Source of the DNA: Nisaea sediminum | GTDB taxonomy: Bacteria > Pseudomonadota > Alphaproteobacteria > Thalassobaculales > Thalassobaculaceae | Direction: 5' to 3' | NCBI RefSeq assembly: GCF_014904705.1 | Contig: NZ_JACZCQ010000001.1 | Coordinates: 310,001-374,000, forward strand | Length of the DNA stretch: 64,000 nt | In this document: positions 1 through 64,000 of the stretch, piece by piece | Numbering within the stretch: position 1 is the stretch's first letter | Layout: each line of letters begins with the position of its first letter | Position numbers and translations under genes: made by a program | Notes under the pieces: model-generated | What the model saw: only the letters and a program-made list of their open reading frames with translations | Told to the model about the DNA's origin: nothing | The model's database searches: none

Positions 1-1508
1 ACGGCTATGCCCGGCAGACCGGCAAGCTCGGCTGCGTCGTCACCACGGCGGGCCCGGGCTGCACCAACGCCATCACCGGCGTCGCGACGGCCTTCCGCTC
101 CGAGAGCCCGGTGCTGCATATCGGCGGCCAGGGCGCGCTGACCCAGCACAAGATGGGCTCGCTGCAGGACCTGCCACATGTCGACATCATGGCGCCGATT
201 ACCAAGTTCTCCGCCGGTGTGCGCTCGACTGAGCGGGCCGCGGACATGGTCTCCATGGCGGCGCGCGAATGCTTCGCCGGCGCCTACGGCCCGTCCTACC
301 TCGAGATCCCGCGCGACGTGCTCGATCGCGAAGTGCCGCTGTCCAGCGCCGTCATTCCGGCGCCCGGCAAGTACCGCGCTTCGACCAAGTCGATCGGCGA
401 TCCGGCCGACATCGAGAAGCTGGCCGACCTGATCGTCAAGGCGGAGCGCCCGGCGATCCTCGTCGGCTCCCAGGTCTGGATGAGCCGCGGCCATCAGGCG
501 GCGATCGATCTGGTCAAGGACCTCAACATCGCCTGCTACATGAACGGCGCGGCCCGTGGCATCCTGCCCCAGACCGACAGCCACTATTTCAACCGGACCC
601 GCAGCATGGCCTTCCAGAAGGCCGACCTGCTGCTGATCGTCGGCACCCCGTTCGACTTCCGCATGGGCTACGGCAAGCGCATCCGCTCCGACCTGACGCT
701 GGTGCAGATCGATCAGGATTACCGCACGGTCGGCAAGAATCGCGACATCGATCTCGGCCTCGCCGGCGATCCGGGCGCGATCCTCTCCGCGGTCCATGCG
801 GCGATCAAGGGCCGAGTCGACAACGGCTCCAAGGGCCGCGCCGGCTGGCTGAAGGAACTGAAGGCGGCCGAAGAGACGGCGACCCAGAAGCTGATGCCGC
901 TCTTCCTCTCCGACCAGTCCCCGATCCATCCCTACCGGGTGGCGTGGGAGCTGAACGAGTTCCTGACCGAGAAGACGATCTATATCGGCGACGGCGGCGA
1001 CGTGGTCACCATCTCCGCGCAGGCCGTGGCGCCGAAAGGCCCCGGCAACTGGATGGATCCGGGTGCGCTCGGTTCGCTCGGCGTCGGCACCGGCTTCGCC
1101 ATCGCGGCCGGCCTCGCCAATCCGGAGAAGGAAGTGCTGTGCTACTACGGCGACGGTTCCTTCGGCATGACCGCCTTCGACATGGAGACGGCGAACCGGT
1201 TCGGCGTGCCCTACATCGCGGTCATCGGCAACAACTCTTCGATGAACCAGATCCGCTACGGCCAGATCGCCAAGTATGGCGAGCAGCGCGGCAATGTCGG
1301 CAACAAGCTCGGCGACATTCCGTTCTCCAAGTTCGCCGAAATGCTCGGTGGACATGGCGAGGAAGTGCACGAGGCTTCGAAGATCGCGCCGGCGCTGCAG
1401 CGCGCCCGCGAGGCGGTGAAGAGCACCGGCAAGTCCGCGGTCGTCAACATCTGGGTCGATCCGAACGAATACGCGCCGGGCACCAAGAACCAGACCATGT
1501 ACAAGTAA
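1..1508 (+). CDS. Thiamine diphosphate-dependent enzyme, acetolactate synthase / 2-hydroxyacyl-CoA lyase-like (5' truncated)
   Basis: The reading frame is open from the window edge (first full codon at position 3), so the N-terminus, including the usual catalytic Glu of the Pyr domain, lies outside. Visible are the end of the Pyr domain (TTAGPGCTNAITG), the middle domain, and a PP domain with the ThDP/Mg motif GDGSFG followed by NN. The stretch MGSLQDLPHVD...TKFSA resembles 2-hydroxyacyl-CoA lyases locally more than oxalyl-CoA decarboxylase, but the NN-x-GIY tyrosine of both families is absent (here NNSSMNQ). The next gene is a formyl-CoA-transferase homologue, separated by a strong hairpin. 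This suggests a C-C lyase or decarboxylase acting on a 2-hydroxy- or 2-oxoacyl-CoA. The exact substrate is unknown; an acetolactate-synthase-like enzyme remains possible. Confidence 0.8.
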   Translation, partial: GYARQTGKLGCVVTTAGPGCTNAITGVATAFRSESPVLHIGGQGALTQHKMGSLQDLPHVDIMAPITKFSAGVRSTERAADMVSMAARECFAGAYGPSYLEIPRDVLDREVPLSSAVIPAPGKYRASTKSIGDPADIEKLADLIVKAERPAILVGSQVWMSRGHQAAIDLVKDLNIACYMNGAARGILPQTDSHYFNRTRSMAFQKADLLLIVGTPFDFRMGYGKRIRSDLTLVQIDQDYRTVGKNRDIDLGLAGDPGAILSAVHAAIKGRVDNGSKGRAGWLKELKAAEETATQKLMPLFLSDQSPIHPYRVAWELNEFLTEKTIYIGDGGDVVTISAQAVAPKGPGNWMDPGALGSLGVGTGFAIAAGLANPEKEVLCYYGDGSFGMTAFDMETANRFGVPYIAVIGNNSSMNQIRYGQIAKYGEQRGNVGNKLGDIPFSKFAEMLGGHGEEVHEASKIAPALQRAREAVKSTGKSAVVNIWVDPNEYAPGTKNQTMYK

Positions 1509-1514
1509 GCGGAA

Positions 1515-1544
1515 GGGCGCGCCGGTCTCCGGCGCGCCCTTTTT
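1515..1544 (+). terminator. Rho-independent terminator after the ThDP enzyme gene
   Basis: An 11-bp perfect stem GGGCGCGCCGG / CCGGCGCGCCC with a TCT loop is followed by TTTTT, starting 6 bases after the stop codon. It probably ends or attenuates the upstream transcript before the CoA-transferase gene. Confidence 0.85.
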
Positions 1545-1578
1545 GCGTTCAATCCGCTAAGGGGGAAAGAGGAAGAAA

Positions 1579-2820
1579 ATGAGCGAAGCGCTGAAAGGTG
1601 TCCGCATTCTGGACATGACCCATGTGCAGTCGGGGCCGACCTGCACGCAGCTTCTGGCCTGGTTCGGGGCCGACGTGATCAAGGTCGAACGCCCGGGTGT
1701 CGGTGACATCACGCGCGGCCAGCTTCGCGATCTGCCGGATGCGGACAGCCTCTATTTCACCATGCTGAACAGCAACAAGCGCAGCGTCACCCTCGATACC
1801 AAGAACGCCAAGGGCAAGGAGATCCTGACCCGCCTCATCGAGGAGTGCGATGTCATGGTCGAGAACTTCGCTCCCGGCGCGCTGGACCGCATGGGCTTCA
1901 CCTGGGAACGGATCCAGGAGATCAATCCGCGGATCATCTATGCCAGCATCAAGGGCTTCGGTCCGGGCACCTACGAGGATTGCAAGGTCTACGAGAACGT
2001 CGCCCAGTGCACCGGCGGTTCCGCCTCGACGACCGGCTTCGACGACGGCCCGCCGATCGTCACCGGCGCGCAGATCGGCGATAGCGGCACCGGACTGCAT
2101 CTCGCGCTCGGCATCGTGACCGCGCTCTACCACCGGACCCATTCCGGCAAGGGCCAGCGCGTCGAATGCGCCATGCAGGACGGCGTGCTCAATCTTTGCC
2201 GCGTCAAGCTGCGCGACCAGCAGCGTCTGGAGCACGGTCCGCTGAAGGAATATCCGCAATACCCGAACGGCGAGTTCGGCGAAGCCGTGCCACGGGCGGG
2301 CAACGCTTCCGGCGGCGGCCAGCCTGGCTGGGCCGTTCAGACCAAGGGCGGCGGACCGAACGATTATATCTACGTCATCATCCAGCCGCCGGGCTGGGCG
2401 CCGCTGATGAAGACCATCGGCCGCGAGGAGCTGATCGAGGATCCGGAATGGGCGACCCCGGAAGTCCGCCTGCCGAAGCTCGACAAGTGTTTCGCCATGA
2501 TCGAGGAATGGACCAGGACCAAGTCCAAGTTCGAGGTCATGGAGATTCTGAACGCGCTCAACGTGCCGTGCGGTCCGATCCTCAGCATGAAGGAACTGGC
2601 CGAAGACCAGTCGCTGCGCGCGACGGGTACGGTGGTCGAAGTGCCGCACCCGACCCGCGGGAGCTACCTCACCGTGGGTAATCCGATTAAACTCTCCGCG
2701 TCGCCGGCCAAGGTCGATCGCTCGCCGCTTCTCGGCGAGCATACCGACGAGATTCTGGAATCCGTTCTCGGGATGTCGGCCGCGGAAATCGAAGCCGCCA
2801 AGGCTGAAGGTGCCGTTTAG
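1579..2820 (+). CDS. frc: CaiB/BaiF family CoA transferase, formyl-CoA:oxalate CoA-transferase type
   Basis: Class III CoA transferase, 413 aa, which moves CoA from formyl-CoA (or a similar acyl-CoA) to a carboxylic acid such as oxalate. Resemblance to E. coli YfdW/Frc is close along the whole length: [20 protein letters not shown] near the N-terminus, [10 protein letters not shown], and [13 protein letters not shown]. The catalytic aspartate is Asp168 (in QIGDSGTG), matching Asp169 of Frc. The glycine-rich loop (about residues 245-250, SGGGQPG) that closes over the active site is present. ATG with GAGGAAG upstream. It sits between two hairpin terminators, so it may be transcribed alone. The upstream ThDP enzyme is not a convincing oxalyl-CoA decarboxylase, so the acceptor acid may not be oxalate. 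Confidence 0.88.
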
Positions 2821-2850
2821 AAAGCACCGGGCCGAAAGGGATATTAGGGG

Positions 2851-2881
2851 CGGCGCCGGCTTCATCAGCCGGCGCCGTTTT
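2851..2881 (+). terminator. Rho-independent terminator after frc
   Basis: A 10-bp perfect stem CGGCGCCGGC / GCCGGCGCCG with a 7-base loop is followed by TTTT, located 30 bases after the frc stop codon. Confidence 0.75.
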
Positions 2882-2913
2882 CATAAGGAACGCATGCATA
2901 AGGATTTAGGGGC

Positions 2914-3939
2914 ATGAAGGTTTGCATTTATGGCGCCGGCGCTATCGGCGGCTATCTGGGCGTCGAACTGGCGCAAGTCGAGGGTGTCGAGGTTTCGCTG
3001 ATCGCGCGTGGCTCGCATCTGGCGGCCATACGCGAGAACGGGCTGAAGCTCGAGATCGGCGAGGAGGAGCATGTCGCCAAGGTGCGGGCGACGGACGATC
3101 CGAAGGAACTGGGCCCGCAGGACTATGTGATCGTCGCGCTGAAGACGCATCAGGCCTGGGAGGTCGCCGACCAGATGGTGCCACTGCTCGGGGACGACAC
3201 GGCAGTCGTCACCTGTCAGAACGGCGTTCCCTGGTGGTATTTCCACGGCGTCGACAATGCCTACCGCAACCTGCGCCTGAACACGGTCGACCCGGATGAC
3301 CGGCAGTGGGACCTGATCGGTCCCGGGCGTGCCATCGGCTGCGTCGTCTATCCGGCGACCGAGATCACCGCTCCTGGCGTGATCAAGCATACCTACGGCA
3401 ACAAGTTCGCCATCGGTGAGCCGGACGGCTCGATCTCCGAACGCTGCCAGCGTCTGAGCGAGGTGCTGGAGAAGGCCGGCTTCAAGGCGCCGGTGCTGCC
3501 GAACATCCGTGACGAGATCTGGCTGAAGCTCTGGGGCAATCTCTGCTTCAACCCGATCAGCGCCCTGACCCGCGCGACGCTCGACGTGGTTGCGACCGAT
3601 CCGGGCACGCGCGCGCTGTCGCGCAACATGATGGAAGAGGCACAGCGCATCGGCGCCCGTCTCGGCGTGCATTTCCGCGTCGATGTGGAACGCCGGATCA
3701 ACGGCGCGGCCAAGGTCGGCGCGCACCGCACCTCGATGCTTCAGGACCTCGAGAAGGGCCGTCAGCTCGAGATCGACGCGCTGCTGACCGCGGTGCAGGA
3801 GATGGGCCGTCTGGTCGACCTGCAGACCCCGCACATCGACTCCGTGCTCGCCCTCGTGCAACAACTGGGGCGCACACAGGGTCTCTATCCGGTCTTCCCG
3901 GAAGAGGCCGGCAGCCCCGAATCCCTGGCCGTCGACTAA
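2914..3939 (+). CDS. 2-dehydropantoate 2-reductase family protein (PanE/ApbA-like)
   Basis: NADPH-dependent reductase of the ketopantoate reductase family, 341 aa. The N-terminal Rossmann fold has GAGAIGGYLG at residues 7-16 and the family TCQNGVPWW segment. The C-terminal helical domain has IWLKLWGNLCFNPISALTRAT, with the lysine and asparagine used for substrate binding. It lies after the frc terminator and 16 bases before a quinone-oxidoreductase gene. Pantothenate genes are absent nearby, so reduction of another 2-oxo acid in CoA-linked catabolism is as likely as ketopantoate. The family call is secure; the substrate is not. Confidence 0.85.
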   Translation: MKVCIYGAGAIGGYLGVELAQVEGVEVSLIARGSHLAAIRENGLKLEIGEEEHVAKVRATDDPKELGPQDYVIVALKTHQAWEVADQMVPLLGDDTAVVTCQNGVPWWYFHGVDNAYRNLRLNTVDPDDRQWDLIGPGRAIGCVVYPATEITAPGVIKHTYGNKFAIGEPDGSISERCQRLSEVLEKAGFKAPVLPNIRDEIWLKLWGNLCFNPISALTRATLDVVATDPGTRALSRNMMEEAQRIGARLGVHFRVDVERRINGAAKVGAHRTSMLQDLEKGRQLEIDALLTAVQEMGRLVDLQTPHIDSVLALVQQLGRTQGLYPVFPEEAGSPESLAVD

Positions 3940-3955
3940 CCCGGAGCCAAGAGAC

Positions 3956-4963
3956 ATGAGCAGTGCCAGCCTTCCGGCGGAGATGAACGTCATCGAGATC
4001 AGCGAACCCGGAGGGCCGGAAGCGCTCGTCCCCGGCACCCGCCCTGTGCCCGAGGCGGCGCCGGGCGAGGTGCTGGTCAAGGTCGCCTATGCGGGTGTGA
4101 ACGGACCGGACCTGGTGCAGCGGCGGGGTCACTACCCGCCGCCGAAAGGGGCGTCGGACCTGCTCGGCCTCGAGATCTCCGGCGAAGTCGTCGCGATCGG
4201 CGCGGGCGTCGGCAACTGGAAGGTCGGCGACAAGCTCTGCGCGCTGACCAATGGCGGCGGCTACGCGGATTATTGCGCGGTCGATGCCCGGCACTGCCTG
4301 CCGCTGCCGCACGGCTTCAGCCTGCTCGAGGCGGCCTCCGTGCCGGAGACCTACTTCACCGTCTGGTCCAACGTCTTCATGGGCGCGAAGCTTTCGCGCG
4401 GCGAGGTCTTCCTCGTCCATGGCGGGGCCGGAGGGCTCGGTACCACCTCGATCCAGCTCGCCAAGGCGATCGGCGCGACGGTGGTCGCGGTCGACAGTCC
4501 GGCCGAACGCTGCGCGGTCTGCAAGGATCTCGGGGCGGATCTGGCGATCGATTTCAGGAATGAGGACTTCGTCGAGATCGTGCGCGGCGAATACAAGGGC
4601 GCCGACGTCATCCTCGACATCATCGGCGGCCCGAACATCGCCAAGGACATCAAGGCGGCGAAACCGGACGGCCGGATCGTTCAGCTCGCCTTCAATGCGG
4701 GCTCCAAGGTCGAGATCGACCTGATGCCGGTGATGCTGAAGCGGCTGACCTATACCGGCTCGACGCTGCGCTCCCGCACGCCGGAGAACAAGGCGGAGAT
4801 CCGCGACAGTCTGGCGCTCAACGTCTGGCCGATGTTCGAGCAGGGCAAGCTGAAGCCGGTGGTGAACCGGACCTTCCCGATGGCCGAGGCGGCGGCGGCG
4901 CATGCCTTCATGGAAAGCGCCGGACATATCGGCAAAATCATGCTGGAGGTCGGTGGAGGGTGA
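3956..4963 (+). CDS. NAD(P)H:quinone oxidoreductase, MDR family
   Basis: Medium-chain dehydrogenase/reductase of the zinc-free quinone oxidoreductase group, 335 aa. It has a GroES-like domain (YAGVNGPDLVQRRGHYPPP) and an NADPH-binding Rossmann segment HGGAGGLGTTSIQLAKA. The family ends with a C-terminal MAEAAAAHAFMESAGHIGKIML element, present here. No catalytic-zinc ligands are visible. It follows the PanE-like gene by 16 bases with GGAGCCAAGAG as ribosome site, so the two are probably co-transcribed. Expected reaction: one- or two-electron reduction of quinones or enoyl compounds with NADPH. Confidence 0.87.
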   Translation: MSSASLPAEMNVIEISEPGGPEALVPGTRPVPEAAPGEVLVKVAYAGVNGPDLVQRRGHYPPPKGASDLLGLEISGEVVAIGAGVGNWKVGDKLCALTNGGGYADYCAVDARHCLPLPHGFSLLEAASVPETYFTVWSNVFMGAKLSRGEVFLVHGGAGGLGTTSIQLAKAIGATVVAVDSPAERCAVCKDLGADLAIDFRNEDFVEIVRGEYKGADVILDIIGGPNIAKDIKAAKPDGRIVQLAFNAGSKVEIDLMPVMLKRLTYTGSTLRSRTPENKAEIRDSLALNVWPMFEQGKLKPVVNRTFPMAEAAAAHAFMESAGHIGKIMLEVGGG

Positions 4964-5001
4964 TCCGCCGATTTCGCTAGGGCCTTTTCCTCCGGTGACG
5001 T

Positions 5002-5028
5002 GCTACAGGGTGGCGAAAATCCTGTAGC
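5002..5028. other. Hairpin in the leader of the VOC gene
   Basis: Perfect 8-bp inverted repeat GCTACAGG / CCTGTAGC with an 11-base loop, about 20 bases before the ATG at 5047 and without a following T-run. It could be an operator or a leader structure. Confidence 0.4.
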
Positions 5029-5046
5029 CCGAAGGAGGGAAGCGGC

Positions 5047-5460
5047 ATGAAGCCCAGAATCAGCATGGTGGCGCTGGCGGTGAAGGATCTGGCGGTCTCG
5101 CGCGACTTCTATGAGAAGGGCCTCGGATTTCCGCGGCTCGACTCCCCGCCGACCGTCGCCTTCTTCAATCTGAACGGCACCTGGCTCGGGCTTTCGGAGC
5201 GCGAGGATCTGGCGGCGGATGCGGGCGTACCCTCCGAGGGCAGCGGGTATCGCGGCTTCAGCCTTGCCTACAACGTCCATTCCCCCGAAGAGGTCGCGCG
5301 GACCCTGGAGGAAGCGGTGGCGGCCGGCGGGAAGATCGTGAAGCCGCCGCAGGACGCTCACTGGGGCGGTTACCATGCCTATTTCAGCGATCCGGACGAC
5401 CATCTCTGGGAGATCTGCTACAATCCGTTCGCTTGGGTCGGGCCCGCCGACGAGGCGTGA
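5047..5460 (+). CDS. VOC family protein (glyoxalase/bleomycin-resistance fold)
   Basis: Single-unit vicinal oxygen chelate protein, 137 aa, with two beta-alpha-beta-beta-beta modules. The opening MVALAVKDLAVSRDFYEKGLGFPRL and closing AYFSDPDDHLWEICYNP segments are typical; the final Glu (in WEICYNP) is the usual metal ligand. The HV of classic glyoxalase I is replaced by AL at the start of strand 1, so metal binding may be partial. Strong ribosome site GAAGGAGGGA. Function (lyase, dioxygenase or binding protein) cannot be assigned. The DUF1810 gene follows after 21 bases. Confidence 0.85.
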   Translation: MKPRISMVALAVKDLAVSRDFYEKGLGFPRLDSPPTVAFFNLNGTWLGLSEREDLAADAGVPSEGSGYRGFSLAYNVHSPEEVARTLEEAVAAGGKIVKPPQDAHWGGYHAYFSDPDDHLWEICYNPFAWVGPADEA

Positions 5461-5481
5461 GGGCGGCAGAGGAGCGAAGCC

Positions 5482-5907
5482 GTGACGGACGAGGATCTGA
5501 GAAAGTTCGTCGAGGCCCAGGAGCGTGACTATGAGCGCGCTCTTGGAGAACTTCGCGCCGGCCGCAAGACCAGCCACTGGATCTGGTATGTCCTGCCGCA
5601 GCTCCGCGAGCTCGGCCGCAGCCAGCGGGCGCTTCATTATGGCATCACCGGACTGGAGCAGGCCCGGCGCTATCTTGCCGATCCGGTGCTCGGGCCGCGT
5701 TTGCGCGTATGCGTCGAGGCGGTGCTGGCCCATGGCGACAAAACCGCCAACGAGATTCTCGGCTCACCCGACGACATGAAGTTCCGCTCCTGCCTGACGC
5801 TGTTCGAGGCGGCGGCGGAAGACGTGGATGACAGGAGCCTCTTCGACCGGGCACTCGAGCGCTTCTACGAAGGCGAGCGGGATCGGGCGACGCTCGACGT
5901 CCTATAG
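5482..5907 (+). CDS. DUF1810 domain-containing protein
   Basis: 141-aa cytosolic helical protein of the DUF1810 family (once called calpastatin-like). It shows the family hallmarks FVEAQERDYERALGELRAG, HWIWYVLPQL and DDMKFRSCLTLF. The start is GTG at 5482, preceded by GAGGAGCGA. The biochemical role of the family is unknown. The stop codon overlaps by 6 bases the stop of the convergent permease gene. Confidence 0.85.
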   Translation: MTDEDLRKFVEAQERDYERALGELRAGRKTSHWIWYVLPQLRELGRSQRALHYGITGLEQARRYLADPVLGPRLRVCVEAVLAHGDKTANEILGSPDDMKFRSCLTLFEAAAEDVDDRSLFDRALERFYEGERDRATLDVL

Positions 5908-7353
5908 CAACGCCAGCACCGGCAGCATCAGCAGCAAACCGATCAGGCCGATGGTCAGGGCCGGGCGCATCAGCCGGTTCTCCTCTCCCGAAAGTCCCGA
6001 GACTGCCGCGGCGAGCACGATCCGGCCGGGCGAGGCCATGGTGATGTTCGCGCCCGCCGCATTCTGCGCCGCCGCGACCAGCACCGGATCCAGCGCAAGG
6101 CGGTTGGCGACCGTGCTCTGGAAGGCCATGAAGATCGCGTTGGAGCCGGCATTGCTGGCAGTCAGGAACCCGCCGAGCGCGCCGATGCCCGGGACGGCGA
6201 AGAGATAGGCGGCACCGGCGCTCGTCGCGACGGTCTCCGCGAGATCATCGGTCATGCCCGCATGCAGCATCACATGGCCGAAGCAGATGAAGCCGGCGAC
6301 GGACAGGCTCGCCTTCAGCCATTGCCGGAGGGCGTTCGGCAGCAGGATTCGGACCTCGTTCGCCGGGATGCGCAGGCAGAGGATGCCTGTCGCCGCGGCC
6401 ACCAGCATCCAGAAGCCCGGATGATGCACCAGCGAGAGAGAGAAATTATGCGTAGACACCTCGACCAGCAGCGTGTTGCTCGTCAACCTCTCGATCTCGG
6501 GCACGAGCCGGGTCAGGCTGAGCGTCCCCATCAGCACGAAGAGCGGGAGAGCCGCCGCGCCGAGCCCGCTTCCCTCCGCCCGTGCACCCGTTCTGATCCG
6601 CGCGAGCAGGAGTCCGGCAACTGTGACGCCGAGCCCGGCGATGCAGCCGGCTAGCTCGACGCTGACCCAGGCGCTTCCGGCCCAGAGCAGAGCGGAAAGA
6701 AGGGCGCTGTAGCCGATGGCGGCAATCACATGTGCGGGGCGGACCAGGCTTTCCTCGGCGAAATGCAGTGCCGCGAAGGCGCAGAGCAGGATGAAGGGAA
6801 TACAGAGCCAGACCGCTTTCATCGCGGTTTCGGAGGCAGGAAGATCCGAGAGGTCGGCGCCGAGCACGGTGCCGATGGCGAGCGCGCCCCACGGCACGGC
6901 GCATTGCCCGAGCAGGGCGATCAGCGCGGCCCGCACCGGGCTGTAGCCGAGAGCGATCAGCAGCGGGACGGTGACGATGATGCCGACGCCGAAGCCGGTC
7001 GCGCTCTCGAAGAAGACCGAAACGCCGAGGACGAGGACCAGTACGCGCTCGGCCGGATCGGGAATGGCTTCCGCGGCCGCGCGCCCGAGACGCTCCAGCG
7101 CATTGCCGGTCTTCAGCACCCAGTAGAGGGTGACGCCGCCGAGCAGCACATAGGCCACCGTCGCGGTTGTCAGCAGGCCGTCGAAGACGGCCGAGAGGAT
7201 GTCCGGAAAGGGAAGGTGAAAGTCCGGACTGACGGCGGAGATCAGGATGGCGGCGGCAAGTCCGAACCCGCCCGCGCGCATGGCCGACTGGCGGGCGAGC
7301 AGGATGGCGAGGGTCGCAAGGATCAGCGGCGCGGCGGCGAGGAGCGTGGACAT
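5902..7353 (-). CDS. lctP: L-lactate permease family transporter (LctP)
   Basis: Integral membrane protein, 483 aa, with about a dozen hydrophobic segments, of the LctP family that imports L-lactate, D-lactate or glycolate with protons. Diagnostic segments include ESATGFGVGIIVTVPLLIAL, LLGQCAVPWGALAIGT and the C-terminal TASNAGSNAIFMAFQ followed by AAQNAAGANITMASP. It is slightly shorter than E. coli LldP (551 aa), as in many alphaproteobacterial members. No lactate dehydrogenase gene is adjacent. Read divergently from the AraC-type regulator, which is a candidate controller. Confidence 0.87.
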   Translation of the reverse strand: MSTLLAAAPLILATLAILLARQSAMRAGGFGLAAAILISAVSPDFHLPFPDILSAVFDGLLTTATVAYVLLGGVTLYWVLKTGNALERLGRAAAEAIPDPAERVLVLVLGVSVFFESATGFGVGIIVTVPLLIALGYSPVRAALIALLGQCAVPWGALAIGTVLGADLSDLPASETAMKAVWLCIPFILLCAFAALHFAEESLVRPAHVIAAIGYSALLSALLWAGSAWVSVELAGCIAGLGVTVAGLLLARIRTGARAEGSGLGAAALPLFVLMGTLSLTRLVPEIERLTSNTLLVEVSTHNFSLSLVHHPGFWMLVAAATGILCLRIPANEVRILLPNALRQWLKASLSVAGFICFGHVMLHAGMTDDLAETVATSAGAAYLFAVPGIGALGGFLTASNAGSNAIFMAFQSTVANRLALDPVLVAAAQNAAGANITMASPGRIVLAAAVSGLSGEENRLMRPALTIGLIGLLLMLPVLALL

Positions 7354-7450
7354 GTGACCGTCTTGGAAGGAGATGCGGCGGGACGCCGGGATGGATCATA
7401 ACCGCAAGATCCGTCGGGCGGCGAGGGGCAAGCGGTGGCATTCTGTGGCC

Positions 7451-8362
7451 ATGAGAAAACAGACCCAAGCCTCCTATGTCGAACGGATCGGCCGCGTGCT
7501 GAAGCAGGTCGCCGACAATGTCGACGCGCCCCTGCCGCTCGCCGCGCTGGCGGAGACCGCGGCCCTGTCGCCGTTCCATTTCCATCGCGTCTATCGCGGC
7601 ATCGCCGGGGAGACGGTGCAGGAGACCCTGCGCCGGGTGCGCATGATGCGGGCGGGTCACGCGCTCCGATCCAGTGGGCGGAGCGTCACCGAGATCGCCC
7701 TCGATGCGGGATACGAGAGCCCGGAGGGCTTCGCGCGGGCCTTCAAGCAGGGTTTCGAACTGTCGCCGAACCAGTACCGCAAATCCCGCGCGGCGACCCC
7801 GTTCCGGCCGACTAACATTAACATTCATTACCGCCCGGAGACGGGAGAGATCCGCCTGATCGCGGACAGGAAGGAGCATGGCATGCAGGTCGAGATCAAG
7901 AACGTGGAGGCACAGCAGATGGTCGCGCTGCGCCATCTCGGCCCCTATCACGAGGTCGGGCGGGCCTTCTCCGCCCTGAAGGGCTGGCTCGGCAAACAGG
8001 GGCTCGATGACATCGTCACCGGCAGCTACGGTCTTTCCTACGACGATCCGACGAGCGTGCCGGCGGCGGAGCTGCGTTACGATGCCTGCGCCACCTTGCG
8101 CGATGGCACGAAGCTGTCGCCGGAAGGCCTGCCGGACGGCATGCGCCTCGATACATTGCCCGGCGGCCGCTATGCCTGCGCGCTGCTCGAAGGCTCATAT
8201 ACGGGCATGCAGGACACCTTCCACCGGCTGTTCGGTCTCTGGCTGCCGGAAAGCGGAGAGGAGCTGGACGGGAGGGCCTGCATGGAATGGTACCTGAACG
8301 ATCCGATGGAGGTGCCTGAGAACGAGCTCCGCACCCTGATCTGCATCCCGCTGAAAGGCTGA
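7451..8362 (+). CDS. AraC family regulator with GyrI-like ligand-binding domain
   Basis: 303-aa regulator. Residues about 5-115 form an AraC double helix-turn-helix (AALAETAALSPFHFHRVYRG, ALDAGYESPEGFARAFKQGF). The C-terminal half (from about residue 140, MQVEIKNVEAQQMVALRHLG) is a GyrI-like/effector-binding domain as in Rob, SbmC and BmrR, which bind hydrophobic or cationic small molecules. The ATG at 7451 is chosen because homology begins there; an in-frame ATG at 7373 would add 26 basic residues. The downstream Ntn-hydrolase gene starts 5 bases after the stop, so the two form an operon. Confidence 0.88.
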   Translation: MRKQTQASYVERIGRVLKQVADNVDAPLPLAALAETAALSPFHFHRVYRGIAGETVQETLRRVRMMRAGHALRSSGRSVTEIALDAGYESPEGFARAFKQGFELSPNQYRKSRAATPFRPTNINIHYRPETGEIRLIADRKEHGMQVEIKNVEAQQMVALRHLGPYHEVGRAFSALKGWLGKQGLDDIVTGSYGLSYDDPTSVPAAELRYDACATLRDGTKLSPEGLPDGMRLDTLPGGRYACALLEGSYTGMQDTFHRLFGLWLPESGEELDGRACMEWYLNDPMEVPENELRTLICIPLKG

Positions 8363-8367
8363 GTGCG

Positions 8368-9333
8368 ATGGAGAAGCTTTTCCGCGCGGTCGATGAGCCG
8401 TTTCCCGGTAACTATGCGAGGCAGGCCATCGAGGAGAGCCGGAGCTTCGTGACAGGCTGGTACGCCAAGGCGGACCGGATACCGACGCCGGAAGACTGCC
8501 GGCGGCGCGTCGCGGAGAGCATGCCGGAGATGTTGCCGGTCTTCGATGCGATGGGGGAGTTCTCTGGCGGCGATCCCGCGATGATTGCGGCGCTTGCCGG
8601 GATCGATCCGCCGCCTCTGATCCCCGCCGGATGCACCGTCCGAGCCTTTACGCGGCCGGAGCCGACAATGCTCCGGAACTACGACTTCCATCCGGATGCG
8701 ACCTCCGCCGTCATCCTCCGTTCTCGCTGGAGCGGTGTCAGGGTGCTCGGCATGAGCGAGGGTGTGAGCGGGCTGCTCGACGGGGTAAACGAACATGGCG
8801 TCGCCGCGGCGCTGACCTTTGGCGGGCGGCACGTCTACGGGCAGGGTTTCGGCATCGTCCAGATTGTCCGGTACCTGCTCGAGGTGTCTCGCGATCTGAG
8901 GGACGCGGCCGAGGTGCTGCGGCGTGTGCCCTGTGCCTGGGCGCAGAACCTGCTGGTGCAGGACCGGAGCGGAAAGGCGCTCTGTGCCGAACTTGCGCCG
9001 GATCGCCCGCCGCTGATCGTCGAGGCCGATACGGTGACGAACCATCAGGCCGATGAGGTGCCGAGAGAAAGCTCGCGTTGGCGGTTTAAGACCGCCTGCA
9101 GCCTGGCGGACAATGCCGATGCGGGGCGGACTGTATTCACGGAAGGTAAGCTCTGCCTCGACGATTTCGACGGTTGGCTCGGCACGCTCTATACGGCGGA
9201 GTACCGTCCGGCGCGCGGGAGCGTCCGCTTTCATTGGGGTGCGGACAGTTGGGAGCAATCGCTCGACCGGTTCGAGGACGGCGCCCGCAGGATCGCCTAC
9301 GGCGTCGGCGCGGTGCCGCGTCTGGTGGCGTAG
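8368..9333 (+). CDS. C45-type acyltransferase/hydrolase (Ntn-hydrolase fold)
   Basis: 321-aa protein resembling the acyl-CoA:6-aminopenicillanate acyltransferase (peptidase C45) group of Ntn hydrolases. The probable autoprocessing nucleophile is Cys89 in PAGCTVRAF, followed by the family RNYDF motif (LRNYDFHPD). Members cleave themselves before the Cys and then hydrolyse or transfer acyl groups on amides. It is co-transcribed with the AraC/GyrI regulator (5-base gap), suggesting induction by its substrate. Its 3' end overlaps the convergent MFS gene by 37 bases. Confidence 0.75.
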   Translation: MEKLFRAVDEPFPGNYARQAIEESRSFVTGWYAKADRIPTPEDCRRRVAESMPEMLPVFDAMGEFSGGDPAMIAALAGIDPPPLIPAGCTVRAFTRPEPTMLRNYDFHPDATSAVILRSRWSGVRVLGMSEGVSGLLDGVNEHGVAAALTFGGRHVYGQGFGIVQIVRYLLEVSRDLRDAAEVLRRVPCAWAQNLLVQDRSGKALCAELAPDRPPLIVEADTVTNHQADEVPRESSRWRFKTACSLADNADAGRTVFTEGKLCLDDFDGWLGTLYTAEYRPARGSVRFHWGADSWEQSLDRFEDGARRIAYGVGAVPRLVA

Positions 9334-10475
9334 CCGCGCCTGATCGTGATCGGCAGGGCGGTCAGAACAAGCAGAAGCGCCGCCAAGAAGAGGCCTGCCG
9401 AAAAGCTCCCGGTCAATCCGTGCATGTAGCTCGCGGCGGGCGGGCCGATGATCTGCCCGGTCGCGAAGGCGGCGGTCAGCACGGCGATATGGCGGCTGAC
9501 ATCGCCCGGAGGCGCGATGACATGGGCTTCCTTCATGCCGGCCATGGTGACGACCATGAAGGTGCCGCCGACCATGAGCCCTGAGAGAATGATCGACGCC
9601 ATGTTCGGCATCAGCGCGGGCAGGACAAGGCCAAGCGCCATCACCGCCTGTGCCGCCGCCCAGACCGGACGGTTGCCATGGCGGGCGAAGAGCTTGCGCG
9701 CCGCGACGGTCGAAAACGCGGCGGCAAGGCCGAAGACCGGCCAGCTCCAGCCGAAGACGAGCGGGTCGGACACGATCTCGCGCGCCATCAGCGGCAGGTA
9801 GGTCGCGGGGATGATATAGCCGAGACCCATCGCGCCGTACGCGATCACGACGCGCCATTCGAGCGGGGCTTTTTCGGTGATCTCATGGCCTGTTCCGCGC
9901 TTTGTCGACGGGACTTCGCCGCCGATCAGAAAAGACAACAGGGCGGCCAGCCCGAGTGTGCCGCCGCCAAGGGCAAGCCAGGACGCGTCGGCGGAGAGAC
10001 CCGTCACCATGAAGCCGAGACAGGCGAGCCCGGCGAGCGCGATGCCGCTGCCGACTCCGGCGAAGACCCATCCCTGGCGCTGGGTCTCGCCCGCATCCGC
10101 GAGCGCCTTGACGACATGGTTGGAGACCACGATCAGCGTCCAGGCGCTGAAGAGGCCGGCGAGCCAGCGGAGCGCGATCCAGAGCCAATAGGCGTCTGTC
10201 AGGCCCATCGCGGCGGTGACGATGCCGGTGGCGACGAGGGCGAGGCGCAGTGCGTTCCGCGGCGGCAGGGGCAAGTTGGCGGCGGAGAGCGCGCCCATCC
10301 AGTAGCCGACGAAGTTCGCCGCCGCCAGCAGGCTGCCGCCTGAAATGTCGAGCGCGCCGTCCTGCTGCATCATCGGGAAGAGCGGCGTGAAGGCGAAGCG
10401 CCCGATCCCCATCGCCAGAACGAGCGCAAGGAGACCGAGGGCGGCGATCCGGGCCGGTGACGTGCGCTCCGTCAT
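9297..10475 (-). CDS. YbfB/YjiJ family MFS transporter
   Basis: 392-aa, 12-segment major facilitator of the YbfB/YjiJ family. The N-terminal signature ALVLAMGIGRFAFTPLFPMM is characteristic. A central cytoplasmic loop (GGEVPSTKRGTGHEITEKAP) separates two six-helix halves. The substrate is unknown for this family. It is divergent from a LysR regulator with a 113-base shared promoter region, the classical arrangement of a LysR protein controlling its neighbour. Confidence 0.88.
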   Translation of the reverse strand: MTERTSPARIAALGLLALVLAMGIGRFAFTPLFPMMQQDGALDISGGSLLAAANFVGYWMGALSAANLPLPPRNALRLALVATGIVTAAMGLTDAYWLWIALRWLAGLFSAWTLIVVSNHVVKALADAGETQRQGWVFAGVGSGIALAGLACLGFMVTGLSADASWLALGGGTLGLAALLSFLIGGEVPSTKRGTGHEITEKAPLEWRVVIAYGAMGLGYIIPATYLPLMAREIVSDPLVFGWSWPVFGLAAAFSTVAARKLFARHGNRPVWAAAQAVMALGLVLPALMPNMASIILSGLMVGGTFMVVTMAGMKEAHVIAPPGDVSRHIAVLTAAFATGQIIGPPAASYMHGLTGSFSAGLFLAALLLVLTALPITIRRGYATRRGTAPTP

Positions 10476-10544
10476 TCTTCGCTCCCTTCGGCGTGTTGCA
10501 ACGAGGCCGACCTTAATCCGTCTCGAATTTTTCAGAAAATGAAT

Positions 10545-10566
10545 TATAATGAAGTAAGATATCTTA
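10545..10566. promoter_or_regulatory. Divergent promoter and candidate LysR site between the MFS and lysR-type genes
   Basis: TATAAT at 10545-10550 is a perfect -10 hexamer on the plus strand, and ATTATA at 10543-10548 gives the same hexamer on the minus strand. The 12-bp palindrome TAAGATATCTTA (10555-10566) follows. The region is strikingly AT-rich compared with its flanks. Binding by the adjacent LysR protein is inferred. Confidence 0.55.
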
Positions 10567-10588
10567 ATTTGAGAATTCAGGGGGCCCC

Positions 10589-11455
10589 ATGCACGGTCTC
10601 GATCTCAGGACGCTGGAGATCTTCCGCGCCGTTGCCCGCGAGGGCAGTGTCTCGGGGGCGGCGAAGAAGTTGAACCGCGTGCAGTCCAATGTCAGCACGC
10701 GGATGAAGCAGCTCGAGGAGCAGCTGGATCGGACGCTGTTCGAGCGGCGCAAGCGCGGCATTGCCCTGACGCCCGAAGGCGAACTGCTGCTGAGCTATGC
10801 GCGGCGCCTGCTCGATCTGTCGGACGAAGCGTCGGACGCGCTCAGCCAGGACGTGCCGCGCGGCCCGTTCCGGATCGGGGCGATGGAAAGCACCGCCGCC
10901 TCGCGCCTGCCCGACCTGCTATCGCGCTTTCACGCCGCCTGTCCCGAGGTCGCGGTCGATGTGGTCACCGGCACGGCGGGGGCGATCGTCGGAAAGCTGC
11001 TCGGACGGGAAATCGATGTCGGTTTCGTTGCGGAGCCGGTCCGGCACGAGGATCTGGTCTCCGAGGCGGTCTTCGAGGAGGCGCTGGTGCTCGTCGCGCC
11101 GGAAAGCTTCGGGGCGCTGGACGATCCGGGCAGCTTGAGCGGCCGTACCATGATCGCCTTCGAGCAGGGCTGCGCCTACCGGCGCTATCTGGAGGACTGG
11201 CTCCTGGAGTCCGGCGTCGCACCCGGCACGGTGCTGTCGGTCGGCTCTTATCTTGCGATGCTGGCCTGCGTTTCGGCCGGGACCGGTTTCTGCGTCGTTC
11301 CGCAATCGGTGCTGGAGGTGGTTCATTCAAGCGGGCGTTTCAGCCGCAAGCCGCTGGCGGGGAAATTCGCTGCGATCCGCACGCTGATGGTCACGCGCCG
11401 AGGCTATCGCTCGGCAAAGCTCGATGCCTTGAGAGAAAAGCTCCCGGCAGTCTGA
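10589..11455 (+). CDS. LysR family transcriptional regulator
   Basis: 288 aa. Winged helix-turn-helix in residues about 4-62 (LEIFRAVAREGSVSGAAKKL, VSTRMKQLEEQL, LFERRKRGIALTPEG) and a periplasmic-binding-like effector domain from about residue 90. ATG preceded by a G-rich ribosome site. Divergent from the YbfB-like exporter, which it most likely regulates in response to an unknown small molecule. Confidence 0.9.
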   Translation: MHGLDLRTLEIFRAVAREGSVSGAAKKLNRVQSNVSTRMKQLEEQLDRTLFERRKRGIALTPEGELLLSYARRLLDLSDEASDALSQDVPRGPFRIGAMESTAASRLPDLLSRFHAACPEVAVDVVTGTAGAIVGKLLGREIDVGFVAEPVRHEDLVSEAVFEEALVLVAPESFGALDDPGSLSGRTMIAFEQGCAYRRYLEDWLLESGVAPGTVLSVGSYLAMLACVSAGTGFCVVPQSVLEVVHSSGRFSRKPLAGKFAAIRTLMVTRRGYRSAKLDALREKLPAV

Positions 11456-11467
11456 ACCGCCGGGAGC
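11436..11467 (-). terminator. Terminator between convergent lysR-type and Gfo/Idh genes
   Basis: Inverted repeat GCTCCCGGC (11440-11448) / GCCGGGAGC (11459-11467), overlapping the lysR-type stop codon. On the minus strand the stem is followed by TTTTC, so it acts mainly for the Gfo/Idh gene. Confidence 0.65.
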
Positions 11468-11478
11468 AGAATGTTCGA

Positions 11479-12444
11479 TCAGTCGGCGAGGATACCCTCG
11501 ACCAGCTTCTGCACCGAGAGCGCGTCCGCGGCCGAAGGCATGGTGTGCGCCGTTCCATCCATCCAGCGGGCGACATTGTCGATCTGCCGCGGGACGGAGA
11601 TGGCACGCGGGTCTTCCGGCAGTTCCATCGCCAGTTCCCAAGCGCCGCCGGTAGTTTCCTCAAGCACGTAGAAGGTGCTGAGGCGATAGCTCTTCTTCGT
11701 GCCGTAGAAGGTGCCCTCGATCCGGTCCGGACCGACGCCGCCGACGGCCCCGCTGTAGCTCACCGGCACGCCGCCGCAATCGAGCATGGCGTGGACATGG
11801 GTCTCGCAGAGCTTCGGGTCGGCCTGGTAGGTCGGCTTGCTCCAGAGTAGCTTGGCACGCCCGAGGAACCGTTCGGTGACGTAGAGATAATGGGAGGTCA
11901 CCTCGCGGGTATAGCCGCCCTGGTCGCGGAAGCGCAGCCAGTCGGCATCCGCCTGCCAGTCGCGCGGCCACTGCGAGAAATGCATCACCAGCTCGGCGCC
12001 GACGATCTTGCCCATCTCGCCACTCTTCATCGCCGCCTCGATGATCTCGACGCCCTCGAGGGAGGCCTGTGAGAAATTGACGACGTTGGGGGTGCTGGTC
12101 TCTTCCAGGCGGCGGACCATTGCCTCGCTCTCCGGCACGGAAATGCCGAGCGGCTTCTCGCAATAGACCGGCTTGCCCGCATCCATCGCGAGGTCGGCAT
12201 AATGCTTATGGAAGGCCGGCGGGCAGGCGATGTAGACCAGCTCCGTCTCCGCCGACGCGATCATCGCCTCGGCACTGTCCCAGATTTTCATGTCCGGGAA
12301 TTCGGACTTCGCCGTGGCGACGGACTCCGCCGACGGATCCCATGCGCCCATGACCGAAAAGCGGTCATGCGGCAGCATGTACTGGATCATCCGCCGGCCC
12401 ATGATGCCGAGGCCGACGACGACGAGATTGTAGCGCTTGCTCAT
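11479..12444 (-). CDS. Gfo/Idh/MocA family oxidoreductase
   Basis: 321-aa NAD(P)-dependent dehydrogenase. The N-terminal Rossmann fold carries VVGLGIMGRRM, and the family EKP motif appears as YCEKPLGISV. A C-terminal alpha/beta substrate domain follows. Members oxidise or reduce sugars, inositols and related polyols. It follows the gamma-glutamyltransferase gene by 29 bases on the same strand, so co-transcription is likely; no sugar transport genes are near. The substrate cannot be named. Confidence 0.87.
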   Translation of the reverse strand: MSKRYNLVVVGLGIMGRRMIQYMLPHDRFSVMGAWDPSAESVATAKSEFPDMKIWDSAEAMIASAETELVYIACPPAFHKHYADLAMDAGKPVYCEKPLGISVPESEAMVRRLEETSTPNVVNFSQASLEGVEIIEAAMKSGEMGKIVGAELVMHFSQWPRDWQADADWLRFRDQGGYTREVTSHYLYVTERFLGRAKLLWSKPTYQADPKLCETHVHAMLDCGGVPVSYSGAVGGVGPDRIEGTFYGTKKSYRLSTFYVLEETTGGAWELAMELPEDPRAISVPRQIDNVARWMDGTAHTMPSAADALSVQKLVEGILAD

Positions 12445-12473
12445 GTCTCTTCAGGTCTTTCGCTGCGTGTCGA

Positions 12474-14060
12474 TCAGTAACCGGAGGCGTGGCCGTCCTT
12501 GCGCGGGTCGGAACCCGCCTGAAGGATGCCAGTCTCCGGATCGCGCCAGACGCACTGGCTGCCGCCGATCGGCTTCTCCACCCGGTCGAGCTTGTGACCC
12601 TTGGCTTCGAGCGCGGCATAGGTGCCTTCCTCGAAGGCGCATTCGACCTGCAGGGTGCCTTCGGCCGTCGCGAAGCTGCGCGGCGCGTCCATCGCTTCCT
12701 GGATGTCGAGGCCTCGGTCGACGACGTTGGAGACGAAGTTGGCCTGGCCGGTGGACTGATACTGCCCGCCCATCACGCCGAACGGCGCGACAGGAGTACC
12801 GTTCTTGAACGCGAAGCCCGGGATGATGGTGTGCATCGGGCGCTTGCGCGGCTCGATGCAGTTCGGGTGGCCTTCCTTCACGTGGAAGCTGTTGCCGCGG
12901 CTGTGCAGCATGACGCCGGATTTCGGCGCCATGATCATGCTGCCGAAGCCGGAGAAGAGCGAGTTGATGAAGGAGATCGCGTTACCCTGCTCGTCGATGC
13001 AGGAGAGATAGATCGTGTCGCGATGGACCGGGAAATCGCTGTCCTTGAAGTTCCCGGCCTTGTTCATGTCGACCATGGCGCGCATCTGGGCCGTGTGCTC
13101 GTCGCCGAGCATCCACTCGACCGGCACGTTCGAGAATTTCGGGTCGGCCACATAGGCGTTGCGCTGGTTGTAGCCGATCTTGGTGGCCTCGGCGATCAGG
13201 TGCACCCGGTCGGCCTCATTGAGAGACGCGACGTCGAACCCGGAGAGGATGTTGAGGATCATCAGCGCGCAGATGCCCTGGCCGTTCGGCGGGCATTCAT
13301 AGATGTCGTAGCCGCGATAGTTCGTCTTGATCGGCTCGACATATTCGGCGTCGGCTGCGGCGAAATCCTCCATCGTGTGGAGGCCGCCGACAGCGTTCAG
13401 CTTGGCCACCATGTCTTCGGCGACCTCGCCCGTGTAGAAGGCATCGCGGCCGCCGGCGGCAATCTTCTTCAGGGTCTCGGCGAGCTGCGGCTGGCGATGG
13501 ATGCTGCCGGCCTTCGGTGCTTTGCCGTCGACCAGCATGACCTTCGCTGTGTCCGGATCGGCGGCAAGGTCCTCGACCTCACCCTCCCAGTCGAAGGCGA
13601 CACGGGAATGTACGACGTAGCCCTGCTCGGCATAGTCGATGGCCGGCGCCAGGATCTCGGCGAAGCTCTTCGAGCCGTGATCGGCGAGCAGCTTGGACCA
13701 GGCGGCGATGGCGCCCGGCACGGTCACCGCGTGCGGGCTGTGCAGCGGGATCTCGTCCTTGATGCCGAGTTCTTTCAGCTTTGCCAGCGTGGCCGCCTTC
13801 GGTGCCTTGCCGGAGCCGTTGAGCGCGATCGGCTTGCTGGCGCCCTTCGGGGCGTAGAGCGCGAAACAGTCGCCGCCGATGCCGGTCATGGCGGGCTCGA
13901 CCACGCACATCACGGCGCAGGCCGCGATCGCCGCATCGACCGCGTTGCCGCCGGATTTCAGGATCGAGAGGCCGGCGGCCGTGGCCAGCGGATGGCTGGT
14001 CGCAATCGCGGCATTGCGCGCAAAAACGGGGGAGCGGCCGGGAAGCTGAAGGTTTCTCAT
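12474..14060 (-). CDS. ggt: Gamma-glutamyltransferase family protein
   Basis: 528-aa Ntn-hydrolase precursor that normally self-cleaves into two subunits. The large-subunit signature SGGNAVDAAIAACAVMCVVEP and GIGGDCFALYAP are present. The catalytic threonine is in DTIYLSCIDEQGN, with SGFGSMIMAPKSGVMLHSRG after it. The start at 14060 (MRNLQLPGRSP) matches family N-termini; the frame extends 52 codons upstream but without similarity. No signal peptide is visible, so a cytosolic enzyme is expected, unlike E. coli GGT. Substrates may be gamma-glutamyl amides or related N-acyl compounds. Divergent from the BKACE operon (183-base gap). Confidence 0.87.
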   Translation of the reverse strand: MRNLQLPGRSPVFARNAAIATSHPLATAAGLSILKSGGNAVDAAIAACAVMCVVEPAMTGIGGDCFALYAPKGASKPIALNGSGKAPKAATLAKLKELGIKDEIPLHSPHAVTVPGAIAAWSKLLADHGSKSFAEILAPAIDYAEQGYVVHSRVAFDWEGEVEDLAADPDTAKVMLVDGKAPKAGSIHRQPQLAETLKKIAAGGRDAFYTGEVAEDMVAKLNAVGGLHTMEDFAAADAEYVEPIKTNYRGYDIYECPPNGQGICALMILNILSGFDVASLNEADRVHLIAEATKIGYNQRNAYVADPKFSNVPVEWMLGDEHTAQMRAMVDMNKAGNFKDSDFPVHRDTIYLSCIDEQGNAISFINSLFSGFGSMIMAPKSGVMLHSRGNSFHVKEGHPNCIEPRKRPMHTIIPGFAFKNGTPVAPFGVMGGQYQSTGQANFVSNVVDRGLDIQEAMDAPRSFATAEGTLQVECAFEEGTYAALEAKGHKLDRVEKPIGGSQCVWRDPETGILQAGSDPRKDGHASGY

Positions 14061-14243
14061 GATCTCATGACTCGTCTGATCGGAGCGCATTCGTGCGCGG
14101 GCGGGGGGAAATCCATGCTCGAACCGGCGTGGACACCGGAAAGTGGCCTTCCCTAAGATGCGGCGCCTTAAGAGACAAGCGCCGTGGAACATCTTTCCAC
14201 AATTCGGAAGGCGCAACCAGATGGCAGCTTACTGGGGAGCGAA

Positions 14244-15128
14244 ATGAGCCAGAAAACCGTTATCACCTGTGCCCTGACGGGCAGTGCCGACACCGCCGGC
14301 AAGAGCAAGGCCGTGCCGGTCACGCCGAAGCAGATCGCAGACGCTGCGCTGGACGCGCGCAAGGCCGGTGCCGCCGTCGTCCATATCCATGTCCGCGACC
14401 CCGAGACGGGCAAGGCGAGCATGGACCTGGAGCTTTACCGCGAGACCGTCGGCAGGATCCGCGACAGCGGCTCCGACGTCGTCATCAATCTGACCACCGG
14501 GCCGGGCGGCAGCTTCATTCCGGGCGATGTCGAGCCGATCGCGTTCGACAAGGGCACCAACATGAAGACGCCGGAAGTCCGGATGCAGCATATCGCAGAC
14601 CTGCTGCCGGATATCTGCACCCTCGACGTTGCGACGCTGAATTTCGGCGAGCGCGCCATGGTGAACGTGCCGAAGCATCTGCGCGCCATGGCGGACCGGG
14701 CGAAGCAGCTCGGCGTGAAGCCGGAGCTCGAGGTGTTCGACAGCGGCCACGTTCTTCTGGCGAAGCAGCTGATCAAGGAAGGCCATCTCGAATCCCCGGC
14801 GCTGTTCCAGCTTTGCCTCGGCATTCCCTGGGGTGCGCCGGCGACGCCGGAAAGCATGGCCTTCATGAAGAGCCTGCTGCCCGAGGACGCGATCTGGTCC
14901 GGCTTCGGCATCTCGCGCACCGAGTTCCCGATGGTGGCGCAGGCGGCCATGCTCGGCGGGCATACCCGCGTCGGGCTCGAGGACAATCTCTACATGTCCC
15001 GCGGCGAACTGGCGAAGAACAACGCCGTGCTGGTCGAGCGCGCGGTGCAGATCATCGAGAGCATCGGCGGCGAGGTCGCGGACCCGAGCGAGGCGCGCGC
15101 CGCCTTCAAGCTCGGCACGAACGCCTGA
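14244..15128 (+). CDS. Beta-keto acid cleavage enzyme (BKACE, DUF849)
   Basis: 294-aa TIM-barrel zinc enzyme that condenses a beta-keto acid with acetyl-CoA and cleaves it to acetoacetate plus a new acyl-CoA. The metal-binding motif VHIHVRDP gives His47 and His49; INLTTGPGG and the downstream GLEDN also fit the family. ATG at 14244 follows GGGGAGCG and matches the usual N-terminus (KTVITCALTGS). Characterised members include lysine-fermentation Kce and dehydrocarnitine cleavage enzyme. The next genes are an SDR and an MDR dehydrogenase, which could make the beta-keto acid by oxidising a 3-hydroxy acid. The substrate is unknown. Confidence 0.9.
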   Translation: MSQKTVITCALTGSADTAGKSKAVPVTPKQIADAALDARKAGAAVVHIHVRDPETGKASMDLELYRETVGRIRDSGSDVVINLTTGPGGSFIPGDVEPIAFDKGTNMKTPEVRMQHIADLLPDICTLDVATLNFGERAMVNVPKHLRAMADRAKQLGVKPELEVFDSGHVLLAKQLIKEGHLESPALFQLCLGIPWGAPATPESMAFMKSLLPEDAIWSGFGISRTEFPMVAQAAMLGGHTRVGLEDNLYMSRGELAKNNAVLVERAVQIIESIGGEVADPSEARAAFKLGTNA

Positions 15129-15142
15129 TCGGGGAGCGGGAT

Positions 15143-15904
15143 ATGCTGAAGGCCGATCTGAGCGGCAAGAAGGCACTGGTCACCGGCGGCGCGTCCGGCA
15201 TCGGGCGCGCCACGGCGAAGCTGCTGGCCGAATGCGGCGCCGAGGTCGCGGTCAACCACCTGCCGGACGATGTGCGCGGCGAGGAGACGGTGGCGGCGTT
15301 CCGCCAGGCCGGTCTCTCCGCGCAGGCCATCGCCGGCAACGTCGCCGATCCGAAGGATGCCGACCGCATGGTGGCGGATGCCATCGACGCGCTCGGCGGG
15401 CTCGACATCCTGATCAACAATGCCGGCACCCCGGTCTCCGTCGAGCCGATCCCGTTCGAGGATCTGGAGGCGATGACCGAGGAGTTCTGGTCGCAAATCC
15501 TGCAGACCAATCTGATGGGCCCGTTCCGCTGTGCCCGCGCCGCGCGTCCGGCGCTGAAGGAGAGCCGGGGCTGCATCGTCAACACCGCCTCCATCGCGGC
15601 CTTCGGCGGGATCGGCAGCTCGATCGCCTATGCCGCCTCCAAGGGGGCGCTGATGAACCTGACCAAGAACCTCGCCAAGGCGATGGCGCCCGAGGTCCGG
15701 GTCAACGCGGTGGCGCCGGGTCTTGTCAGGACGCCCTGGACCGATGTCTGGCCGCAATCGCGCAAGGACACTTCGGTTGCCAATTCGCTGCTGAAGCGCA
15801 TGGTGGAGCCGGAAGACATCGCCGAGACCATGCTGTTCTTCTGCGCCAACGGCGCCGTGACCGGGCAGACCCTGCTGATCGATTGCGGCCGCTTCGGCGC
15901 TTGA
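15143..15904 (+). CDS. SDR family oxidoreductase
   Basis: Classical short-chain dehydrogenase, 253 aa. Cofactor motif TGGASGIG near residue 16, NNAG, catalytic Ser and YAASKGA (Tyr-x3-Lys), then NAVAPGLVRTPW. ATG at 15143, 14 bases after the BKACE stop, preceded by GGGGAGCG. Probably oxidises a 3-hydroxy acid to the BKACE substrate or a related step; this is inferred from the operon only. Confidence 0.9.
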   Translation: MLKADLSGKKALVTGGASGIGRATAKLLAECGAEVAVNHLPDDVRGEETVAAFRQAGLSAQAIAGNVADPKDADRMVADAIDALGGLDILINNAGTPVSVEPIPFEDLEAMTEEFWSQILQTNLMGPFRCARAARPALKESRGCIVNTASIAAFGGIGSSIAYAASKGALMNLTKNLAKAMAPEVRVNAVAPGLVRTPWTDVWPQSRKDTSVANSLLKRMVEPEDIAETMLFFCANGAVTGQTLLIDCGRFGA

Positions 15905-15929
15905 CCAGACATTCACCGGGAGAATTCCG

Positions 15930-16934
15930 ATGAAAGCCTATGAAATCGTCTCCGACGGCGGCGTCGACGCGCTGGCGCTGAACGAACGGCCGGATCCGAA
16001 GCCGGGGCCGGGTCAGGTGCTGGTGCGAGTCCGCGCCTCCTCGATCAATTACCGCGACCTCTCGACCGTCGAGGATCCGGTGCCGCGGGGCATTCCCTAT
16101 CCGCGCATTCCGAATTCGGACGGAGCGGGCGATGTCGTCGAGGTCGGTGCCGGCGTCACACGCTGGAAGGCGGGCGACAAGGTTTGCGGCTGCTTCTTCC
16201 AGGGCTGGATCGACGGCGACGTGAATGCCGAACTGACGGGCAGGGCGCTGGGCGGAGCGCTCGACGGGATGCTGACGGAATACCGGGTTCTCGGCGAAGA
16301 CGGTCTGGTCCGGCTGCCCGACAACCTGAGTTACGAGGAGGGGGCGACGCTGCCTTGCGCGGCGCTGACGGCTTGGCATTCCCTGGTCGAAGTCGCGCGC
16401 GTCAAGGCGGGAACCACGGTGCTGTTGCTCGGCACCGGAGGCGTCTCCGTGTTTGCGCTGCAGTTCTGCCGAATGATGGGCGTGCGAACCATCTGCACCT
16501 CGTCCAGCGACGAGAAGATCGAGCGCCTTAAGCAGATGGGGGCGGACGAGGTCATCAACTATCGCGCGTGCCCGGACTGGCATCATAACGTTTTGGATTT
16601 GACCGGTGGGAAGGGGGTCGATCACACCGTCGAGGTTGGCGGCGCGGGAACCCTTGAAAGATCGATCGCAGCCACACGCATCGCAGGCAGCATCGGGCTT
16701 ATCGGGATTCTGACCGGCGGCCAGATCAACCCGGTGAACGTGATGCGGAAGTCGATCCGGCTGCAAGGCATCTATGTCGGATCCCGGCGCATGTTCGAGG
16801 ATATGAACGCGGCCATCTCGCTACACGGCCTGAAGCCCGTGATCAGCGAGACCTACGAGCTCGCCGACGCACGTCAGGCCTTCCACGCCATGCGGGCGGC
16901 CGGACATTTCGGCAAGCTGGTCGTCCGCCTCTAA
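15930..16934 (+). CDS. Zinc-type alcohol dehydrogenase-like MDR protein
   Basis: 334-aa medium-chain dehydrogenase. N-terminal GroES-like fold (RASSINYRDLSTVEDP, NSDGAGDVVEVGAGV) and NAD(P)-binding LLLGTGGVSVFALQF. The usual cysteine zinc ligands are not evident, so it may be of the zinc-free type. It follows the SDR by 25 bases (CGGGAGAAT ribosome site) and closes the BKACE operon. Confidence 0.87.
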   Translation: MKAYEIVSDGGVDALALNERPDPKPGPGQVLVRVRASSINYRDLSTVEDPVPRGIPYPRIPNSDGAGDVVEVGAGVTRWKAGDKVCGCFFQGWIDGDVNAELTGRALGGALDGMLTEYRVLGEDGLVRLPDNLSYEEGATLPCAALTAWHSLVEVARVKAGTTVLLLGTGGVSVFALQFCRMMGVRTICTSSSDEKIERLKQMGADEVINYRACPDWHHNVLDLTGGKGVDHTVEVGGAGTLERSIAATRIAGSIGLIGILTGGQINPVNVMRKSIRLQGIYVGSRRMFEDMNAAISLHGLKPVISETYELADARQAFHAMRAAGHFGKLVVRL

Positions 16935-16954
16935 GGCGAAATACGACTCTCATA

Positions 16955-16973
16955 ATGCAATTTTAAATTGCAT
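16955..16973. promoter_or_regulatory. 19-bp palindrome upstream of the patatin gene
   Basis: ATGCAATTT-T-AAATTGCAT, a perfect inverted repeat of 9-bp arms, 46 bases before the patatin ATG and 20 bases after the MDR stop. AT-rich within GC-rich surroundings, which suggests a regulator operator. No cognate regulator is adjacent. Confidence 0.6.
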
Positions 16974-17019
16974 AACTTTCTGCTCTTCTCCATCCTTGCG
17001 AAAGGCATGGAGAAGAGTG

Positions 17020-19449
17020 ATGACGGAAGACGCCGCCTTCAGGCCGATCGGATCGCGCACCAAGGACGAGATCCGCGGCGAGAATTTCTGCGAAAGCGAA
17101 ATCTACAAGCTTGAACGCGCACGACTGTCAGCCCGGCGCCGCAAGTTCGGCGGCGGCGAAGCCGAGCGGTTCACCGGCCTTGCCATCTCCGGCGGCGGTA
17201 TCCGCTCCGCCACCTTCGCGCTCGGATTGCTGCAAGCGCTGGCGCGCCACGATCTGCTGAAGGGCTTCGACTATCTCTCGACGGTCTCCGGGGGCGGCTA
17301 TATCGGCTCCTGCCTCAGCTGGCTGCTTGGCAAGAATTACGAGAAACATCGCGTGGAGGAGGGCTCGGGCCGCGGGCCCTACGGTCTCGGCCCCGCCGAC
17401 TTTCCATTCGGCACCGCGCCGCCGCGGGATCGCGCCAATCCACTCCATTGGGAGGGCATGCTGCGCTACCTTCGCGAGCACGCGGAATATCTGGCACCGA
17501 ATCCGGACATCTCTCTTCTCTCGGGCATCGCCGTCGTGGTGCGGGGAATCTTTCTCAACCTGCTGGTCTGGGTCCCGGTGTCCATGGCGATTTTCCTGAT
17601 CCTGATGCTCGGCTTCCGGGCGCCCTGGTGGCCGGATCTGCAGGCAATGTTCGTGAAGCGCGAGGCGATCGAGTCCAGCCTCCCGGAAGCGGCGGCGTCC
17701 CTGCTCAGGCCGGGATTCCTCAATCTGCACGAGATCGTCCTGATTGGCGGACTCCTCGGGTTGGTAATCTTCGCACTGGTTTCGCTGATCTACTCCATCG
17801 GCACCTTCTTTATCACGCGGCGAAAGGATGCCGACTGGTCCTATGCCCAGCGCCGGCTCTTCGAGAGCTCCGGAAAATGGATCCTTCCGCTCAGCCTGCT
17901 GGCGATCACGGTCGGCGTGCTGCCCTACATCGCCGTGCTGCTGCACAACACGCTCGGGAGTTTCGGGGGGACAGGCGCCGGGGCAATGTTCGGCGGCATG
18001 GCCAGCGCACTGGTTTCTGCCAAGAAATCGCAACACCCGCTGATAAGAAGTGCGGTCCTTCCCGGGCTTGCGCTCCTTGTGCTTGGTGGCTTCCTGGTTA
18101 TGACCTGTACCCTCGCGCTGATCGTGCGGGAAAGCGGCGGCGTCATTGCCGTCTCCGACTATGATGGGCACTGGATCGCCCAGCTCGGGATCGGCAATGT
18201 CGTCTTTCTCGTCTTTCTCGCCGTTGCTCTGCTGAGCGGCTATCTGGTCAACGCAAACTACATTTCGCTGCACCGGTTTTACCGCGACCGCTTGATGGAA
18301 GCCTTTATGCCGATGCCGGGATCGATTTCCGGCAACCGGGTCCACAAGTCGACCGGCGCGAATATCGAGGAGCTGCGCGACATTTCCGATCCGGACACCG
18401 GCGCGCCGTACCATCTGGTCAATACCAACCTGATCCTGACGGAGTCCAGGAACAGCCTCTACCGGCGCCGCGGCGGGGACAATTTCGTCATGTCGCGGAT
18501 CTATTGCGGGGGCGATGCCGGGGGTTACCAGCCGACCGTGAAGTTCTCCGGCGGCGACATGACCCTTGCGACCGCGATGACGATCTCGGGCGCGGCGGCC
18601 AATCCGAATTCCGGCTGGGCCGGGACCGGAGCCACCCGGAGGCGCTCGGTTTCCTGGCTGATGAGCCTGCTGAACATCCGTCTCGGCTATTTCGTGCGCA
18701 ACCGGAACGCGCCGAAATTCCTCTGGTACAGCGGCAAGCCGAGCCATTTCGACGTCATGGCCTCGTCGATCGGCCTGTCTCCGCTGTCGGAGCAGGGCAA
18801 ATGGTTCCAGCTCAGCGACGGCGGGCATTTCGAAAATCTCGCGATCTACGAGCTGATCCGCCGGCGCTGCCGCCTCATCGTCGTGTCGGACGCCGGGGCC
18901 GATCCGGATTTCCAGTTCGGCGATCTGCAGAATACGGTGCGCCGGGTGAGCCAGGATTTCGGGGTCAGCGTCGATTTCGGAGATCCGTTCTATGATCGCG
19001 ACACCTACGTGAAGGCCTTCGAGAAGGCGGACGGCTCGGGAAAGCCCGCTCTCGGCGAGAGCCAGGTCTACGATCACTGGTGCAACCGCGTCTCCAGCCT
19101 CGTGCCGCGCCGCGAGACCGGTTTCCCGGTCAACGGCACCGCCGCCGATCACGGCTATATTATCGGCCGGATCAAGTATCCCCCGCGCGGCAGCGAGACG
19201 CCGGAGGAGGAGGGTGTGATCGTCTATATCAAGGCGGTGATGCTCGACGGGCTGAGCCTCGAGACGCGGGGCTACAAGACCGATCATCCGGCCTTTCCGC
19301 ACGAGCCGACCTCGGACCAGTTCTTCGATCCGGCGCAGTTCGAGGCCTATCGGGAATTGGGCAATGCGATCGGAGAGGATATGATCAAAGGCGCGCGCCT
19401 CAGGACATTGCTATCGCGCGCCTGGGGAGCGGCGGACGACGGTGCGTAG
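17020..19449 (+). CDS. Patatin-like phospholipase with membrane-spanning insert
   Basis: 809-aa protein. The patatin core begins with the oxyanion-hole motif SGGGIRSATFALG (Gly58-60) and the nucleophile Ser90 in STVSGGGYIG. The catalytic Asp is Asp600 in SDGGHFENL, after which come RRRCRLIVVSDAGADP and the end of the fold. Between Ser90 and Asp600 there are five strongly hydrophobic segments at about residues 168-197, 238-266, 287-308, 345-369 and 391-410. The Ser-Asp dyad is therefore split by a membrane insert, predicting an inner-membrane lipase. ATG at 17020 with GGAGAAGAG upstream; an in-frame TTG at 16996 is less likely. Transcribed on its own. Confidence 0.85.
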   Translation: MTEDAAFRPIGSRTKDEIRGENFCESEIYKLERARLSARRRKFGGGEAERFTGLAISGGGIRSATFALGLLQALARHDLLKGFDYLSTVSGGGYIGSCLSWLLGKNYEKHRVEEGSGRGPYGLGPADFPFGTAPPRDRANPLHWEGMLRYLREHAEYLAPNPDISLLSGIAVVVRGIFLNLLVWVPVSMAIFLILMLGFRAPWWPDLQAMFVKREAIESSLPEAAASLLRPGFLNLHEIVLIGGLLGLVIFALVSLIYSIGTFFITRRKDADWSYAQRRLFESSGKWILPLSLLAITVGVLPYIAVLLHNTLGSFGGTGAGAMFGGMASALVSAKKSQHPLIRSAVLPGLALLVLGGFLVMTCTLALIVRESGGVIAVSDYDGHWIAQLGIGNVVFLVFLAVALLSGYLVNANYISLHRFYRDRLMEAFMPMPGSISGNRVHKSTGANIEELRDISDPDTGAPYHLVNTNLILTESRNSLYRRRGGDNFVMSRIYCGGDAGGYQPTVKFSGGDMTLATAMTISGAAANPNSGWAGTGATRRRSVSWLMSLLNIRLGYFVRNRNAPKFLWYSGKPSHFDVMASSIGLSPLSEQGKWFQLSDGGHFENLAIYELIRRRCRLIVVSDAGADPDFQFGDLQNTVRRVSQDFGVSVDFGDPFYDRDTYVKAFEKADGSGKPALGESQVYDHWCNRVSSLVPRRETGFPVNGTAADHGYIIGRIKYPPRGSETPEEEGVIVYIKAVMLDGLSLETRGYKTDHPAFPHEPTSDQFFDPAQFEAYRELGNAIGEDMIKGARLRTLLSRAWGAADDGA

Positions 19450-19505
19450 CCTCCCGCCGTACCGCCATCCTCCGCTCCCTCTGGAGAGGAAGGATCCTCG
19501 CGCTT

Positions 19506-20291
19506 TTATTCGCCCTTGAATTCCGGACGCCGCTTTTCGATGAAGGCATGCATGCCCTCGCTCTGGTCGGCGGTGGCGAAGAGGCCCTGGAACATGGCCC
19601 GCTCCAGCGCCATGCCGGTCTCCAGAGAGGCGTCCTGGCCCTTGATGATGGCCGACTTGATCTGCTGCACGGCGATCGGCGGCATGCGGGTGATGTCCTT
19701 CGCCATCTTGTAGGCGGTCTCGAAGACCTCGGCATCCGGCACGACTTGGCTCGCGAGCCCGATGGCGAAGGCTTCCTTGCCGTCAATCGGCCGCCCTGTC
19801 AGGCAGAGGCGCATCGCCTGGAACTTGCCGACCGCGCGGGTCAGGCGCTGAGTGCCGCCGGCGCCGGGCATGATGCCGACCCGCACTTCCGGCTGCCCGA
19901 CCTGGGCCGTCTCGCCGATCACGATGATGTCGGAATGCATCGCGAGCTCCAGCCCGCCGCCGAGCGCGTAGCCGTTGATCGCCGCGATCACCGGCTTCGG
20001 ATAGTCTGCGATGCATTGCCAGAGCCGCTCGGTCTTGCGGTGGAACATCTCGACCGTGGTGCGGTCCGCCATGTCCTTCAGGTCGGCGCCGGCGGCGAAG
20101 GCCTTCTCGTCGCCGGTCAGCACGACCGCCAGCACATCCTCGTCCTCCGTCAGCTCCCGGAAGATGCGGGCCAGCTCCTGCCGCACTTCGAGGTTCAGCG
20201 CGTTCAGCGCGTCCGGGCGGTTGATGCGGACGATGGCGATGCGATCGTTCTCTTCGCGCTCGCGCGGATGATCGAGGATGACGACGGACAC
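19506..20291 (-). CDS. Enoyl-CoA hydratase/isomerase (crotonase), PaaF-like
   Basis: 261-aa crotonase that hydrates trans-2-enoyl-CoA. The oxyanion loop (AAGADLKDM), GGGLELAM and PEVRVGIMPGAGGTQRL are present; the last two hold the two catalytic glutamates. GTG start at 20291 with GGGAG six bases upstream. Divergent from the thiolase and 3-hydroxyacyl-CoA dehydrogenase genes; together they supply the three late beta-oxidation steps used for phenylacetate or adipate-type dicarboxyl-CoA. Confidence 0.9.
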   Translation of the reverse strand: MSVVILDHPREREENDRIAIVRINRPDALNALNLEVRQELARIFRELTEDEDVLAVVLTGDEKAFAAGADLKDMADRTTVEMFHRKTERLWQCIADYPKPVIAAINGYALGGGLELAMHSDIIVIGETAQVGQPEVRVGIMPGAGGTQRLTRAVGKFQAMRLCLTGRPIDGKEAFAIGLASQVVPDAEVFETAYKMAKDITRMPPIAVQQIKSAIIKGQDASLETGMALERAMFQGLFATADQSEGMHAFIEKRRPEFKGE

Positions 20292-20363
20292 TGTTTGCTC
20301 CCTTGGCTTTGCGCCGTCCGGAGGAGAGGCGCGGACGGCAAGATTATGCTTCCCGAGTGGAAA

Positions 20364-20391
20364 TTGACCGGGATATTAGGCTGTGCATACT
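20364..20391 (+). promoter_or_regulatory. Candidate sigma-70 promoter for the thiolase operon
   Basis: TTGACC (20364-20369) and CATACT (20386-20391) separated by 16 bases, 60 bases before the thiolase ATG and just upstream of a palindromic operator candidate. Confidence 0.45.
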
Positions 20392-20407
20392 GCACGCGAC
20401 AATAAGC

Positions 20408-20426
20408 TGCGAAATTCAATTTCGCA
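20408..20426. promoter_or_regulatory. 19-bp palindromic operator upstream of the thiolase gene
   Basis: TGCGAAAT-TCA-ATTTCGCA, a perfect repeat with 8-bp arms, in the divergent region between the crotonase and thiolase genes and about 17 bases downstream of the candidate -10 element. This position fits repression of the beta-oxidation operon by a TetR-, GntR- or MarR-type protein. The regulator is not identified. Confidence 0.6.
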
Positions 20427-20450
20427 AAAATCTCATTGGGAGCCGCCGAC

Positions 20451-21659
<1,209 letters not shown>

Positions 21660-21663
21660 TCTG

Positions 21664-23172
21664 ATGACATTCGATGCTGCGAAAGCCGGTCTCACCGTCG
21701 GTGTGATCGGTGCGGGCGCCATGGGGCAGGGGATCGTGCAGGTCTCCCTCCAGGGCGAGATGAACGTGGTGCTGTTCGACGCCAAGGAAGGCAGCGCGGA
21801 AGCCGGCAAGGCGCAGGTGATCTCGCGTCTCGAGCGTCTCGCCGAGAAGGGCAAGCTGACGGCCGACGCGGTCGCCGCGATGGCGGACCGGGTCACCGTC
21901 GCCTCCAGCCTCGCCGACTTCAGGGACTGCCAGTGCGTGGTCGAGGCGATCTTCGAGAATCTTGAGGTGAAGCGACAAGTCTTCGCCGAACTCGAAGAGC
22001 ATGTCGCCGCAGACTGTCTGCTGACCTCCAACACCTCCTCGCTGCCGATCGGCTCCATCGCCCGGGTCTGCAAGCATCCCGAAAGGGTCGCCGGCTTCCA
22101 CTTCTTCAACCCCGTGCCGCTGATGCGCCTCGTCGAGGTGATCCGCGGGCCGGGCACCGAGGAATGGGTCATGGACGGGCTCTGCGCGCTCGGCGAGCGC
22201 ATGGGCCGCACGCCGGTGAAGGTGAAGGACGCGCCGGGCTTCCTGGTGAATTTCGGCGGCCGCGCCTTCACCACCGAGGGCCTCGCCGTGGTGCACGAGG
22301 GCGTTGCGACGCCGGCCCAGGTCGATGCGGTGATGCGCGATTGCGGGCATTTCCGCATGGGCCCGTTCCAGCTCATGGACCTGACCGGGATCGACGTGAA
22401 CTATCCGGTCTCGCTGATCGTGCACGAGCAGTACAGCTACGATCCGCGCCTCCGGACCGTGCCGCTGCACAAGGCGCTCTACGACGCCGGCCGCTTCGGC
22501 CGGAAGACCGGCATCGGCCATTTCCGCTATGACGAAAAGGGCCAGGAGATCGACCCGCCGAGCCCGGATCACGAGACCGCGGCCGCCCCGGCGGTGCAGG
22601 TCCATGTCGCCGCGCACGCACCGGAACTCGACGACCTGCTGGCGGGCGTTGCGCTCGACGAGACCGACGACGGCTCCTCGCCGATCGTCGCCGCGCTCTT
22701 CGGCGAGGATTGCGCCACCTTCGCCAGCCGCATGGGCATCGACCATACCCGTCTCGTCGCCATCGACGTGACCGGCGACACCTCGAAGCGGGTGACGATC
22801 ATGTCCGCGCCGGGCGCCTCGGAAGACGCGCTCAACGCGGTCTCGGCGGCGCTGCAGAAGAACGGCCGCAAGGTGACGGCGATCAAGGACAGCGCCGGCT
22901 TCATCGCCCAGCGCATCCGCGGCATGGTCGGCAATCTCGGCTGCGAGATGGCGCAGATCGGCATTGCCGATCCGGACAGCATCGATCTCGCCATGAAACT
23001 TGGCCTCAACTATCCGCTCGGCCCGCTGGAGATCGTCGCCGATCTCGGTGTCGAGCGCGCCTTCGCCATCATGGCGGCGATGCACGCTGTCAGCGGCGAC
23101 GACCGATACCGGCCTAGCCTCTGGCTGCGCCGTCGGGCACAATTGGGGCTGGATATCAAAACGCCCAATTAA
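21664..23172 (+). CDS. paaH: 3-hydroxyacyl-CoA dehydrogenase, PaaH/PaaC-type
   Basis: 502-aa NAD-dependent enzyme with one Rossmann domain (GAGAMGQG, residues 16-23) and two C-terminal 3HCDH helical domains (KDAPGFLVN and KDSAGFIAQRI). The long two-domain form is typical of phenylacetate and adipate degradation enzymes that oxidise 3-hydroxyadipyl-CoA. TSNTSSLPI and HFFNPVPLMRLVEV match the family. Co-transcribed with the thiolase and probably with the small membrane protein gene 18 bases downstream. Confidence 0.9.
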   Translation: MTFDAAKAGLTVGVIGAGAMGQGIVQVSLQGEMNVVLFDAKEGSAEAGKAQVISRLERLAEKGKLTADAVAAMADRVTVASSLADFRDCQCVVEAIFENLEVKRQVFAELEEHVAADCLLTSNTSSLPIGSIARVCKHPERVAGFHFFNPVPLMRLVEVIRGPGTEEWVMDGLCALGERMGRTPVKVKDAPGFLVNFGGRAFTTEGLAVVHEGVATPAQVDAVMRDCGHFRMGPFQLMDLTGIDVNYPVSLIVHEQYSYDPRLRTVPLHKALYDAGRFGRKTGIGHFRYDEKGQEIDPPSPDHETAAAPAVQVHVAAHAPELDDLLAGVALDETDDGSSPIVAALFGEDCATFASRMGIDHTRLVAIDVTGDTSKRVTIMSAPGASEDALNAVSAALQKNGRKVTAIKDSAGFIAQRIRGMVGNLGCEMAQIGIADPDSIDLAMKLGLNYPLGPLEIVADLGVERAFAIMAAMHAVSGDDRYRPSLWLRRRAQLGLDIKTPN

Positions 23173-23190
23173 ACGAGACGAGGGAACGCC

Positions 23191-23487
23191 ATGAGCGGCA
23201 ACGAGACCGGGACCCCCGGAACTGGGATGGAAGAGCGCAAACCCTTCATCCTGGAGAAGCCGCTCTGGCGCGGCGTCTTCAACGGTGTCGTGCTCTGCAT
23301 CCTGATGCTCGGCGCCCAGGCACAGGGCTGGCTCGGCCCGAGCACCGAGGTCACCGCCGAGGACGTCTACCGCGCGGTGGTCTACGGCCTGGTGTTCGGT
23401 GCGGTCATGTATGTCTATTCGCTCTGGCGGCAGAAGCGGCAGGAGAAGGCGCGGGCCGCCGCGGCCGGGACGCGCGACGAGAACTGA
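23191..23487 (+). CDS. Small membrane protein, paralogue of the one at 25090
   Basis: 98 aa with two hydrophobic segments (about residues 28-46 and 62-76) and a basic tail (RQKRQEKARAAAA). The core WRGVFNGVVLCILMLGAQAQ, WLGP, and YGLVFGAVMYVYSLW is shared with the small protein at 25090-25353. No known domain recognised. Strong start context (GACGAGGGAACGCC ATG). It could be the last gene of the beta-oxidation operon or an independent gene. It is convergent with the TetR gene. Confidence 0.75.
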   Translation: MSGNETGTPGTGMEERKPFILEKPLWRGVFNGVVLCILMLGAQAQGWLGPSTEVTAEDVYRAVVYGLVFGAVMYVYSLWRQKRQEKARAAAAGTRDEN

Positions 23488-23508
23488 CGGTGTCGGTCCC
23501 GGTTGCGT

Positions 23509-24084
23509 TCAGGATTTTCGCACGAGCGGCAGGAAGATCGAATCCACCCAGATTTCGCGAAGGTCGGCCGGCGGCGGGCTGAACGTCATGATCGCGTACT
23601 GCCGCGTCAGATCGAGGAGCAGGGTCTCGATCGCGGGGATCAGTTTCTGCGGATCGATCTCCCCGCGCTTGACACCGCGTTCGAGGATCGGCGGCAGGCC
23701 CTGCGTCTGTCCCGCGGACAATGAACTCCTGAGGTCGCTTGGCGTGTTGCCGGTCTCCTGAAAATACTCGCTCGCGAAGACCGAGAAGATCGCGGCAAGC
23801 GCCATTGTGCGTTTCGAGATGAGCTCCATGTATTCCAGCAGTTCGGAGCGCAGGTCCCCGAGGTCGCCGACCTCGCTCGGATAAGCCTTCATCTGGTGGC
23901 GGATCGCCGCGATGGCGAGATCGGCCTTGTTTTCCCAGCGGCGGGCGATGACCGGCCGGCTCGTCCCGGCGCGGGCGGCGATGCCGTCCATCGTCATTCC
24001 GGCATATCCGCGCTCCGAAAGTTCCTCCCAGGCCGCCTCCAGTAGGGCCCGCTCCAGTGCGGCACCGCGACGACGTTCCGCCAT
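23509..24084 (-). CDS. TetR/AcrR family transcriptional regulator
   Basis: 191 aa. N-terminal helix-turn-helix in residues about 8-55 (LEAAWEELSERGYAGMTMDG, AARAGTSRPVIARRWENKADL), with an all-helical C-terminal ligand domain of the TetR_C_11/AcrR type. Divergent from a MipA/OmpV gene, with two matching palindromes in the shared 97-base region, so it most likely represses both itself and mipA. Confidence 0.9.
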   Translation of the reverse strand: MAERRRGAALERALLEAAWEELSERGYAGMTMDGIAARAGTSRPVIARRWENKADLAIAAIRHQMKAYPSEVGDLGDLRSELLEYMELISKRTMALAAIFSVFASEYFQETGNTPSDLRSSLSAGQTQGLPPILERGVKRGEIDPQKLIPAIETLLLDLTRQYAIMTFSPPPADLREIWVDSIFLPLVRKS

Positions 24085-24101
24085 AACGTGACAACTCCAA
24101 T

Positions 24102-24121
24102 AAGATGCGACTTCGCATCTT
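24102..24121. promoter_or_regulatory. TetR operator O1
   Basis: AAGATGCGA-CT-TCGCATCTT, a 20-bp site with perfect 9-bp arms, 18 bases from the tetR-type start codon. It shares the outer AAGATGC/GCATCTT half sites with O2. Confidence 0.75.
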
Positions 24122-24144
24122 GACCTTTGGCGATCAACCTTTCA

Positions 24145-24166
24145 TAAGATGCGTAACTGCATCTTA
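24145..24166. promoter_or_regulatory. TetR operator O2
   Basis: TAAGATGC-GTAACT-GCATCTTA, perfect 8-bp arms, 16 bases before the mipA start. Its centre lies 44 bp, about four helical turns, from the centre of O1, allowing cooperative binding on one face of the DNA. Confidence 0.75.
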
Positions 24167-24181
24167 ACAAGGGGCGACTAT

Positions 24182-25021
24182 ATGCCAATCCATTTCATGC
24201 CCAGGCGGCAAAGCATTGCCGCACTGTATCTTATCACGGTTCTCGGAAGCGTCGGCAGCACGGCAACCGCGCACGCGGGCGCGGACAGTGTTCCGGGACA
24301 GGCGGTGAGTCCGACAGCATCGTCGGCCCCGCCGGAGCGCAAGGACGACACGCGGTGGACCCTGGGGCTCGGCGTTGCCGTGGCCCCCGATTTCCTAGGC
24401 TCGGAAGAGTACGAAGCGCAGCCGGTACCGCTTCTCGACGTGAAATACGGCCGCTTCTTCGCCAGGACCGGTGACGGGATCGGCCTCAACATCCTCGAGA
24501 CGGAGCGCTTTACCGCCGGCGTCGCCATCGACTGGATGAAGGGCTACGACGGCGAGGATGTCGCACGCGGCATCGACGATGTGGATGATGCCCTCGGTGC
24601 GCGGCTCTTCGTCTCGACGCGGTTTCGCGGCTTCGTGGGCAAACTCGAGGCGACCCAGGCTGTCACCGAATCAGACCGGGGATTGCTGGTCGGTGCGTCG
24701 CTCGCCTATCCCGTCGCCGCAAGCGACAGGCTGACCATCATCCCGAGCCTCGGGACCCAATGGGCGAGCGAGAAATACATGGACGGCTATTTCGGGATCG
24801 ATGCCGGGGAGAGCGCCCGGTCGGGGCTTCGCACCTACGCGCCGGGCAGCGGCTTCCGGGACGTCACGTTCCGCCTCAGTGCGCGCTATCGCATTACGGA
24901 GAGCATTACGGCCACGGGCGCGCTCGGCGTCACCCATCTGCTCGGCGACGCGGCGGATAGTCCGATGGTCGAGCAGGAAACCGCGCCCGTCGCGCTCCTC
25001 GGCGTGACCTACAGCTTCTAG
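24182..25021 (+). CDS. MipA/OmpV family outer-membrane protein
   Basis: 279-aa secreted protein. Signal peptide about residues 1-35 ending near THAHA (ATAHAGADS). The barrel begins RWTLGLGVAVAPDFLGSEEY and ends with an outer-membrane-type C-terminal strand ...LLGVTYSF (terminal Phe). The family includes OmpV and MipA, the scaffold of MltA/PBP1B. ATG at 24182 has AAGGGGCGA upstream; the earlier in-frame ATG at 24149 lies inside operator O2 and is unlikely. Controlled by the divergent TetR protein. Confidence 0.85.
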   Translation: MPIHFMPRRQSIAALYLITVLGSVGSTATAHAGADSVPGQAVSPTASSAPPERKDDTRWTLGLGVAVAPDFLGSEEYEAQPVPLLDVKYGRFFARTGDGIGLNILETERFTAGVAIDWMKGYDGEDVARGIDDVDDALGARLFVSTRFRGFVGKLEATQAVTESDRGLLVGASLAYPVAASDRLTIIPSLGTQWASEKYMDGYFGIDAGESARSGLRTYAPGSGFRDVTFRLSARYRITESITATGALGVTHLLGDAADSPMVEQETAPVALLGVTYSF

Positions 25022-25089
25022 GAGGCAACGGTGCCGGGCGCCGGGGAAAGCGCATCGCAGCGCGCCGCGCCTGGCGGAGGAATCGGGTC

Positions 25090-25353
25090 ATGACCAGGCG
25101 GGACGGGCGCTTCTTCCTCGAGCTGCCGCACTGGCGCGGCCTGATGAACGGCGCCGTGTTCTGCCTGACGATGATCGCCGTCCGGGCCTGGCTCGGCCCG
25201 GGCGGCGCGCTGGGGGATTTCGGCATCCGGCATGCGTTCGGCTACGGGCTTGTGTTCGGAGTGCTGATGTATCTCTATGCCCTCTGGAAAGAGAGGAGCC
25301 GGGCCCGAACCGCGCGCCGGAACGGCGTCTCGGGGGCCGGCCCGGAGACGTGA
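25090..25353 (+). CDS. Small membrane protein, paralogue of the one at 23191
   Basis: 87 aa. Aligns with the 98-aa protein 1.9 kb upstream: LPHWRGLMNGAVFCLTM, AWLGP and YGLVFGVLMYLYALW, with two hydrophobic segments and a basic tail. GGAGGAATC ribosome site. It is followed after 15 bases by the tautomerase gene and lies downstream of mipA in the same direction. Function unknown. Confidence 0.75.
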   Translation: MTRRDGRFFLELPHWRGLMNGAVFCLTMIAVRAWLGPGGALGDFGIRHAFGYGLVFGVLMYLYALWKERSRARTARRNGVSGAGPET

Positions 25354-25368
25354 GAGGGGGCAAAGCCG

Positions 25369-25764
25369 ATGGCGCAGTACAAGATCTACGGTGAGCGCGC
25401 CCATCTCGCCCGCCACCGCGCGCGCCTGTCCGACATCCTGCACGGCTGCTCGACCGAGTTCCTGAAACTCCCGGAGGAGAAGCGCTTCCACCGCTTCATC
25501 CCGCTGGACCCGGAGGATTTCATTCGCCCGGCGGACCGGAGTGCGGCCTATACGGTGATCGAGATCTCCATGTTCGAGGGCAGAGCGCCGGAAACGAAGA
25601 AGGCGCTGCTGCACGCGATCATGGAACGGGTCCCGGCGGGGCTGGGCATCCCGGTCGAGGACGTGGAGATCACGATCTTCGAAACGCCGATGGCGAACTG
25701 GGGGATCCGCGGGAAGACGGGGGACGAACTGGTATTGGGGTACAGCGTGGACGACAGAAATTGA
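25369..25764 (+). CDS. Tautomerase family protein
   Basis: 131 aa with a 4-oxalocrotonate tautomerase-like fold: MAQYKIYG strand, YTVIEISMFEGRAPETKKAL and the closing VEITIFETPMANWGIRG. The mature N-terminal proline that serves as general base in most of the family is not evident: codon 2 is Ala. It may have another activity or none. Co-directional with the small membrane protein gene upstream. It is the last high-GC gene before the AT-rich island. Confidence 0.78.
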   Translation: MAQYKIYGERAHLARHRARLSDILHGCSTEFLKLPEEKRFHRFIPLDPEDFIRPADRSAAYTVIEISMFEGRAPETKKALLHAIMERVPAGLGIPVEDVEITIFETPMANWGIRGKTGDELVLGYSVDDRN

Positions 25765-25892
25765 GTCATGTCTCCCTGGATCTCTATAAAAGTCTACGAA
25801 TTTGAATTTCGATACTGAGGTGTACGGAAATATGGTACAGCAAATTTGTCGCCCGGATTGCAGTGCGTCTGCGTTAGAACTGGTAATTCATT

Positions 25893-26678
25893 TTATTGAT
25901 GGTTGAACTCGGTAAGTATCGAATCCGGGATTTTGTATTTTTTCCATGAAATAATTTCGAGGCTTTTGTTTCTGTATAATGGATGTATGAAGGCATTTGC
26001 AGAATTCTTGATTGCTACCATAATATGATTGCCATTCTGATCCGTCACTTTTCCTTGAGTCTCCTGGATCGCGCAACTGTAGTGGCAGGATTCATCGTAC
26101 TCGTAATCTTTCGAAAGCCAGGCACCTACAATTTTTTTTATCGAAAAATCTGTGGTGTTCTCATAGAATAGCCAGCTTTCTTTACTGGATATTTCTGTTG
26201 TTTGGTATTCAAGATTTGCATGAACATACTGATGCACGCAAAGCATTGGAGATATTGTTTCTGTTGTAATAGATGAATATTGCATTTCGTCAACAGATTT
26301 CCAGTTTTCCTTTTTTGCGGACTCCGCTAAAACCGAAAGCGCCACTGAAATCGGGAACTGTTCGGCTTTTACCTCTAAGGCTTGGGAAAATTTTAAAACT
26401 TTCTCTTTTGTCAGGTTGGTCTCATATTTTTTATGAATCCCCAAATTAACAACTGTCGGCGCGACACTTCTGTCGTTGCATCTTATTTTTTGCTTGAGTA
26501 TTTTCCTTGGCTTGATTTCCATTTTTTTAACGTGAAACTCTAAATTTCCAGCTTCATAGCGTTCCTGAAAATTGTTTGCGAGTGCCTCTGTGCCCGCGAA
26601 AACGATGATCAGCACAATGACAACAAATAATATATGCTTCTTCTCTTGCGCAATATGTGATGATTTAATTGAAGTCAT
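25893..26678 (-). CDS. Hypothetical exported or membrane-anchored protein
   Basis: 261 aa, not recognised. One N-terminal hydrophobic segment (about residues 15-33, HILFVVIVLIIVFAGTEALA) may be a signal peptide or anchor; the rest is hydrophilic. Four cysteines are spread through it, including CHYSC, which could form disulfides in the periplasm. Its start overlaps the end of the upstream lipoprotein gene by 14 bases, so the two are translationally coupled. Codon use is AT-rich, unlike its neighbours. Confidence 0.7.
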   Translation of the reverse strand: MTSIKSSHIAQEKKHILFVVIVLIIVFAGTEALANNFQERYEAGNLEFHVKKMEIKPRKILKQKIRCNDRSVAPTVVNLGIHKKYETNLTKEKVLKFSQALEVKAEQFPISVALSVLAESAKKENWKSVDEMQYSSITTETISPMLCVHQYVHANLEYQTTEISSKESWLFYENTTDFSIKKIVGAWLSKDYEYDESCHYSCAIQETQGKVTDQNGNHIMVAIKNSANAFIHPLYRNKSLEIISWKKYKIPDSILTEFNHQ

Positions 26679-27258
26679 GGATGTACTCCACCCGGTCGAC
26701 TACTCGTATTTTTTCTGGAGAGATCTTTAGTTCACTCGACTTATATTTAGAAACAGGATCGTCTCCCATATCAAAAAACATGACGCGTGAAACAGTTGTG
26801 TTCGGCTCAATGAGGCGCCCAAAATCTAACGTTGATTGTGAGTTTGTGTTTGTAAAATCTGTTTTGATCAGGTTGATGGGGGCGTTGATTAAGTCCACAG
26901 GGATGGCGAATATATTAAAGGGAAACAACATTTTTGAGTCCGAATGAACATCTGTTCCATCTTTTGGAAAGAATAATTGTCCGCTTTTAGACGAGAAAGA
27001 AATGCTGTTTCTTGTTATCATATAATAAAAATCTGTATTGTTTGCGATTCTGACATCGGTAACAAGAAATCCCATAGACTCCAAGATTGAAATATCGTTG
27101 TTTTTTTCTGGGTCATAGATTTTTACCTTAATATGAAGGCCGTCAAAATTCGAAAGTGTGATTACATCGATTGCAGATATAGCATCATTATTCTTGAATT
27201 GTGGGCTTGCGCATCCAAGTAATATTAGCGTGGTGATGATAGATATTGTGATTCTCAT
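26665..27258 (-). CDS. Hypothetical lipoprotein
   Basis: 197 aa, not recognised. The N-terminus MRITISIITTLILLGCASPQ is a lipoprotein signal with lipobox LLGC, so the mature protein is probably anchored to a membrane from Cys16. The remainder is predicted to be beta-rich and soluble. AT-rich coding; overlaps the next gene by 14 bases. The pair may form an envelope complex. Confidence 0.72.
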   Translation of the reverse strand: MRITISIITTLILLGCASPQFKNNDAISAIDVITLSNFDGLHIKVKIYDPEKNNDISILESMGFLVTDVRIANNTDFYYMITRNSISFSSKSGQLFFPKDGTDVHSDSKMLFPFNIFAIPVDLINAPINLIKTDFTNTNSQSTLDFGRLIEPNTTVSRVMFFDMGDDPVSKYKSSELKISPEKIRVVDRVEYIHDFN

Positions 27259-27311
27259 GATTGACCGTTGTAAATTTCAATTTAACCTTAATGTCGGGGT
27301 AAATTATCAAA

Positions 27312-27328
27312 TGATGGATATTCCATCA
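27312..27328. promoter_or_regulatory. Palindrome upstream of the lipoprotein gene
   Basis: TGATGGA-TAT-TCCATCA, perfect 7-bp arms, 54 bases before the lipoprotein start on the minus strand. Candidate operator. Confidence 0.45.
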
Positions 27329-27489
27329 ATGGTATCGAAGAATTTTCTGTAACTATCCAGCTTTTCGGCGGATTCTTGTTGTATCGCAACCGTCGTCGGG
27401 CGCGCCTTCTCATAGGGAGGATTTGTGTATTTATTTGATGTTGTTTAAAAATTTTTCGATTTAAGGCTGTGTTTGTCGAACTGAGATGG

Positions 27490-27507
27490 CATGAAATTTA
27501 TTTCATG
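27490..27507. promoter_or_regulatory. Palindrome at the edge of the AT-rich island
   Basis: CATGAAAT-TT-ATTTCATG, perfect 8-bp arms, between the end of the membrane-protein gene (27548) and the lipoprotein promoter region. It may be an operator, or a hairpin terminator for the upstream minus-strand gene; no clear U-run follows. Confidence 0.45.
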
Positions 27508-27547
27508 GATTCTTTGGGCGCAAATCTCGTTCGTGCCTCTATCCGTC

Positions 27548-28168
27548 TTACTGGGCTCGGTATCCGGGATCGATTTTGTCGGTATGACGGTGGCGGCGAT
27601 CGAGCGGCTTTCGCCGCATCGCAAATAGAATAAGCGCCGCCACCACGACGACCGCGCCGCCGATGGCGAAGGGCAGCAGCGCAGTCCCGCTCTCGCCGCC
27701 CTCGATCATGCTCCAGACCATCTTCCCCGCCGCGCCGGCAACCACGACCGCGCCGCCGATCAGCAGCGACCGCATCCAGAAGGCCGCGGCCAGCGCCCAG
27801 CCATAGGCGAGCACGGCGGCGAGGCCGAGGAGGTTCTTGAGGTCGAGACCGGCGCGCAGGCGCTCCTGTTCCATCGCCAGGAAATCTGCGACGCGGGGAC
27901 CGGTCTCCGCAGGGGCGGGAAACCAGAACATCGAGGTCAGGAGCGCGAGGATCGTCGTCAGGATGCCGTTCAGGTTGCGGCGCCAGGCGAAGAAGATGAA
28001 CGGCAGGACCAGCAGCGGCCGGACCGCCCAGGAGAGCATGTTGTGATGGCGCGCGAAGGCCCAGTCGAAGAATGCGTCGCTCGCGAAGAGCGCGGCGAGA
28101 AAACCCGCGATCGCGCCGAGCAGAAGCGCGGTCACGATGCGCCCGCTCAGGAAGTGCCTGTCCGTCAT
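27548..28168 (-). CDS. Hypothetical multi-pass membrane protein
   Basis: 206 aa with about five hydrophobic segments: IVTALLLGAIAGFLAALFA, AVRPLLVLPFIFFAW, GILTTILALLTSMFWF, LLGLAAVLAYGWALAAAFW and two near the C-terminus. No known family recognised. The ATG at 28168 (MTDRHFLSG) is preferred; the open frame upstream is without similarity and runs into the divergent gene. Basic C-terminal tail (RRKPLDRRHRH) is probably cytoplasmic. Confidence 0.65.
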   Translation of the reverse strand: MTDRHFLSGRIVTALLLGAIAGFLAALFASDAFFDWAFARHHNMLSWAVRPLLVLPFIFFAWRRNLNGILTTILALLTSMFWFPAPAETGPRVADFLAMEQERLRAGLDLKNLLGLAAVLAYGWALAAAFWMRSLLIGGAVVVAGAAGKMVWSMIEGGESGTALLPFAIGGAVVVVAALILFAMRRKPLDRRHRHTDKIDPGYRAQ

Positions 28169-28400
28169 TGCCGTCCCCGTCCGGTCCGGCCGGCAGCATA
28201 GCCGGAACCGGCTTCGGAAATCCCGGCTTGCCGTCGCGCTTCCGCGCGCGGCCCCGGTTGAGAGGAGCAAGGCGCGCGTGATAGAGATGACCGGCGCACC
28301 GGCCTCCGGGCCGCATTGTCCGGCACCGTGGCGCTTTTCGCAGCGTCCAGGTCTCCGGCTGCGCCCGCATTTCAAACAGGCTCTTGGTGGTCGCCCGAAC

Positions 28401-29708
28401 ATGTCGCTGATCGAAAGAATTCTGGTCGGGGACCCGGACGCGGTCGCGGAAGCCGAAATCCTGCTCCGGGACTCTCCCGAACCGGAGGACGGCTTCGAGC
28501 TCCGCCGCGCGCTGGTGAAGAACTATATCAACTGGCAGGGCGCCCGGCGGGATGCCGGCGTCAACGATCTGGAGCGGGATTCCGAGGCGGCTCTCAGGCA
28601 TATGAGGCTGCTGCACGCGGCCCATCCGGAGAATCACGGCCTGACCCACCAGTTCTCCTCCCTGCTGATCGAGACCGGACGGCATGGCGAGGCGCTGCGG
28701 GTTCTCGAGGATCTTCTGGAGGAACTGCCTGCCAAGTCCCTCGGGCTCAGGATGACCGTCCTCGACTCGATCGCGCGGGTGCATTCCGTGCAGGGCAGGT
28801 CGGGTCGGGCGGCCGCGCTATACGAAGAGATCTTTTCCACGGCGCTGGCCGCGTGCGGGCCCACTCTGGACGAGAACCAGGAGACGTTCTTCGGCTCGGT
28901 GCTTGCCCGCCTGGCGCGGCTCCGCGTCAATGCCGGCGACTATGCGGAGGCGGTGCGGGTGATCGAGGCGTTCCCACACGCCATCGACCTTACGCCGCTC
29001 AACAATACGCTGAAGCGGGCGCGGGCGCTGCTGCGGGACGGACCGCCGTCGCAAAGCCCGGACGCGCGGCCGGTCGAGCTGGACAAGCTGACCGTCGCCT
29101 GCGTCAAGCACGGGACGAAATACGGCGCCGACTACGTCAATCGCCTCTACGCGATGGTGCGCCGCCACCTGCCGGGGAGCTGGCGCTTCGTCTGCCTGAC
29201 CGACGATCCCGGGGGGCTGCGGCCCGAAATCGGCATTATCGACATTTCGGATCGGCCGCTCCAGGGATGGTGGGCGAAGCTGGCCCTGTTCGATCCGCAG
29301 ACACCGTTCGCCGACCGGACGGTTTTCTATCTCGACCTCGACACGGTCGTGGTCGGGGATCTCGGCTTCATCGAGGGGATGAAGGTGGGGTTCCATGTCC
29401 TCGAGCACTCCTTCAATCCGGGCTTCAATTCCTCCGTCATGCTGTTCGACCGGACGTTCGCCGCGCCGGTCCATGACCGCTTCGACAGGAGCGACCTCGA
29501 CCGGCTGACCGGCGATCAGGACTGGCTTGAGGAATGCATGCCCGGGATCGATGTCTTCCCGCGCGGCCCCATCCGGATCTACAAGTCGCTCGAACCGGAT
29601 CTCGATGCGCCGCGGCTGGCCCGGACCGGCGCGAGGATCGTGACCTTTCCGACAGTGCCCAAGCCACACCAGATCCAGTACGGTTGGGTGCCCGAGCACT
29701 GGCGCTAG
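28401..29708 (+). CDS. Tetratricopeptide-like / glycosyltransferase fusion
   Basis: 435 aa. Residues about 1-210 are helical with TPR-like character (HGEALRVLEDLLEELPAKSL, GRSGRAAALYEEIF, GDYAEAVRVIEAF). Residues about 230-435 form a GT-A glycosyltransferase-like domain with the DXD metal motif Asp312-Leu-Asp314 (FYLDLDTVVVGDL), preceded by WWAKLALFDP and followed by FNSSVMLFDR. ATG at 28401 is chosen because the preceding in-frame sequence is low-complexity and Arg-rich. The next gene is a methyltransferase 58 bases on, suggesting modification of a glycan or glycoprotein. Confidence 0.72.
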   Translation: MSLIERILVGDPDAVAEAEILLRDSPEPEDGFELRRALVKNYINWQGARRDAGVNDLERDSEAALRHMRLLHAAHPENHGLTHQFSSLLIETGRHGEALRVLEDLLEELPAKSLGLRMTVLDSIARVHSVQGRSGRAAALYEEIFSTALAACGPTLDENQETFFGSVLARLARLRVNAGDYAEAVRVIEAFPHAIDLTPLNNTLKRARALLRDGPPSQSPDARPVELDKLTVACVKHGTKYGADYVNRLYAMVRRHLPGSWRFVCLTDDPGGLRPEIGIIDISDRPLQGWWAKLALFDPQTPFADRTVFYLDLDTVVVGDLGFIEGMKVGFHVLEHSFNPGFNSSVMLFDRTFAAPVHDRFDRSDLDRLTGDQDWLEECMPGIDVFPRGPIRIYKSLEPDLDAPRLARTGARIVTFPTVPKPHQIQYGWVPEHWR

Positions 29709-29766
29709 ACGCGCGAATGCCGAACCAGGCGATGCTCCTATTTCGGTTTCTGGGATCGAGGTTGCG

Positions 29767-30492
29767 ATGCTGATTACACCACTGACACGCGCGAAGCTCG
29801 TCGAACTGCTTCCCGAGGGACTGGAAATCGCCGAGATCGGTGTCGCGTCGGGCGGATTCTCGCGCACGATTCTGGATGGCTGCAATCCGCGCCGGCTGCG
29901 GATGATCGATGCCTGGATGCATCAGGACGTCGCGCATCTGAAGCCGGACTCGAACAACCCCGAACAGGCCGTTCAGGATGAGCGTCACGAGGGGGTGTTG
30001 AGGGACTTCGCGCCGGAGATCGCCGTGGGGCGGGTCGTGGTCGACCGTGCCTATTCCCACGTCGCGGCGGAGCGTATCGCGGACGGCTCGCTCGACGTTG
30101 TCTATATCGACGCCGACCATTCCTATGACGGGGTGATGCGGGATCTGACCTGCTACGCGCCGAAGGTCGCGTCCGGCGGCCTGATGATGGGGCATGACTA
30201 CACGCTCCATCCCAGGGTCGAGTTCGGCGTGGTCCGGGCAGTAAATGAATTCGTGCTCGCGAACGGTTACAATTTCCTTGTTCTCACCTTAGGCGAGAAC
30301 TTTCCAACCTGGGTCATCGCCGCCGAGCTTCGCGGCACGGCAAATGCCTTCATGGAACGTATCGTCACGCGTGTCAGCGGCACGGTCGAAGTGACGGGCT
30401 TCCCCGAGCACATCGCCTTCGAGCCGAAATATGTGCGGCATGAATCCACCGGATTCAGTTTCGTGCCGAGCTTTTCGGCGATCAAGGACTAG
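29767..30492 (+). CDS. Class I SAM-dependent methyltransferase (Methyltransf_24-like)
   Basis: 241 aa. SAM-binding motif I is IAEIGVASGGFSRTIL (about residues 20-35) and the acidic YIDADHSYDGVMRDL segment (about 118-132) is typical of Methyltransf_24/CmcI-like enzymes used in glycan and natural-product modification. It follows the TPR-glycosyltransferase gene and is probably in the same transcript. The acceptor is unknown. Confidence 0.83.
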   Translation: MLITPLTRAKLVELLPEGLEIAEIGVASGGFSRTILDGCNPRRLRMIDAWMHQDVAHLKPDSNNPEQAVQDERHEGVLRDFAPEIAVGRVVVDRAYSHVAAERIADGSLDVVYIDADHSYDGVMRDLTCYAPKVASGGLMMGHDYTLHPRVEFGVVRAVNEFVLANGYNFLVLTLGENFPTWVIAAELRGTANAFMERIVTRVSGTVEVTGFPEHIAFEPKYVRHESTGFSFVPSFSAIKD

Positions 30493-30820
30493 GCTTGCCC
30501 GCCGGGCGCCTTTGCCGGAAGTCCCTGAATTGTGGGGCGCACTCCTTTATTTCCCAATCGTCCCCGGGCCTGATCCGGGATCGGTTTCTCCGCCTTCACA
30601 TTTCGTGATCACCTCGGTCCCGGCTCTCCTGCCCGCTGACTTTCAAGGGGGCGGGCGCGCTCTGCGCAGCCGGTTTGCCGCCGGCCCGGAACTCGGATAT
30701 CCTGCCTATCCTTTTGAAGTTGCGTGGTTCTGATCGGTCTATCGTTGCAGATATCTTTGGGACATAGCGGATCGCCATCCGCCGCTTCGGTTTTCCGCCT
30801 CTGCGGGAACGGTGGCTGAG
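30493..30820. other. Non-coding gap with a REP-like stem
   Basis: 328 bases without a convincing gene. It holds TCCCCGGGCCTGATCCGGGAT (30561-30581), a short imperfect dyad of the kind found as a dispersed repeat in alphaproteobacteria. A related CCTGATTCGGGATCA is near 63919. No promoter stood out. Confidence 0.4.
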
Positions 30821-31309
30821 ATGTCCCAGTCCGACATCGTCGCGGAAGAGGATATCGCCAGTCCGCTCGTGCGGTCCTTCCACCGGTTCTGGACGGAGTG
30901 CCGCGGCGGTGCCGCGATCCCCGACCGCGCGCATTTCACGCCGGAGAGCCTGCTTCCCTGGATCGGCCATGTGCAGATCGTCGAGGTCGTGGATGGCGGG
31001 CGGGATTTCTTTCACCGGATCGTCGGGACCGAGATCGTCAGCGTGATCGGCCGGGATCTCAGCCGGAAATATGTCTCAGAGTCCGATTACAAGATCGGCG
31101 CCGAGGCGATGCTGGGACGCTACCGCGAGACCATGGGGCGCGCCGTGCCGACCTTCCGCAAGGGTTCGATGACCTGGGCGCTGAACAATTCCTGGGTCGC
31201 GTTCGAATCCGTCACCGCGCCGCTCTGCCGCGGCACCGGCGAGGTCGACCAGCTCATCACCGTGATCGACTATCCCGGCCTTCCGTCGGCGCGGGACCGG
31301 ACAATCTGA
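30821..31309 (+). CDS. PAS domain protein (PAS_5 type)
   Basis: 162-aa single-domain protein of the PAS_5 family common in Rhodospirillales, with the pattern RSFHRFWTECRGGAAIPDRA, LLPWIGHVQIVEV, FFHRIVGTEIV and a final VDQLITVIDYP strand. No output domain or membrane segment. ATG at 30821 is used; a GTG three codons upstream is possible. Probable small-molecule or redox sensor acting through a partner. The LysE gene follows after 16 bases. Confidence 0.82.
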   Translation: MSQSDIVAEEDIASPLVRSFHRFWTECRGGAAIPDRAHFTPESLLPWIGHVQIVEVVDGGRDFFHRIVGTEIVSVIGRDLSRKYVSESDYKIGAEAMLGRYRETMGRAVPTFRKGSMTWALNNSWVAFESVTAPLCRGTGEVDQLITVIDYPGLPSARDRTI

Positions 31310-31325
31310 AACGGAGCACACCGCC

Positions 31326-31958
31326 ATGACACTCTTCGGGGCCTTCACTCTGTTCCTCGTCCTGGCCGCCATGGCGGCGCTGCCGAGTTCCAGCGTCGCG
31401 CTCGTCGTCGCGCGCTCGGCCATGTCCGGTGTGCGGCACGGGCTCGCGGTGGCGCTCGGGATCGTCGCGGGCGATCTCGTCTTCATCGCGCTGGCTGTGC
31501 TCGGCATGGCGGCGCTGGCGGCTGAGCTCGGTACACTCTTCGCCGTGATCCGCTACGCGGCGGCGGCCTATCTCGTCTGGTTCGGGTTCTCGCTCATCCG
31601 CTCCCAGCTCCGTCCCGCGTCCGGGGACGGCGCGGCGCCAAGGCCGAGAGGCGCGCGCGGCGGACTGGCGGGGAGTTTTCTCGCCGGACTGCTGCTGACC
31701 ATGGGCGACGTCAAGGCGATCCTCTTCTATGCGAGCCTGTTGCCGACCTTCCTCGATCTCACCACCCTCTCCGGAACGGATATCGCGCTGCTCTCCGCCA
31801 TCGCCGTTGTGTCGGTGGGCGGTGTTAAGGTGGTTTATGTCTTCGCCGCCGAAAGGCTGGCGGGCAGGGCGAGCGGGTTCGCCTATCTCCGGCAGGTGAA
31901 GATGCTGGCGGGCGGGGCGTTTGTCGCGATCGGCGGCGCTCTCGCGCTGAAGGGGTAG
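31326..31958 (+). CDS. LysE/RhtB family translocator
   Basis: 210-aa inner-membrane exporter with five to six hydrophobic segments. Family features are LPSSSVALVVARSAMSGVRHGLAVALGIVAGDL and AAYLVWFGFSLIRS. Exports amino acids or their derivatives; the substrate is unknown. Downstream of the PAS gene with a 16-base gap. Confidence 0.88.
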   Translation: MTLFGAFTLFLVLAAMAALPSSSVALVVARSAMSGVRHGLAVALGIVAGDLVFIALAVLGMAALAAELGTLFAVIRYAAAAYLVWFGFSLIRSQLRPASGDGAAPRPRGARGGLAGSFLAGLLLTMGDVKAILFYASLLPTFLDLTTLSGTDIALLSAIAVVSVGGVKVVYVFAAERLAGRASGFAYLRQVKMLAGGAFVAIGGALALKG

Positions 31959-31972
31959 CGCCCCTTCAACCC

Positions 31973-32076
31973 ATCAAAACGGTCGTCATTCCCGCGGACG
32001 CGGGGACCCAGGGATCCAGGTCCGAGCTCGACGCTCTCTGGGTCCCCACTTGCGTGAGGATGACAACCGTTTTGAT
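31973..32076. repeat. 104-bp imperfect inverted repeat (REP/MITE-like)
   Basis: Outer arms ATCAAAACGGTCGTCATTCC and its near-complement GGATGACAACCGTTTTGAT, with inner GGGACCCAG / CTGGGTCCC pairing, form a long stem between the lysE-type and phnA-like genes. The segment GTCGTCATTCCCGCG recurs at 32509. No coding capacity, so it is a non-autonomous repeat. Confidence 0.7.
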
Positions 32077-32171
32077 TGGAGCAAGCGCATAGGGTGCGAC
32101 CCCGTTGCAGTTGTGCGGGCGGGCGAGGGGCGTATAAGGGGCGCAGGATCCCCTTGCCGGAAAGAGCACCC

Positions 32172-32474
32172 ATGTCCGATCAGGATGACGAATACGTCTA
32201 TGACGAAGCGACCGGCGAATGGCGGCCGGCCTCGGAGGTCGCGGCCGAGCGGGCGGCGGCGAACGCGGTCCGCGATGCGGCCGGCAACGAACTCGCCGAC
32301 GGGGATTCGGTCACGCTGATCAAGGATCTGAAGGTGAAAGGCGCGGGGCAGACCCTGAAGCAGGGCACTGTCATCAAGTCGATCCGCCTGACCGACAATC
32401 CCGAAGAGATCGACTGCAGGCACGAGAGCATCAAGGGCCTCGTGCTCAGGACGGAGTTCGTCCGCAAGCGGTAA
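32172..32474 (+). CDS. PhnA/YjdM-like protein lacking the zinc ribbon
   Basis: 100 aa. The C-terminal 70 residues match the PhnA (YjdM) domain: GNELADGDSVTLIKDLKVKG, GTVIKSIRLTDN, IDCRHESIKGLVL and a final KTEFVRKR-type end. The N-terminal cysteine-rich zinc ribbon of E. coli YjdM is replaced by a short acidic stretch (SDQDDEYVYDEATGEW). The family name (alkylphosphonate utilisation) is historical and no phosphonate genes are here. Role unknown. Confidence 0.82.
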   Translation: MSDQDDEYVYDEATGEWRPASEVAAERAAANAVRDAAGNELADGDSVTLIKDLKVKGAGQTLKQGTVIKSIRLTDNPEEIDCRHESIKGLVLRTEFVRKR

Positions 32475-32503
32475 CAACCTCCTCTCTATAGCCCAACCAT
32501 CTC

Positions 32504-32545
32504 ATTAGGTCGTCATTCCCGCGAACGCGGGGATGACGACCTTAT
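32504..32545. repeat. Short REP-like palindrome
   Basis: ATTAGGTCGTCATTCCCGCG-AA-CGCGGGGATGACGACCTTAT: 20-bp arms with two mismatches and a 2-base loop. It shares its core with the 104-bp repeat 0.5 kb upstream. It may also terminate the phnA-like gene. Confidence 0.7.
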
Positions 32546-32568
32546 TGAGGGAGTGAGGCACAGCTCCC

Positions 32569-32754
32569 TCACGCCTCCGGCTTGTTGGCGTGCGCGTTCA
32601 GGTAGCTTTCCAGGTCCTTTTCTGCCACGCGCCAGTCGCGGCCCATCTTGATCGCGCGTAGCTCGCCGTCGCGGATCCAGTTGCGGACCGTGCTTTCCTT
32701 CATTTTCAGGAGGTCGGAGACCTCATGGATGGTCAGGAGCGGTTTACTCAGCAT
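32569..32754 (-). CDS. Small helix-turn-helix protein (excisionase/MerR-like, HTH_17)
   Basis: 61 aa, essentially one winged helix domain: LLTIHEVSDLLKMKESTVRNWIRDGELRAIKMGRDWRV then a short helix. This is the excisionase-family HTH_17 fold. No integrase or phage gene is adjacent, so it is probably a small DNA-binding regulator. It is divergent from nhaA with a 113-base AT-rich gap. Confidence 0.78.
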   Translation of the reverse strand: MLSKPLLTIHEVSDLLKMKESTVRNWIRDGELRAIKMGRDWRVAEKDLESYLNAHANKPEA

Positions 32755-32867
32755 AGCAGCGCCTGTTTTCGTCGTCGTTTATATCATTTTATAGCTGTTT
32801 ATTGAAATTCAAATCCGCAAACCTACATAAGCGGCTGTCTGTCGAATTTCTGACGCCAGGATATCAC

Positions 32868-34082
32868 ATGTCGGCTCCCGCTTCCGCTGCTTCGCGTTCC
32901 GTTTTCGCCCTGCTGCGCCACGAGGCGGCGCCCGGCGTTCTGCTGTTTCTCGCCGCGATCCTGGCGCTGATCCTGGATAATTCCTCGCTCGCCTGGCTCT
33001 ATGACGGCCTTCTGGAAACGCCGGTGACCTTCGCTGTCGGCCAGCTCGTCATCGATAAGCCGCTGCTCCTGTGGATCAATGACGGTCTGATGGCGATCTT
33101 CTTCTTTTATGTCGCTCTTGAGATCAAACGGGAGCTGGTGGAAGGTCATCTCTCCGATCCGCGCGAAGCGGCGCTGCCGACGGTGGCGGCGCTCGGCGGC
33201 ATGGCGCTGCCGGCGCTGATCTTCCTCTTCTTCACCTGGGGCATGGCGGTCGAGATGCAGGGCTGGGCGATCCCGGCCGCGACCGACATCGCCTTCGCGC
33301 TCGGCGTTCTGGCCCTTCTCGGCAAGGGCGTGCCGCCAGCGCTCAAGGTCTTCCTGTTGTCTCTCGCGATCATCGATGACCTTGGCGCCATCGTGATCAT
33401 CGCGCTGTTCTACACCGCCGAGCTTTCCGGGGTCGCGCTGCTCTCCGGGCTGATTGGCGCCGTTGTTCTCGTTGCCATGAACCGGCTTGGCGTCACCCGC
33501 GTCGCGCCCTATGTGCTGGTCGGCGCCGTGATGTGGGTCGCGGTGCTGAAGTCGGGCGTCCATGCGACCTTGGCCGGCGTGGTGATTGGTCTGACCATCC
33601 CGCTGAAGACGCGGGAGGACGAGGAGCCGCCGCTGATCCGTCTGGAACACGGCCTGCAGCCCTGGGTCGGCTTCCTGATCATGCCGCTCTTCGCTTTCGC
33701 CAATGCGGGCATTCCGCTGACCGGGCTTTCCCTGGCGGATCTCTTCCAGCCGCTGCCGCTTGGCATCGCCTTCGGTCTTTTCGTCGGCAAGCAGATCGGC
33801 GTCTTCGGCTTCGCCTGGGCGGCGATCAGGTCCGGCTTCACCTCGCTGCCGAAGGACACGAATTTCGCGCAGATCTATGGCGTCTCGCTGCTCGCCGGCA
33901 TCGGTTTCACCATGAGCCTCTTCATCGGCACGCTCGCCTTCAGCGATCCGGAGCATGCGCGCGCCGTGCGCCTCGGGGTGATGAGCGGTTCCATTCTCTC
34001 CGGCCTTGCCGGGTACGCGGTCCTCCGCTGGGCGATCCGAAGCGCCGCGCGACCTGTAACCGCGGCAACGGCGAGAGCCTGA
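32868..34082 (+). CDS. nhaA: Na+/H+ antiporter NhaA
   Basis: 404-aa inner-membrane antiporter that expels Na+ in exchange for H+ and protects against salt and alkaline stress. The ion-binding aspartates are present: Asp140 in ATDIAFALG and Asp170-Asp171 in LAIIDDLGAI, equivalent to Asp133, Asp163 and Asp164 of E. coli NhaA. ATG at 32868 has CCAGGATATC upstream; a frame extension of 22 residues from 32802 is less likely. Followed by a strong terminator, so it is expressed separately from sbtA. Confidence 0.92.
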   Translation: MSAPASAASRSVFALLRHEAAPGVLLFLAAILALILDNSSLAWLYDGLLETPVTFAVGQLVIDKPLLLWINDGLMAIFFFYVALEIKRELVEGHLSDPREAALPTVAALGGMALPALIFLFFTWGMAVEMQGWAIPAATDIAFALGVLALLGKGVPPALKVFLLSLAIIDDLGAIVIIALFYTAELSGVALLSGLIGAVVLVAMNRLGVTRVAPYVLVGAVMWVAVLKSGVHATLAGVVIGLTIPLKTREDEEPPLIRLEHGLQPWVGFLIMPLFAFANAGIPLTGLSLADLFQPLPLGIAFGLFVGKQIGVFGFAWAAIRSGFTSLPKDTNFAQIYGVSLLAGIGFTMSLFIGTLAFSDPEHARAVRLGVMSGSILSGLAGYAVLRWAIRSAARPVTAATARA

Positions 34083-34100
34083 ATGCATTCCCTCCCCCTT

Positions 34101-34134
34101 GCCCCGGTTCCGTGAGCGGCCGGGGCTTTTTTTT
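34101..34134 (+). terminator. Rho-independent terminator after nhaA
   Basis: Stem GCCCCGG (34101-34107) / CCGGGGC (34120-34126), followed by eight T residues, 18 bases after the nhaA stop codon. Confidence 0.88.
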
Positions 34135-34146
34135 GAGTGACGTGTC

Positions 34147-35145
34147 ATGGATATCAACAGCATCCTCTCTCTTGCAGCCAGCACGCTCGGCTCGCCGGTG
34201 GTTCTGTTCTTCATCCTCGGTTTTCTCGCGGCCCTGGCGCGCGTCGATCTTTCCCTGCCGCAACCGGTCGCCAAGACGATCGCGCTCTACCTGATGCTGG
34301 CGATCGGCTTCAAGGGCGGGGTCGGGCTGGCGGACAGCGGCGCCGGGGCGGCGAGCGTGCTGCCCCTGCTGGTCGGCATCCTCTTCAGCGCCATGTTCCC
34401 GCTGCTCGCCTTCGGCGCGCTCAGGGTCGCGAGCGGGCTCGGCCGCACCGACGCCGCCGCGGTCGCCGCACATTACGGCTCGATCAGCATCGTCACCTTC
34501 CTGACCGCGACCCAGGTCCTGGCCGACCGCGGCGAGGCGGCGGAAGGTATCCTCGTCGCCGTCGCCGCGGCGATGGAGGCGCCGGCCATCGTCGCCGGGC
34601 TCTGGCTCGCGGGACGGGCGGTCAAGCAGGCGGGCGAGGGGACGGCCGACGGGCCTTCGCTCTCCGCCCGCGAGGCGGTGCTGAACTCCTCGGTCGTCGT
34701 GCTGCTCGGCGCGCTCGCGATCGGCTGGTTCACCGGCAAGGACGGGCTCGCCGACATCAAGCCTTTCGTGGTCGATCCCTTCAAGGGCGTGCTCTGCCTC
34801 TTCCTGCTCGACATGGGGGCGGTCGCGGGGCGCGGGTTGCTGCAGAACCGCTCGGCGATCGATCGCGGCACGGTGCTGTTCGGCCTCTACATGCCGCTGG
34901 TCGGGGCGGCGCTGATGGCGCTGGCGGTCTGGCCGCTCGATCTTTCCCCGGCAGGCAAGGCGCTGATGATTGTGCTGGCGGCGAGCGCCTCCTATATCGC
35001 GGTGCCGGCGGCGATGCGGCTGGCGCTGCCGGAGGCCAAGCCGGTGATCTATACGACCCTGTCGCTCGGCATTACCTTCCCCTTCAACGTGGTGGTCGGC
35101 ATCCCGCTCTACGTCGCCGCCGCCTTCGCGCTTTTCGCCTCCTGA
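34147..35145 (+). CDS. sbtA: Sodium-dependent bicarbonate transporter SbtA-like
   Basis: 332-aa membrane protein of the SbtA (former DUF897) family, with about ten hydrophobic segments in two inverted halves. Hallmarks are FLAALARVDLSLPQPVAKTI, LMLAIGFKGGVGLA and AAHYGSISIVTFLTATQVL. SbtA imports HCO3- with Na+. The next gene is the PII-like SbtB, the known partner that inhibits SbtA by binding adenine nucleotides. It is preceded by the nhaA terminator with only 12 bases, so its promoter may lie within nhaA or in the terminator region. Confidence 0.87.
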   Translation: MDINSILSLAASTLGSPVVLFFILGFLAALARVDLSLPQPVAKTIALYLMLAIGFKGGVGLADSGAGAASVLPLLVGILFSAMFPLLAFGALRVASGLGRTDAAAVAAHYGSISIVTFLTATQVLADRGEAAEGILVAVAAAMEAPAIVAGLWLAGRAVKQAGEGTADGPSLSAREAVLNSSVVVLLGALAIGWFTGKDGLADIKPFVVDPFKGVLCLFLLDMGAVAGRGLLQNRSAIDRGTVLFGLYMPLVGAALMALAVWPLDLSPAGKALMIVLAASASYIAVPAAMRLALPEAKPVIYTTLSLGITFPFNVVVGIPLYVAAAFALFAS

Positions 35146-35165
35146 TCCGGTGAATGGAGACAGTC

Positions 35166-35480
35166 ATGCAGACCTTTCCGAAACTCCGCCTGGACATCCT
35201 GATCGAGCAACTGGCCGTCCCCCGCCTGGAGGCGCTTCTGAAGAACCTTCCCGGCGTGCATGGTTTCACTCTCCTGCCTGTGCACGGCGGCAGCGGCCTC
35301 AATGGCGGCTGGACCCGCGACGGTCAGATTGCCGGATCCGAAGGCATGATGATGCTCTGGTGCATCCTCGACGCGCAGCACAAGGACGAGGTGCTCGAAA
35401 AGCTGTTCCCGTTCGTCAACGCGCGCTCCGGGCTGATCTCGGTCTCGAATGTCGAGGTGGTGCGCGCGGAGCGCTTCTGA
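35166..35480 (+). CDS. sbtB: PII-like signalling protein SbtB
   Basis: 104-aa PII-fold protein. Beta-alpha-beta start (PKLRLDILIEQLAVPRLEAL), T-loop region with GGSGLNGGWTRDGQ (about residues 41-54) and closing SGLISVSNVEVV. The classic GlnB T-loop uridylylation tyrosine is absent, as in SbtB. ATG at 35166 has GGAGACAG upstream; the ATG at 35154 has no ribosome site. Twenty bases after sbtA, so co-transcribed; it should gate SbtA according to nucleotide state. Confidence 0.85.
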   Translation: MQTFPKLRLDILIEQLAVPRLEALLKNLPGVHGFTLLPVHGGSGLNGGWTRDGQIAGSEGMMMLWCILDAQHKDEVLEKLFPFVNARSGLISVSNVEVVRAERF

Positions 35481-35511
35481 ACTCCGCGCCGCGCCGGCTG
35501 CTCAACAGACT

Positions 35512-35540
35512 CTTTCCGCACTCCTCTCTGGTGCGGAAAG
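35512..35540. other. Perfect hairpin downstream of sbtB
   Basis: CTTTCCGCAC / GTGCGGAAAG, 10-bp arms and a 9-base loop, 31 bases after the sbtB stop and without a T-run. It could be a transcript-end stabiliser or an operator of the carboxypeptidase gene. Confidence 0.5.
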
Positions 35541-35614
35541 CCGGTGCCGCGTAGTCTCGCGGAAACCGGTCATCCGTACCGCGCCGTCACCGCCGACCAC
35601 CTCCGGGAGTTCCC

Positions 35615-36763
35615 ATGTTGCGTATCGATGCTGCCTTCGACAGCGGCAATATCGAGACCGTCTCGATCGACGATCCGAACGACATCCAGCTTCGCCTCGT
35701 CAAGGACCACCTCTCCGACTTTTACCAGTGGTTCCATTTCCGCCTTTCCGGCGCGAACGGGCGCGGCGTCACCATGCGGATCCTGAACGCGAGCGGCTCG
35801 AGCTATCCGAAAGGCTGGGAGAACTACCGCGTCTGCGCCTCCTACGACCGCGAAACCTGGTTCCGGGTCCCGACCTCTTATGACGGCACGGAACTGACGA
35901 TCCGCCATGTGCCGGAAGCGGATTATGTCTGGTACGCCTATTTCCAGCCCTATTCGATGGAGCGGCACCAGGACCTGATTGCCGCGGCGCAGGGCTCCCC
36001 GCGCTGCACCGCCGAGGTGATCGGCGAGACCCACGATCTGCAGACCATCGACCTGCTGACCATCGGCTCACCCTCGGAGCAGAAGAAGAAGCTCTGGGTC
36101 TTCGCGCGCCAGCATCCGGGCGAGCCGATGGCGGAATGGTACATGGAGGGTTTCATCGAGCGCCTGCTCGACCCCGCCGACGGCACCAGCCGGGCGCTGC
36201 TGGAAAAGGCGGTCGTCTATGCGGTGCCGAACATGAACCCGGACGGCAGCAAGCGCGGGCATCTCCGCACCAACGCGCTCGGTGTGAACCTCAATCGCGA
36301 ATGGGCGGAGCCGAGCGTGGAAAAGAGTCCCGAGGTGCTCTGCGTGCTGGAGGCGATGGTGGCGCGCGGCATCGACCTCTCCTTCGACGTGCACGGGGAC
36401 GAGGCGATTCCCTATAATTTCATCGCAGGAAGTTACGGCGTACCGGGAATTTCCGAGGCGCATGTTACGATGCTGGACCGGTTCCAGGCGACCTATGCGG
36501 CGATGAACCCGGATTTCCAGACGGCGCACGGCTATCCGAAGCCGGCGCCCGGCAAGGGCAATCTCACCACCTCGACCGGGCATATCGCCAACAGGCTCGG
36601 CGCGCTTTCGATGACGCTGGAAATGCCGTTCAAGGACGCCGACAACCAGCCGGATCCGGTGCATGGCTGGGACGGGGAGCGGTCGAAGTCCCTCGGCCGC
36701 AGCCTGGTCGACGTCTTGCTCGCAACGGTGGACGACCTGCCGGCGCCGATGGAAAGGAACTGA
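35615..36763 (+). CDS. M14 family cytosolic carboxypeptidase (AGBL/Nna1-like)
   Basis: 382 aa. Residues 1-130 form the beta-rich N-terminal domain of cytosolic carboxypeptidases (FYQWFHFRLSGANGRGVTM). The zinc site is His167 and Glu170 (ARQHPGEPMAEW) with His260 (DVHGDE); Glu336 in TLEMPFKD is the catalytic base. Arg and Asn of NLNREW bind the substrate carboxylate. No signal peptide. Eukaryotic relatives remove glutamates from tubulin; bacterial substrates are mostly unknown. Four bases separate it from the arsC-like gene. Confidence 0.87.
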   Translation: MLRIDAAFDSGNIETVSIDDPNDIQLRLVKDHLSDFYQWFHFRLSGANGRGVTMRILNASGSSYPKGWENYRVCASYDRETWFRVPTSYDGTELTIRHVPEADYVWYAYFQPYSMERHQDLIAAAQGSPRCTAEVIGETHDLQTIDLLTIGSPSEQKKKLWVFARQHPGEPMAEWYMEGFIERLLDPADGTSRALLEKAVVYAVPNMNPDGSKRGHLRTNALGVNLNREWAEPSVEKSPEVLCVLEAMVARGIDLSFDVHGDEAIPYNFIAGSYGVPGISEAHVTMLDRFQATYAAMNPDFQTAHGYPKPAPGKGNLTTSTGHIANRLGALSMTLEMPFKDADNQPDPVHGWDGERSKSLGRSLVDVLLATVDDLPAPMERN

Positions 36764-36767
36764 GGCG

Positions 36768-37121
36768 ATGATTACGGTCTATGGCATTCCGAACTGCGAC
36801 ACGGTGAAGAAGGCCCGCAAATGGCTCGACTCGCGCGGCGTCACTTACAGTTTCCACGATTTCAAGAAGGGTGGGCTGACGGCTGAGCGGGCCGCGGGCT
36901 GGATCGAAGAACTCGGCGTCGAGAAGGTGGTGAACAAGCGCGGCACGACCTGGAAGAAACTCGACCCCGCAATCCAGGAAAGCGTGACCGATACGACGGC
37001 TCCGGCGCTGCTGGCGAGTCATCCCTCGCTGGTGAAAAGACCGGTCTTCGACCTCGGCGAGATCCGTCTCATCGGGTTCGACAAATCGGTTCAGGCCGAC
37101 CTCGAAGCGTTGCTCGATTGA
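36768..37121 (+). CDS. ArsC/Spx-family protein (YffB-like)
   Basis: 117-aa thioredoxin-fold protein. It opens ITVYGIPNCDTVKKARKWLD with a single active Cys10 and contains the family pattern VNKRGTTWKKL and LVKRPVFDL. This pattern matches YffB rather than a true arsenate reductase; YffB-like proteins are thought to use glutathione. No arsenic genes are near. ATG at 36768, four bases after the carboxypeptidase stop. Confidence 0.87.
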   Translation: MITVYGIPNCDTVKKARKWLDSRGVTYSFHDFKKGGLTAERAAGWIEELGVEKVVNKRGTTWKKLDPAIQESVTDTTAPALLASHPSLVKRPVFDLGEIRLIGFDKSVQADLEALLD

Positions 37122-37127
37122 GCCGCG

Positions 37128-38246
37128 ATGTCGGACGCCAGTGAGGTCATCGTTATCGGCGGCGGGCTGGTTGGCGCGGCCGTCGCCTACGGGCTCGCCC
37201 GCGAGGGGGCGTCCGTCACGATGCTCGACGAGGGCGATGTCGCGCTGCGCGCCTCACGCGGCAATTTCGGCCTCGTTTGGGTGCAGGGCAAGGGCGACGG
37301 GATGCATGAATATGCAAGCTGGACCCGGCGCTCGAAGGATCTCTACCGGAGCTTCGCAGACGTCATCCGCGGCGGCGACGGAACCGATATCGAGTTGAAG
37401 CAGGACGGTGGGCTCGAGCTCTGCCTCGGCGAAGAGGATTTCCGCGCCAACGAGGACGAGATCCGCCGCATGCACAACCAGCCCGGCGTCGGCGAGAATG
37501 ATCGGGTGATGCTGGACCGCGCCGATGTGCTGAAGATGCTGCCGCTGATCGGTCCGGAAGTGACGGGCGCCAGCTACTCTCCGCATGACGGCCACGTGAA
37601 CCCGCTCTATCTGCTGCGCGGCCTGCATGGCGGCGCACAGGCGCTGGGCGCGCGCTATGTCAGCGGCGCGCAGGTGCGGAAGATCGAGAAGGATGGGGAG
37701 GGTTTCAGCGTTTCCACCAAGGTGGGGGCGTTTCGCGGCGGCAAGGTGGTCATCGCGGCCGGGCTCGCCAACAAGTGGCTGGCGGAAATGGTCGGTCTCT
37801 CGATCCCCGTCGAACCGAACCGGGGCCATATCCTGATCACGGAGAGGATGCAGCCTGTGATCCCGATGCTTCTCGTCAATGCGCGGCAGACCGCGGACGG
37901 AACGATCAATTTCGGCAACAGCCACGAGGATGCGGGCTACAGCACGCGCATCAACCCGGCGAAGCTCGCCGAGATCGCGCGCTCGGTCATTCGCAGTTTC
38001 CCGGTCCTGAAAGATGCCCGCATTGTCCGCACCTGGAGTGCGCTCCGGGTGATGTCGCCGGACGGCTTCCCGATCTACCGGGAGAGCGAGAGTATGCCGG
38101 GCGCCTTCAGCATTTCCTGCCACAGCGGCGTCACGCTGGCTGCAGCGCATGCGCTCGAACTCGCGCCGGTCATTCTCCGCGGCGGTTTCAACGAGCGCTT
38201 CGCCGCCTTTTCTCCGGAGAGGTTCGATGCTGCGCCGGCTGCCTGA
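37128..38246 (+). CDS. FAD-dependent oxidoreductase, DAO family (subunit of a heterotrimeric dehydrogenase)
   Basis: 372-aa D-amino-acid-oxidase-type flavoprotein with the FAD-binding IVIGGGLVGAAVAYGLAREG near the N-terminus and WSALRVMSPDGFPIY near the end. It resembles HcnC, opine oxidase subunit B and sarcosine oxidase beta. With the two downstream genes it forms a catalytic subunit oxidising an amino or imino acid and passing electrons to partner flavin/Fe-S subunits. Six bases after the ArsC-like gene and overlapping the next gene by 20 bases. Confidence 0.85.
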   Translation: MSDASEVIVIGGGLVGAAVAYGLAREGASVTMLDEGDVALRASRGNFGLVWVQGKGDGMHEYASWTRRSKDLYRSFADVIRGGDGTDIELKQDGGLELCLGEEDFRANEDEIRRMHNQPGVGENDRVMLDRADVLKMLPLIGPEVTGASYSPHDGHVNPLYLLRGLHGGAQALGARYVSGAQVRKIEKDGEGFSVSTKVGAFRGGKVVIAAGLANKWLAEMVGLSIPVEPNRGHILITERMQPVIPMLLVNARQTADGTINFGNSHEDAGYSTRINPAKLAEIARSVIRSFPVLKDARIVRTWSALRVMSPDGFPIYRESESMPGAFSISCHSGVTLAAAHALELAPVILRGGFNERFAAFSPERFDAAPAA

Positions 38247-38544
38247 ACAGAAGGGACGAAGGGTGCGCTTCCTGTTCGAGGGCGAGCAGGTGCATGCGCT
38301 TGAGGGCGACAGCGTCGCGGCAGCGCTTCTGGCGGCGGGAGCCGGTGCCACCCGCACGACGCCGAAAAGCGGATCGCCTCGCGCGCCCTATTGCATGATG
38401 GGTGTCTGTTTCGAATGCCTGGTGGAGATCGATGGTGTGCCGAACCGGCAGGCATGCCTGATCGAGGTGCGGGATGGAATGCGGGTACGTCGCCAGCGCG
38501 GCGCGCCTGGGCTGCCTGGGGAGGCGGAAGATGACCCGGTTTGA
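38227..38544 (+). CDS. (2Fe-2S)-binding small subunit
   Basis: 105-aa Fer2_4 domain protein, as in HcnA and the N-terminus of sarcosine oxidase alpha. Cluster ligands are Cys56, Cys61, Cys64 and Cys77 (PYCMMGVCFEC...RQAC). ATG at 38227 overlaps the upstream FAD gene by 20 bases and the end overlaps the next gene by 14, which implies coupled translation and fixed stoichiometry. Confidence 0.85.
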   Translation: MLRRLPEQKGRRVRFLFEGEQVHALEGDSVAAALLAAGAGATRTTPKSGSPRAPYCMMGVCFECLVEIDGVPNRQACLIEVRDGMRVRRQRGAPGLPGEAEDDPV

Positions 38545-39934
38545 CCTCGCCATCATCGGTGCCGGCCCGGCGGGAATGTCGGCGGCGGTCACGGCGCGCG
38601 ACGCCGGGCTCTCGGTGATCGTGGTGGATGAGCAGCCTGCGCCGGGCGGGCAGATCTGGCGCGCGGTCGGCCGCAACGCCGGTGCGCGTTCTGGAAACCT
38701 CGCTTTTCTCGGCGAGGATTATGCGAAAGGCGCGGAACTCGCGGCGCAGTTCGAGGCGTCCGGCGCGCAGTTCTGGCCGAGCGCGTCGGTCTGGCATGCC
38801 GACAGTCCGGATGAAGGCGACAAGACGGTGACGGTCGCCTGGGACGGAGCGACGCGGCAGTTCCGGGCCGGAGCGCTGTTGATCGCGACAGGCGCGATGG
38901 AGCGGCCGGTCCCAGTTCCGGGATGGACGCTGCCGGGCGTCATGACGGTCGGCGCGGCGCAGACGCTGCTGAAGAGTTCGGGGCTTCATCCGGAACCGCC
39001 ATTGCTGCTCGCCGGAAGCGGTCCGTTGCTGCTGCTGTTCGCGGCCCAATGTATTGCCGCCGGTATCGAGATAGCGGCGTTGCTCGAAACCACGCCGCCG
39101 GGCGCCTATATGCGCGGCCTGCCGCACCTGCCCGTGGCCTTGCTCGGATGGCGGACTCTGCTTAAGGGGCACCGGCTGAAAAGACAGTTGGCAGCCTCGG
39201 GGATACCGGTCTACCGGGCGGTCACCGACCTTGTGGCCGACGGCACGGAACAGCTTGAGCGCGTCCGGTTCCGGAGCGCGGGGATGCCGGTGGAACTCGA
39301 AGCTGCGCACCTGCTGCTGCACGAGGGCGTGGTGCCGAACCCGCAGCTGACCCGGCTGCTCCGCTGCGACCATCACTGGGACGCGGCGCAGCGCTGCTTC
39401 CGGCCGGATCTGAGCGACCGCGGCGAGACCAGCGTCGACAATGTCTTCGTCGCCGGCGATGGAGGCGGGATCGGCGGCGCTATGGCGGCCGTCCATTCAG
39501 GACGTATCGCGGCGTTCGAGATCGCCGAGCGTTTCGGCTCGGTCAACCGGCCCTCCGGCGACGTCGAGATCGTCAAAGCGCGAGACGCGCTGCGCGCGGA
39601 ACTTGCCGTCCGGCCGCTGCTCGACGCGATGTTCCCGCCGCCGGACTGGATTGCCCGGCTGGACGGAGACGTGACGGTCTGCCGCTGCGAGGAGGTGAGC
39701 GCCGCTGCCGTACGCAAAGCCGCCGCGCTCGGCGCCCCGGGTCCGAACCAGGCGAAGGCCTTCCTGCGCGCCGGCATGGGCCCGTGCCAGGGGCGCATGT
39801 GCGGTCTCACCATCACTGAAATTCTTGCCGATGCGCACGGGGAACACCCTGAGCGGATCGGCTACTACCGGATCCGCCCCCCCATCAAGCCGGTCACGCT
39901 CGGTGAACTGGCGGCGCTGGACGGATCGGACTGA
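38531..39934 (+). CDS. FAD/NAD(P)-binding subunit with C-terminal BFD-type [2Fe-2S] domain
   Basis: 467 aa. Pyridine-nucleotide-disulfide oxidoreductase fold starting FDLAIIGAGPAGMSAA with DEQPAPGGQIW, a second nucleotide site (LLAGSGPLLLLFAAQ) and a late VFVAGDGGGIGG. The C-terminus has a BFD-like Fe-S site: Cys384-x-Cys386 (TVCRCEEV) and Cys419-x4-Cys424 (GPCQGRMCG). This architecture is that of HcnB/opine oxidase A. Together the three subunits probably form a D-amino acid, hydroxyproline, opine or glycine dehydrogenase; the substrate is not identifiable from sequence. Confidence 0.87.
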   Translation: MTRFDLAIIGAGPAGMSAAVTARDAGLSVIVVDEQPAPGGQIWRAVGRNAGARSGNLAFLGEDYAKGAELAAQFEASGAQFWPSASVWHADSPDEGDKTVTVAWDGATRQFRAGALLIATGAMERPVPVPGWTLPGVMTVGAAQTLLKSSGLHPEPPLLLAGSGPLLLLFAAQCIAAGIEIAALLETTPPGAYMRGLPHLPVALLGWRTLLKGHRLKRQLAASGIPVYRAVTDLVADGTEQLERVRFRSAGMPVELEAAHLLLHEGVVPNPQLTRLLRCDHHWDAAQRCFRPDLSDRGETSVDNVFVAGDGGGIGGAMAAVHSGRIAAFEIAERFGSVNRPSGDVEIVKARDALRAELAVRPLLDAMFPPPDWIARLDGDVTVCRCEEVSAAAVRKAAALGAPGPNQAKAFLRAGMGPCQGRMCGLTITEILADAHGEHPERIGYYRIRPPIKPVTLGELAALDGSD

Positions 39935-39946
39935 CAGGAGGAAAGA

Positions 39947-40531
39947 GTGAGTCAGGAAAAAGTGCATGCCCTGGAAATCGGGCTGCCGGTCCCGGATGCG
40001 GACGACCTATCGCCGGAAACCCGGAAGTACTGGGATCTCTGCGCGGAGAAGCTCGGCATGGTGCCGAACGTCATCAAGGCCTACAGCTTCGACGACGCGC
40101 ATCTGAAGGGCTTCACCGCGCTCTACAACACGCTGATGCTCGGCCCCTCCGGCCTCAGCAAGCTGGAACGGGAGATGATCGCGGTCGTCGTCTCCTCGAT
40201 CAATCACTGCTTCTATTGCCTCGTGGCCCATGGCGCGGCTGTCCGCGAGCTGTCCGGCCAGCCGGAACTCGGCGAAGCATTGGCCTTCAATCACCGCTAT
40301 GCCGATCTCGACGCAAGGCAGAAGGCGATGGTGGGGTTCGCTGAGAAGCTGACGCGGTCGCCCTGGGAGATGGTCGAGGCCGACCGGCAAGCGCTACGCG
40401 ATGTGGGCTTTACGGACCGCGACATCTGGGACATCGCCAATGTCGCCGGCTTCTTCAACATGTCGAACCGGGTCGCGAGCGCCGTGCACATGATGCCGAA
40501 CGCGGAATATCACACGGCCGGGCGCGGCTGA
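39947..40531 (+). CDS. AhpD-like peroxidase-related protein (carboxymuconolactone decarboxylase family)
   Basis: 194 aa, the peroxidase-related type of the CMD family. The AhpD redox motif is Cys88-x2-Cys91 with His95 (NHCFYCLVAHG). GTG start at 39947 after AGGAGGAAAGA, a strong ribosome site that decides the start. Twelve bases after the dehydrogenase subunit, so it probably belongs to the operon, where it could remove peroxides formed by the flavoenzyme. Confidence 0.87.
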   Translation: MSQEKVHALEIGLPVPDADDLSPETRKYWDLCAEKLGMVPNVIKAYSFDDAHLKGFTALYNTLMLGPSGLSKLEREMIAVVVSSINHCFYCLVAHGAAVRELSGQPELGEALAFNHRYADLDARQKAMVGFAEKLTRSPWEMVEADRQALRDVGFTDRDIWDIANVAGFFNMSNRVASAVHMMPNAEYHTAGRG

Positions 40532-40534
40532 GCT

Positions 40535-41200
40535 TCAGCGCTCCCGGCTCTGGCGGAACTCGTCGATCGTCTTCGGCTTGCGGTAGTAGCTCGGCATCGA
40601 CCAGTCGAAGGTGATTGCCATCGCGCGGACGGCAAAGGTCACGAGGAAGGCGGCGATAGCCGCCTCCAGCCGCCCGACCGAGAGCCCCGCCAGCGCGACA
40701 TAGGTGATGGCTCCGAGAGCTGCCGCGGTGACATAGATTTCCCGGCGCAGGATGATGCTTTCCTCGTTGCCGACGACATCGCGCACGATGCCGCCGACCG
40801 AGGCTGTCACCACGCCCATGACCACGGCGATCAGCGGTCCGGTGCCGTGATCCAGCCCCTTGACCGTTCCGACCACGGTGACGAAGGCCAGCCCGAGCGT
40901 GTCGAACCAGAGTACCAGCCGGATCCGCGATTCCACTTTCGGCGCGATGAAGAACATGATCGTCGCGGTGATCAGGCAGGCGATCACGTGCGACGGGTCG
41001 GCGACCCAGAAAACCGGCACGTCGAGCACGAGATCCCGCACCGTGCCGCCGCCGACGCCGGTCAGGATGGCGAGCCACATGAAGCCGAGGATGTCGAGAC
41101 CCTTGCGCGAGGCGACGAGTGAGCCGGAAATCGCGAAGGCGACCGCCGCCAGCATGTCCATGACGAAAGTCAGCCGCGAAAGTTCGACGATGTCCTGCAT
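40535..41200 (-). CDS. TRIC-type cation channel family protein (YicG-like, UPF0126)
   Basis: 221 aa with seven hydrophobic segments in two tandem repeats, each with a glycine-rich GGGTVRDL / GGIVRDVVG kink motif; the duplication is typical of bacterial TRIC homologues, which are homotrimeric cation channels. ATG at 41200 matches family N-termini; the open frame upstream reaches 41377 without similarity. It is convergent with the AhpD-like gene, stop to stop 3 bases apart. Confidence 0.87.
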   Translation of the reverse strand: MQDIVELSRLTFVMDMLAAVAFAISGSLVASRKGLDILGFMWLAILTGVGGGTVRDLVLDVPVFWVADPSHVIACLITATIMFFIAPKVESRIRLVLWFDTLGLAFVTVVGTVKGLDHGTGPLIAVVMGVVTASVGGIVRDVVGNEESIILRREIYVTAAALGAITYVALAGLSVGRLEAAIAAFLVTFAVRAMAITFDWSMPSYYRKPKTIDEFRQSRER

Positions 41201-41370
41201 GGCTTCTCCTCCCTTCGCCGGATGATACGTCGGATCGCGGGCCATGCGCTCTTGTTCTAGTATGGAATGACAGGAGGGGGTAGCCAGCGCGTTTATCCGC
41301 TCCCGAATGCTGGCATAATGACCGGGAATTGAATGATTTTCAGGGTACGGCGGTGCCGAAGGAGAAGGAT

Positions 41371-42177
41371 ATGGCAAAGGAACCTGAGCGGAAACGGGTC
41401 GATACTCCGGCGGGGCATATCTCGTATCGCGAGGCCGGCGCCGGTGCGGGCAAGCCCGTGCTCCTGGCGCTACACGGGCTCGGCGGCAATTCGGCGACCT
41501 GGCGGGCGCAGTACGCCGCGCTCTCCGATAGCTGGCACATCATCGGCTGGGACGCGCCGGGCTATGGCGAGACCATGGTGATCGGCCCGGACCAGACGGC
41601 GTTCGCGACCCTGGCCCTGGCGCTGATGGACCATCTCGGGGTCGGCGAGTTTTCCGTCATCGGGCATTCCATGGGGGGCATCGTCGCGCAGGCGGTGGCG
41701 GGAGAGGGGGGCGACCGGGTCAAGCACATGATCCTCTCCTGCACCCACTCCGGTAGCGCCAAGCCGGCGAGCGAGCCGCTCTCCGCGAGCTATGCGACGC
41801 GCATCGCGGCGCTGGAGAAAGAGGGCAGTGCGGCCTATGCCGCGCAGCGCTCCGGCATGATGGTTGCCGATGGCGCGCCGGAAGCGGTGCGGGCGACCGT
41901 CGAGGAGATCGCCCGCGGCGTGACCGCCGCCGGGCTCCGGACCTGCGCCACCATGCTGCACCATGCGGATACCCGCCCGGTGGCTCCGACAATCCGATGT
42001 CCGGTCCTGCTGATCTCCGGCGCTGGCGACAAGGTGGTGTCCCATCGCCAGTCGGAAGCGCTGGCGGCGCTCTATCCCGCGGGGCGGCATGTCCGCTTGG
42101 AAGGGGTCGGACACGCCCCCTACATGGAAGCGCCGGAGGCTTATAACGCGCTCTTGAGGGAGTTCCTCTCAACATAG
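41371..42177 (+). CDS. Alpha/beta hydrolase
   Basis: 268 aa. Oxyanion LHGLGGNSATW, nucleophile Ser100 in VIGHSMGG, catalytic Asp in SGAGDKVV and His in VGHAPYMEAP complete the triad. ATG at 41371 follows GGAGAAGGAT. Related to 3-oxoadipate enol-lactonase-like hydrolases, but no pathway partner is next to it. Substrate unknown. Confidence 0.88.
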   Translation: MAKEPERKRVDTPAGHISYREAGAGAGKPVLLALHGLGGNSATWRAQYAALSDSWHIIGWDAPGYGETMVIGPDQTAFATLALALMDHLGVGEFSVIGHSMGGIVAQAVAGEGGDRVKHMILSCTHSGSAKPASEPLSASYATRIAALEKEGSAAYAAQRSGMMVADGAPEAVRATVEEIARGVTAAGLRTCATMLHHADTRPVAPTIRCPVLLISGAGDKVVSHRQSEALAALYPAGRHVRLEGVGHAPYMEAPEAYNALLREFLST

Positions 42178-42229
42178 ACTTGCCTCCACGTCCGAAAGTG
42201 CGCGCTAATACGGGTGGAGGTCACCTGAT

Positions 42230-43090
42230 ATGCCGCTTGCGCGTTTTATCGGTGTTTGGCGTAAATCCGCGATCGGCGCGCTCGCCGCGCTTTGCCTTTT
42301 CCCTGCTGCCTCTCTTGCCCAAGGCCTGCCCCAGACCGGACCGCAACTGGTCGATCTGAAGCTTCTGCTGGCCGTCGACGTCTCCGGCTCGATCGATTTC
42401 TGGGAGGGTGGGCTGCAGCGCGACGGTTATGTCGAGGCGCTGCGTGATGACGCGGTCATCAATACCATCCTCTCAGGGCAACTCGGCCGCATTGCGCTTG
42501 CCTATGTGGAGTGGGCGGGCGGCGATCATCAGCGCGTGCTGCTCGACTGGACTCTGATCGACAGCAAGCAGGCGGCTTATGATTTCGCGGAGAATCTCTC
42601 CGTCAGGGCGCATATGGCCGGCCGGCGCACTTCGATCGGCAACATGCTGGATTTCGCGGTCCGGATGTTCCAGGACCCGCGTTTCTTTGCGGAAAGACAG
42701 GTGATCGATATCTCCGGCGACGGACCTAACAACAGCGGAACCCGGGTGGACGAGGCGCGGGACCGGGCAATCGCTGCGGGGTTGGTGATCAATGCCCTGC
42801 CGATCCTGAACGAGAGGCCGTCGCCCTATGGCTTTCCGAAGCTCGACGATCTCGATGTCTATTACGAGGAATGCGTCATCGGTGGAGACGGCGCCTTCGT
42901 GATCGCGGCCAAGGGGATCAAGTCCTTCGCCTCGGCGGTGCGCCGCAAGATGATCCTCGAGGTCGCGGGGCTTATGCCGGAGAAACCGGTCCGCGCGCTG
43001 CCGGCCGCGCTCGGTAAGGGCCCCGGCGGGTATAATTGCGGGATCGGCGAAAAGCAGTTGCACGAGTTCCTGAACCGCGGCGGGGACTAG
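42230..43090 (+). CDS. DUF1194 (vWA-like) secreted protein
   Basis: 286 aa. Signal peptide to about Ala30 (ALCLFPAASLA-Q). The mature part is a von Willebrand factor A-like fold with the MIDAS-type Asp50-x-Ser52-x-Ser54 (LAVDVSGSID) and a second GDGPNNSGTRVDEARD site. The DUF1194 family is common in alphaproteobacteria, of unknown function, presumably binding protein in the periplasm through a metal ion. Convergent with the large secreted protein gene downstream. Confidence 0.87.
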   Translation: MPLARFIGVWRKSAIGALAALCLFPAASLAQGLPQTGPQLVDLKLLLAVDVSGSIDFWEGGLQRDGYVEALRDDAVINTILSGQLGRIALAYVEWAGGDHQRVLLDWTLIDSKQAAYDFAENLSVRAHMAGRRTSIGNMLDFAVRMFQDPRFFAERQVIDISGDGPNNSGTRVDEARDRAIAAGLVINALPILNERPSPYGFPKLDDLDVYYEECVIGGDGAFVIAAKGIKSFASAVRRKMILEVAGLMPEKPVRALPAALGKGPGGYNCGIGEKQLHEFLNRGGD

Positions 43091-43110
43091 CTCCGCCAGG
43101 GCAGCGCACG

Positions 43111-44892
43111 CTATTTCTTCGGCGAACTCGCCATATGCTCGATCCAGGCATAACCGACGAAGATGTCGTCGATATACGCCCCTGCCGCGCCTTCGTAGAA
43201 CGGGTGGGCGATCTTCGTGGAGAACAGCGTGTATTGCGTTACCGGCGAGAGCGCCTTGAGAGTGATGACGATATCCCCGTCCGTCGCCTGGAAGCTTTGC
43301 CCGCTCAGGATGGCTGCCTCCCGCGCGTAGGATTCCAGCGCGGAATGCATGCGCGACTGCTTACGGACCGTTACGGTCAGCTTCTGGACCCAGGGGAAGG
43401 ACGGATCGTATTTCTCGGGCACGAAGTCCTCGAGATGGATCGCGAACGGATTCCGCCAGCCCTGCGTGACGAACTTCTGATAGGCAGCCTCGGTCATTTC
43501 GACGGGGAGCTGCGGGACCATGCCTTCGGAGAGCGAATAGGACGAGGTCACGTCGTCGGCGAGGATGCCGGGATAGAGGCTGCCCCAGCCGATGCGGGCC
43601 CAGTCCTTGAAATTGTCCGATGTCTGGTCCTTCGGCCGTTCGGTATCCTTCAGCCAGAAGACGCTGGTTACCAGCGAGGCGCCGGCATATTTGCCGGCCG
43701 TGAACTGAACGGGCAGCCAGTTGCCGTGATAGAGGACGGTGCTCGACGAGTCCGGCGTTCCGGGGGCGGGAGATCCGAGGGCATCGAGGACACGGGCCTT
43801 GGCGCGCGCGGCATCCTCGGTTTTCAGGCCGAGCCGGACGAGGTCGCCCTCGTCGAGCTTGCGAAGCTCCGCCATCGTGCCGCTTGCCGAGACCTGATGC
43901 GCTTTCAGCGGACCGAAATCGTTCCACATCATTCCCGTCTTGCCGGAAAAACTGTAGCTCTCGGCGAAACCCGGCGCCGGACGGTCGTTGAGGCCGAGCG
44001 CGTACATCTCCACCGACCAGGAGAGGACCTTCAGCCGTGCCTGGGAGATCTCGTATTCGGTGCTGTAATGCGCGGGCGCGCCCGAGCCGGGGGTGAGGCC
44101 CGGACCGACATATCCGTTTCCGAGCCCCTGACCGACGACCCCGCGTTCGTCCTCGACGCCGATCTTGTACCGGAAATAATAGATTTCCTGTGCCGGCGCA
44201 CCGTTGCCGTCGTAGCGCCGCAGGAAGCCGATATTGCCGCCTGAAAGTTCATATTGCTGGCCCGGCTGACCGGTATAGCCGAGATAGATCCGGTTATTCG
44301 GCTGCCGTCCGGTCGTTTTGACCGACATACCGAGCAAGGGTTCCGCTCCGGGGATGCGCGGGTTCGATTTCCCCGCGAGAAGCACGCCGAGGAGGCCTTC
44401 GATGACAGGGGTGGTCTGCACCGTAATTCCGTCAAGACCGGCCTCGGCGGCGATCGTGTCGATCGAGAACAGGATGGCGAGCGGTGCCATGCCGTCTCCG
44501 CCATAGGCGCTGTTCAGGAGGAAGTGATCGCCGCCCTGTTCGAAGGCGAACAGGAAATTGTGGAAAGCGAGGCCGCCTTCTTCGCAGGTCGTGTCCGCAG
44601 GGCAGTCCTGAAGCAGACGCCAGAACTGCGAAATGGTCGCCTCGATCGAGTAGGCTTTGGCATCGGCGTCCTCGACAGTGCCCATGTAATCCCAGGTGTA
44701 GAGGCTGGTGCCGCCGCAGAGCGAGCCGGGCATGGACGCATAGCCGACATTTCCTTCCGGTGTGGGGATCGCATCGCCGTCTGGGGCGCTCGGGGTCCCG
44801 CACCCGAAGCGGTAGGCCGGATCCGCTTCCGCAAAGCCCGGCAGCATCAGGAACAGAAGAGCGAGCGCGCAGAATACGGTTCTATATTTCAT
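43111..44892 (-). CDS. Large secreted protein of unknown function
   Basis: 593 aa, no family recognised. Signal peptide MKYRTVFCALALLFLMLPGFAEA up to about residue 23. The mature protein is rich in aromatic residues and beta-turn motifs (NNRIYLGYTG, RRYDGNGAPAQEIYYF, VLYHGNWLPVQFTAG) and includes six or so cysteines near the N-terminus, suggesting disulfides in the periplasm. ATG at 44892 is chosen because the signal peptide begins there; the frame is open 38 codons upstream. It faces the DUF1194 gene. A lipocalin-like beta-sandwich is one possibility, but I cannot support it. Confidence 0.75.
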   Translation of the reverse strand: MKYRTVFCALALLFLMLPGFAEADPAYRFGCGTPSAPDGDAIPTPEGNVGYASMPGSLCGGTSLYTWDYMGTVEDADAKAYSIEATISQFWRLLQDCPADTTCEEGGLAFHNFLFAFEQGGDHFLLNSAYGGDGMAPLAILFSIDTIAAEAGLDGITVQTTPVIEGLLGVLLAGKSNPRIPGAEPLLGMSVKTTGRQPNNRIYLGYTGQPGQQYELSGGNIGFLRRYDGNGAPAQEIYYFRYKIGVEDERGVVGQGLGNGYVGPGLTPGSGAPAHYSTEYEISQARLKVLSWSVEMYALGLNDRPAPGFAESYSFSGKTGMMWNDFGPLKAHQVSASGTMAELRKLDEGDLVRLGLKTEDAARAKARVLDALGSPAPGTPDSSSTVLYHGNWLPVQFTAGKYAGASLVTSVFWLKDTERPKDQTSDNFKDWARIGWGSLYPGILADDVTSSYSLSEGMVPQLPVEMTEAAYQKFVTQGWRNPFAIHLEDFVPEKYDPSFPWVQKLTVTVRKQSRMHSALESYAREAAILSGQSFQATDGDIVITLKALSPVTQYTLFSTKIAHPFYEGAAGAYIDDIFVGYAWIEHMASSPKK

Positions 44893-45086
44893 GACGATCC
44901 TGTCCGACTTCAGTGTGTCGCGGGCGGTCCGCCGATTGCTCCGATCGCCAAATCGCGCGTGGCGAGGCAGAGGAAACGAACGCGCCAATAGGGCGGAAAA
45001 TATCACGCGGTACGCGCAATGGGCGTGTTTCTGTTTTTTTTATTATGGAAGACGGAGAGGCCGACGACCCTTGGCCGCGGTCCGGA

Positions 45087-46817
45087 TCAGCCGAAGAATC
45101 CGCTGCGCTGCAGTTGGACGTGAAAGTCCCGCAGGATCTTTTCCTTCTTCGTCGGGTCGGCGATTTGCGCGACCAGCTCGGTCTCGAAGTTCGGTCGGCG
45201 CAGATGCTTCACGATGATCTCGCGAGCCAGCTTCGAGGCCTTGCCGTCGGGAAGCATTTCGGGCTGGCACATGCTAACCAGCATGAAAGCCCGGATATGG
45301 AGCGGCTTGTCCGGGTCGTCGACACGGTCGAGGATGCGGCCGTCGACGATATAGGTCGCCAGCAATTCGTCGAGATGCTGGGTCAGCTGCTGCTTGCGCG
45401 CATCGGGCAGGTTCGAATTCTGGATCCGGTAGAAGATCGAGGTGACCTTCTCCATCTTCTTGTTCGGCGCAACCGAGCTGCGGACGATCTGGTTGACCGA
45501 TGCGGGCGTCATGAAGAGCCCGTTCAGATGATGCTCGATCTCGTCTTTCAGAATGCTGCGGCCGAGATCGCTCTCGAACAGGGCGAGCAGATACCCGGCC
45601 TTGCGGCCCGGGTCGCGAAGCGCCGGCAGGACGCTCGCGGTCGCCGCCTTCAGCCCGCCTTCGCCGCCCTTGTTGATGATGTGGGATTGGCGGTGCGTGA
45701 TCGCCTCCGCCATTTCCGGACCGCCGACGAGCTCGGTTCCGGGGATCAGCTTCTGCAGCATCTCCCGGAACACCTTTGGTTCGTCTTCCTTGTCCTTGGT
45801 CAGCGCCCCGGAACTCTGCAGCTGGCGGCAGACTCTGTCCATCACGGCGAGCTTGGATTCGGGCAGCTTTGCCTTGCGGAACAGCTTGTTGATCTTGAGC
45901 GCCGTCGCCTCGACGTTCTCCGGGTTTCCGGCCTTCTCTTCGTCGATCTCGCGCACGCCGTCGGCGATCTCCATCAGCGTGATCAGGGCGCCCGCAAGAC
46001 TCTCCTGTTCGCCGAGCAGGTCCTGCAGGACCTCCGCATTGCTGAGCGCGTCGCTGATGAACCAGTCGAGATTGGCGAGCGCGGGATCGGACTCACATTC
46101 CTCTGCCCATCCGACGGAGGTCGCGAACTTGTCCCACCAGTTGCGCTTGCCGACGAGATCGCGGCTCGCCGCGACACGGAACAGGTAGCCGGGGGCCTCT
46201 CCGTTGGCGGATTTGTTGATGCGTTCGATGGACTCGTTGATTCCGTCCTTCTCGATCGACGGCAGCTTCTTGCTTTCCGCGTTCCTGGCGCGCTCGCTGA
46301 TCTTTTCGACGAAGCCGAAGAGCGCGTCGCGCCGGGTGCCCGTGTCTCCGCCGTCCTCGCCGCGCGACTGCAGCTGGGCGACCCTCGCGACGGCCGACGG
46401 AAGCATGGACTGGAAATCCATGGCCCGCTTCATCTCGCGGGCATTGTGCATGACCTCGGTAGGGGTCACGCCCTGTTTGTCGAGATAGGCGCGGAATAGA
46501 CGGTTGATGGTCTTGCGGCCCGCACCTTGGAAGAGTTCTTCCACATCTTCGCAGACCGGCGGCGTGTTGCCGATTTCCCCGACGGCGATTTGATCGCCGT
46601 TGCCGGTCGCACGGAGCTTTTCGAACAGAATGTCGCCAGGGGAGGGATTGCGGATGTCCTTGAGGGACTCCTTTACCACGCGGACGCCCATGACGCCCGG
46701 GCGCGCCATGAACTGCATAGCGGTCTTCTCCGCGCTTTCGATATCGCGCGCGGCACCTTCGATGGCCCATGACCCTTCGCGAAGGGTCAGGATTTCCAGA
46801 TTCTTGTTTCGACGCAT
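45087..46817 (-). CDS. Large cytosolic protein of unknown function
   Basis: 576 aa from ATG 46817; a TTG start at 46862 would add 15 residues. No signal peptide or membrane segment; mostly helical and charged. The first 65 residues (NLEILTLREGSWAIEG, PGVMGVRVVKESL) resemble a short N-terminal module seen in alphaproteobacterial hypothetical proteins, in which W-x-IE precedes a GVRV strand. The rest (residues about 75-576) has no recognised domain. It neighbours the secreted protein gene with a 194-base gap and the DMT exporter gene with an 84-base gap, all on the minus strand. Confidence 0.72.
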   Translation of the reverse strand: MRRNKNLEILTLREGSWAIEGAARDIESAEKTAMQFMARPGVMGVRVVKESLKDIRNPSPGDILFEKLRATGNGDQIAVGEIGNTPPVCEDVEELFQGAGRKTINRLFRAYLDKQGVTPTEVMHNAREMKRAMDFQSMLPSAVARVAQLQSRGEDGGDTGTRRDALFGFVEKISERARNAESKKLPSIEKDGINESIERINKSANGEAPGYLFRVAASRDLVGKRNWWDKFATSVGWAEECESDPALANLDWFISDALSNAEVLQDLLGEQESLAGALITLMEIADGVREIDEEKAGNPENVEATALKINKLFRKAKLPESKLAVMDRVCRQLQSSGALTKDKEDEPKVFREMLQKLIPGTELVGGPEMAEAITHRQSHIINKGGEGGLKAATASVLPALRDPGRKAGYLLALFESDLGRSILKDEIEHHLNGLFMTPASVNQIVRSSVAPNKKMEKVTSIFYRIQNSNLPDARKQQLTQHLDELLATYIVDGRILDRVDDPDKPLHIRAFMLVSMCQPEMLPDGKASKLAREIIVKHLRRPNFETELVAQIADPTKKEKILRDFHVQLQRSGFFG

Positions 46818-46901
46818 CCTGGCCGCGTGCCTTTCCCGGAATTCGGGTGATTTTATTGGCAATTTGTTCGTGGATAAAGGCGATTCAGGATTCGTGCCGG
46901 T

Positions 46902-47828
46902 TTATGTGCTGCGTTCCCGGGCAGCTTCGGTGGTGTCGAGGACCGGCATGGCGGTCTTCCGGTGGGCTTTCTGTTCCGTCCAGATGTTGAGCAGATTTCC
47001 GGAAAATGTGATCGCGCCGCCGAGCAGGACGTACGGGTTCCACGGTTCCTGATAGAGCAGGAAGCCGATCACCGCGACCAGCGGCAGGCGCAGGAAATCG
47101 AGCGGGCTGACCACCGCTGCGTCGGCATGGGCCATGGCCCGCGCGATGCTGTAATGGGAGGTGATCCCGCAGATTCCAAGGATGGCGATGAACGGGATCA
47201 TCTCGACGCTGGGCGTGATCCAGACCGGGACCGACAGCACAAGCCCGATCGGGAGCTGGATCAGGTTCATGTAGAAAATGATCTTGAAGGCGCTCTCGGT
47301 GGAGGCGAGGCCGCGGGTGAAAACGTAGGTGAAGGCAAAGCAGACCGCGGCGCCAATGACCACGAAGGAGGCCGGCTGCATCAGGTCCGAGCCCGGCCGG
47401 AGGATGACGAGGATACCCGCGAACCCGAGCGCGATGGAGACGACGCGGGTCCGGGTCAGTCTTTCCTTCAAGAGGAAGGCGGCGAGGATCGCGGTCCAGA
47501 CCGGAGCGCTGAATTCGAGCGAGAAGACGGCTGCCAGCGGAAGCACGCTCACGCCGTAGATCCAGCCGAACTGCCCGCCGAAATGGATGATGTTGCGGCC
47601 GACGTGCGTCTTCAGGCGCGTGGTCTTCATTTCCTGCCAGCCGAGCTTGTAGGCATAGGGCAGGAGCAGCGAGAGACAGATCACCGTCCGCATGAAGGAG
47701 ATCTGGAAAACGGTGAGGTCCTGGGTCAGCTCCCGCGCCGCGACCGCCATCGAGGTGAAGGAGGCGAGAGCGCCCATCATCCAGAGGACGGCGAGGAGGG
47801 GCTGCGGCTGGTTCTGCGGCGAAGTCAT
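46902..47828 (-). CDS. DMT family transporter (EamA)
   Basis: 308-aa exporter with ten hydrophobic segments in two EamA repeats (each about 140 residues). Characteristic FSLEFSAPVWTAILAAFLLKERLT and HYSIARAMAHADAAVVSPLDFLRLP occur at the two repeat ends. Members export amino acids, nucleobases or other metabolites; the substrate is unknown. Confidence 0.88.
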   Translation of the reverse strand: MTSPQNQPQPLLAVLWMMGALASFTSMAVAARELTQDLTVFQISFMRTVICLSLLLPYAYKLGWQEMKTTRLKTHVGRNIIHFGGQFGWIYGVSVLPLAAVFSLEFSAPVWTAILAAFLLKERLTRTRVVSIALGFAGILVILRPGSDLMQPASFVVIGAAVCFAFTYVFTRGLASTESAFKIIFYMNLIQLPIGLVLSVPVWITPSVEMIPFIAILGICGITSHYSIARAMAHADAAVVSPLDFLRLPLVAVIGFLLYQEPWNPYVLLGGAITFSGNLLNIWTEQKAHRKTAMPVLDTTEAARERST

Positions 47829-48027
47829 GGCGGGTCAGGGCACTGTTCTTGATTGTTTTGCGGCGGCCCGGCGCATCGGTATACGCGGCCGCGTATCCTG
47901 CAATAAATCGCTCGCACGGTCGCGCTGAATGTGGCACATCTCCGGTGCCTCCCCGGAATTAGAACCTTTCAAAGTTTTTGCCGTCAGCCCGCAGATTACG
48001 GTTGATTTATCTCCCCGCAGGTTTAAT

Positions 48028-48052
48028 TAATGGGACGAAATTAGTCCGAATT
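48028..48052. promoter_or_regulatory. IscR/SufR-like operator upstream of the suf operon
   Basis: TAATGGGAC-GAAATTA-GTCCGAATT, where GGAC and GTCC form the inner inverted repeat around an AT-rich centre, as in type-1 IscR sites. It is 13 bases before the start of the Rrf2 regulator gene, in the right place for autoregulation. The match is imperfect at the outer positions. Confidence 0.6.
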
Positions 48053-48064
48053 CGGGGCGACGCG

Positions 48065-48535
48065 ATGCTGAAACTCAACAAGATGACCGACTATGCGGTC
48101 GTGGTCCTTGGCCAGATGGCGCGCGAGCCGGGCCGGGTGCGGACCGCGGCGGCGCTGTCGGACAGCACGGCTATTCCCCTCCCGACGGTCTCCAAACTGC
48201 TGAAGATTCTCGCCGGAACGGGGCTCGTAACCTCCCACCGCGGCGCCAACGGCGGGTATTCCATCGACACCACGGCGGAGCAGATCACCGTGGCGCGGAT
48301 CGTCCAGGCGATCGACGGTCCGATCGCGCTGACGGCTTGTGTCGAGGAGGGCGACGGCGGTTGCGAGGTCAGCAATTCCTGTCCGATCAGCGGCAATTGG
48401 GACCGGGTCAACCAGGCGGTGCGGGCTGCGCTTGAAGAAGTGACGTTGGCCGATCTGCTGGACCCGACGGAAATGTTCCCGCTGCGGCCGGCCGTGCGGG
48501 AAGGCGAACGGAGCCCGGCTGCGATCGAGAGCTGA
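48065..48535 (+). CDS. Rrf2-family SUF operon regulator
   Basis: 156-aa winged-helix protein of the Rrf2/IscR type: KMTDYAVVVLGQMA, PLPTVSKLLKILAGTGLV and SHRGANGGYSI. The cysteines Cys92, Cys100 and Cys106 (ACVEEGDGGC...SCPI) can bind a [2Fe-2S] cluster, so it should sense Fe-S status and repress the suf genes when clusters are plentiful. It is the first gene of the operon, 49 bases before sufB. ATG at 48065 is preferred over the upstream open frame. Confidence 0.9.
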   Translation: MLKLNKMTDYAVVVLGQMAREPGRVRTAAALSDSTAIPLPTVSKLLKILAGTGLVTSHRGANGGYSIDTTAEQITVARIVQAIDGPIALTACVEEGDGGCEVSNSCPISGNWDRVNQAVRAALEEVTLADLLDPTEMFPLRPAVREGERSPAAIES

Positions 48536-48584
48536 CGGGCATTTGGTTTTTGATTTGACGCATTAGGACACGGGACACAGAGAC

Positions 48585-50042
<1,458 letters not shown>

Positions 50043-50082
50043 CGCGCCGGTTCATCAAATAAGAATACGCTCGGAGAGAGAC

Positions 50083-50844
50083 ATGGCTCTGTTGGAAATC
50101 AAGAACCTGCACGCCTCGCTGGAAGAGGAAGGCAAGGAGATCCTCAAGGGGATCGACCTGACCATCCAGCCCGGCGAAGTGCATGCGATCATGGGCCCGA
50201 ACGGTTCGGGCAAGAGCACGCTGTCCTACGTGCTGGCTGGCCGCGACGGCTACGAGGTGACGGAAGGCTCCGTGACTTTCGAGGGCAAGGACCTGCTGGA
50301 CCTGGAAGCGGACGAGCGGGCCAACGAAGGCCTTTTCCTCGCCTTTCAGTACCCGGTCGAGATCCCGGGCGTGCCGAGCATGACCTTCCTGCGCGAGGCG
50401 CTGAATTCCAAGCGCAAGTACAACGGGCAGGAAGAACTGGACGCGATGCAGTTCCTGAAGCTCGTGCGCGAGAAGGCGAAGTCGCTGGAGATGGGCGACG
50501 ACATGCTGAAGCGCGCGGTCAATGTCGGTTTCTCCGGCGGCGAGAAGAAGCGGAACGAGATTCTGCAGATGGCGGTGCTGGAGCCGAAGCTCTGCGTGCT
50601 GGACGAGACCGATTCCGGCCTCGATATCGACGCGCTGAAAATCGTCGCGGAGGGCGTGAATGCGCTGCGCGACCAGGGCCGGTCGATGCTGGTCATCACC
50701 CATTACCAGCGTCTGCTGAACTACATCCAGCCGGACCATGTGCATGTCATGGCCTATGGCAAGATCCAGAAGTCCGGCGGCAAGGAACTGGCCCTCGAGC
50801 TCGAGGAAAAGGGCTACGCCGACTTTACCGGCAAGGCTGCCTGA
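50083..50844 (+). CDS. sufC: Fe-S cluster assembly ATPase SufC
   Basis: 253-aa ABC-type ATPase that drives the SufBCD scaffold. Walker A GPNGSGKST (residues 38-46), ABC signature FSGGEKKRNEILQMA and Walker B LCVLDETDSGLDID with the SufC-type NGxGK loop. Located 40 bases after sufB with a GGAGAGA ribosome site. Confidence 0.95.
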   Translation: MALLEIKNLHASLEEEGKEILKGIDLTIQPGEVHAIMGPNGSGKSTLSYVLAGRDGYEVTEGSVTFEGKDLLDLEADERANEGLFLAFQYPVEIPGVPSMTFLREALNSKRKYNGQEELDAMQFLKLVREKAKSLEMGDDMLKRAVNVGFSGGEKKRNEILQMAVLEPKLCVLDETDSGLDIDALKIVAEGVNALRDQGRSMLVITHYQRLLNYIQPDHVHVMAYGKIQKSGGKELALELEEKGYADFTGKAA

Positions 50845-50863
50845 CCGGATCGGAGAACGAGAC

Positions 50864-52174
50864 ATGCCGAACGACATGGCACATGACAATCCGCTGCTGA
50901 AAGCTTTCGGCGCGGCGGCCCTCGAGGGTGCGCCCGCCTGGTTCGGCGAGGTGACGCAGAAGGGAGCGGCGCGGTTCGCGGAGCTCGGATTGCCGACCAA
51001 CCGGACCGAGGCCTGGAAATACACCAGCCTGCGCAGCCTCGGCGGCCTTGAGTTCACTGCACCGGCCAAGAAGGCCGAGGCGGTGGAGATCCCGCGGGAC
51101 AGCATCGCAGGGATCGAGGGTATCGAGATCGTCCTGGTGAACGGCCGTCTGGACGAAAGCCGGTCCGGGCTCGACAAACTGCCGGCAGGCCTTCTGATCA
51201 CGCCGCTCGCAGACGCGCTGCAATTCAAGGACGGCGTGACCATAAGCACCCTTCAGGACGAGAGCATGATCGACGGGCTCCCGCTTGCGGCGCTCAGCAC
51301 GGCCGGCATCACCGGCGGCGTGCTGATCGAGATCGCGAGGGATGCCGACATTGCAAAACCGATCCACATCATCTCGATCGGGACCGGAAACACGGCCTTC
51401 GCCCCGCGCAACGTCATCTGGGTCGGCCCGAACGCCAAGGCCACGCTGGTCGAGAGCCATGTCGGCGAGGGCGGCTACTTCTCCAATTCGGTCACCCATG
51501 TGACGGTCGAGGACGAGGCGGTCTTCCATCACTACAAGCTGCAGAACGAGTCCCGCGACGCCTATCACGTCGCCATGACCCACGTGCTTTGCGGCGAGAA
51601 GACGGTCTACGACAATTTCGCACTCTCCTGCGGGGCGAAACTGGCGCGCAACGAGATCCGCAGCAAGCTCGACGGCTCGGAGATCCTCTACGCGGTGAAC
51701 GGTGTCTACATGGCGGCCGCGAACCAGCATCTCGACAACACCACCTTCATCGAGCATGCGAAGCCGAACAGCGAGTCGCGCGAGATCTACAAGGGCGTGC
51801 TGGACGAGAACGGCCGCGGCGTCTTCCAGGGCAAGATCCTGGTACAGCGTCCGGCGCAGAAGACCGACGGCTACCAGATGAACCGTGCTCTGCTGCTCTC
51901 CCGCAAGGCGGAGATCGACAGCAAGCCGGAGCTCGAGATCTACGCCGACGACGTGAAATGCAGCCACGGCGCGACCGTCGGTGAACTCGATGCCGAACAG
52001 CTCTTCTATCTGAAGGCCCGCGGCATCAGCGAGCATGATGCGCGCAACATGCTGATCGAGGCCTACCTTCGGGACGCGCTGGACGAGATCCGGGTCGACA
52101 GGGTCGCGCGGGCCTTCGGCGAGAAGATCTCCGATTGGCTGGCCGCGCGGATCGCACGGGAGGAAGCCGCGTGA
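50864..52174 (+). CDS. sufD: Fe-S cluster assembly protein SufD
   Basis: 436-aa SufD, partner of SufB. The N-terminal FAELGLPTNRTEAWKYTSLR is typical and the C-terminal half is the SufBD beta-helix (HLDNTTFIEHAKPNSESRE, KCSHGATVGELDAEQLFYLK). ATG at 50864, 19 bases after sufC. Its stop overlaps the sufS start by one base. Confidence 0.94.
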   Translation: MPNDMAHDNPLLKAFGAAALEGAPAWFGEVTQKGAARFAELGLPTNRTEAWKYTSLRSLGGLEFTAPAKKAEAVEIPRDSIAGIEGIEIVLVNGRLDESRSGLDKLPAGLLITPLADALQFKDGVTISTLQDESMIDGLPLAALSTAGITGGVLIEIARDADIAKPIHIISIGTGNTAFAPRNVIWVGPNAKATLVESHVGEGGYFSNSVTHVTVEDEAVFHHYKLQNESRDAYHVAMTHVLCGEKTVYDNFALSCGAKLARNEIRSKLDGSEILYAVNGVYMAAANQHLDNTTFIEHAKPNSESREIYKGVLDENGRGVFQGKILVQRPAQKTDGYQMNRALLLSRKAEIDSKPELEIYADDVKCSHGATVGELDAEQLFYLKARGISEHDARNMLIEAYLRDALDEIRVDRVARAFGEKISDWLAARIAREEAA

Positions 52175-53403
52175 TGAATGAGTTGGCCTACGACGTCGAG
52201 GCGATCCGCCGGGACTTCCCGATCCTTTCGACTGAAGTCCGCGGCAAGCCGCTGGTCTTCCTGGATTCCGCCGCATCGGCGCAGAAGCCGCGCCAGGTGA
52301 TCGAGGCGGTGACGCGGATGTACGAGGCCGAGTATGCTAACGTGCATCGCGGCCTGCATTACCTGAGCGAGTTGGCGACCGCGCGCTACGAGGGTGCGCG
52401 CGAGAAGGTTCAGCGTTTCATCAATGCCCGGCACAGCCACGAGGTGATCTACACCCGCGGCACGACGGACGCGCTCAATCTCGTGGCGCATTCCTATGCC
52501 CGCGCCTTTCTGGAGAAGGGCGACGAGATCATCATCACGACGATGGAGCACCATTCCAATATCGTGCCGTGGCAGATGGTCCGCGATGAGAAGGGCCTGG
52601 TGCTGAAGGTCGTCGACGTCGACGACGAGGGCGCCTTCCACATCGCCGATCTCGAGGCGCTGATCACCGAGAAGACGAAGATCATCTCGGTCCCGCATGT
52701 CTCGAACGTGCTCGGCACGGTGCTGCCGGTGAAGGAGATCGCGGCGCTGGCGCACAGGGCCGGCGCGGTGCTCGTGGTCGACGGCGCCCAAGGCGTCACC
52801 CACATGCCGGTCGACGTTCAGGACCTCGACTGCGACTTCTACGCCTTCTCCGGCCACAAGCTCTACGGCCCGACCGGGATCGGCATTCTCTACGGCAAGG
52901 AAGAGCTGCTGGAGAAGATGCCGCCGGTGCAGGGCGGCGGCGACATGATCAACACCGTGACCTTCGAGAAATCGACCTGGGCCGACCTGCCGCACAAATT
53001 CGAGGCGGGGACCCCGCCGATCGTCCAGGCGGTCGGTCTCGGAGCCGCCGTCGATTATGTCGAGAAGATCGGCATGGCCGCGATCGGCGCCCATGAGACA
53101 GACGTGCTGAAATATGCGACCCAGCGTCTCGCCTCCGTCGAGGGCCTCAGGCTGATCGGCACCGCACCCGGCAAGGCGAGCGTCCTGTCTTTCGTCATGG
53201 ATTGCGCGCACCCGCACGACATCTCGACGATCATCGATCAGGCCGGTGTCGCGGTTCGTGCCGGGCACCATTGCGCCCAGCCGCTGATGGACCGTTTCGA
53301 CGTGCCGGCGATGGCCCGCGCCAGCCTCGGCATGTACAACACGCGCAAGGATATCGACGCGCTCGCCGACAGCCTCGAAAAGGTGAGGGAGATCTTCGCA
53401 TGA
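52174..53403 (+). CDS. sufS: Cysteine desulfurase SufS
   Basis: 409-aa group II PLP enzyme that releases sulfur from cysteine for SufBCD. The PLP lysine is Lys229 (FSGHKLYGPTG) and the sulfur-accepting cysteine is Cys367 in RAGHHCAQP. Start codon overlaps the sufD stop and its end overlaps the sufT start, a tightly coupled run of genes. No sufE or sufU is present in the operon. Confidence 0.94.
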   Translation: MNELAYDVEAIRRDFPILSTEVRGKPLVFLDSAASAQKPRQVIEAVTRMYEAEYANVHRGLHYLSELATARYEGAREKVQRFINARHSHEVIYTRGTTDALNLVAHSYARAFLEKGDEIIITTMEHHSNIVPWQMVRDEKGLVLKVVDVDDEGAFHIADLEALITEKTKIISVPHVSNVLGTVLPVKEIAALAHRAGAVLVVDGAQGVTHMPVDVQDLDCDFYAFSGHKLYGPTGIGILYGKEELLEKMPPVQGGGDMINTVTFEKSTWADLPHKFEAGTPPIVQAVGLGAAVDYVEKIGMAAIGAHETDVLKYATQRLASVEGLRLIGTAPGKASVLSFVMDCAHPHDISTIIDQAGVAVRAGHHCAQPLMDRFDVPAMARASLGMYNTRKDIDALADSLEKVREIFA

Positions 53404-53804
53404 TGCACGGAGGCCCTGGTATGCACGACTTCCTCGACCTTCCGCCGCCGGAAGAAGGCATCGTCGCCGAACGCGGCGAACCTCTCGCCGACGGCGTCGA
53501 GGTCGCCAAGGAAGACGCCATCGCGCTCGCCCTCAAAGAGGTCTACGACCCGGAAATCCCGGTCGACATCTATGAGCTCGGCCTGATCTACGAGATCGCC
53601 ATCGCGGAGAACGGAGACGTCCGGATCGTAATGTCCCTGACGGCACCGGCCTGCCCGGTGGCGGGACAGCTTCCGATCGACGTCGCCGAGAAGGCCGCCT
53701 CCGTGGAGGGCGTCGGGCGCGTGCAGGTGGAACTGACCTGGGATCCGCCGTGGAACCCGGAACGGATGAGCGACGAAGCGCGCCTCGCCCTCAACATGTT
53801 CTAG
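53400..53804 (+). CDS. sufT: SUF-associated DUF59/MIP18-family protein SufT
   Basis: 134-aa DUF59 domain protein: KEVYDPEIPVDIYELGLIYE and LTAPACPVAGQLPIDV with the reactive Cys. It helps mature Fe-S proteins. ATG at 53400 overlaps the sufS stop; a second ATG three bases later is possible. N-terminal 25 residues are a low-complexity leader before the domain. Confidence 0.88.
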   Translation: MMHGGPGMHDFLDLPPPEEGIVAERGEPLADGVEVAKEDAIALALKEVYDPEIPVDIYELGLIYEIAIAENGDVRIVMSLTAPACPVAGQLPIDVAEKAASVEGVGRVQVELTWDPPWNPERMSDEARLALNMF

Positions 53805-53863
53805 AAACTGATCTGCCTCATCATTATATTAAAAGGGCAGGCTCATCAGAGGACAGAGACATC

Positions 53864-54217
53864 ATGTTTCAACCCGGTAAAGCCCCGATAACATTGACAG
53901 ACGCCGCCGCCGGCAGGGTCAAGGACCTGATGGCTGCCAATCCCGAGGACGGCGTTCTCGGGCTGCGCGTCGGCGTGAAGGCGAAGGGCTGCTCCGGTCT
54001 CAGCTACTTCGTCGAATACGCCAAGGAGCGGAAGAAATTCGAGGATGTGGTCGAGGACAAGGGCGTGACGATCTTCGTCGACCCGGCCTCGGTCATGTTC
54101 ATCCTCGGCTCCGAGATGGATTTCCAGCAGGACAAGTATTATTCGGGCTTCGTCTTCAAGAACCCGAACGAAACCAGCCGCTGCGGCTGCGGCGAGAGCT
54201 TCAACGTCGCCTCCTGA
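53864..54217 (+). CDS. sufA: A-type Fe-S carrier SufA (HesB/IscA)
   Basis: 117-aa A-type carrier that takes clusters from the SufBCD scaffold to target proteins. Ligand cysteines are in KGCSGLSYFVEYA and the C-terminal RCGCGESF. ATG at 53864 with AGAGGACAGAG upstream, 59 bases after sufT. Last gene of the operon. Confidence 0.93.
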   Translation: MFQPGKAPITLTDAAAGRVKDLMAANPEDGVLGLRVGVKAKGCSGLSYFVEYAKERKKFEDVVEDKGVTIFVDPASVMFILGSEMDFQQDKYYSGFVFKNPNETSRCGCGESFNVAS

Positions 54218-54407
54218 TCCGCCGATTTCCCGGCCTACAAGAGTAGCGTTGGCCGCCCTCCATGGGCCAGCTGATCGCGTTCGTTCTTGACCGACGTGTC
54301 AGATCGTCCTTCCCTGTTGTGGGAATGCTGCACCTGCGAACAGCAGTCGATGCAGTCTGGCCCCGCGCCGGCCGAAAAAGGCGCCCGTTCGAGGAAGCGA
54401 GGGAAAG

Positions 54408-57212
54408 ATGCCGGACGAAAGCCACCTGGACTCCGCCGGCGATCAAGTCGCCGAAGACTCGAAGGATGCTCCCCTGCGCGAGGATATCCGGTTGCTCGGG
54501 CGTCTGCTCGGCGACACCGTGCGGGAACAGGAAGGTCAGGGGATCTTCGATGTCATCGAGAAGATCCGGCAGATATCCATCCGCTTTCACCGCGATGACG
54601 AGCTGCAGGCCAAGCTTGAGTTGGAAGAACTGCTCGCACGTCTCAGTCCAGACCAGTCGGTGCAGGTGATCCGTGCCTTCAGCTATTTCTCGCACCTCGC
54701 CAACATTGCCGAGGACCAGCACCATATTCGTCGCACCCGGGCGCATGACATTCAGGGCTCGGCCGCGAAACGCGGAAGCATCGAAGCGGCACTTGGCGCG
54801 GCTGAGGAGGCAGGATTTTCAGCGACCGACCTGGAACGTTTTTTCGCGGAAGCGCTTGTTAGCCCGGTCCTGACGGCACATCCGACCGAGGTCCGGCGCA
54901 AGAGCACGATGCGTCGCGAGATGGCGGTTGCGGACCTGATCTCCAAGCGGGAACGGGGACTGTGGACCCCGGAAGAGGCGGCGGATATCGACGACAAGCT
55001 GCTCCGCGCCATCCTCACTCTCTGGCAGACCAATCTGCTGCGCCAGACCCGCCTGACGGTTGAAGACGAGGTCGAGAACGGGCTGACTTATTATGACTAC
55101 ACCTTTTTCCGGGAGCTTCCGCGGCTTTATTGCCGACTTGAGGACAGGATCGCCGCGATGGCCGGAGAGGGCGCGAAGATCGATCTTGCCTCTTTTCTCC
55201 GGATCGGCAGTTGGATTGGTGGCGACCGGGATGGCAATCCTTTCGTGACCGCGGAGGTCATGGAGCGCACCCTTCAGATGCAGAGCGAGAGGGTGCTGCG
55301 CTTCTATCTCTCGGAGCTGGAGAAGCTGGAGGACGAGCTCTCGCTCTCGCTCCGCATCGTCTCGGCCTCTGCGAAGCTGACCGAGCTTGCGGATGCGGCT
55401 GCGGATACCTCGCAGCACACTGCGGTCGAGCCTTACAGGCGCGCACTCTCGGGCATGCGTGCGCGGCTCGATGCGACTTTGGGAGCGGTATTGAAGCCTC
55501 TGCCGCGGGAGCCGATGCCGGTGCATGGCAGGACCTCGGACGAAAGGAACGGTTACGCCCTTCCGGAGGAACTTCTCGCGGATCTGGAAGTCATCCACGA
55601 CTCTCTGGTCGAGAACGGCTCCCGCCTGCTGACCGAAGGCCGCCTCCGCCGGCTGCGCCGCGCGGTCGATTGTTTCGGCTTCCATCTCGCGAGCCTCGAC
55701 ATGCGGCAGAACTCCGAGGTGCATGCGAAGACGATGGCCGATCTGCTGTGTGCCGTTGGCGCCGCGGAGGATTATGCCACGCTCGACGAGGAGGCCCGGA
55801 TCGAGCTGCTTTCAGCGGAACTCGCCAATTCGCGTCCTTTGGTGCGGCCGTTCGAGGCTTATGCCGAGGAGACCGAGAAGGAACTCGCGATCTTCCGCAC
55901 CGCCGCCGCGGCGCACCGGCGCTATGGGCAGAGGGCCATCGCGACCTCGATCATCTCGAACACCCAGAGCGTCTCCGACCTGCTCGAGCTCGCGATCCTT
56001 CTTAAGGAGGTCGGGCTGGTCACGTCCGACGGCGGGAGCCGGGTGAATGTCGTGCCTCTGTTCGAGACCATCGAGGACCTGCGCAACTGCGTCGGAATCA
56101 TGGACCGGCTGCTTGCGATCCCGGCCTACCGGGCGCTGGTCGACAGTCTCGGCGGCACACAAGAGGTGATGCTCGGCTATTCCGACAGCAACAAGGACGG
56201 TGGGTATCTCACATCCGGCTGGGAGCTCTACAAGGCGGAGATCGCGCTGATCGAGCTGTTCCGGAAACACGGCGTCCGGCTACGTCTGTTCCATGGCCGG
56301 GGCGGGACAGTCGGTCGCGGCGGCGGCCCGAGCTTCGAGGCGATCCTCGCCCAGCCGGCCGGCGCTGTGGACGGACAGATCCGGCTGACCGAGCAGGGCG
56401 AGATCATCTCGAGCAAATACACCAACCCGGATCTCGGCCGTCGCAACCTCGAAATCCTCGCCGCCGCCTGCCTCGAGGCCTCGCTGTTGCGGCCCGAGCG
56501 CGACGACATTCCGCCAGCCTATCTCGAGACCATGGAAGCGCTCTCGGCGGAAGCGTTCAAAGCCTACCGCGCGCTGGTCTACGAGACGCCGAGGTTCGAC
56601 GAGTATTTCTGGGGCTCGACCGTCATCAACGAGATCGCGACGCTGAATATCGGCTCGCGTCCGGCGTCGCGGAAGAAGCTCGGGAAGATCTCCGACCTGC
56701 GTGCCATTCCGTGGGTTTTCAGCTGGTCCCAGTGTCGACTCATGCTGCCGGGTTGGTACGGGTTCGGCAGTGCCGTGAAAGCGTGGCTTGCAGATAATCC
56801 GACGACCGGTCTTGAGCAGTTGCGCGCGATGTATCGTGACTGGCCGTTCTTCGAGGGACAGCTCTCGAACATGGCGATGGTGCTGGCCAAGACGAACATG
56901 GCGATCGCCTCGCGCTACGCCGAGCTGGTCGAGGACAAGGAGCTGCGCGAGACGATCTTCCACAGGATCAGGGATGAGCGGCAAGCCTCGGTGGAGGCAC
57001 TGTTCGAAATCACCGGGGCCAGTTCTCTCCTGGAGAACAACCCGCTGCTTTCGCGCTCGATCTCGAACCGTTTTCCCTATCTCGATCCGCTCAACCACCT
57101 GCAGGTCAACCTGCTGCGTCATTACCGCCGCGAGCCGGACAATCCGAAAGTCCTCCGGGGCGTCCAGCTCACGATCAACGGCATTTCGGCCGGTTTGCGC
57201 AACAGCGGTTAG
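54408..57212 (+). CDS. ppc: Phosphoenolpyruvate carboxylase
   Basis: 934-aa PEPC, which fixes HCO3- onto PEP to make oxaloacetate. Catalytic His158 is in [44 protein letters not shown] and [16 protein letters not shown] complete the signature, with a C-terminal [10 protein letters not shown] near the allosteric site and end. About 40 residues longer than E. coli Ppc at the N-terminus. Likely its own transcription unit; 190 bases after sufA without a visible terminator. It could use the bicarbonate imported by SbtA. Confidence 0.94.
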
Positions 57213-57221
57213 GTTGCCCGG

Positions 57222-57911
57222 TTAGCACCCGCCGCCGCTCCCGTCACCGCCGCTATCGTTTCCGTCTCCACCTCCGCCGCCACCGCCGGCGGGGCCGTCC
57301 AGCCCAGCCCCTTTTTCAAGACCGATATCCGGAGCAGGGGGCTTTACGCCCATTTCCACCACCGATGTGTTCGAGGCGACCCGGGCGTTCTGTCCTGCCG
57401 GCACGGATTCGCTTCCGCCGCCGATCCTCGGCATGATCACGACCTCGCCTTCGTGGACCGCGACCGTCGTCGTACCATCCTCGGCGACTTCGATCGTGAA
57501 GTCCGTGCCGCGGATACCGATAATCGCTGTCGGGGTCCCGATCCGGACTCCGTCTTTCTTCATGCGTCCGGTGATGAAGCGCATCAGCCCCCGACTTACT
57601 TCCGCCTGCAGATTGCCAGCGCCGGAAACCGGGTCAAAGACAAAGCGGTCGACCGTGACTTCCGCCGCGGATCCGAGGCGCAATTCGGTATCGTCAATAA
57701 AACGGACATGGAGCGCACCGCCGTCCGGTGTACGCAGCCGCTGGTTCATTTCAACTGGGTCGCGGCGATAGAGCGCTTCCCATTTCGTTGCGCTTGGTTG
57801 CTGTTTGTATCCCCAGACCTTGACCAGGCTGACGGTACCGACCTCGGCGTGAGCGCTCGCCGCCTGCATCAGGCTGCAGACCAGCGCCAGCATTATCATG
57901 AGCTGTTTCAT
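57222..57911 (-). CDS. FecR-domain secreted protein with glycine-rich tail
   Basis: 229 aa. Signal peptide MKQLMIMLALVCSLMQAASAHA, then a FecR domain (LRTPDGGALHVRFIDDTELRLG, TPTAIIGIRGTDFTI). The C-terminal 30 residues are almost only Gly, Asp and Asn and end in a cysteine (GGGC). There is no adjacent ECF sigma factor or TonB receptor, so it is not a classical iron-regulatory FecR; related proteins are common in alphaproteobacterial envelopes. Function unknown. Confidence 0.8.
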   Translation of the reverse strand: MKQLMIMLALVCSLMQAASAHAEVGTVSLVKVWGYKQQPSATKWEALYRRDPVEMNQRLRTPDGGALHVRFIDDTELRLGSAAEVTVDRFVFDPVSGAGNLQAEVSRGLMRFITGRMKKDGVRIGTPTAIIGIRGTDFTIEVAEDGTTTVAVHEGEVVIMPRIGGGSESVPAGQNARVASNTSVVEMGVKPPAPDIGLEKGAGLDGPAGGGGGGGDGNDSGGDGSGGGC

Positions 57912-58215
57912 ATCCCCCCCGGATATGGCATGTCCCGACCGCCTGGCGGGATGCCGCGGAGGAGCGGTGCCTTTTTGTCGTCTGAATGGGGTCTATTTGG
58001 GGCTCGTGCCGCCTAAATCCTGACACGACATCTACGCCGCCGGCATCGGAAGCGGTTCAGCCGGTCAGCCCATGCCGTCGACGGCATGTCGAACCTGCGC
58101 CACCGATACCGAGCTTGCCGGAGCCACTGGACTTGCACAAAGGTTGATTAGTTCGATATTTATCGAACATATAACCAAGCGGTATGCCGTTCCAATCCGC
58201 CAGTTAGGAAAATTC
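57912..58215. promoter_or_regulatory. Divergent control region between the FecR and Atm1-like genes
   Basis: About 300 bases with no gene. It contains the palindrome GTTCGATA-TT-TATCGAAC (58151-58168), preceded by TTGCAC (58133-58138) with a 16-base gap to GATATT (58155-58160). The palindrome would cover the -10 element of the exporter gene promoter and so could act as a repressor site. Confidence 0.55.
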
Positions 58216-60075
58216 ATGCCCCGCCGCCCGACCGCGAACCTCACCGAATCCGACGCTCCCGCGACGGCCGATATCCAGACGGTGAAGACGCTCTTGCCAT
58301 ATCTCTGGCCGAAAGGGCAGTTCGAGATGCGCGCGCGCGTGGTGATCGCATTGCTCTGTCTGGCACTGGCCAAGGGCGCGTCGGTCTATGTCCCGATCCT
58401 CTACAAGGACGCCGTCGACCTGATTTCCGGCGGCGACAAGTTCGACTTCACTGTCCTGATCTGGATCATCGTCGCCTACGGCCTGACGCGGCTGGGGCAG
58501 CAGGCTTTCGCCCAGCTTCGCGAGTTCTTCTTCGCGCGCGTCGCCCAGCGGGCGATCCGAATGGCGGCGCTGAAGACCTTCCGGCACCTGCATCAGCTTT
58601 CCCTGCGATTCCATCTCGACCGGCAGACCGGCGGGATCTCGCGGGTCATCGAACGCGGCACCAAGGCGATCGAGTTCCTGCTGAACTTCATGCTGTTCAA
58701 CATCCTGCCGACGCTGTTCGAGATCCTGCTGGTCTGCGGCATCCTCTGGGCGATGTTCGACTACCGCTATGCGGTGGTCACCTTCGGGACGATAGGTTCC
58801 TACATTCTCTTCACCACTCTGATCACCGAATGGCGCCTGAAGTTCCGGCGGAAGATGAACTCGATGGACAACCGGGCGACGACGCGGGCCATCGACAGTC
58901 TGTTGAACTACGAGACGGTGAAGTATTTCGGCAACGAGCGGCACGAGGAGGAGCGTTTCGACCAGTCCATGCGCTCCTACGAGGACGCGGCGGTGCAGAG
59001 CCGGACCAGCCTCTCGCTGGTCAATGTCGGGCAGGGCGGGATCATCGCCGCGGGCCTGACGTTGGTGATGATCCTAGCTGGCGGAGACATCGCGGCGGGA
59101 CGAGCGACGGTGGGCGATTTCGTGATGGTGAACACCTACCTGATCCAGCTTTACCTGCCGCTCAACTTCCTCGGCTTCGTCTATCGCGAGATCAAGCAGT
59201 CGCTGACCGACATGGAGCAGATGTTCCGTCTGCTCGACGAGGAGCGGGAAATCGAGGATGCGCCGGACGCGAAGGAACTTGTGGTCGAGAAGGGGCAGGT
59301 GCACTTCGAGGACGTGAAGTTCGGCTATTCCGCCGCGCGGCCGATCCTGAAGGGGATCAGCTTCGAGGTGCCGGCTGGCAAGACGGTGGCGCTGGTCGGG
59401 CCGAGCGGCGCCGGTAAGTCGACGATCTCCCGCCTGCTGTTCCGCTTCTACGATATCGACGACGGCGCGGTCCTGATCGACGGGCAGGATATCCGCAGCG
59501 TGACCCAGGACAGTCTCCGCCGCGCCATCGGTATCGTTCCGCAGGACACGGTGCTGTTCAACGATACGATCTTCTACAACATCGCCTATGGCCGCCCTTC
59601 GGCGAGCCGAGAGGAGGTCGAGGAAGCGGCGAAGCATGCGAGCATCCACGATTTCGTCATGAGCCTTCCGGACGGCTATGAGACGACTGTCGGCGAGCGC
59701 GGCCTGAAGCTCTCGGGCGGGGAGAAGCAGCGTGTGGCGATTGCCAGGACGCTGCTGAAACGGCCGAAGATCTTCCTCTTCGACGAGGCGACCTCCGCCC
59801 TCGACAGCCATACCGAGAAGGCGATCCAGAGCAGTCTTTCCGAGGTCAGCCAGAATTATACCACGCTAGTCATCGCGCACCGGCTCTCGACTGTGATCGA
59901 TGCGCACGAGATCATCGTGCTGCGCGATGGAGAAATCGCCGAACGGGGCAGTCACAGCGACCTTTTGGAGCAGGGCGGTGTTTACGCGGCGATGTGGCGT
60001 GAACAGATGCGGGAAGAGGACACGAAGAAAGAAATTGTATTCGTCAGAGGGGCCGCGGGCGCGGTTGGGTCGTAG
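58216..60075 (+). CDS. ABC exporter of the Atm1/ABCB7 type
   Basis: 619-aa half-transporter with an N-terminal six-helix permease (about residues 35-335) and a nucleotide-binding domain with Walker A GPSGAGKST (residues 395-403), LSGGEKQRVAIARTLL and LFDEATSALDSHTE. The motif TRAIDSLLNYETVKYFGNE in the permease is the hallmark of Atm1/HMT1, which export glutathione-based sulfur or metal species. Its position near suf supports this. ATG at 58216 with TTAGGAAAA upstream; an earlier frame extension of 48 residues has no similarity. Confidence 0.88.
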   Translation: MPRRPTANLTESDAPATADIQTVKTLLPYLWPKGQFEMRARVVIALLCLALAKGASVYVPILYKDAVDLISGGDKFDFTVLIWIIVAYGLTRLGQQAFAQLREFFFARVAQRAIRMAALKTFRHLHQLSLRFHLDRQTGGISRVIERGTKAIEFLLNFMLFNILPTLFEILLVCGILWAMFDYRYAVVTFGTIGSYILFTTLITEWRLKFRRKMNSMDNRATTRAIDSLLNYETVKYFGNERHEEERFDQSMRSYEDAAVQSRTSLSLVNVGQGGIIAAGLTLVMILAGGDIAAGRATVGDFVMVNTYLIQLYLPLNFLGFVYREIKQSLTDMEQMFRLLDEEREIEDAPDAKELVVEKGQVHFEDVKFGYSAARPILKGISFEVPAGKTVALVGPSGAGKSTISRLLFRFYDIDDGAVLIDGQDIRSVTQDSLRRAIGIVPQDTVLFNDTIFYNIAYGRPSASREEVEEAAKHASIHDFVMSLPDGYETTVGERGLKLSGGEKQRVAIARTLLKRPKIFLFDEATSALDSHTEKAIQSSLSEVSQNYTTLVIAHRLSTVIDAHEIIVLRDGEIAERGSHSDLLEQGGVYAAMWREQMREEDTKKEIVFVRGAAGAVGS

Positions 60076-60102
60076 TCTCGCCTCGAAGGACCCTCGATGT
60101 CG

Positions 60103-61152
60103 TCAGTTCTGCAGGCCCAGATAATCCACGAAAGCGCTGCAGATGTCCTTGATCACCGGGTTCTTCGGGTGCCGGCTGGTTCCATCTTCTCCCCAGGTCG
60201 GGACATTCTCCACCATTCCATAGAGGGCCGTGACGATTTCAAAAGTCGGAAGGTAGAAAAAGGGCGTTTCCTGTCGTGCAGACTGGATCGCGATTGCCAG
60301 ATTGGCCTTGCTGAGCGTGTTTGCCACCGCGACATGATAGTCTCCGTGAAAACCGCTGAGCGGAACCGGAGAGAGAGTCACGAATACCGGAAGATCGGGG
60401 TTCGTCTCCGAGATCTTCCGGATACAGGATTTGATGTATTCGGTCTGTTGCCCGGGCGTTGGAGCCTGTAGTGAAATCTCATTGTCCCTGAGGCGCTGAG
60501 ACAGGTTTGTCGGATCGATCAGGATGTTCCCCTCCCGATCGATGAAATCGAATCCCACCCCGAATGTCAGAACAAGCAGATCCATGTTCTTCAGACCGTT
60601 CAGGATATTTTGCGAGTCGACGCTGAACCGGTCGTCCCAAATCTTCTTTTCGTGATCGCTTATTTTCTCGGGATTGAGATAGAGGTCGATCAGCCGGGGT
60701 GAATTGACAGCTTCTTCAACGCGCAGGGTATGCACGTTCTGCATTCCCTGATCGCGCAGGTGCTTCGAGATGTTGGTGGCGAAGCATGACCCTATACTGG
60801 CAACCGATGAGGCTCTGGTGATGGAAATGTCAGCAATTGCGGATTTCTCTTCCGGGCTGAAACAATCATCGAAGAACTGACGGATCCAGCCTGTCGAGTT
60901 CTGATAGCGGGTGATGTCCTTGTCCCAGATCGAGCGCTTTCCCCGGGTTGCGGTCGAGGCATCGACGTCCCTGTAAAGCTGGTTGTGAACGTGGTTAACG
61001 CTGCGGAATCGATTTGCGGAAATCAGAGAATTCAACAACATCTGCGCTTGGTCGAGACGTCCTTCGATGATCAAGGCCGAGAAATGCTGAACAAGCGATA
61101 GCTGATTTTCCGGAATAATCCCGTCGCCGAGATCGATCACTAGTTTCGTCAT
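60103..61152 (-). CDS. GSCFA-domain protein
   Basis: 349 aa. The GSCFA signature (SIGSCFATNI, residues 119-128) gives the family its name; LTFGVGFDFID and VTLSPVPLSGF follow. GSCFA proteins are SGNH/GDSL-like hydrolases, here probably acting on an acyl or glycan ester in a surface polysaccharide. Lies 226 bases downstream of gmd in the same direction. The N-terminal 100 residues are specific. Confidence 0.82.
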   Translation of the reverse strand: MTKLVIDLGDGIIPENQLSLVQHFSALIIEGRLDQAQMLLNSLISANRFRSVNHVHNQLYRDVDASTATRGKRSIWDKDITRYQNSTGWIRQFFDDCFSPEEKSAIADISITRASSVASIGSCFATNISKHLRDQGMQNVHTLRVEEAVNSPRLIDLYLNPEKISDHEKKIWDDRFSVDSQNILNGLKNMDLLVLTFGVGFDFIDREGNILIDPTNLSQRLRDNEISLQAPTPGQQTEYIKSCIRKISETNPDLPVFVTLSPVPLSGFHGDYHVAVANTLSKANLAIAIQSARQETPFFYLPTFEIVTALYGMVENVPTWGEDGTSRHPKNPVIKDICSAFVDYLGLQN

Positions 61153-61378
61153 AACGTCCAGTCACGTCGCACGGGTGCAGACATAGGGTGCATTAAAATT
61201 TGCGCGGTGTGGCAAGACCTTCCCGGGTCAATTATGTGCGTTGGGTTCGGTGTCGCCAGTACATTCTGATGCATGGGGATCATCAAGCGGGTCTCCATCC
61301 AGGCACCGACCTTCGATCAACCGGCATTTACCTGTCTCGTTCGGATCGGACGCATTTTCCTTCCCGATCCGTTGAGAG

Positions 61379-62410
61379 TCAAAGTATCGCCTCGCCTTTC
61401 TTGAGCCTGTCGTAATCTTTGCGAACCATAATTTCTGCGAGCTCAGCAACAGAGATGATCGGAGTCCAGCCGAGTTCACGCCGTGCTTTCGAGGCGTCGC
61501 CAATAAGCGTATTCACCTCTGCCGGTCTGTACTGATCCGGATCGATTCTCAGTACGCATTTGCCGGTCTTGCGGTCGTGCGCGACCTCAGCCGCACCTTC
61601 GCCCTCGAAGATGATCTCCATCCCGAGCGCCTCGGCGGCATGTTGGAAAAAGTCGCGGACGCTGATGCTGACGCCGGTGGCGAGCACATAATCGGACGCT
61701 TCACCGCGCGTCATCATCAGATGCATGCCGCGGCAATAGTCTTCCGCATATCCCCAATCGCGCCGGGCGTCGATGTTGCCGAGCGTCAGCGGCCGCTCGT
61801 CGCCGAGGGCGATGCGGGCCAGGTTGGTCGTGATCTTGCGGGTCACGAATTCCGCGCCGCGCAGCGGGGACTCGTGATTGAACAGGATGCCGTTGCAGCA
61901 GAACATCCCGTGCGCCTCGCGGTAATTCGTGGTCGCCATATGCGCGGCCACCTTGGAGACCGCATAGGGGCTTTTCGGATAGAAGCGGGAGGTCTCGTTC
62001 AGGCTGTCGGCGCTGATGCCGCCGAACATCTCCGAGGTGGAGGCCTGGTAAAGTCGGGCCTCCGGGTTGACGATCCGTATGGCCTCGAGGAGCCGGTAGA
62101 CCGCGACGGCATTGGCTTCCATCGTGAAGATCGGCTGCCCGAAAGACGCGCCGACGAAGCTCTGGGCCGCGAGATTGTAGATCTCGTCCGGCTGGCTCTC
62201 CTGCAGGGCGGAGAGGATGCTGCCGAATTCCAGCATCTCGATGGTCGCGATCTCGACCCGGTCGGTGATGCCGAGTTCGTCGAGGCGCCCGGTGTTGGTG
62301 CTCGCCGAGCGCCGGCGCGTTCCCACCACCCTGTAGCCTTCGTTGAGAAGGTGCCGGGCGAGATAGGCGCCGTCCTGACCGGTGATGCCGGTGATGAGAG
62401 CGGTCTTCAT
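61379..62410 (-). CDS. gmd: GDP-mannose 4,6-dehydratase
   Basis: 343-aa extended SDR that makes GDP-4-keto-6-deoxymannose, precursor of fucose, rhamnose-type and other deoxysugars. TGITGQDGAYLARHLL, NLAAQSFVGASFGQP, catalytic Thr in ASTSEMFG, Tyr in YPKSPYAVSK and RDWGYAEDYCRGM are present. The start overlaps the stop of the upstream glycosyltransferase gene by 4 bases (ATGA), so the two are co-transcribed. Confidence 0.92.
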   Translation of the reverse strand: MKTALITGITGQDGAYLARHLLNEGYRVVGTRRRSASTNTGRLDELGITDRVEIATIEMLEFGSILSALQESQPDEIYNLAAQSFVGASFGQPIFTMEANAVAVYRLLEAIRIVNPEARLYQASTSEMFGGISADSLNETSRFYPKSPYAVSKVAAHMATTNYREAHGMFCCNGILFNHESPLRGAEFVTRKITTNLARIALGDERPLTLGNIDARRDWGYAEDYCRGMHLMMTRGEASDYVLATGVSISVRDFFQHAAEALGMEIIFEGEGAAEVAHDRKTGKCVLRIDPDQYRPAEVNTLIGDASKARRELGWTPIISVAELAEIMVRKDYDRLKKGEAIL

Positions 62411-63771
62411 AGGCTCTTGCCCGTTGCATGTGGAAACAGGGATCTGATCTTGGCCAGCTTCTCCGGCGATGCCGTCACCGCGAGCGCGATGGCGAGGCCG
62501 TTGGAGAATCTGTCGGTGACCGGAAGGACGAGATGCGGGATGGCTTCAAGCAGTTTGTTGCAGCCGAAAGCGTCGGTATCGGCTCCGTCCAGATAGTAGT
62601 CGTCGAAAACGACGACCTTCGAATCTCTCAGCTTCGAGAAATCGTGCGCGATGGTCTCGCAGGCGTGTCCGCCGTCAATGAAACAGAAGTCGGCACTCTG
62701 TTCTTCGAGCGTCTCGAGCGAATTGCCGCGAATGAGACGGTAGCTGAAACCCGGATTTGCGGTTTCGAATGCGGAAAGCGCGGCGTCGACCGCCGCTAGC
62801 GTTACCGAGCTCTTGCCGTTCAGTTCCTCGGAGTCGTTTTCCGGCGTCGCCGCTTCGAACAGATCGTATCCGGTGTAGCGGATACTGGTCCCGAAGCGCA
62901 GTCCGTGCCGCGCCATCTCGATCGCCCGGCGCCCATTCCAGGTTCCGACCTCGACGATCGTCTCCGGCTTGAAGGCCTCGATCAGACGGAGGATCTGCTC
63001 GTAGCGGCGCGGATTGTTCATCGTCTCGATCCGGCCCTGACCCGCGGCGCCGTCCTCGGTCTTCGGCTGGCCCTTGAAGTGGCTCATATAGGCAGACAGG
63101 CAACTCTCGGAGAACGGGTCGAGGGTCTCCAGATCGGCCGACAGGTCCCGTGTCCGGATCTTGCCCTGCGCTTCGAAGACCGTGCGCGTCACATCGAAGA
63201 CCTCGCAATCGTGCCAGGCGTTCAGTTTGAACAGTTCGCCGGTGAGGTAGATCCGCTCCATCGTCTCGAAGAACGGTTTCGCTTCCGGATGCCGCAGATC
63301 GAAACAGAGAAAACCGGTCTCGCTGTGCATTCCCTTGCGCCCGAGATAGGCGGCGAAGACGCCTTCCATGATCTCCGGGATGAAGCTTTCCGGAACGTCT
63401 GCCTGGGTGACGACGTCGCCGTCGAGCCAGACCAGGTAATCGGTATCGAGCGTCGCGGCGGCCGCGAACATGGCGAACATCTTGTGCGCGAAGCGGACGG
63501 CGTCGAAATTGTAGTCGTAGCCGGTCTTCGTATGACCGGCGGCCATGGGCTGCTTGCTGTAGTGGTTCTTGAAGGTGACAAGCCGGGGCGCGGCACCGTT
63601 CAACGAAATGCTGCGGACGCGAGCCGCAGGCTCGAGATCGAAGCCCTCCGAATAGACCACGAGGTCCACTGCGGACGGCCAGTGCTGCAGAAAACTGCCG
63701 ATCGCAGTGCGCCCGTACTGTTCCAGCCCCTTCCTGTTGAAGGTGGTGATCGCTGTAACTTTCGGGGCCAT
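62407..63771 (-). CDS. Glycosyltransferase-methyltransferase fusion protein
   Basis: 454 aa in two parts. Residues 1-245: GT-A-type glycosyltransferase-like domain with DxD motif Asp117-Gly-Asp119 (WLDGDVVTQ). Residues about 260-454: Methyltransf_24-type SAM domain with IVEVGTWNGRRAIEMA (272-287), FIDGGHACETIAHDF, and VVFDDYYLDGADTDAF. A single protein could add and methylate a sugar. Overlaps gmd by 4 bases. The separate methyltransferase at 29767 is of the same family. Confidence 0.83.
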   Translation of the reverse strand: MAPKVTAITTFNRKGLEQYGRTAIGSFLQHWPSAVDLVVYSEGFDLEPAARVRSISLNGAAPRLVTFKNHYSKQPMAAGHTKTGYDYNFDAVRFAHKMFAMFAAAATLDTDYLVWLDGDVVTQADVPESFIPEIMEGVFAAYLGRKGMHSETGFLCFDLRHPEAKPFFETMERIYLTGELFKLNAWHDCEVFDVTRTVFEAQGKIRTRDLSADLETLDPFSESCLSAYMSHFKGQPKTEDGAAGQGRIETMNNPRRYEQILRLIEAFKPETIVEVGTWNGRRAIEMARHGLRFGTSIRYTGYDLFEAATPENDSEELNGKSSVTLAAVDAALSAFETANPGFSYRLIRGNSLETLEEQSADFCFIDGGHACETIAHDFSKLRDSKVVVFDDYYLDGADTDAFGCNKLLEAIPHLVLPVTDRFSNGLAIALAVTASPEKLAKIRSLFPHATGKSL

Positions 63772-64000
63772 CGAGTCCTATCCCTGTTGAACCGGCCGTC
63801 GGCGTCCGGACCGAGCGGCGGCCGCTCGGCTACCGCCGTCACGAGCCTGCCGCTCCCTTCTATTTCTGCGGTCCCGCCGCAAGCAAGGGAGAAATGCCCA
63901 GGGCGCCGGGACCGCGATCCCTGATTCGGGATCAAGTCCGCGAAACAAAGTTCCGTCCTTGGCGCGGGTGCACGCAAACTTGCGGGTGGCGAAGATCGCT

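Follow-up and report, generated by a model that had tools for sequence, protein, structure and literature searches.

A gene for a Na+/H+ antiporter (NhaA), a gene for an Sbt-type transporter and a gene for a PII-like protein follow one another in a 64,000-nucleotide stretch of the Nisaea sediminum genome, which is referred to here as the window. NhaA stands beside this type of Sbt in several families of Alphaproteobacteria, and this recurrence indicates that the two proteins probably work together. With some reservations, we think it probable that they form a Na+ circuit gated by the PII-like protein, in which Na+ entering with HCO3- through Sbt is recycled by NhaA, the whole supplying carboxylation reactions and pH balance.

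The nhaA-sbt locus and its borders

The initial annotation had described the three genes as adjacent; Pfam and TIGR profile matches confirm that they are real, and their coordinates are exact. The first, nhaA (32868..34082, + strand), matches PF06965 (E 2.8e-146) and scores above the cut-offs of NF007112 and TIGR00773, reaching 471.9 bits in the profile search against the equivalog cut-off of 254 for the latter. Its product carries the motifs TDIAFAL, DDLGA and GK; regarding residue roles in the first two, we take DD to be the ion-binding motif. The E. coli NhaA structures 1zcd and 4au5 are matched over nearly the full length, and a genome-wide search found nhaA in single copy, as the only NhaA match. 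The second gene (34147..35145, + strand) encodes a predicted Na+-coupled transporter of the Sbt_1 superfamily, from a clade with the motifs HYGSxS and SASYIAVP. It matches PF05982 (E 1.3e-100) with 337 bits against a curated cut-off of 27, covering positions 1-306 of the 308 in the profile. The third gene (35154..35480, + strand) encodes a CPII-like PII regulator (PF00543, E 1.5e-7; 32.1 bits, gathering score 25). Its start is probably at 35166 (104 aa) rather than at 35154, because the ATG there follows GGAGA and agrees with the start of relatives.

Divergent from nhaA lies a gene for a small DNA-binding HTH_17 protein of 61 aa (32569..32754, - strand; PF12728, E 1.2e-15). The same divergent position holds an HTH_17 gene in L128 (93% identical), L124 (71%) and L125 (69%), the last two of which belong to another family than the window; by these comparisons the module includes the gene in two families. 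Its product is a candidate regulator of the module and may control nhaA. The intergenic region between the two genes (32755..32867) is probably a promoter and operator region. Aligned with three relatives, it shows an invariant TTGA and otherwise scattered conserved columns, and a consensus promoter scan returned no promoter within it.

Between nhaA and sbt lies a GC-rich hairpin followed by eight T (34101..34134, + strand; fold score z -2.36), possibly a terminator or attenuator. Terminator-like sites are no commoner than in shuffled sequence (3 observed vs 3.6), so it is the fold score of this hairpin itself that speaks for it. In the sister genome L128 a hairpin is retained between the two genes (z -3.65), but without the T run. 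With such an element in place, both co-transcription and separate expression of nhaA and sbt are possible.

Two further genes were considered. An M14 cytosolic-type carboxypeptidase (35615..36763, + strand; PF18027 and PF00246) is 90% identical and syntenic in L128 and had no other match in the 91 loci searched; judged from this distribution, it probably lies outside the module. PEP carboxylase, a bicarbonate consumer (54408..57212, + strand; PF00311, 1088.7 bits), had been reported about 19 kb away. The position is correct, at 18.9 kb from the PII stop, but at this distance and with no sign of linkage we do not count its proximity as evidence of a link.

The transporter and its PII-like partner

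The window Sbt has its Pfam family and fold in common with the transporter of the cyanobacterial SbtA1-SbtB pair (slr1512 and its partner; PDB 7cye, 7egk, 7egl, 8zor), and in both pairs a PII-like gene lies directly downstream of the transporter gene. The AlphaFold model of Sbt (pLDDT 87.2) adopts the 5+5 fold of SbtA. Its top five PDB matches are all SbtA, with TM up to 0.81, the best being 8zor (Z 35.4 over 324 residues) and 7cye (Z 33.3). The two transporters are about 24% identical, and the stretch between the two halves is shorter in the window Sbt. The Na+ site positions G111, A320 and S322 of SbtA1 are identical in the window Sbt and the bicarbonate contacts S114 and S324 are kept, whereas the contacts Y140 and S327 are lost. 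Neither of these is kept in any of the 151 aligned window-type sequences, in which the Y140 site holds A, L, V, M, T or I and the S327 site A or V (one row is gapped there), while both cyano-type rows keep both. Alanine mutants of Y140 and S327 reduce SbtA transport to about 10-40% (PMC8352866). Fixed in the window-type sequences are H109 (149/151), Y110 and E144 (151/151), and Y283 (150, with one gap); in having H109, Y110 and Y283, the window Sbt is unlike SbtA1.

The PII-like protein was modelled with similar confidence (pLDDT 87.7), and its nearest structure is CPII. Foldseek ranks CPII (5d4n, 2.0e-8) ahead of Thermus TTHA0516 (9.6e-6) and SbtB (2.6e-5); the Z-scores are 13.9 for CPII (5d4p), 12.9 for TTHA0516 and 12.0 for SbtB, differences under 1 being read as ties. 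A phmmer search with the window protein returned the CPII of Thiomonas (E 2.5e-4) and, up to E 5, listed no SbtB. The CPII of Thiomonas intermedia (5d4l, 5d4n-5d4p, 5drk, 5ds7) is thus the best match in both sequence and structure, and its PDB entries include structures solved with ADP, AMP and bicarbonate. It is carboxysome-associated according to the title of the CPII paper, whereas the window genome has no match for a carboxysome shell protein or RuBisCO. The C-terminal CGPxGC R-loop, which the available text of PMC10991534 places in about half of cyanobacterial SbtBs, is missing in the window protein and in 104/104 complete homologues. The gene does encode a PII-like fold directly after an Sbt transporter, as for SbtB, but its product is, by sequence and model, closer to CPII.

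Of the SbtA/SbtB bicarbonate system named in the initial annotation, what is supported is thus an Sbt-type, Na+-coupled transporter that lies behind an antiporter and has a PII-like partner. The system is not a plain SbtA1/SbtB pair, since two of four bicarbonate contacts are missing and CPII ranks above SbtB among the relatives of the PII-like protein. On sequence grounds, the window Sbt clade is separate from cyanobacterial SbtA1. A second subfamily, SbtA2-SbtB2 (Rourke et al. 2026, via PMC13249358 and PMC9477826), known here by description only, resembles the window pair in being an Sbt-type subfamily with its own PII-like partner, as far as the accessible portions of these sources describe it; those of the review PMC13249358 report HCO3- uptake by SbtA2 in E. 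coli.

Distribution and gene neighbourhoods

Sbt is present in 80 of 387 alphaproteobacterial genomes, about a fifth, and a RuBisCO match was found in only 6 of the 78 carriers checked (none in 72/78). The window genome (assembly 98.8% complete) has no genome-wide match for RuBisCO (PF00016) or carboxysome shell protein (PF00936), two profiles that both matched the positive control Synechococcus elongatus. The earlier remark that no Calvin-cycle genes are visible thus holds genome-wide for RuBisCO. The presence of Sbt in a heterotroph, which had been singled out as noteworthy, turns out to be ordinary; the unusual feature is the link with NhaA.

The 78 carriers are the 80 genomes minus six with weak matches taken as cyano-type (G024, G058, G063, G151, G219 and G242; G063 is a 94-residue fragment of unsure type), plus four others (G016, G025, G028 and G030), G035 being left out of the added set because its weak match was likewise taken as cyano-type. 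For two-copy genomes in the class sample the strong Sbt copy only was used, and two genomes with broken or fragmented Sbt (G030 and G091) were counted in the 78 and left out of the tree and the PII count. A second sample comprised 58 of 67 genomes, after exclusion of the window genome (G000), G159, G370, G215, G129, G184 and G076 (already in the 78), and of G058 and G586 (cyano-type). Finally, the named loci are the best 80 of 523 confirmed matches, 43 of them from Rhodobacterales.

NhaA lies within 2 kb of a window-type Sbt in 12 of the 78 carriers, in 7 families and several gene orders, whereas random placement of NhaA in 3.5-Mb genomes, treated as independent, would give about 0.08. With the window's genus left out, 10 genomes in 6 families show the linkage against the same expectation, and the order HTH-NhaA-Sbt-PII is common to two families. 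NhaA is also the commonest family both immediately upstream of Sbt (6/71, window counted; LysR regulators are next with 5) and immediately downstream (4/73), in scans that covered 71/75 upstream and 73/75 downstream genes by crude coding-score picks, six short picks having been removed by hand. In a quick Sbt tree, in which 37/83 inner branches are unsupported, the linkage trait needs 8 changes, 6 of them forced by starred branches. Most Sbt carriers do without this linkage: it occurs in 0/58 genomes of the second sample, where 32 genomes lie outside the class and 19 have an NhaA, and in 1/80 named loci (best 80 of 523). In the window's own genus, 3/5 genomes lack an Sbt match. Literature searches on NhaA-SbtA operons, SbtA with antiporters or sodium extrusion, Sbt in Alphaproteobacteria, PF05982 and SbtA2/SbtB2 showed no NhaA-Sbt cluster among the papers listed, which is not proof of absence from print.

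Other neighbours point to inorganic carbon. A beta-carbonic anhydrase adjoins Sbt in 47/80 named loci (best 80 of 523) and lies within 5 kb in 6/78 carriers and 16/58 genomes of the second sample, and AccA is the upstream neighbour in 3/71. The frequent beta-carbonic anhydrase neighbours still favour bicarbonate as the Sbt substrate, as judged from gene context. The window genome has two beta-carbonic anhydrases, both on other contigs than Sbt. In 78/80 named loci (best 80 of 523) Sbt has a PII gene next to it in the same orientation, which suggests control by metabolic state.

A proposed sodium circuit and its alternatives

In the circuit that we favour, NhaA would move Na+ out in exchange for H+, and the inward Na+ gradient would drive HCO3- in through Sbt, a probable bicarbonate importer. 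The PII-like protein would dock on Sbt and throttle it by adenylate state, possibly by bicarbonate too. The net result would be entry of HCO3- plus H+, roughly CO2 and water, at the expense of the proton gradient and with no Na+ or alkali load on the cell. Such a circuit would suit water that is alkaline or poor in CO2, in which most inorganic carbon is present as HCO3-, and the bicarbonate would feed PEP carboxylase, acetyl-CoA carboxylase and carbamoyl phosphate rather than the Calvin cycle. Staphylococcal MpsAB, which we take to be of a different protein family from Sbt, offers a functional likeness. It supplies bicarbonate to a heterotroph and feeds anaplerotic reactions, as reported in the accessible part of PMC8567241.

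The circuit is favoured because of the excess of linkage over expectation and the shared gene order, because of the beta-carbonic anhydrase and AccA neighbours, the SbtA fold and the CPII-like fold of the partner, and because of a cyanobacterial precedent: the available text of PMC13249358 states that SbtA relies on Na+/H+ antiporters and that NdhR regulates nhaS1 together with sbtA/B. It is weakened by the loss of Y140 and S327, by the lack of linkage in the second sample and nearly all named loci, by the strong hairpin with T run that splits nhaA from sbt in the window, and by the genus genomes without Sbt and the distant carbonic anhydrase genes.

It is unlikely, but worth weighing, that the substrate of window-type Sbt is not bicarbonate but a different small anion, for example formate or a short carboxylate, whose transport may run outwards; NhaA would still provide the Na+ gradient. 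Two of the four bicarbonate contacts of SbtA1 have given way to other residues, and H109, Y110, E144 and Y283 are the fixed positions instead. Moreover, the Sbt-family protein SO_3758 of Shewanella oneidensis, a bacterium not studied for autotrophy, has S268-A269-S270-Y271-I272-A273 (residues as named in the paper), the same residues as window S280-A285. Unlike the bicarbonate reading of the window Sbt, work on SO_3758 concerned formate tolerance, which an A269T variant raised; the authors favour efflux, but in the available text formate binding was modelled, growth rather than transport was measured, and the transport direction is stated as unknown (PMC12093963). The beta-carbonic anhydrase and AccA neighbours fit bicarbonate, not formate.

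We regard as rather improbable a pH and salt homeostasis island, in which NhaA and Sbt would both be needed under alkaline and salty conditions, bicarbonate serving as a buffer rather than a carbon source and no ions being directly coupled. Shared conditions would account for linkage in varied gene orders no less well than shared ions, the hairpin allows separate expression, and this NhaA is the only one matched in the cell. However, the near-constant PII-like gene suggests control by metabolic state, and a partner that recurs is carbonic anhydrase, an enzyme that plays no role in Na+ balance. That NhaA and Sbt are chance neighbours, their link meaningless, is very hard to credit: the hairpin and the lack of linkage in the second sample and 79 of the 80 named loci (best 80 of 523) are compatible with it, but not the observed counts, with or without the window's genus, against 0.08, nor the gene order common to two families.

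Beyond the Na+ circuit itself, we tentatively propose a heterotroph-type bicarbonate uptake distinct from the cyanobacterial one, which might combine a separate Sbt clade and its own anion pocket with a CPII-like sensor of adenylates and bicarbonate, and which in several lineages might be hard-wired to its own NhaA or carbonic anhydrase, so that one module balances Na+ and pH. Bicarbonate uptake has been studied mostly in autotrophs, while this Sbt clade occurs mostly in carriers with no RuBisCO match. If Sbt does import bicarbonate, a share of dark CO2 uptake by heterotrophs could run through a regulated entry route, and its link with NhaA would give a simple account of how the cell pays for Na+-driven HCO3- uptake.

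Genes of the locus and genome content

The genes for NhaA (32868-34082; PF06965, 487.6 bits, above the TIGR00773 equivalog cut-off), the Sbt transporter (34147-35145; PF05982, E 1.3e-100, nearly the whole profile covered) and a PII-like protein (PF00543, E 1.5e-7) lie exactly where the initial annotation placed them. The first start of the PII-like gene is at 35154, but a protein of 104 residues starting at 35166 is likelier, because this ATG is preceded by GGAGA and agrees with the start in relatives. A small HTH_17 gene (32569-32754), divergent from nhaA, had been overlooked. It is kept in the same place in the sister genome G016 (93%) and in two genomes of another family (G124, 71%; G352, 69%), and thus the module comprises HTH, NhaA, Sbt, and PII in two families. 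No match to it was found in the other loci searched, including the eight other NhaA-linked loci, and the HTH-nhaA intergenic region keeps TTGA and scattered columns, no more.

The nhaA-sbt spacer of the window contains a hairpin of nine base pairs with a run of eight T behind it, and only 2 of 200 shuffles fold as well or better. The sister genome has a stronger hairpin and no T run, and the nhaA and sbt matches are spaced by two bases in G330 and by about 40-55 bases in G124 and G352. The hairpin could act as a terminator, possibly a leaky one, or as an attenuator. Elsewhere in the window, minus-strand frames at 31966-32173 contain LTQVGTQ and WVPASAGMT in translations that we take to resemble a dispersed intergenic repeat. 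At 37128-39934, an FAD oxidoreductase (DAO) adjoins an FAD/BFD [2Fe-2S] protein, a pair that resembles a dehydrogenase set for oxidising opines or amino acids.

The assembly has a single Sbt_1 gene, a single NhaA, PEP carboxylase (54408-57212), and two beta-carbonic anhydrases, both on contigs other than that of the module. Neither RuBisCO nor a carboxysome shell protein was matched in this 98.8% complete assembly.

Identity of the transporter and its PII-like partner

The predicted fold of the window Sbt is that of SbtA (model pLDDT 87.2). Among 151 window-type sequences, the first crossover is HYGSxS (H109 in 149, Y110, G111, and S112 in all 151, S114 in 150) and the second is mostly SASYIAVP (Y283 in 150, with one gap; V286 in 139). 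A docking model of cyanobacterial Slr1512 places bicarbonate in contact with S114, Y140, S324, and S327, and alanine mutants of these residues have about 10-40% activity left (PMC8352866). By alignment numbering, the window type retains S114 and S324, while Y140 or S327 is retained in 0/151 sequences. In a quick tree of 86 sequences, the window type is also separate from two cyano-type sequences of the same order. Because it has the SbtA fold but lacks Y140 and S327 and stands apart on the tree, the window Sbt is a superfamily member and not SbtA1.

The window's family contains both types of Sbt: the loci L005 and L006, from two relatives in it, carry a cyano-type SbtA (SSSDISGPPTLR), and L005 has an SbtB-like gene too, on the opposite strand. 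By the residues that its paper names, Shewanella SO_3758 has the same second motif as the window type, and in that study formate tolerance rose in a variant with the motif's middle alanine changed (PMC12093963).

The PII-like partner had been taken for SbtB; CPII of Thiomonas is nearer. CPII is the only credible PDB relative by sequence (E 2.5e-4) and the best match of the model (pLDDT 87.7; Foldseek 2.0e-8 to 5d4n and 2.4e-8 to 5d4o; Z 13.9 to 5d4p), followed by Thermus TTHA0516 (Z 12.9) and SbtB (Foldseek 2.6e-5; Z 12.0). None of the 104 complete homologues has the CGPxGC redox R-loop. The CPII entries hold ADP, AMP, and bicarbonate (5d4o) or ADP and bicarbonate (5d4p). The window protein is predicted to bind nucleotides. 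Sbt has a PII gene beside it in 78/80 named loci (the best 80 of 523 matches), in 50/76 class-wide window-type loci, and in 26/30 second-sample loci, one of which is the window itself and four of which are shared with the class sample. Of the 26 class-wide loci that lack a PII match, 18 belong to genomes no larger than 2 Mb (e.g., L174-L177, L179-L181, L184, L185, and L189-L192), where the PII gate seems lost or too divergent.

Sbt in heterotrophs and its link to NhaA

Sbt in a heterotroph is common rather than odd: 80 of 387 evenly drawn alphaproteobacterial genomes have a match, as do 7/36 genomes of the window's order and 2/5 of its genus. We examined 78 carriers (74 of these 80 and four from the window's order), and only six have any RuBisCO match: two full length, one stop-interrupted, and three partial, the last of which look like RuBisCO-like proteins. 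Stop-interrupted RuBisCO matches lie at 12691-13212 on contig C8 of G025, a carrier of the window's family; in G030, of the same family, the Sbt match is in two pieces (L007/L008) and the gene looks broken or misassembled. Sixteen plasmid records, including Tritonibacter, Cereibacter, Arthrobacter, and Azospirillum, have an Sbt relative, 15 of them annotated 'sodium-dependent bicarbonate transport family permease'. Carriers in SAR11 are already in print (PMC10030771), and a survey describes inorganic-carbon toolkit genes, Sbt included, as widespread among heterotrophs as well as autotrophs (PMC10880623).

NhaA is present in 45 of the 78 carriers. The proximity noticed at first recurs, with NhaA within 2 kb of Sbt in 12/78 carriers of seven families, when 0.084 is expected if NhaA were placed at random in a genome of 3.5 Mb; without the genus of the window, 10 linked genomes of six families remain (expected 0.079). 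NhaA lies immediately upstream of Sbt in the same orientation in the window genome, G016, G124, G352, and G330, and downstream, again in the same orientation, in G106; the two genes converge in G043, G157, and G369 and diverge in G139, G224, and G102. NhaA is the commonest Pfam family among immediate neighbours both upstream (6/71, counting the window and the sister genome, with LysR regulators next at 5) and downstream (4/73). With locus L076 added, linkage needs 8 changes, 6 of them forced by starred branches, on a quick Sbt tree with 37/83 inner branches unsupported, and NhaA linkage therefore arose or was lost repeatedly. None of the 58 second-sample carriers (32 outside the class) is linked, though 19 have NhaA, and L076 is the only linked locus among the 80 named (best 80 of 523 matches). 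The link is real, but it is a property of some alphaproteobacterial lineages.

Bicarbonate and the proposed mechanism

Other neighbours point to bicarbonate as the candidate substrate. A beta-carbonic anhydrase flanks Sbt in 47/80 named loci (best 80 of 523 matches; identity checked by Pfam in three of the 47), on the same strand in 46. It precedes Sbt in families such as Roseobacteraceae and Paracoccaceae and follows it in families such as Stappiaceae and Thalassospiraceae. It lies within 5 kb of Sbt in 6/78 class carriers and in 16/58 second-sample genomes. AccA, the acetyl-CoA carboxylase carboxyltransferase subunit, is the immediate upstream neighbour in three genomes of two genera (loci L187, L189, and L190); these genomes are small, and their Sbt has no neighbouring PII gene that the profile matches.

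NhaA would move Na+ out and H+ in, and Sbt would return Na+ together with HCO3-, the sum being HCO3- plus H+ inward with neither Na+ load nor alkalinisation. The PII-like trimer would gate Sbt as SbtB gates SbtA, by T-loop insertion (PMC8352866). Cyanobacterial SbtA is reported to depend on Na+/H+ antiporters, and nhaS1 to belong to the NdhR regulon together with sbtA/B (PMC13249358); by analogy, the physical clustering of NhaA and Sbt would be this logic put into gene order. Heterotrophs are described as using bicarbonate importers for anaplerosis in the case of MpsAB (PMC8567241). The initial observation is confirmed and its interpretation supported only in part. The NhaA-Sbt-PII system is a variant of an already known kind, of interest mainly because NhaA and Sbt are linked repeatedly and because a clade common in heterotrophs has a distinct pocket.
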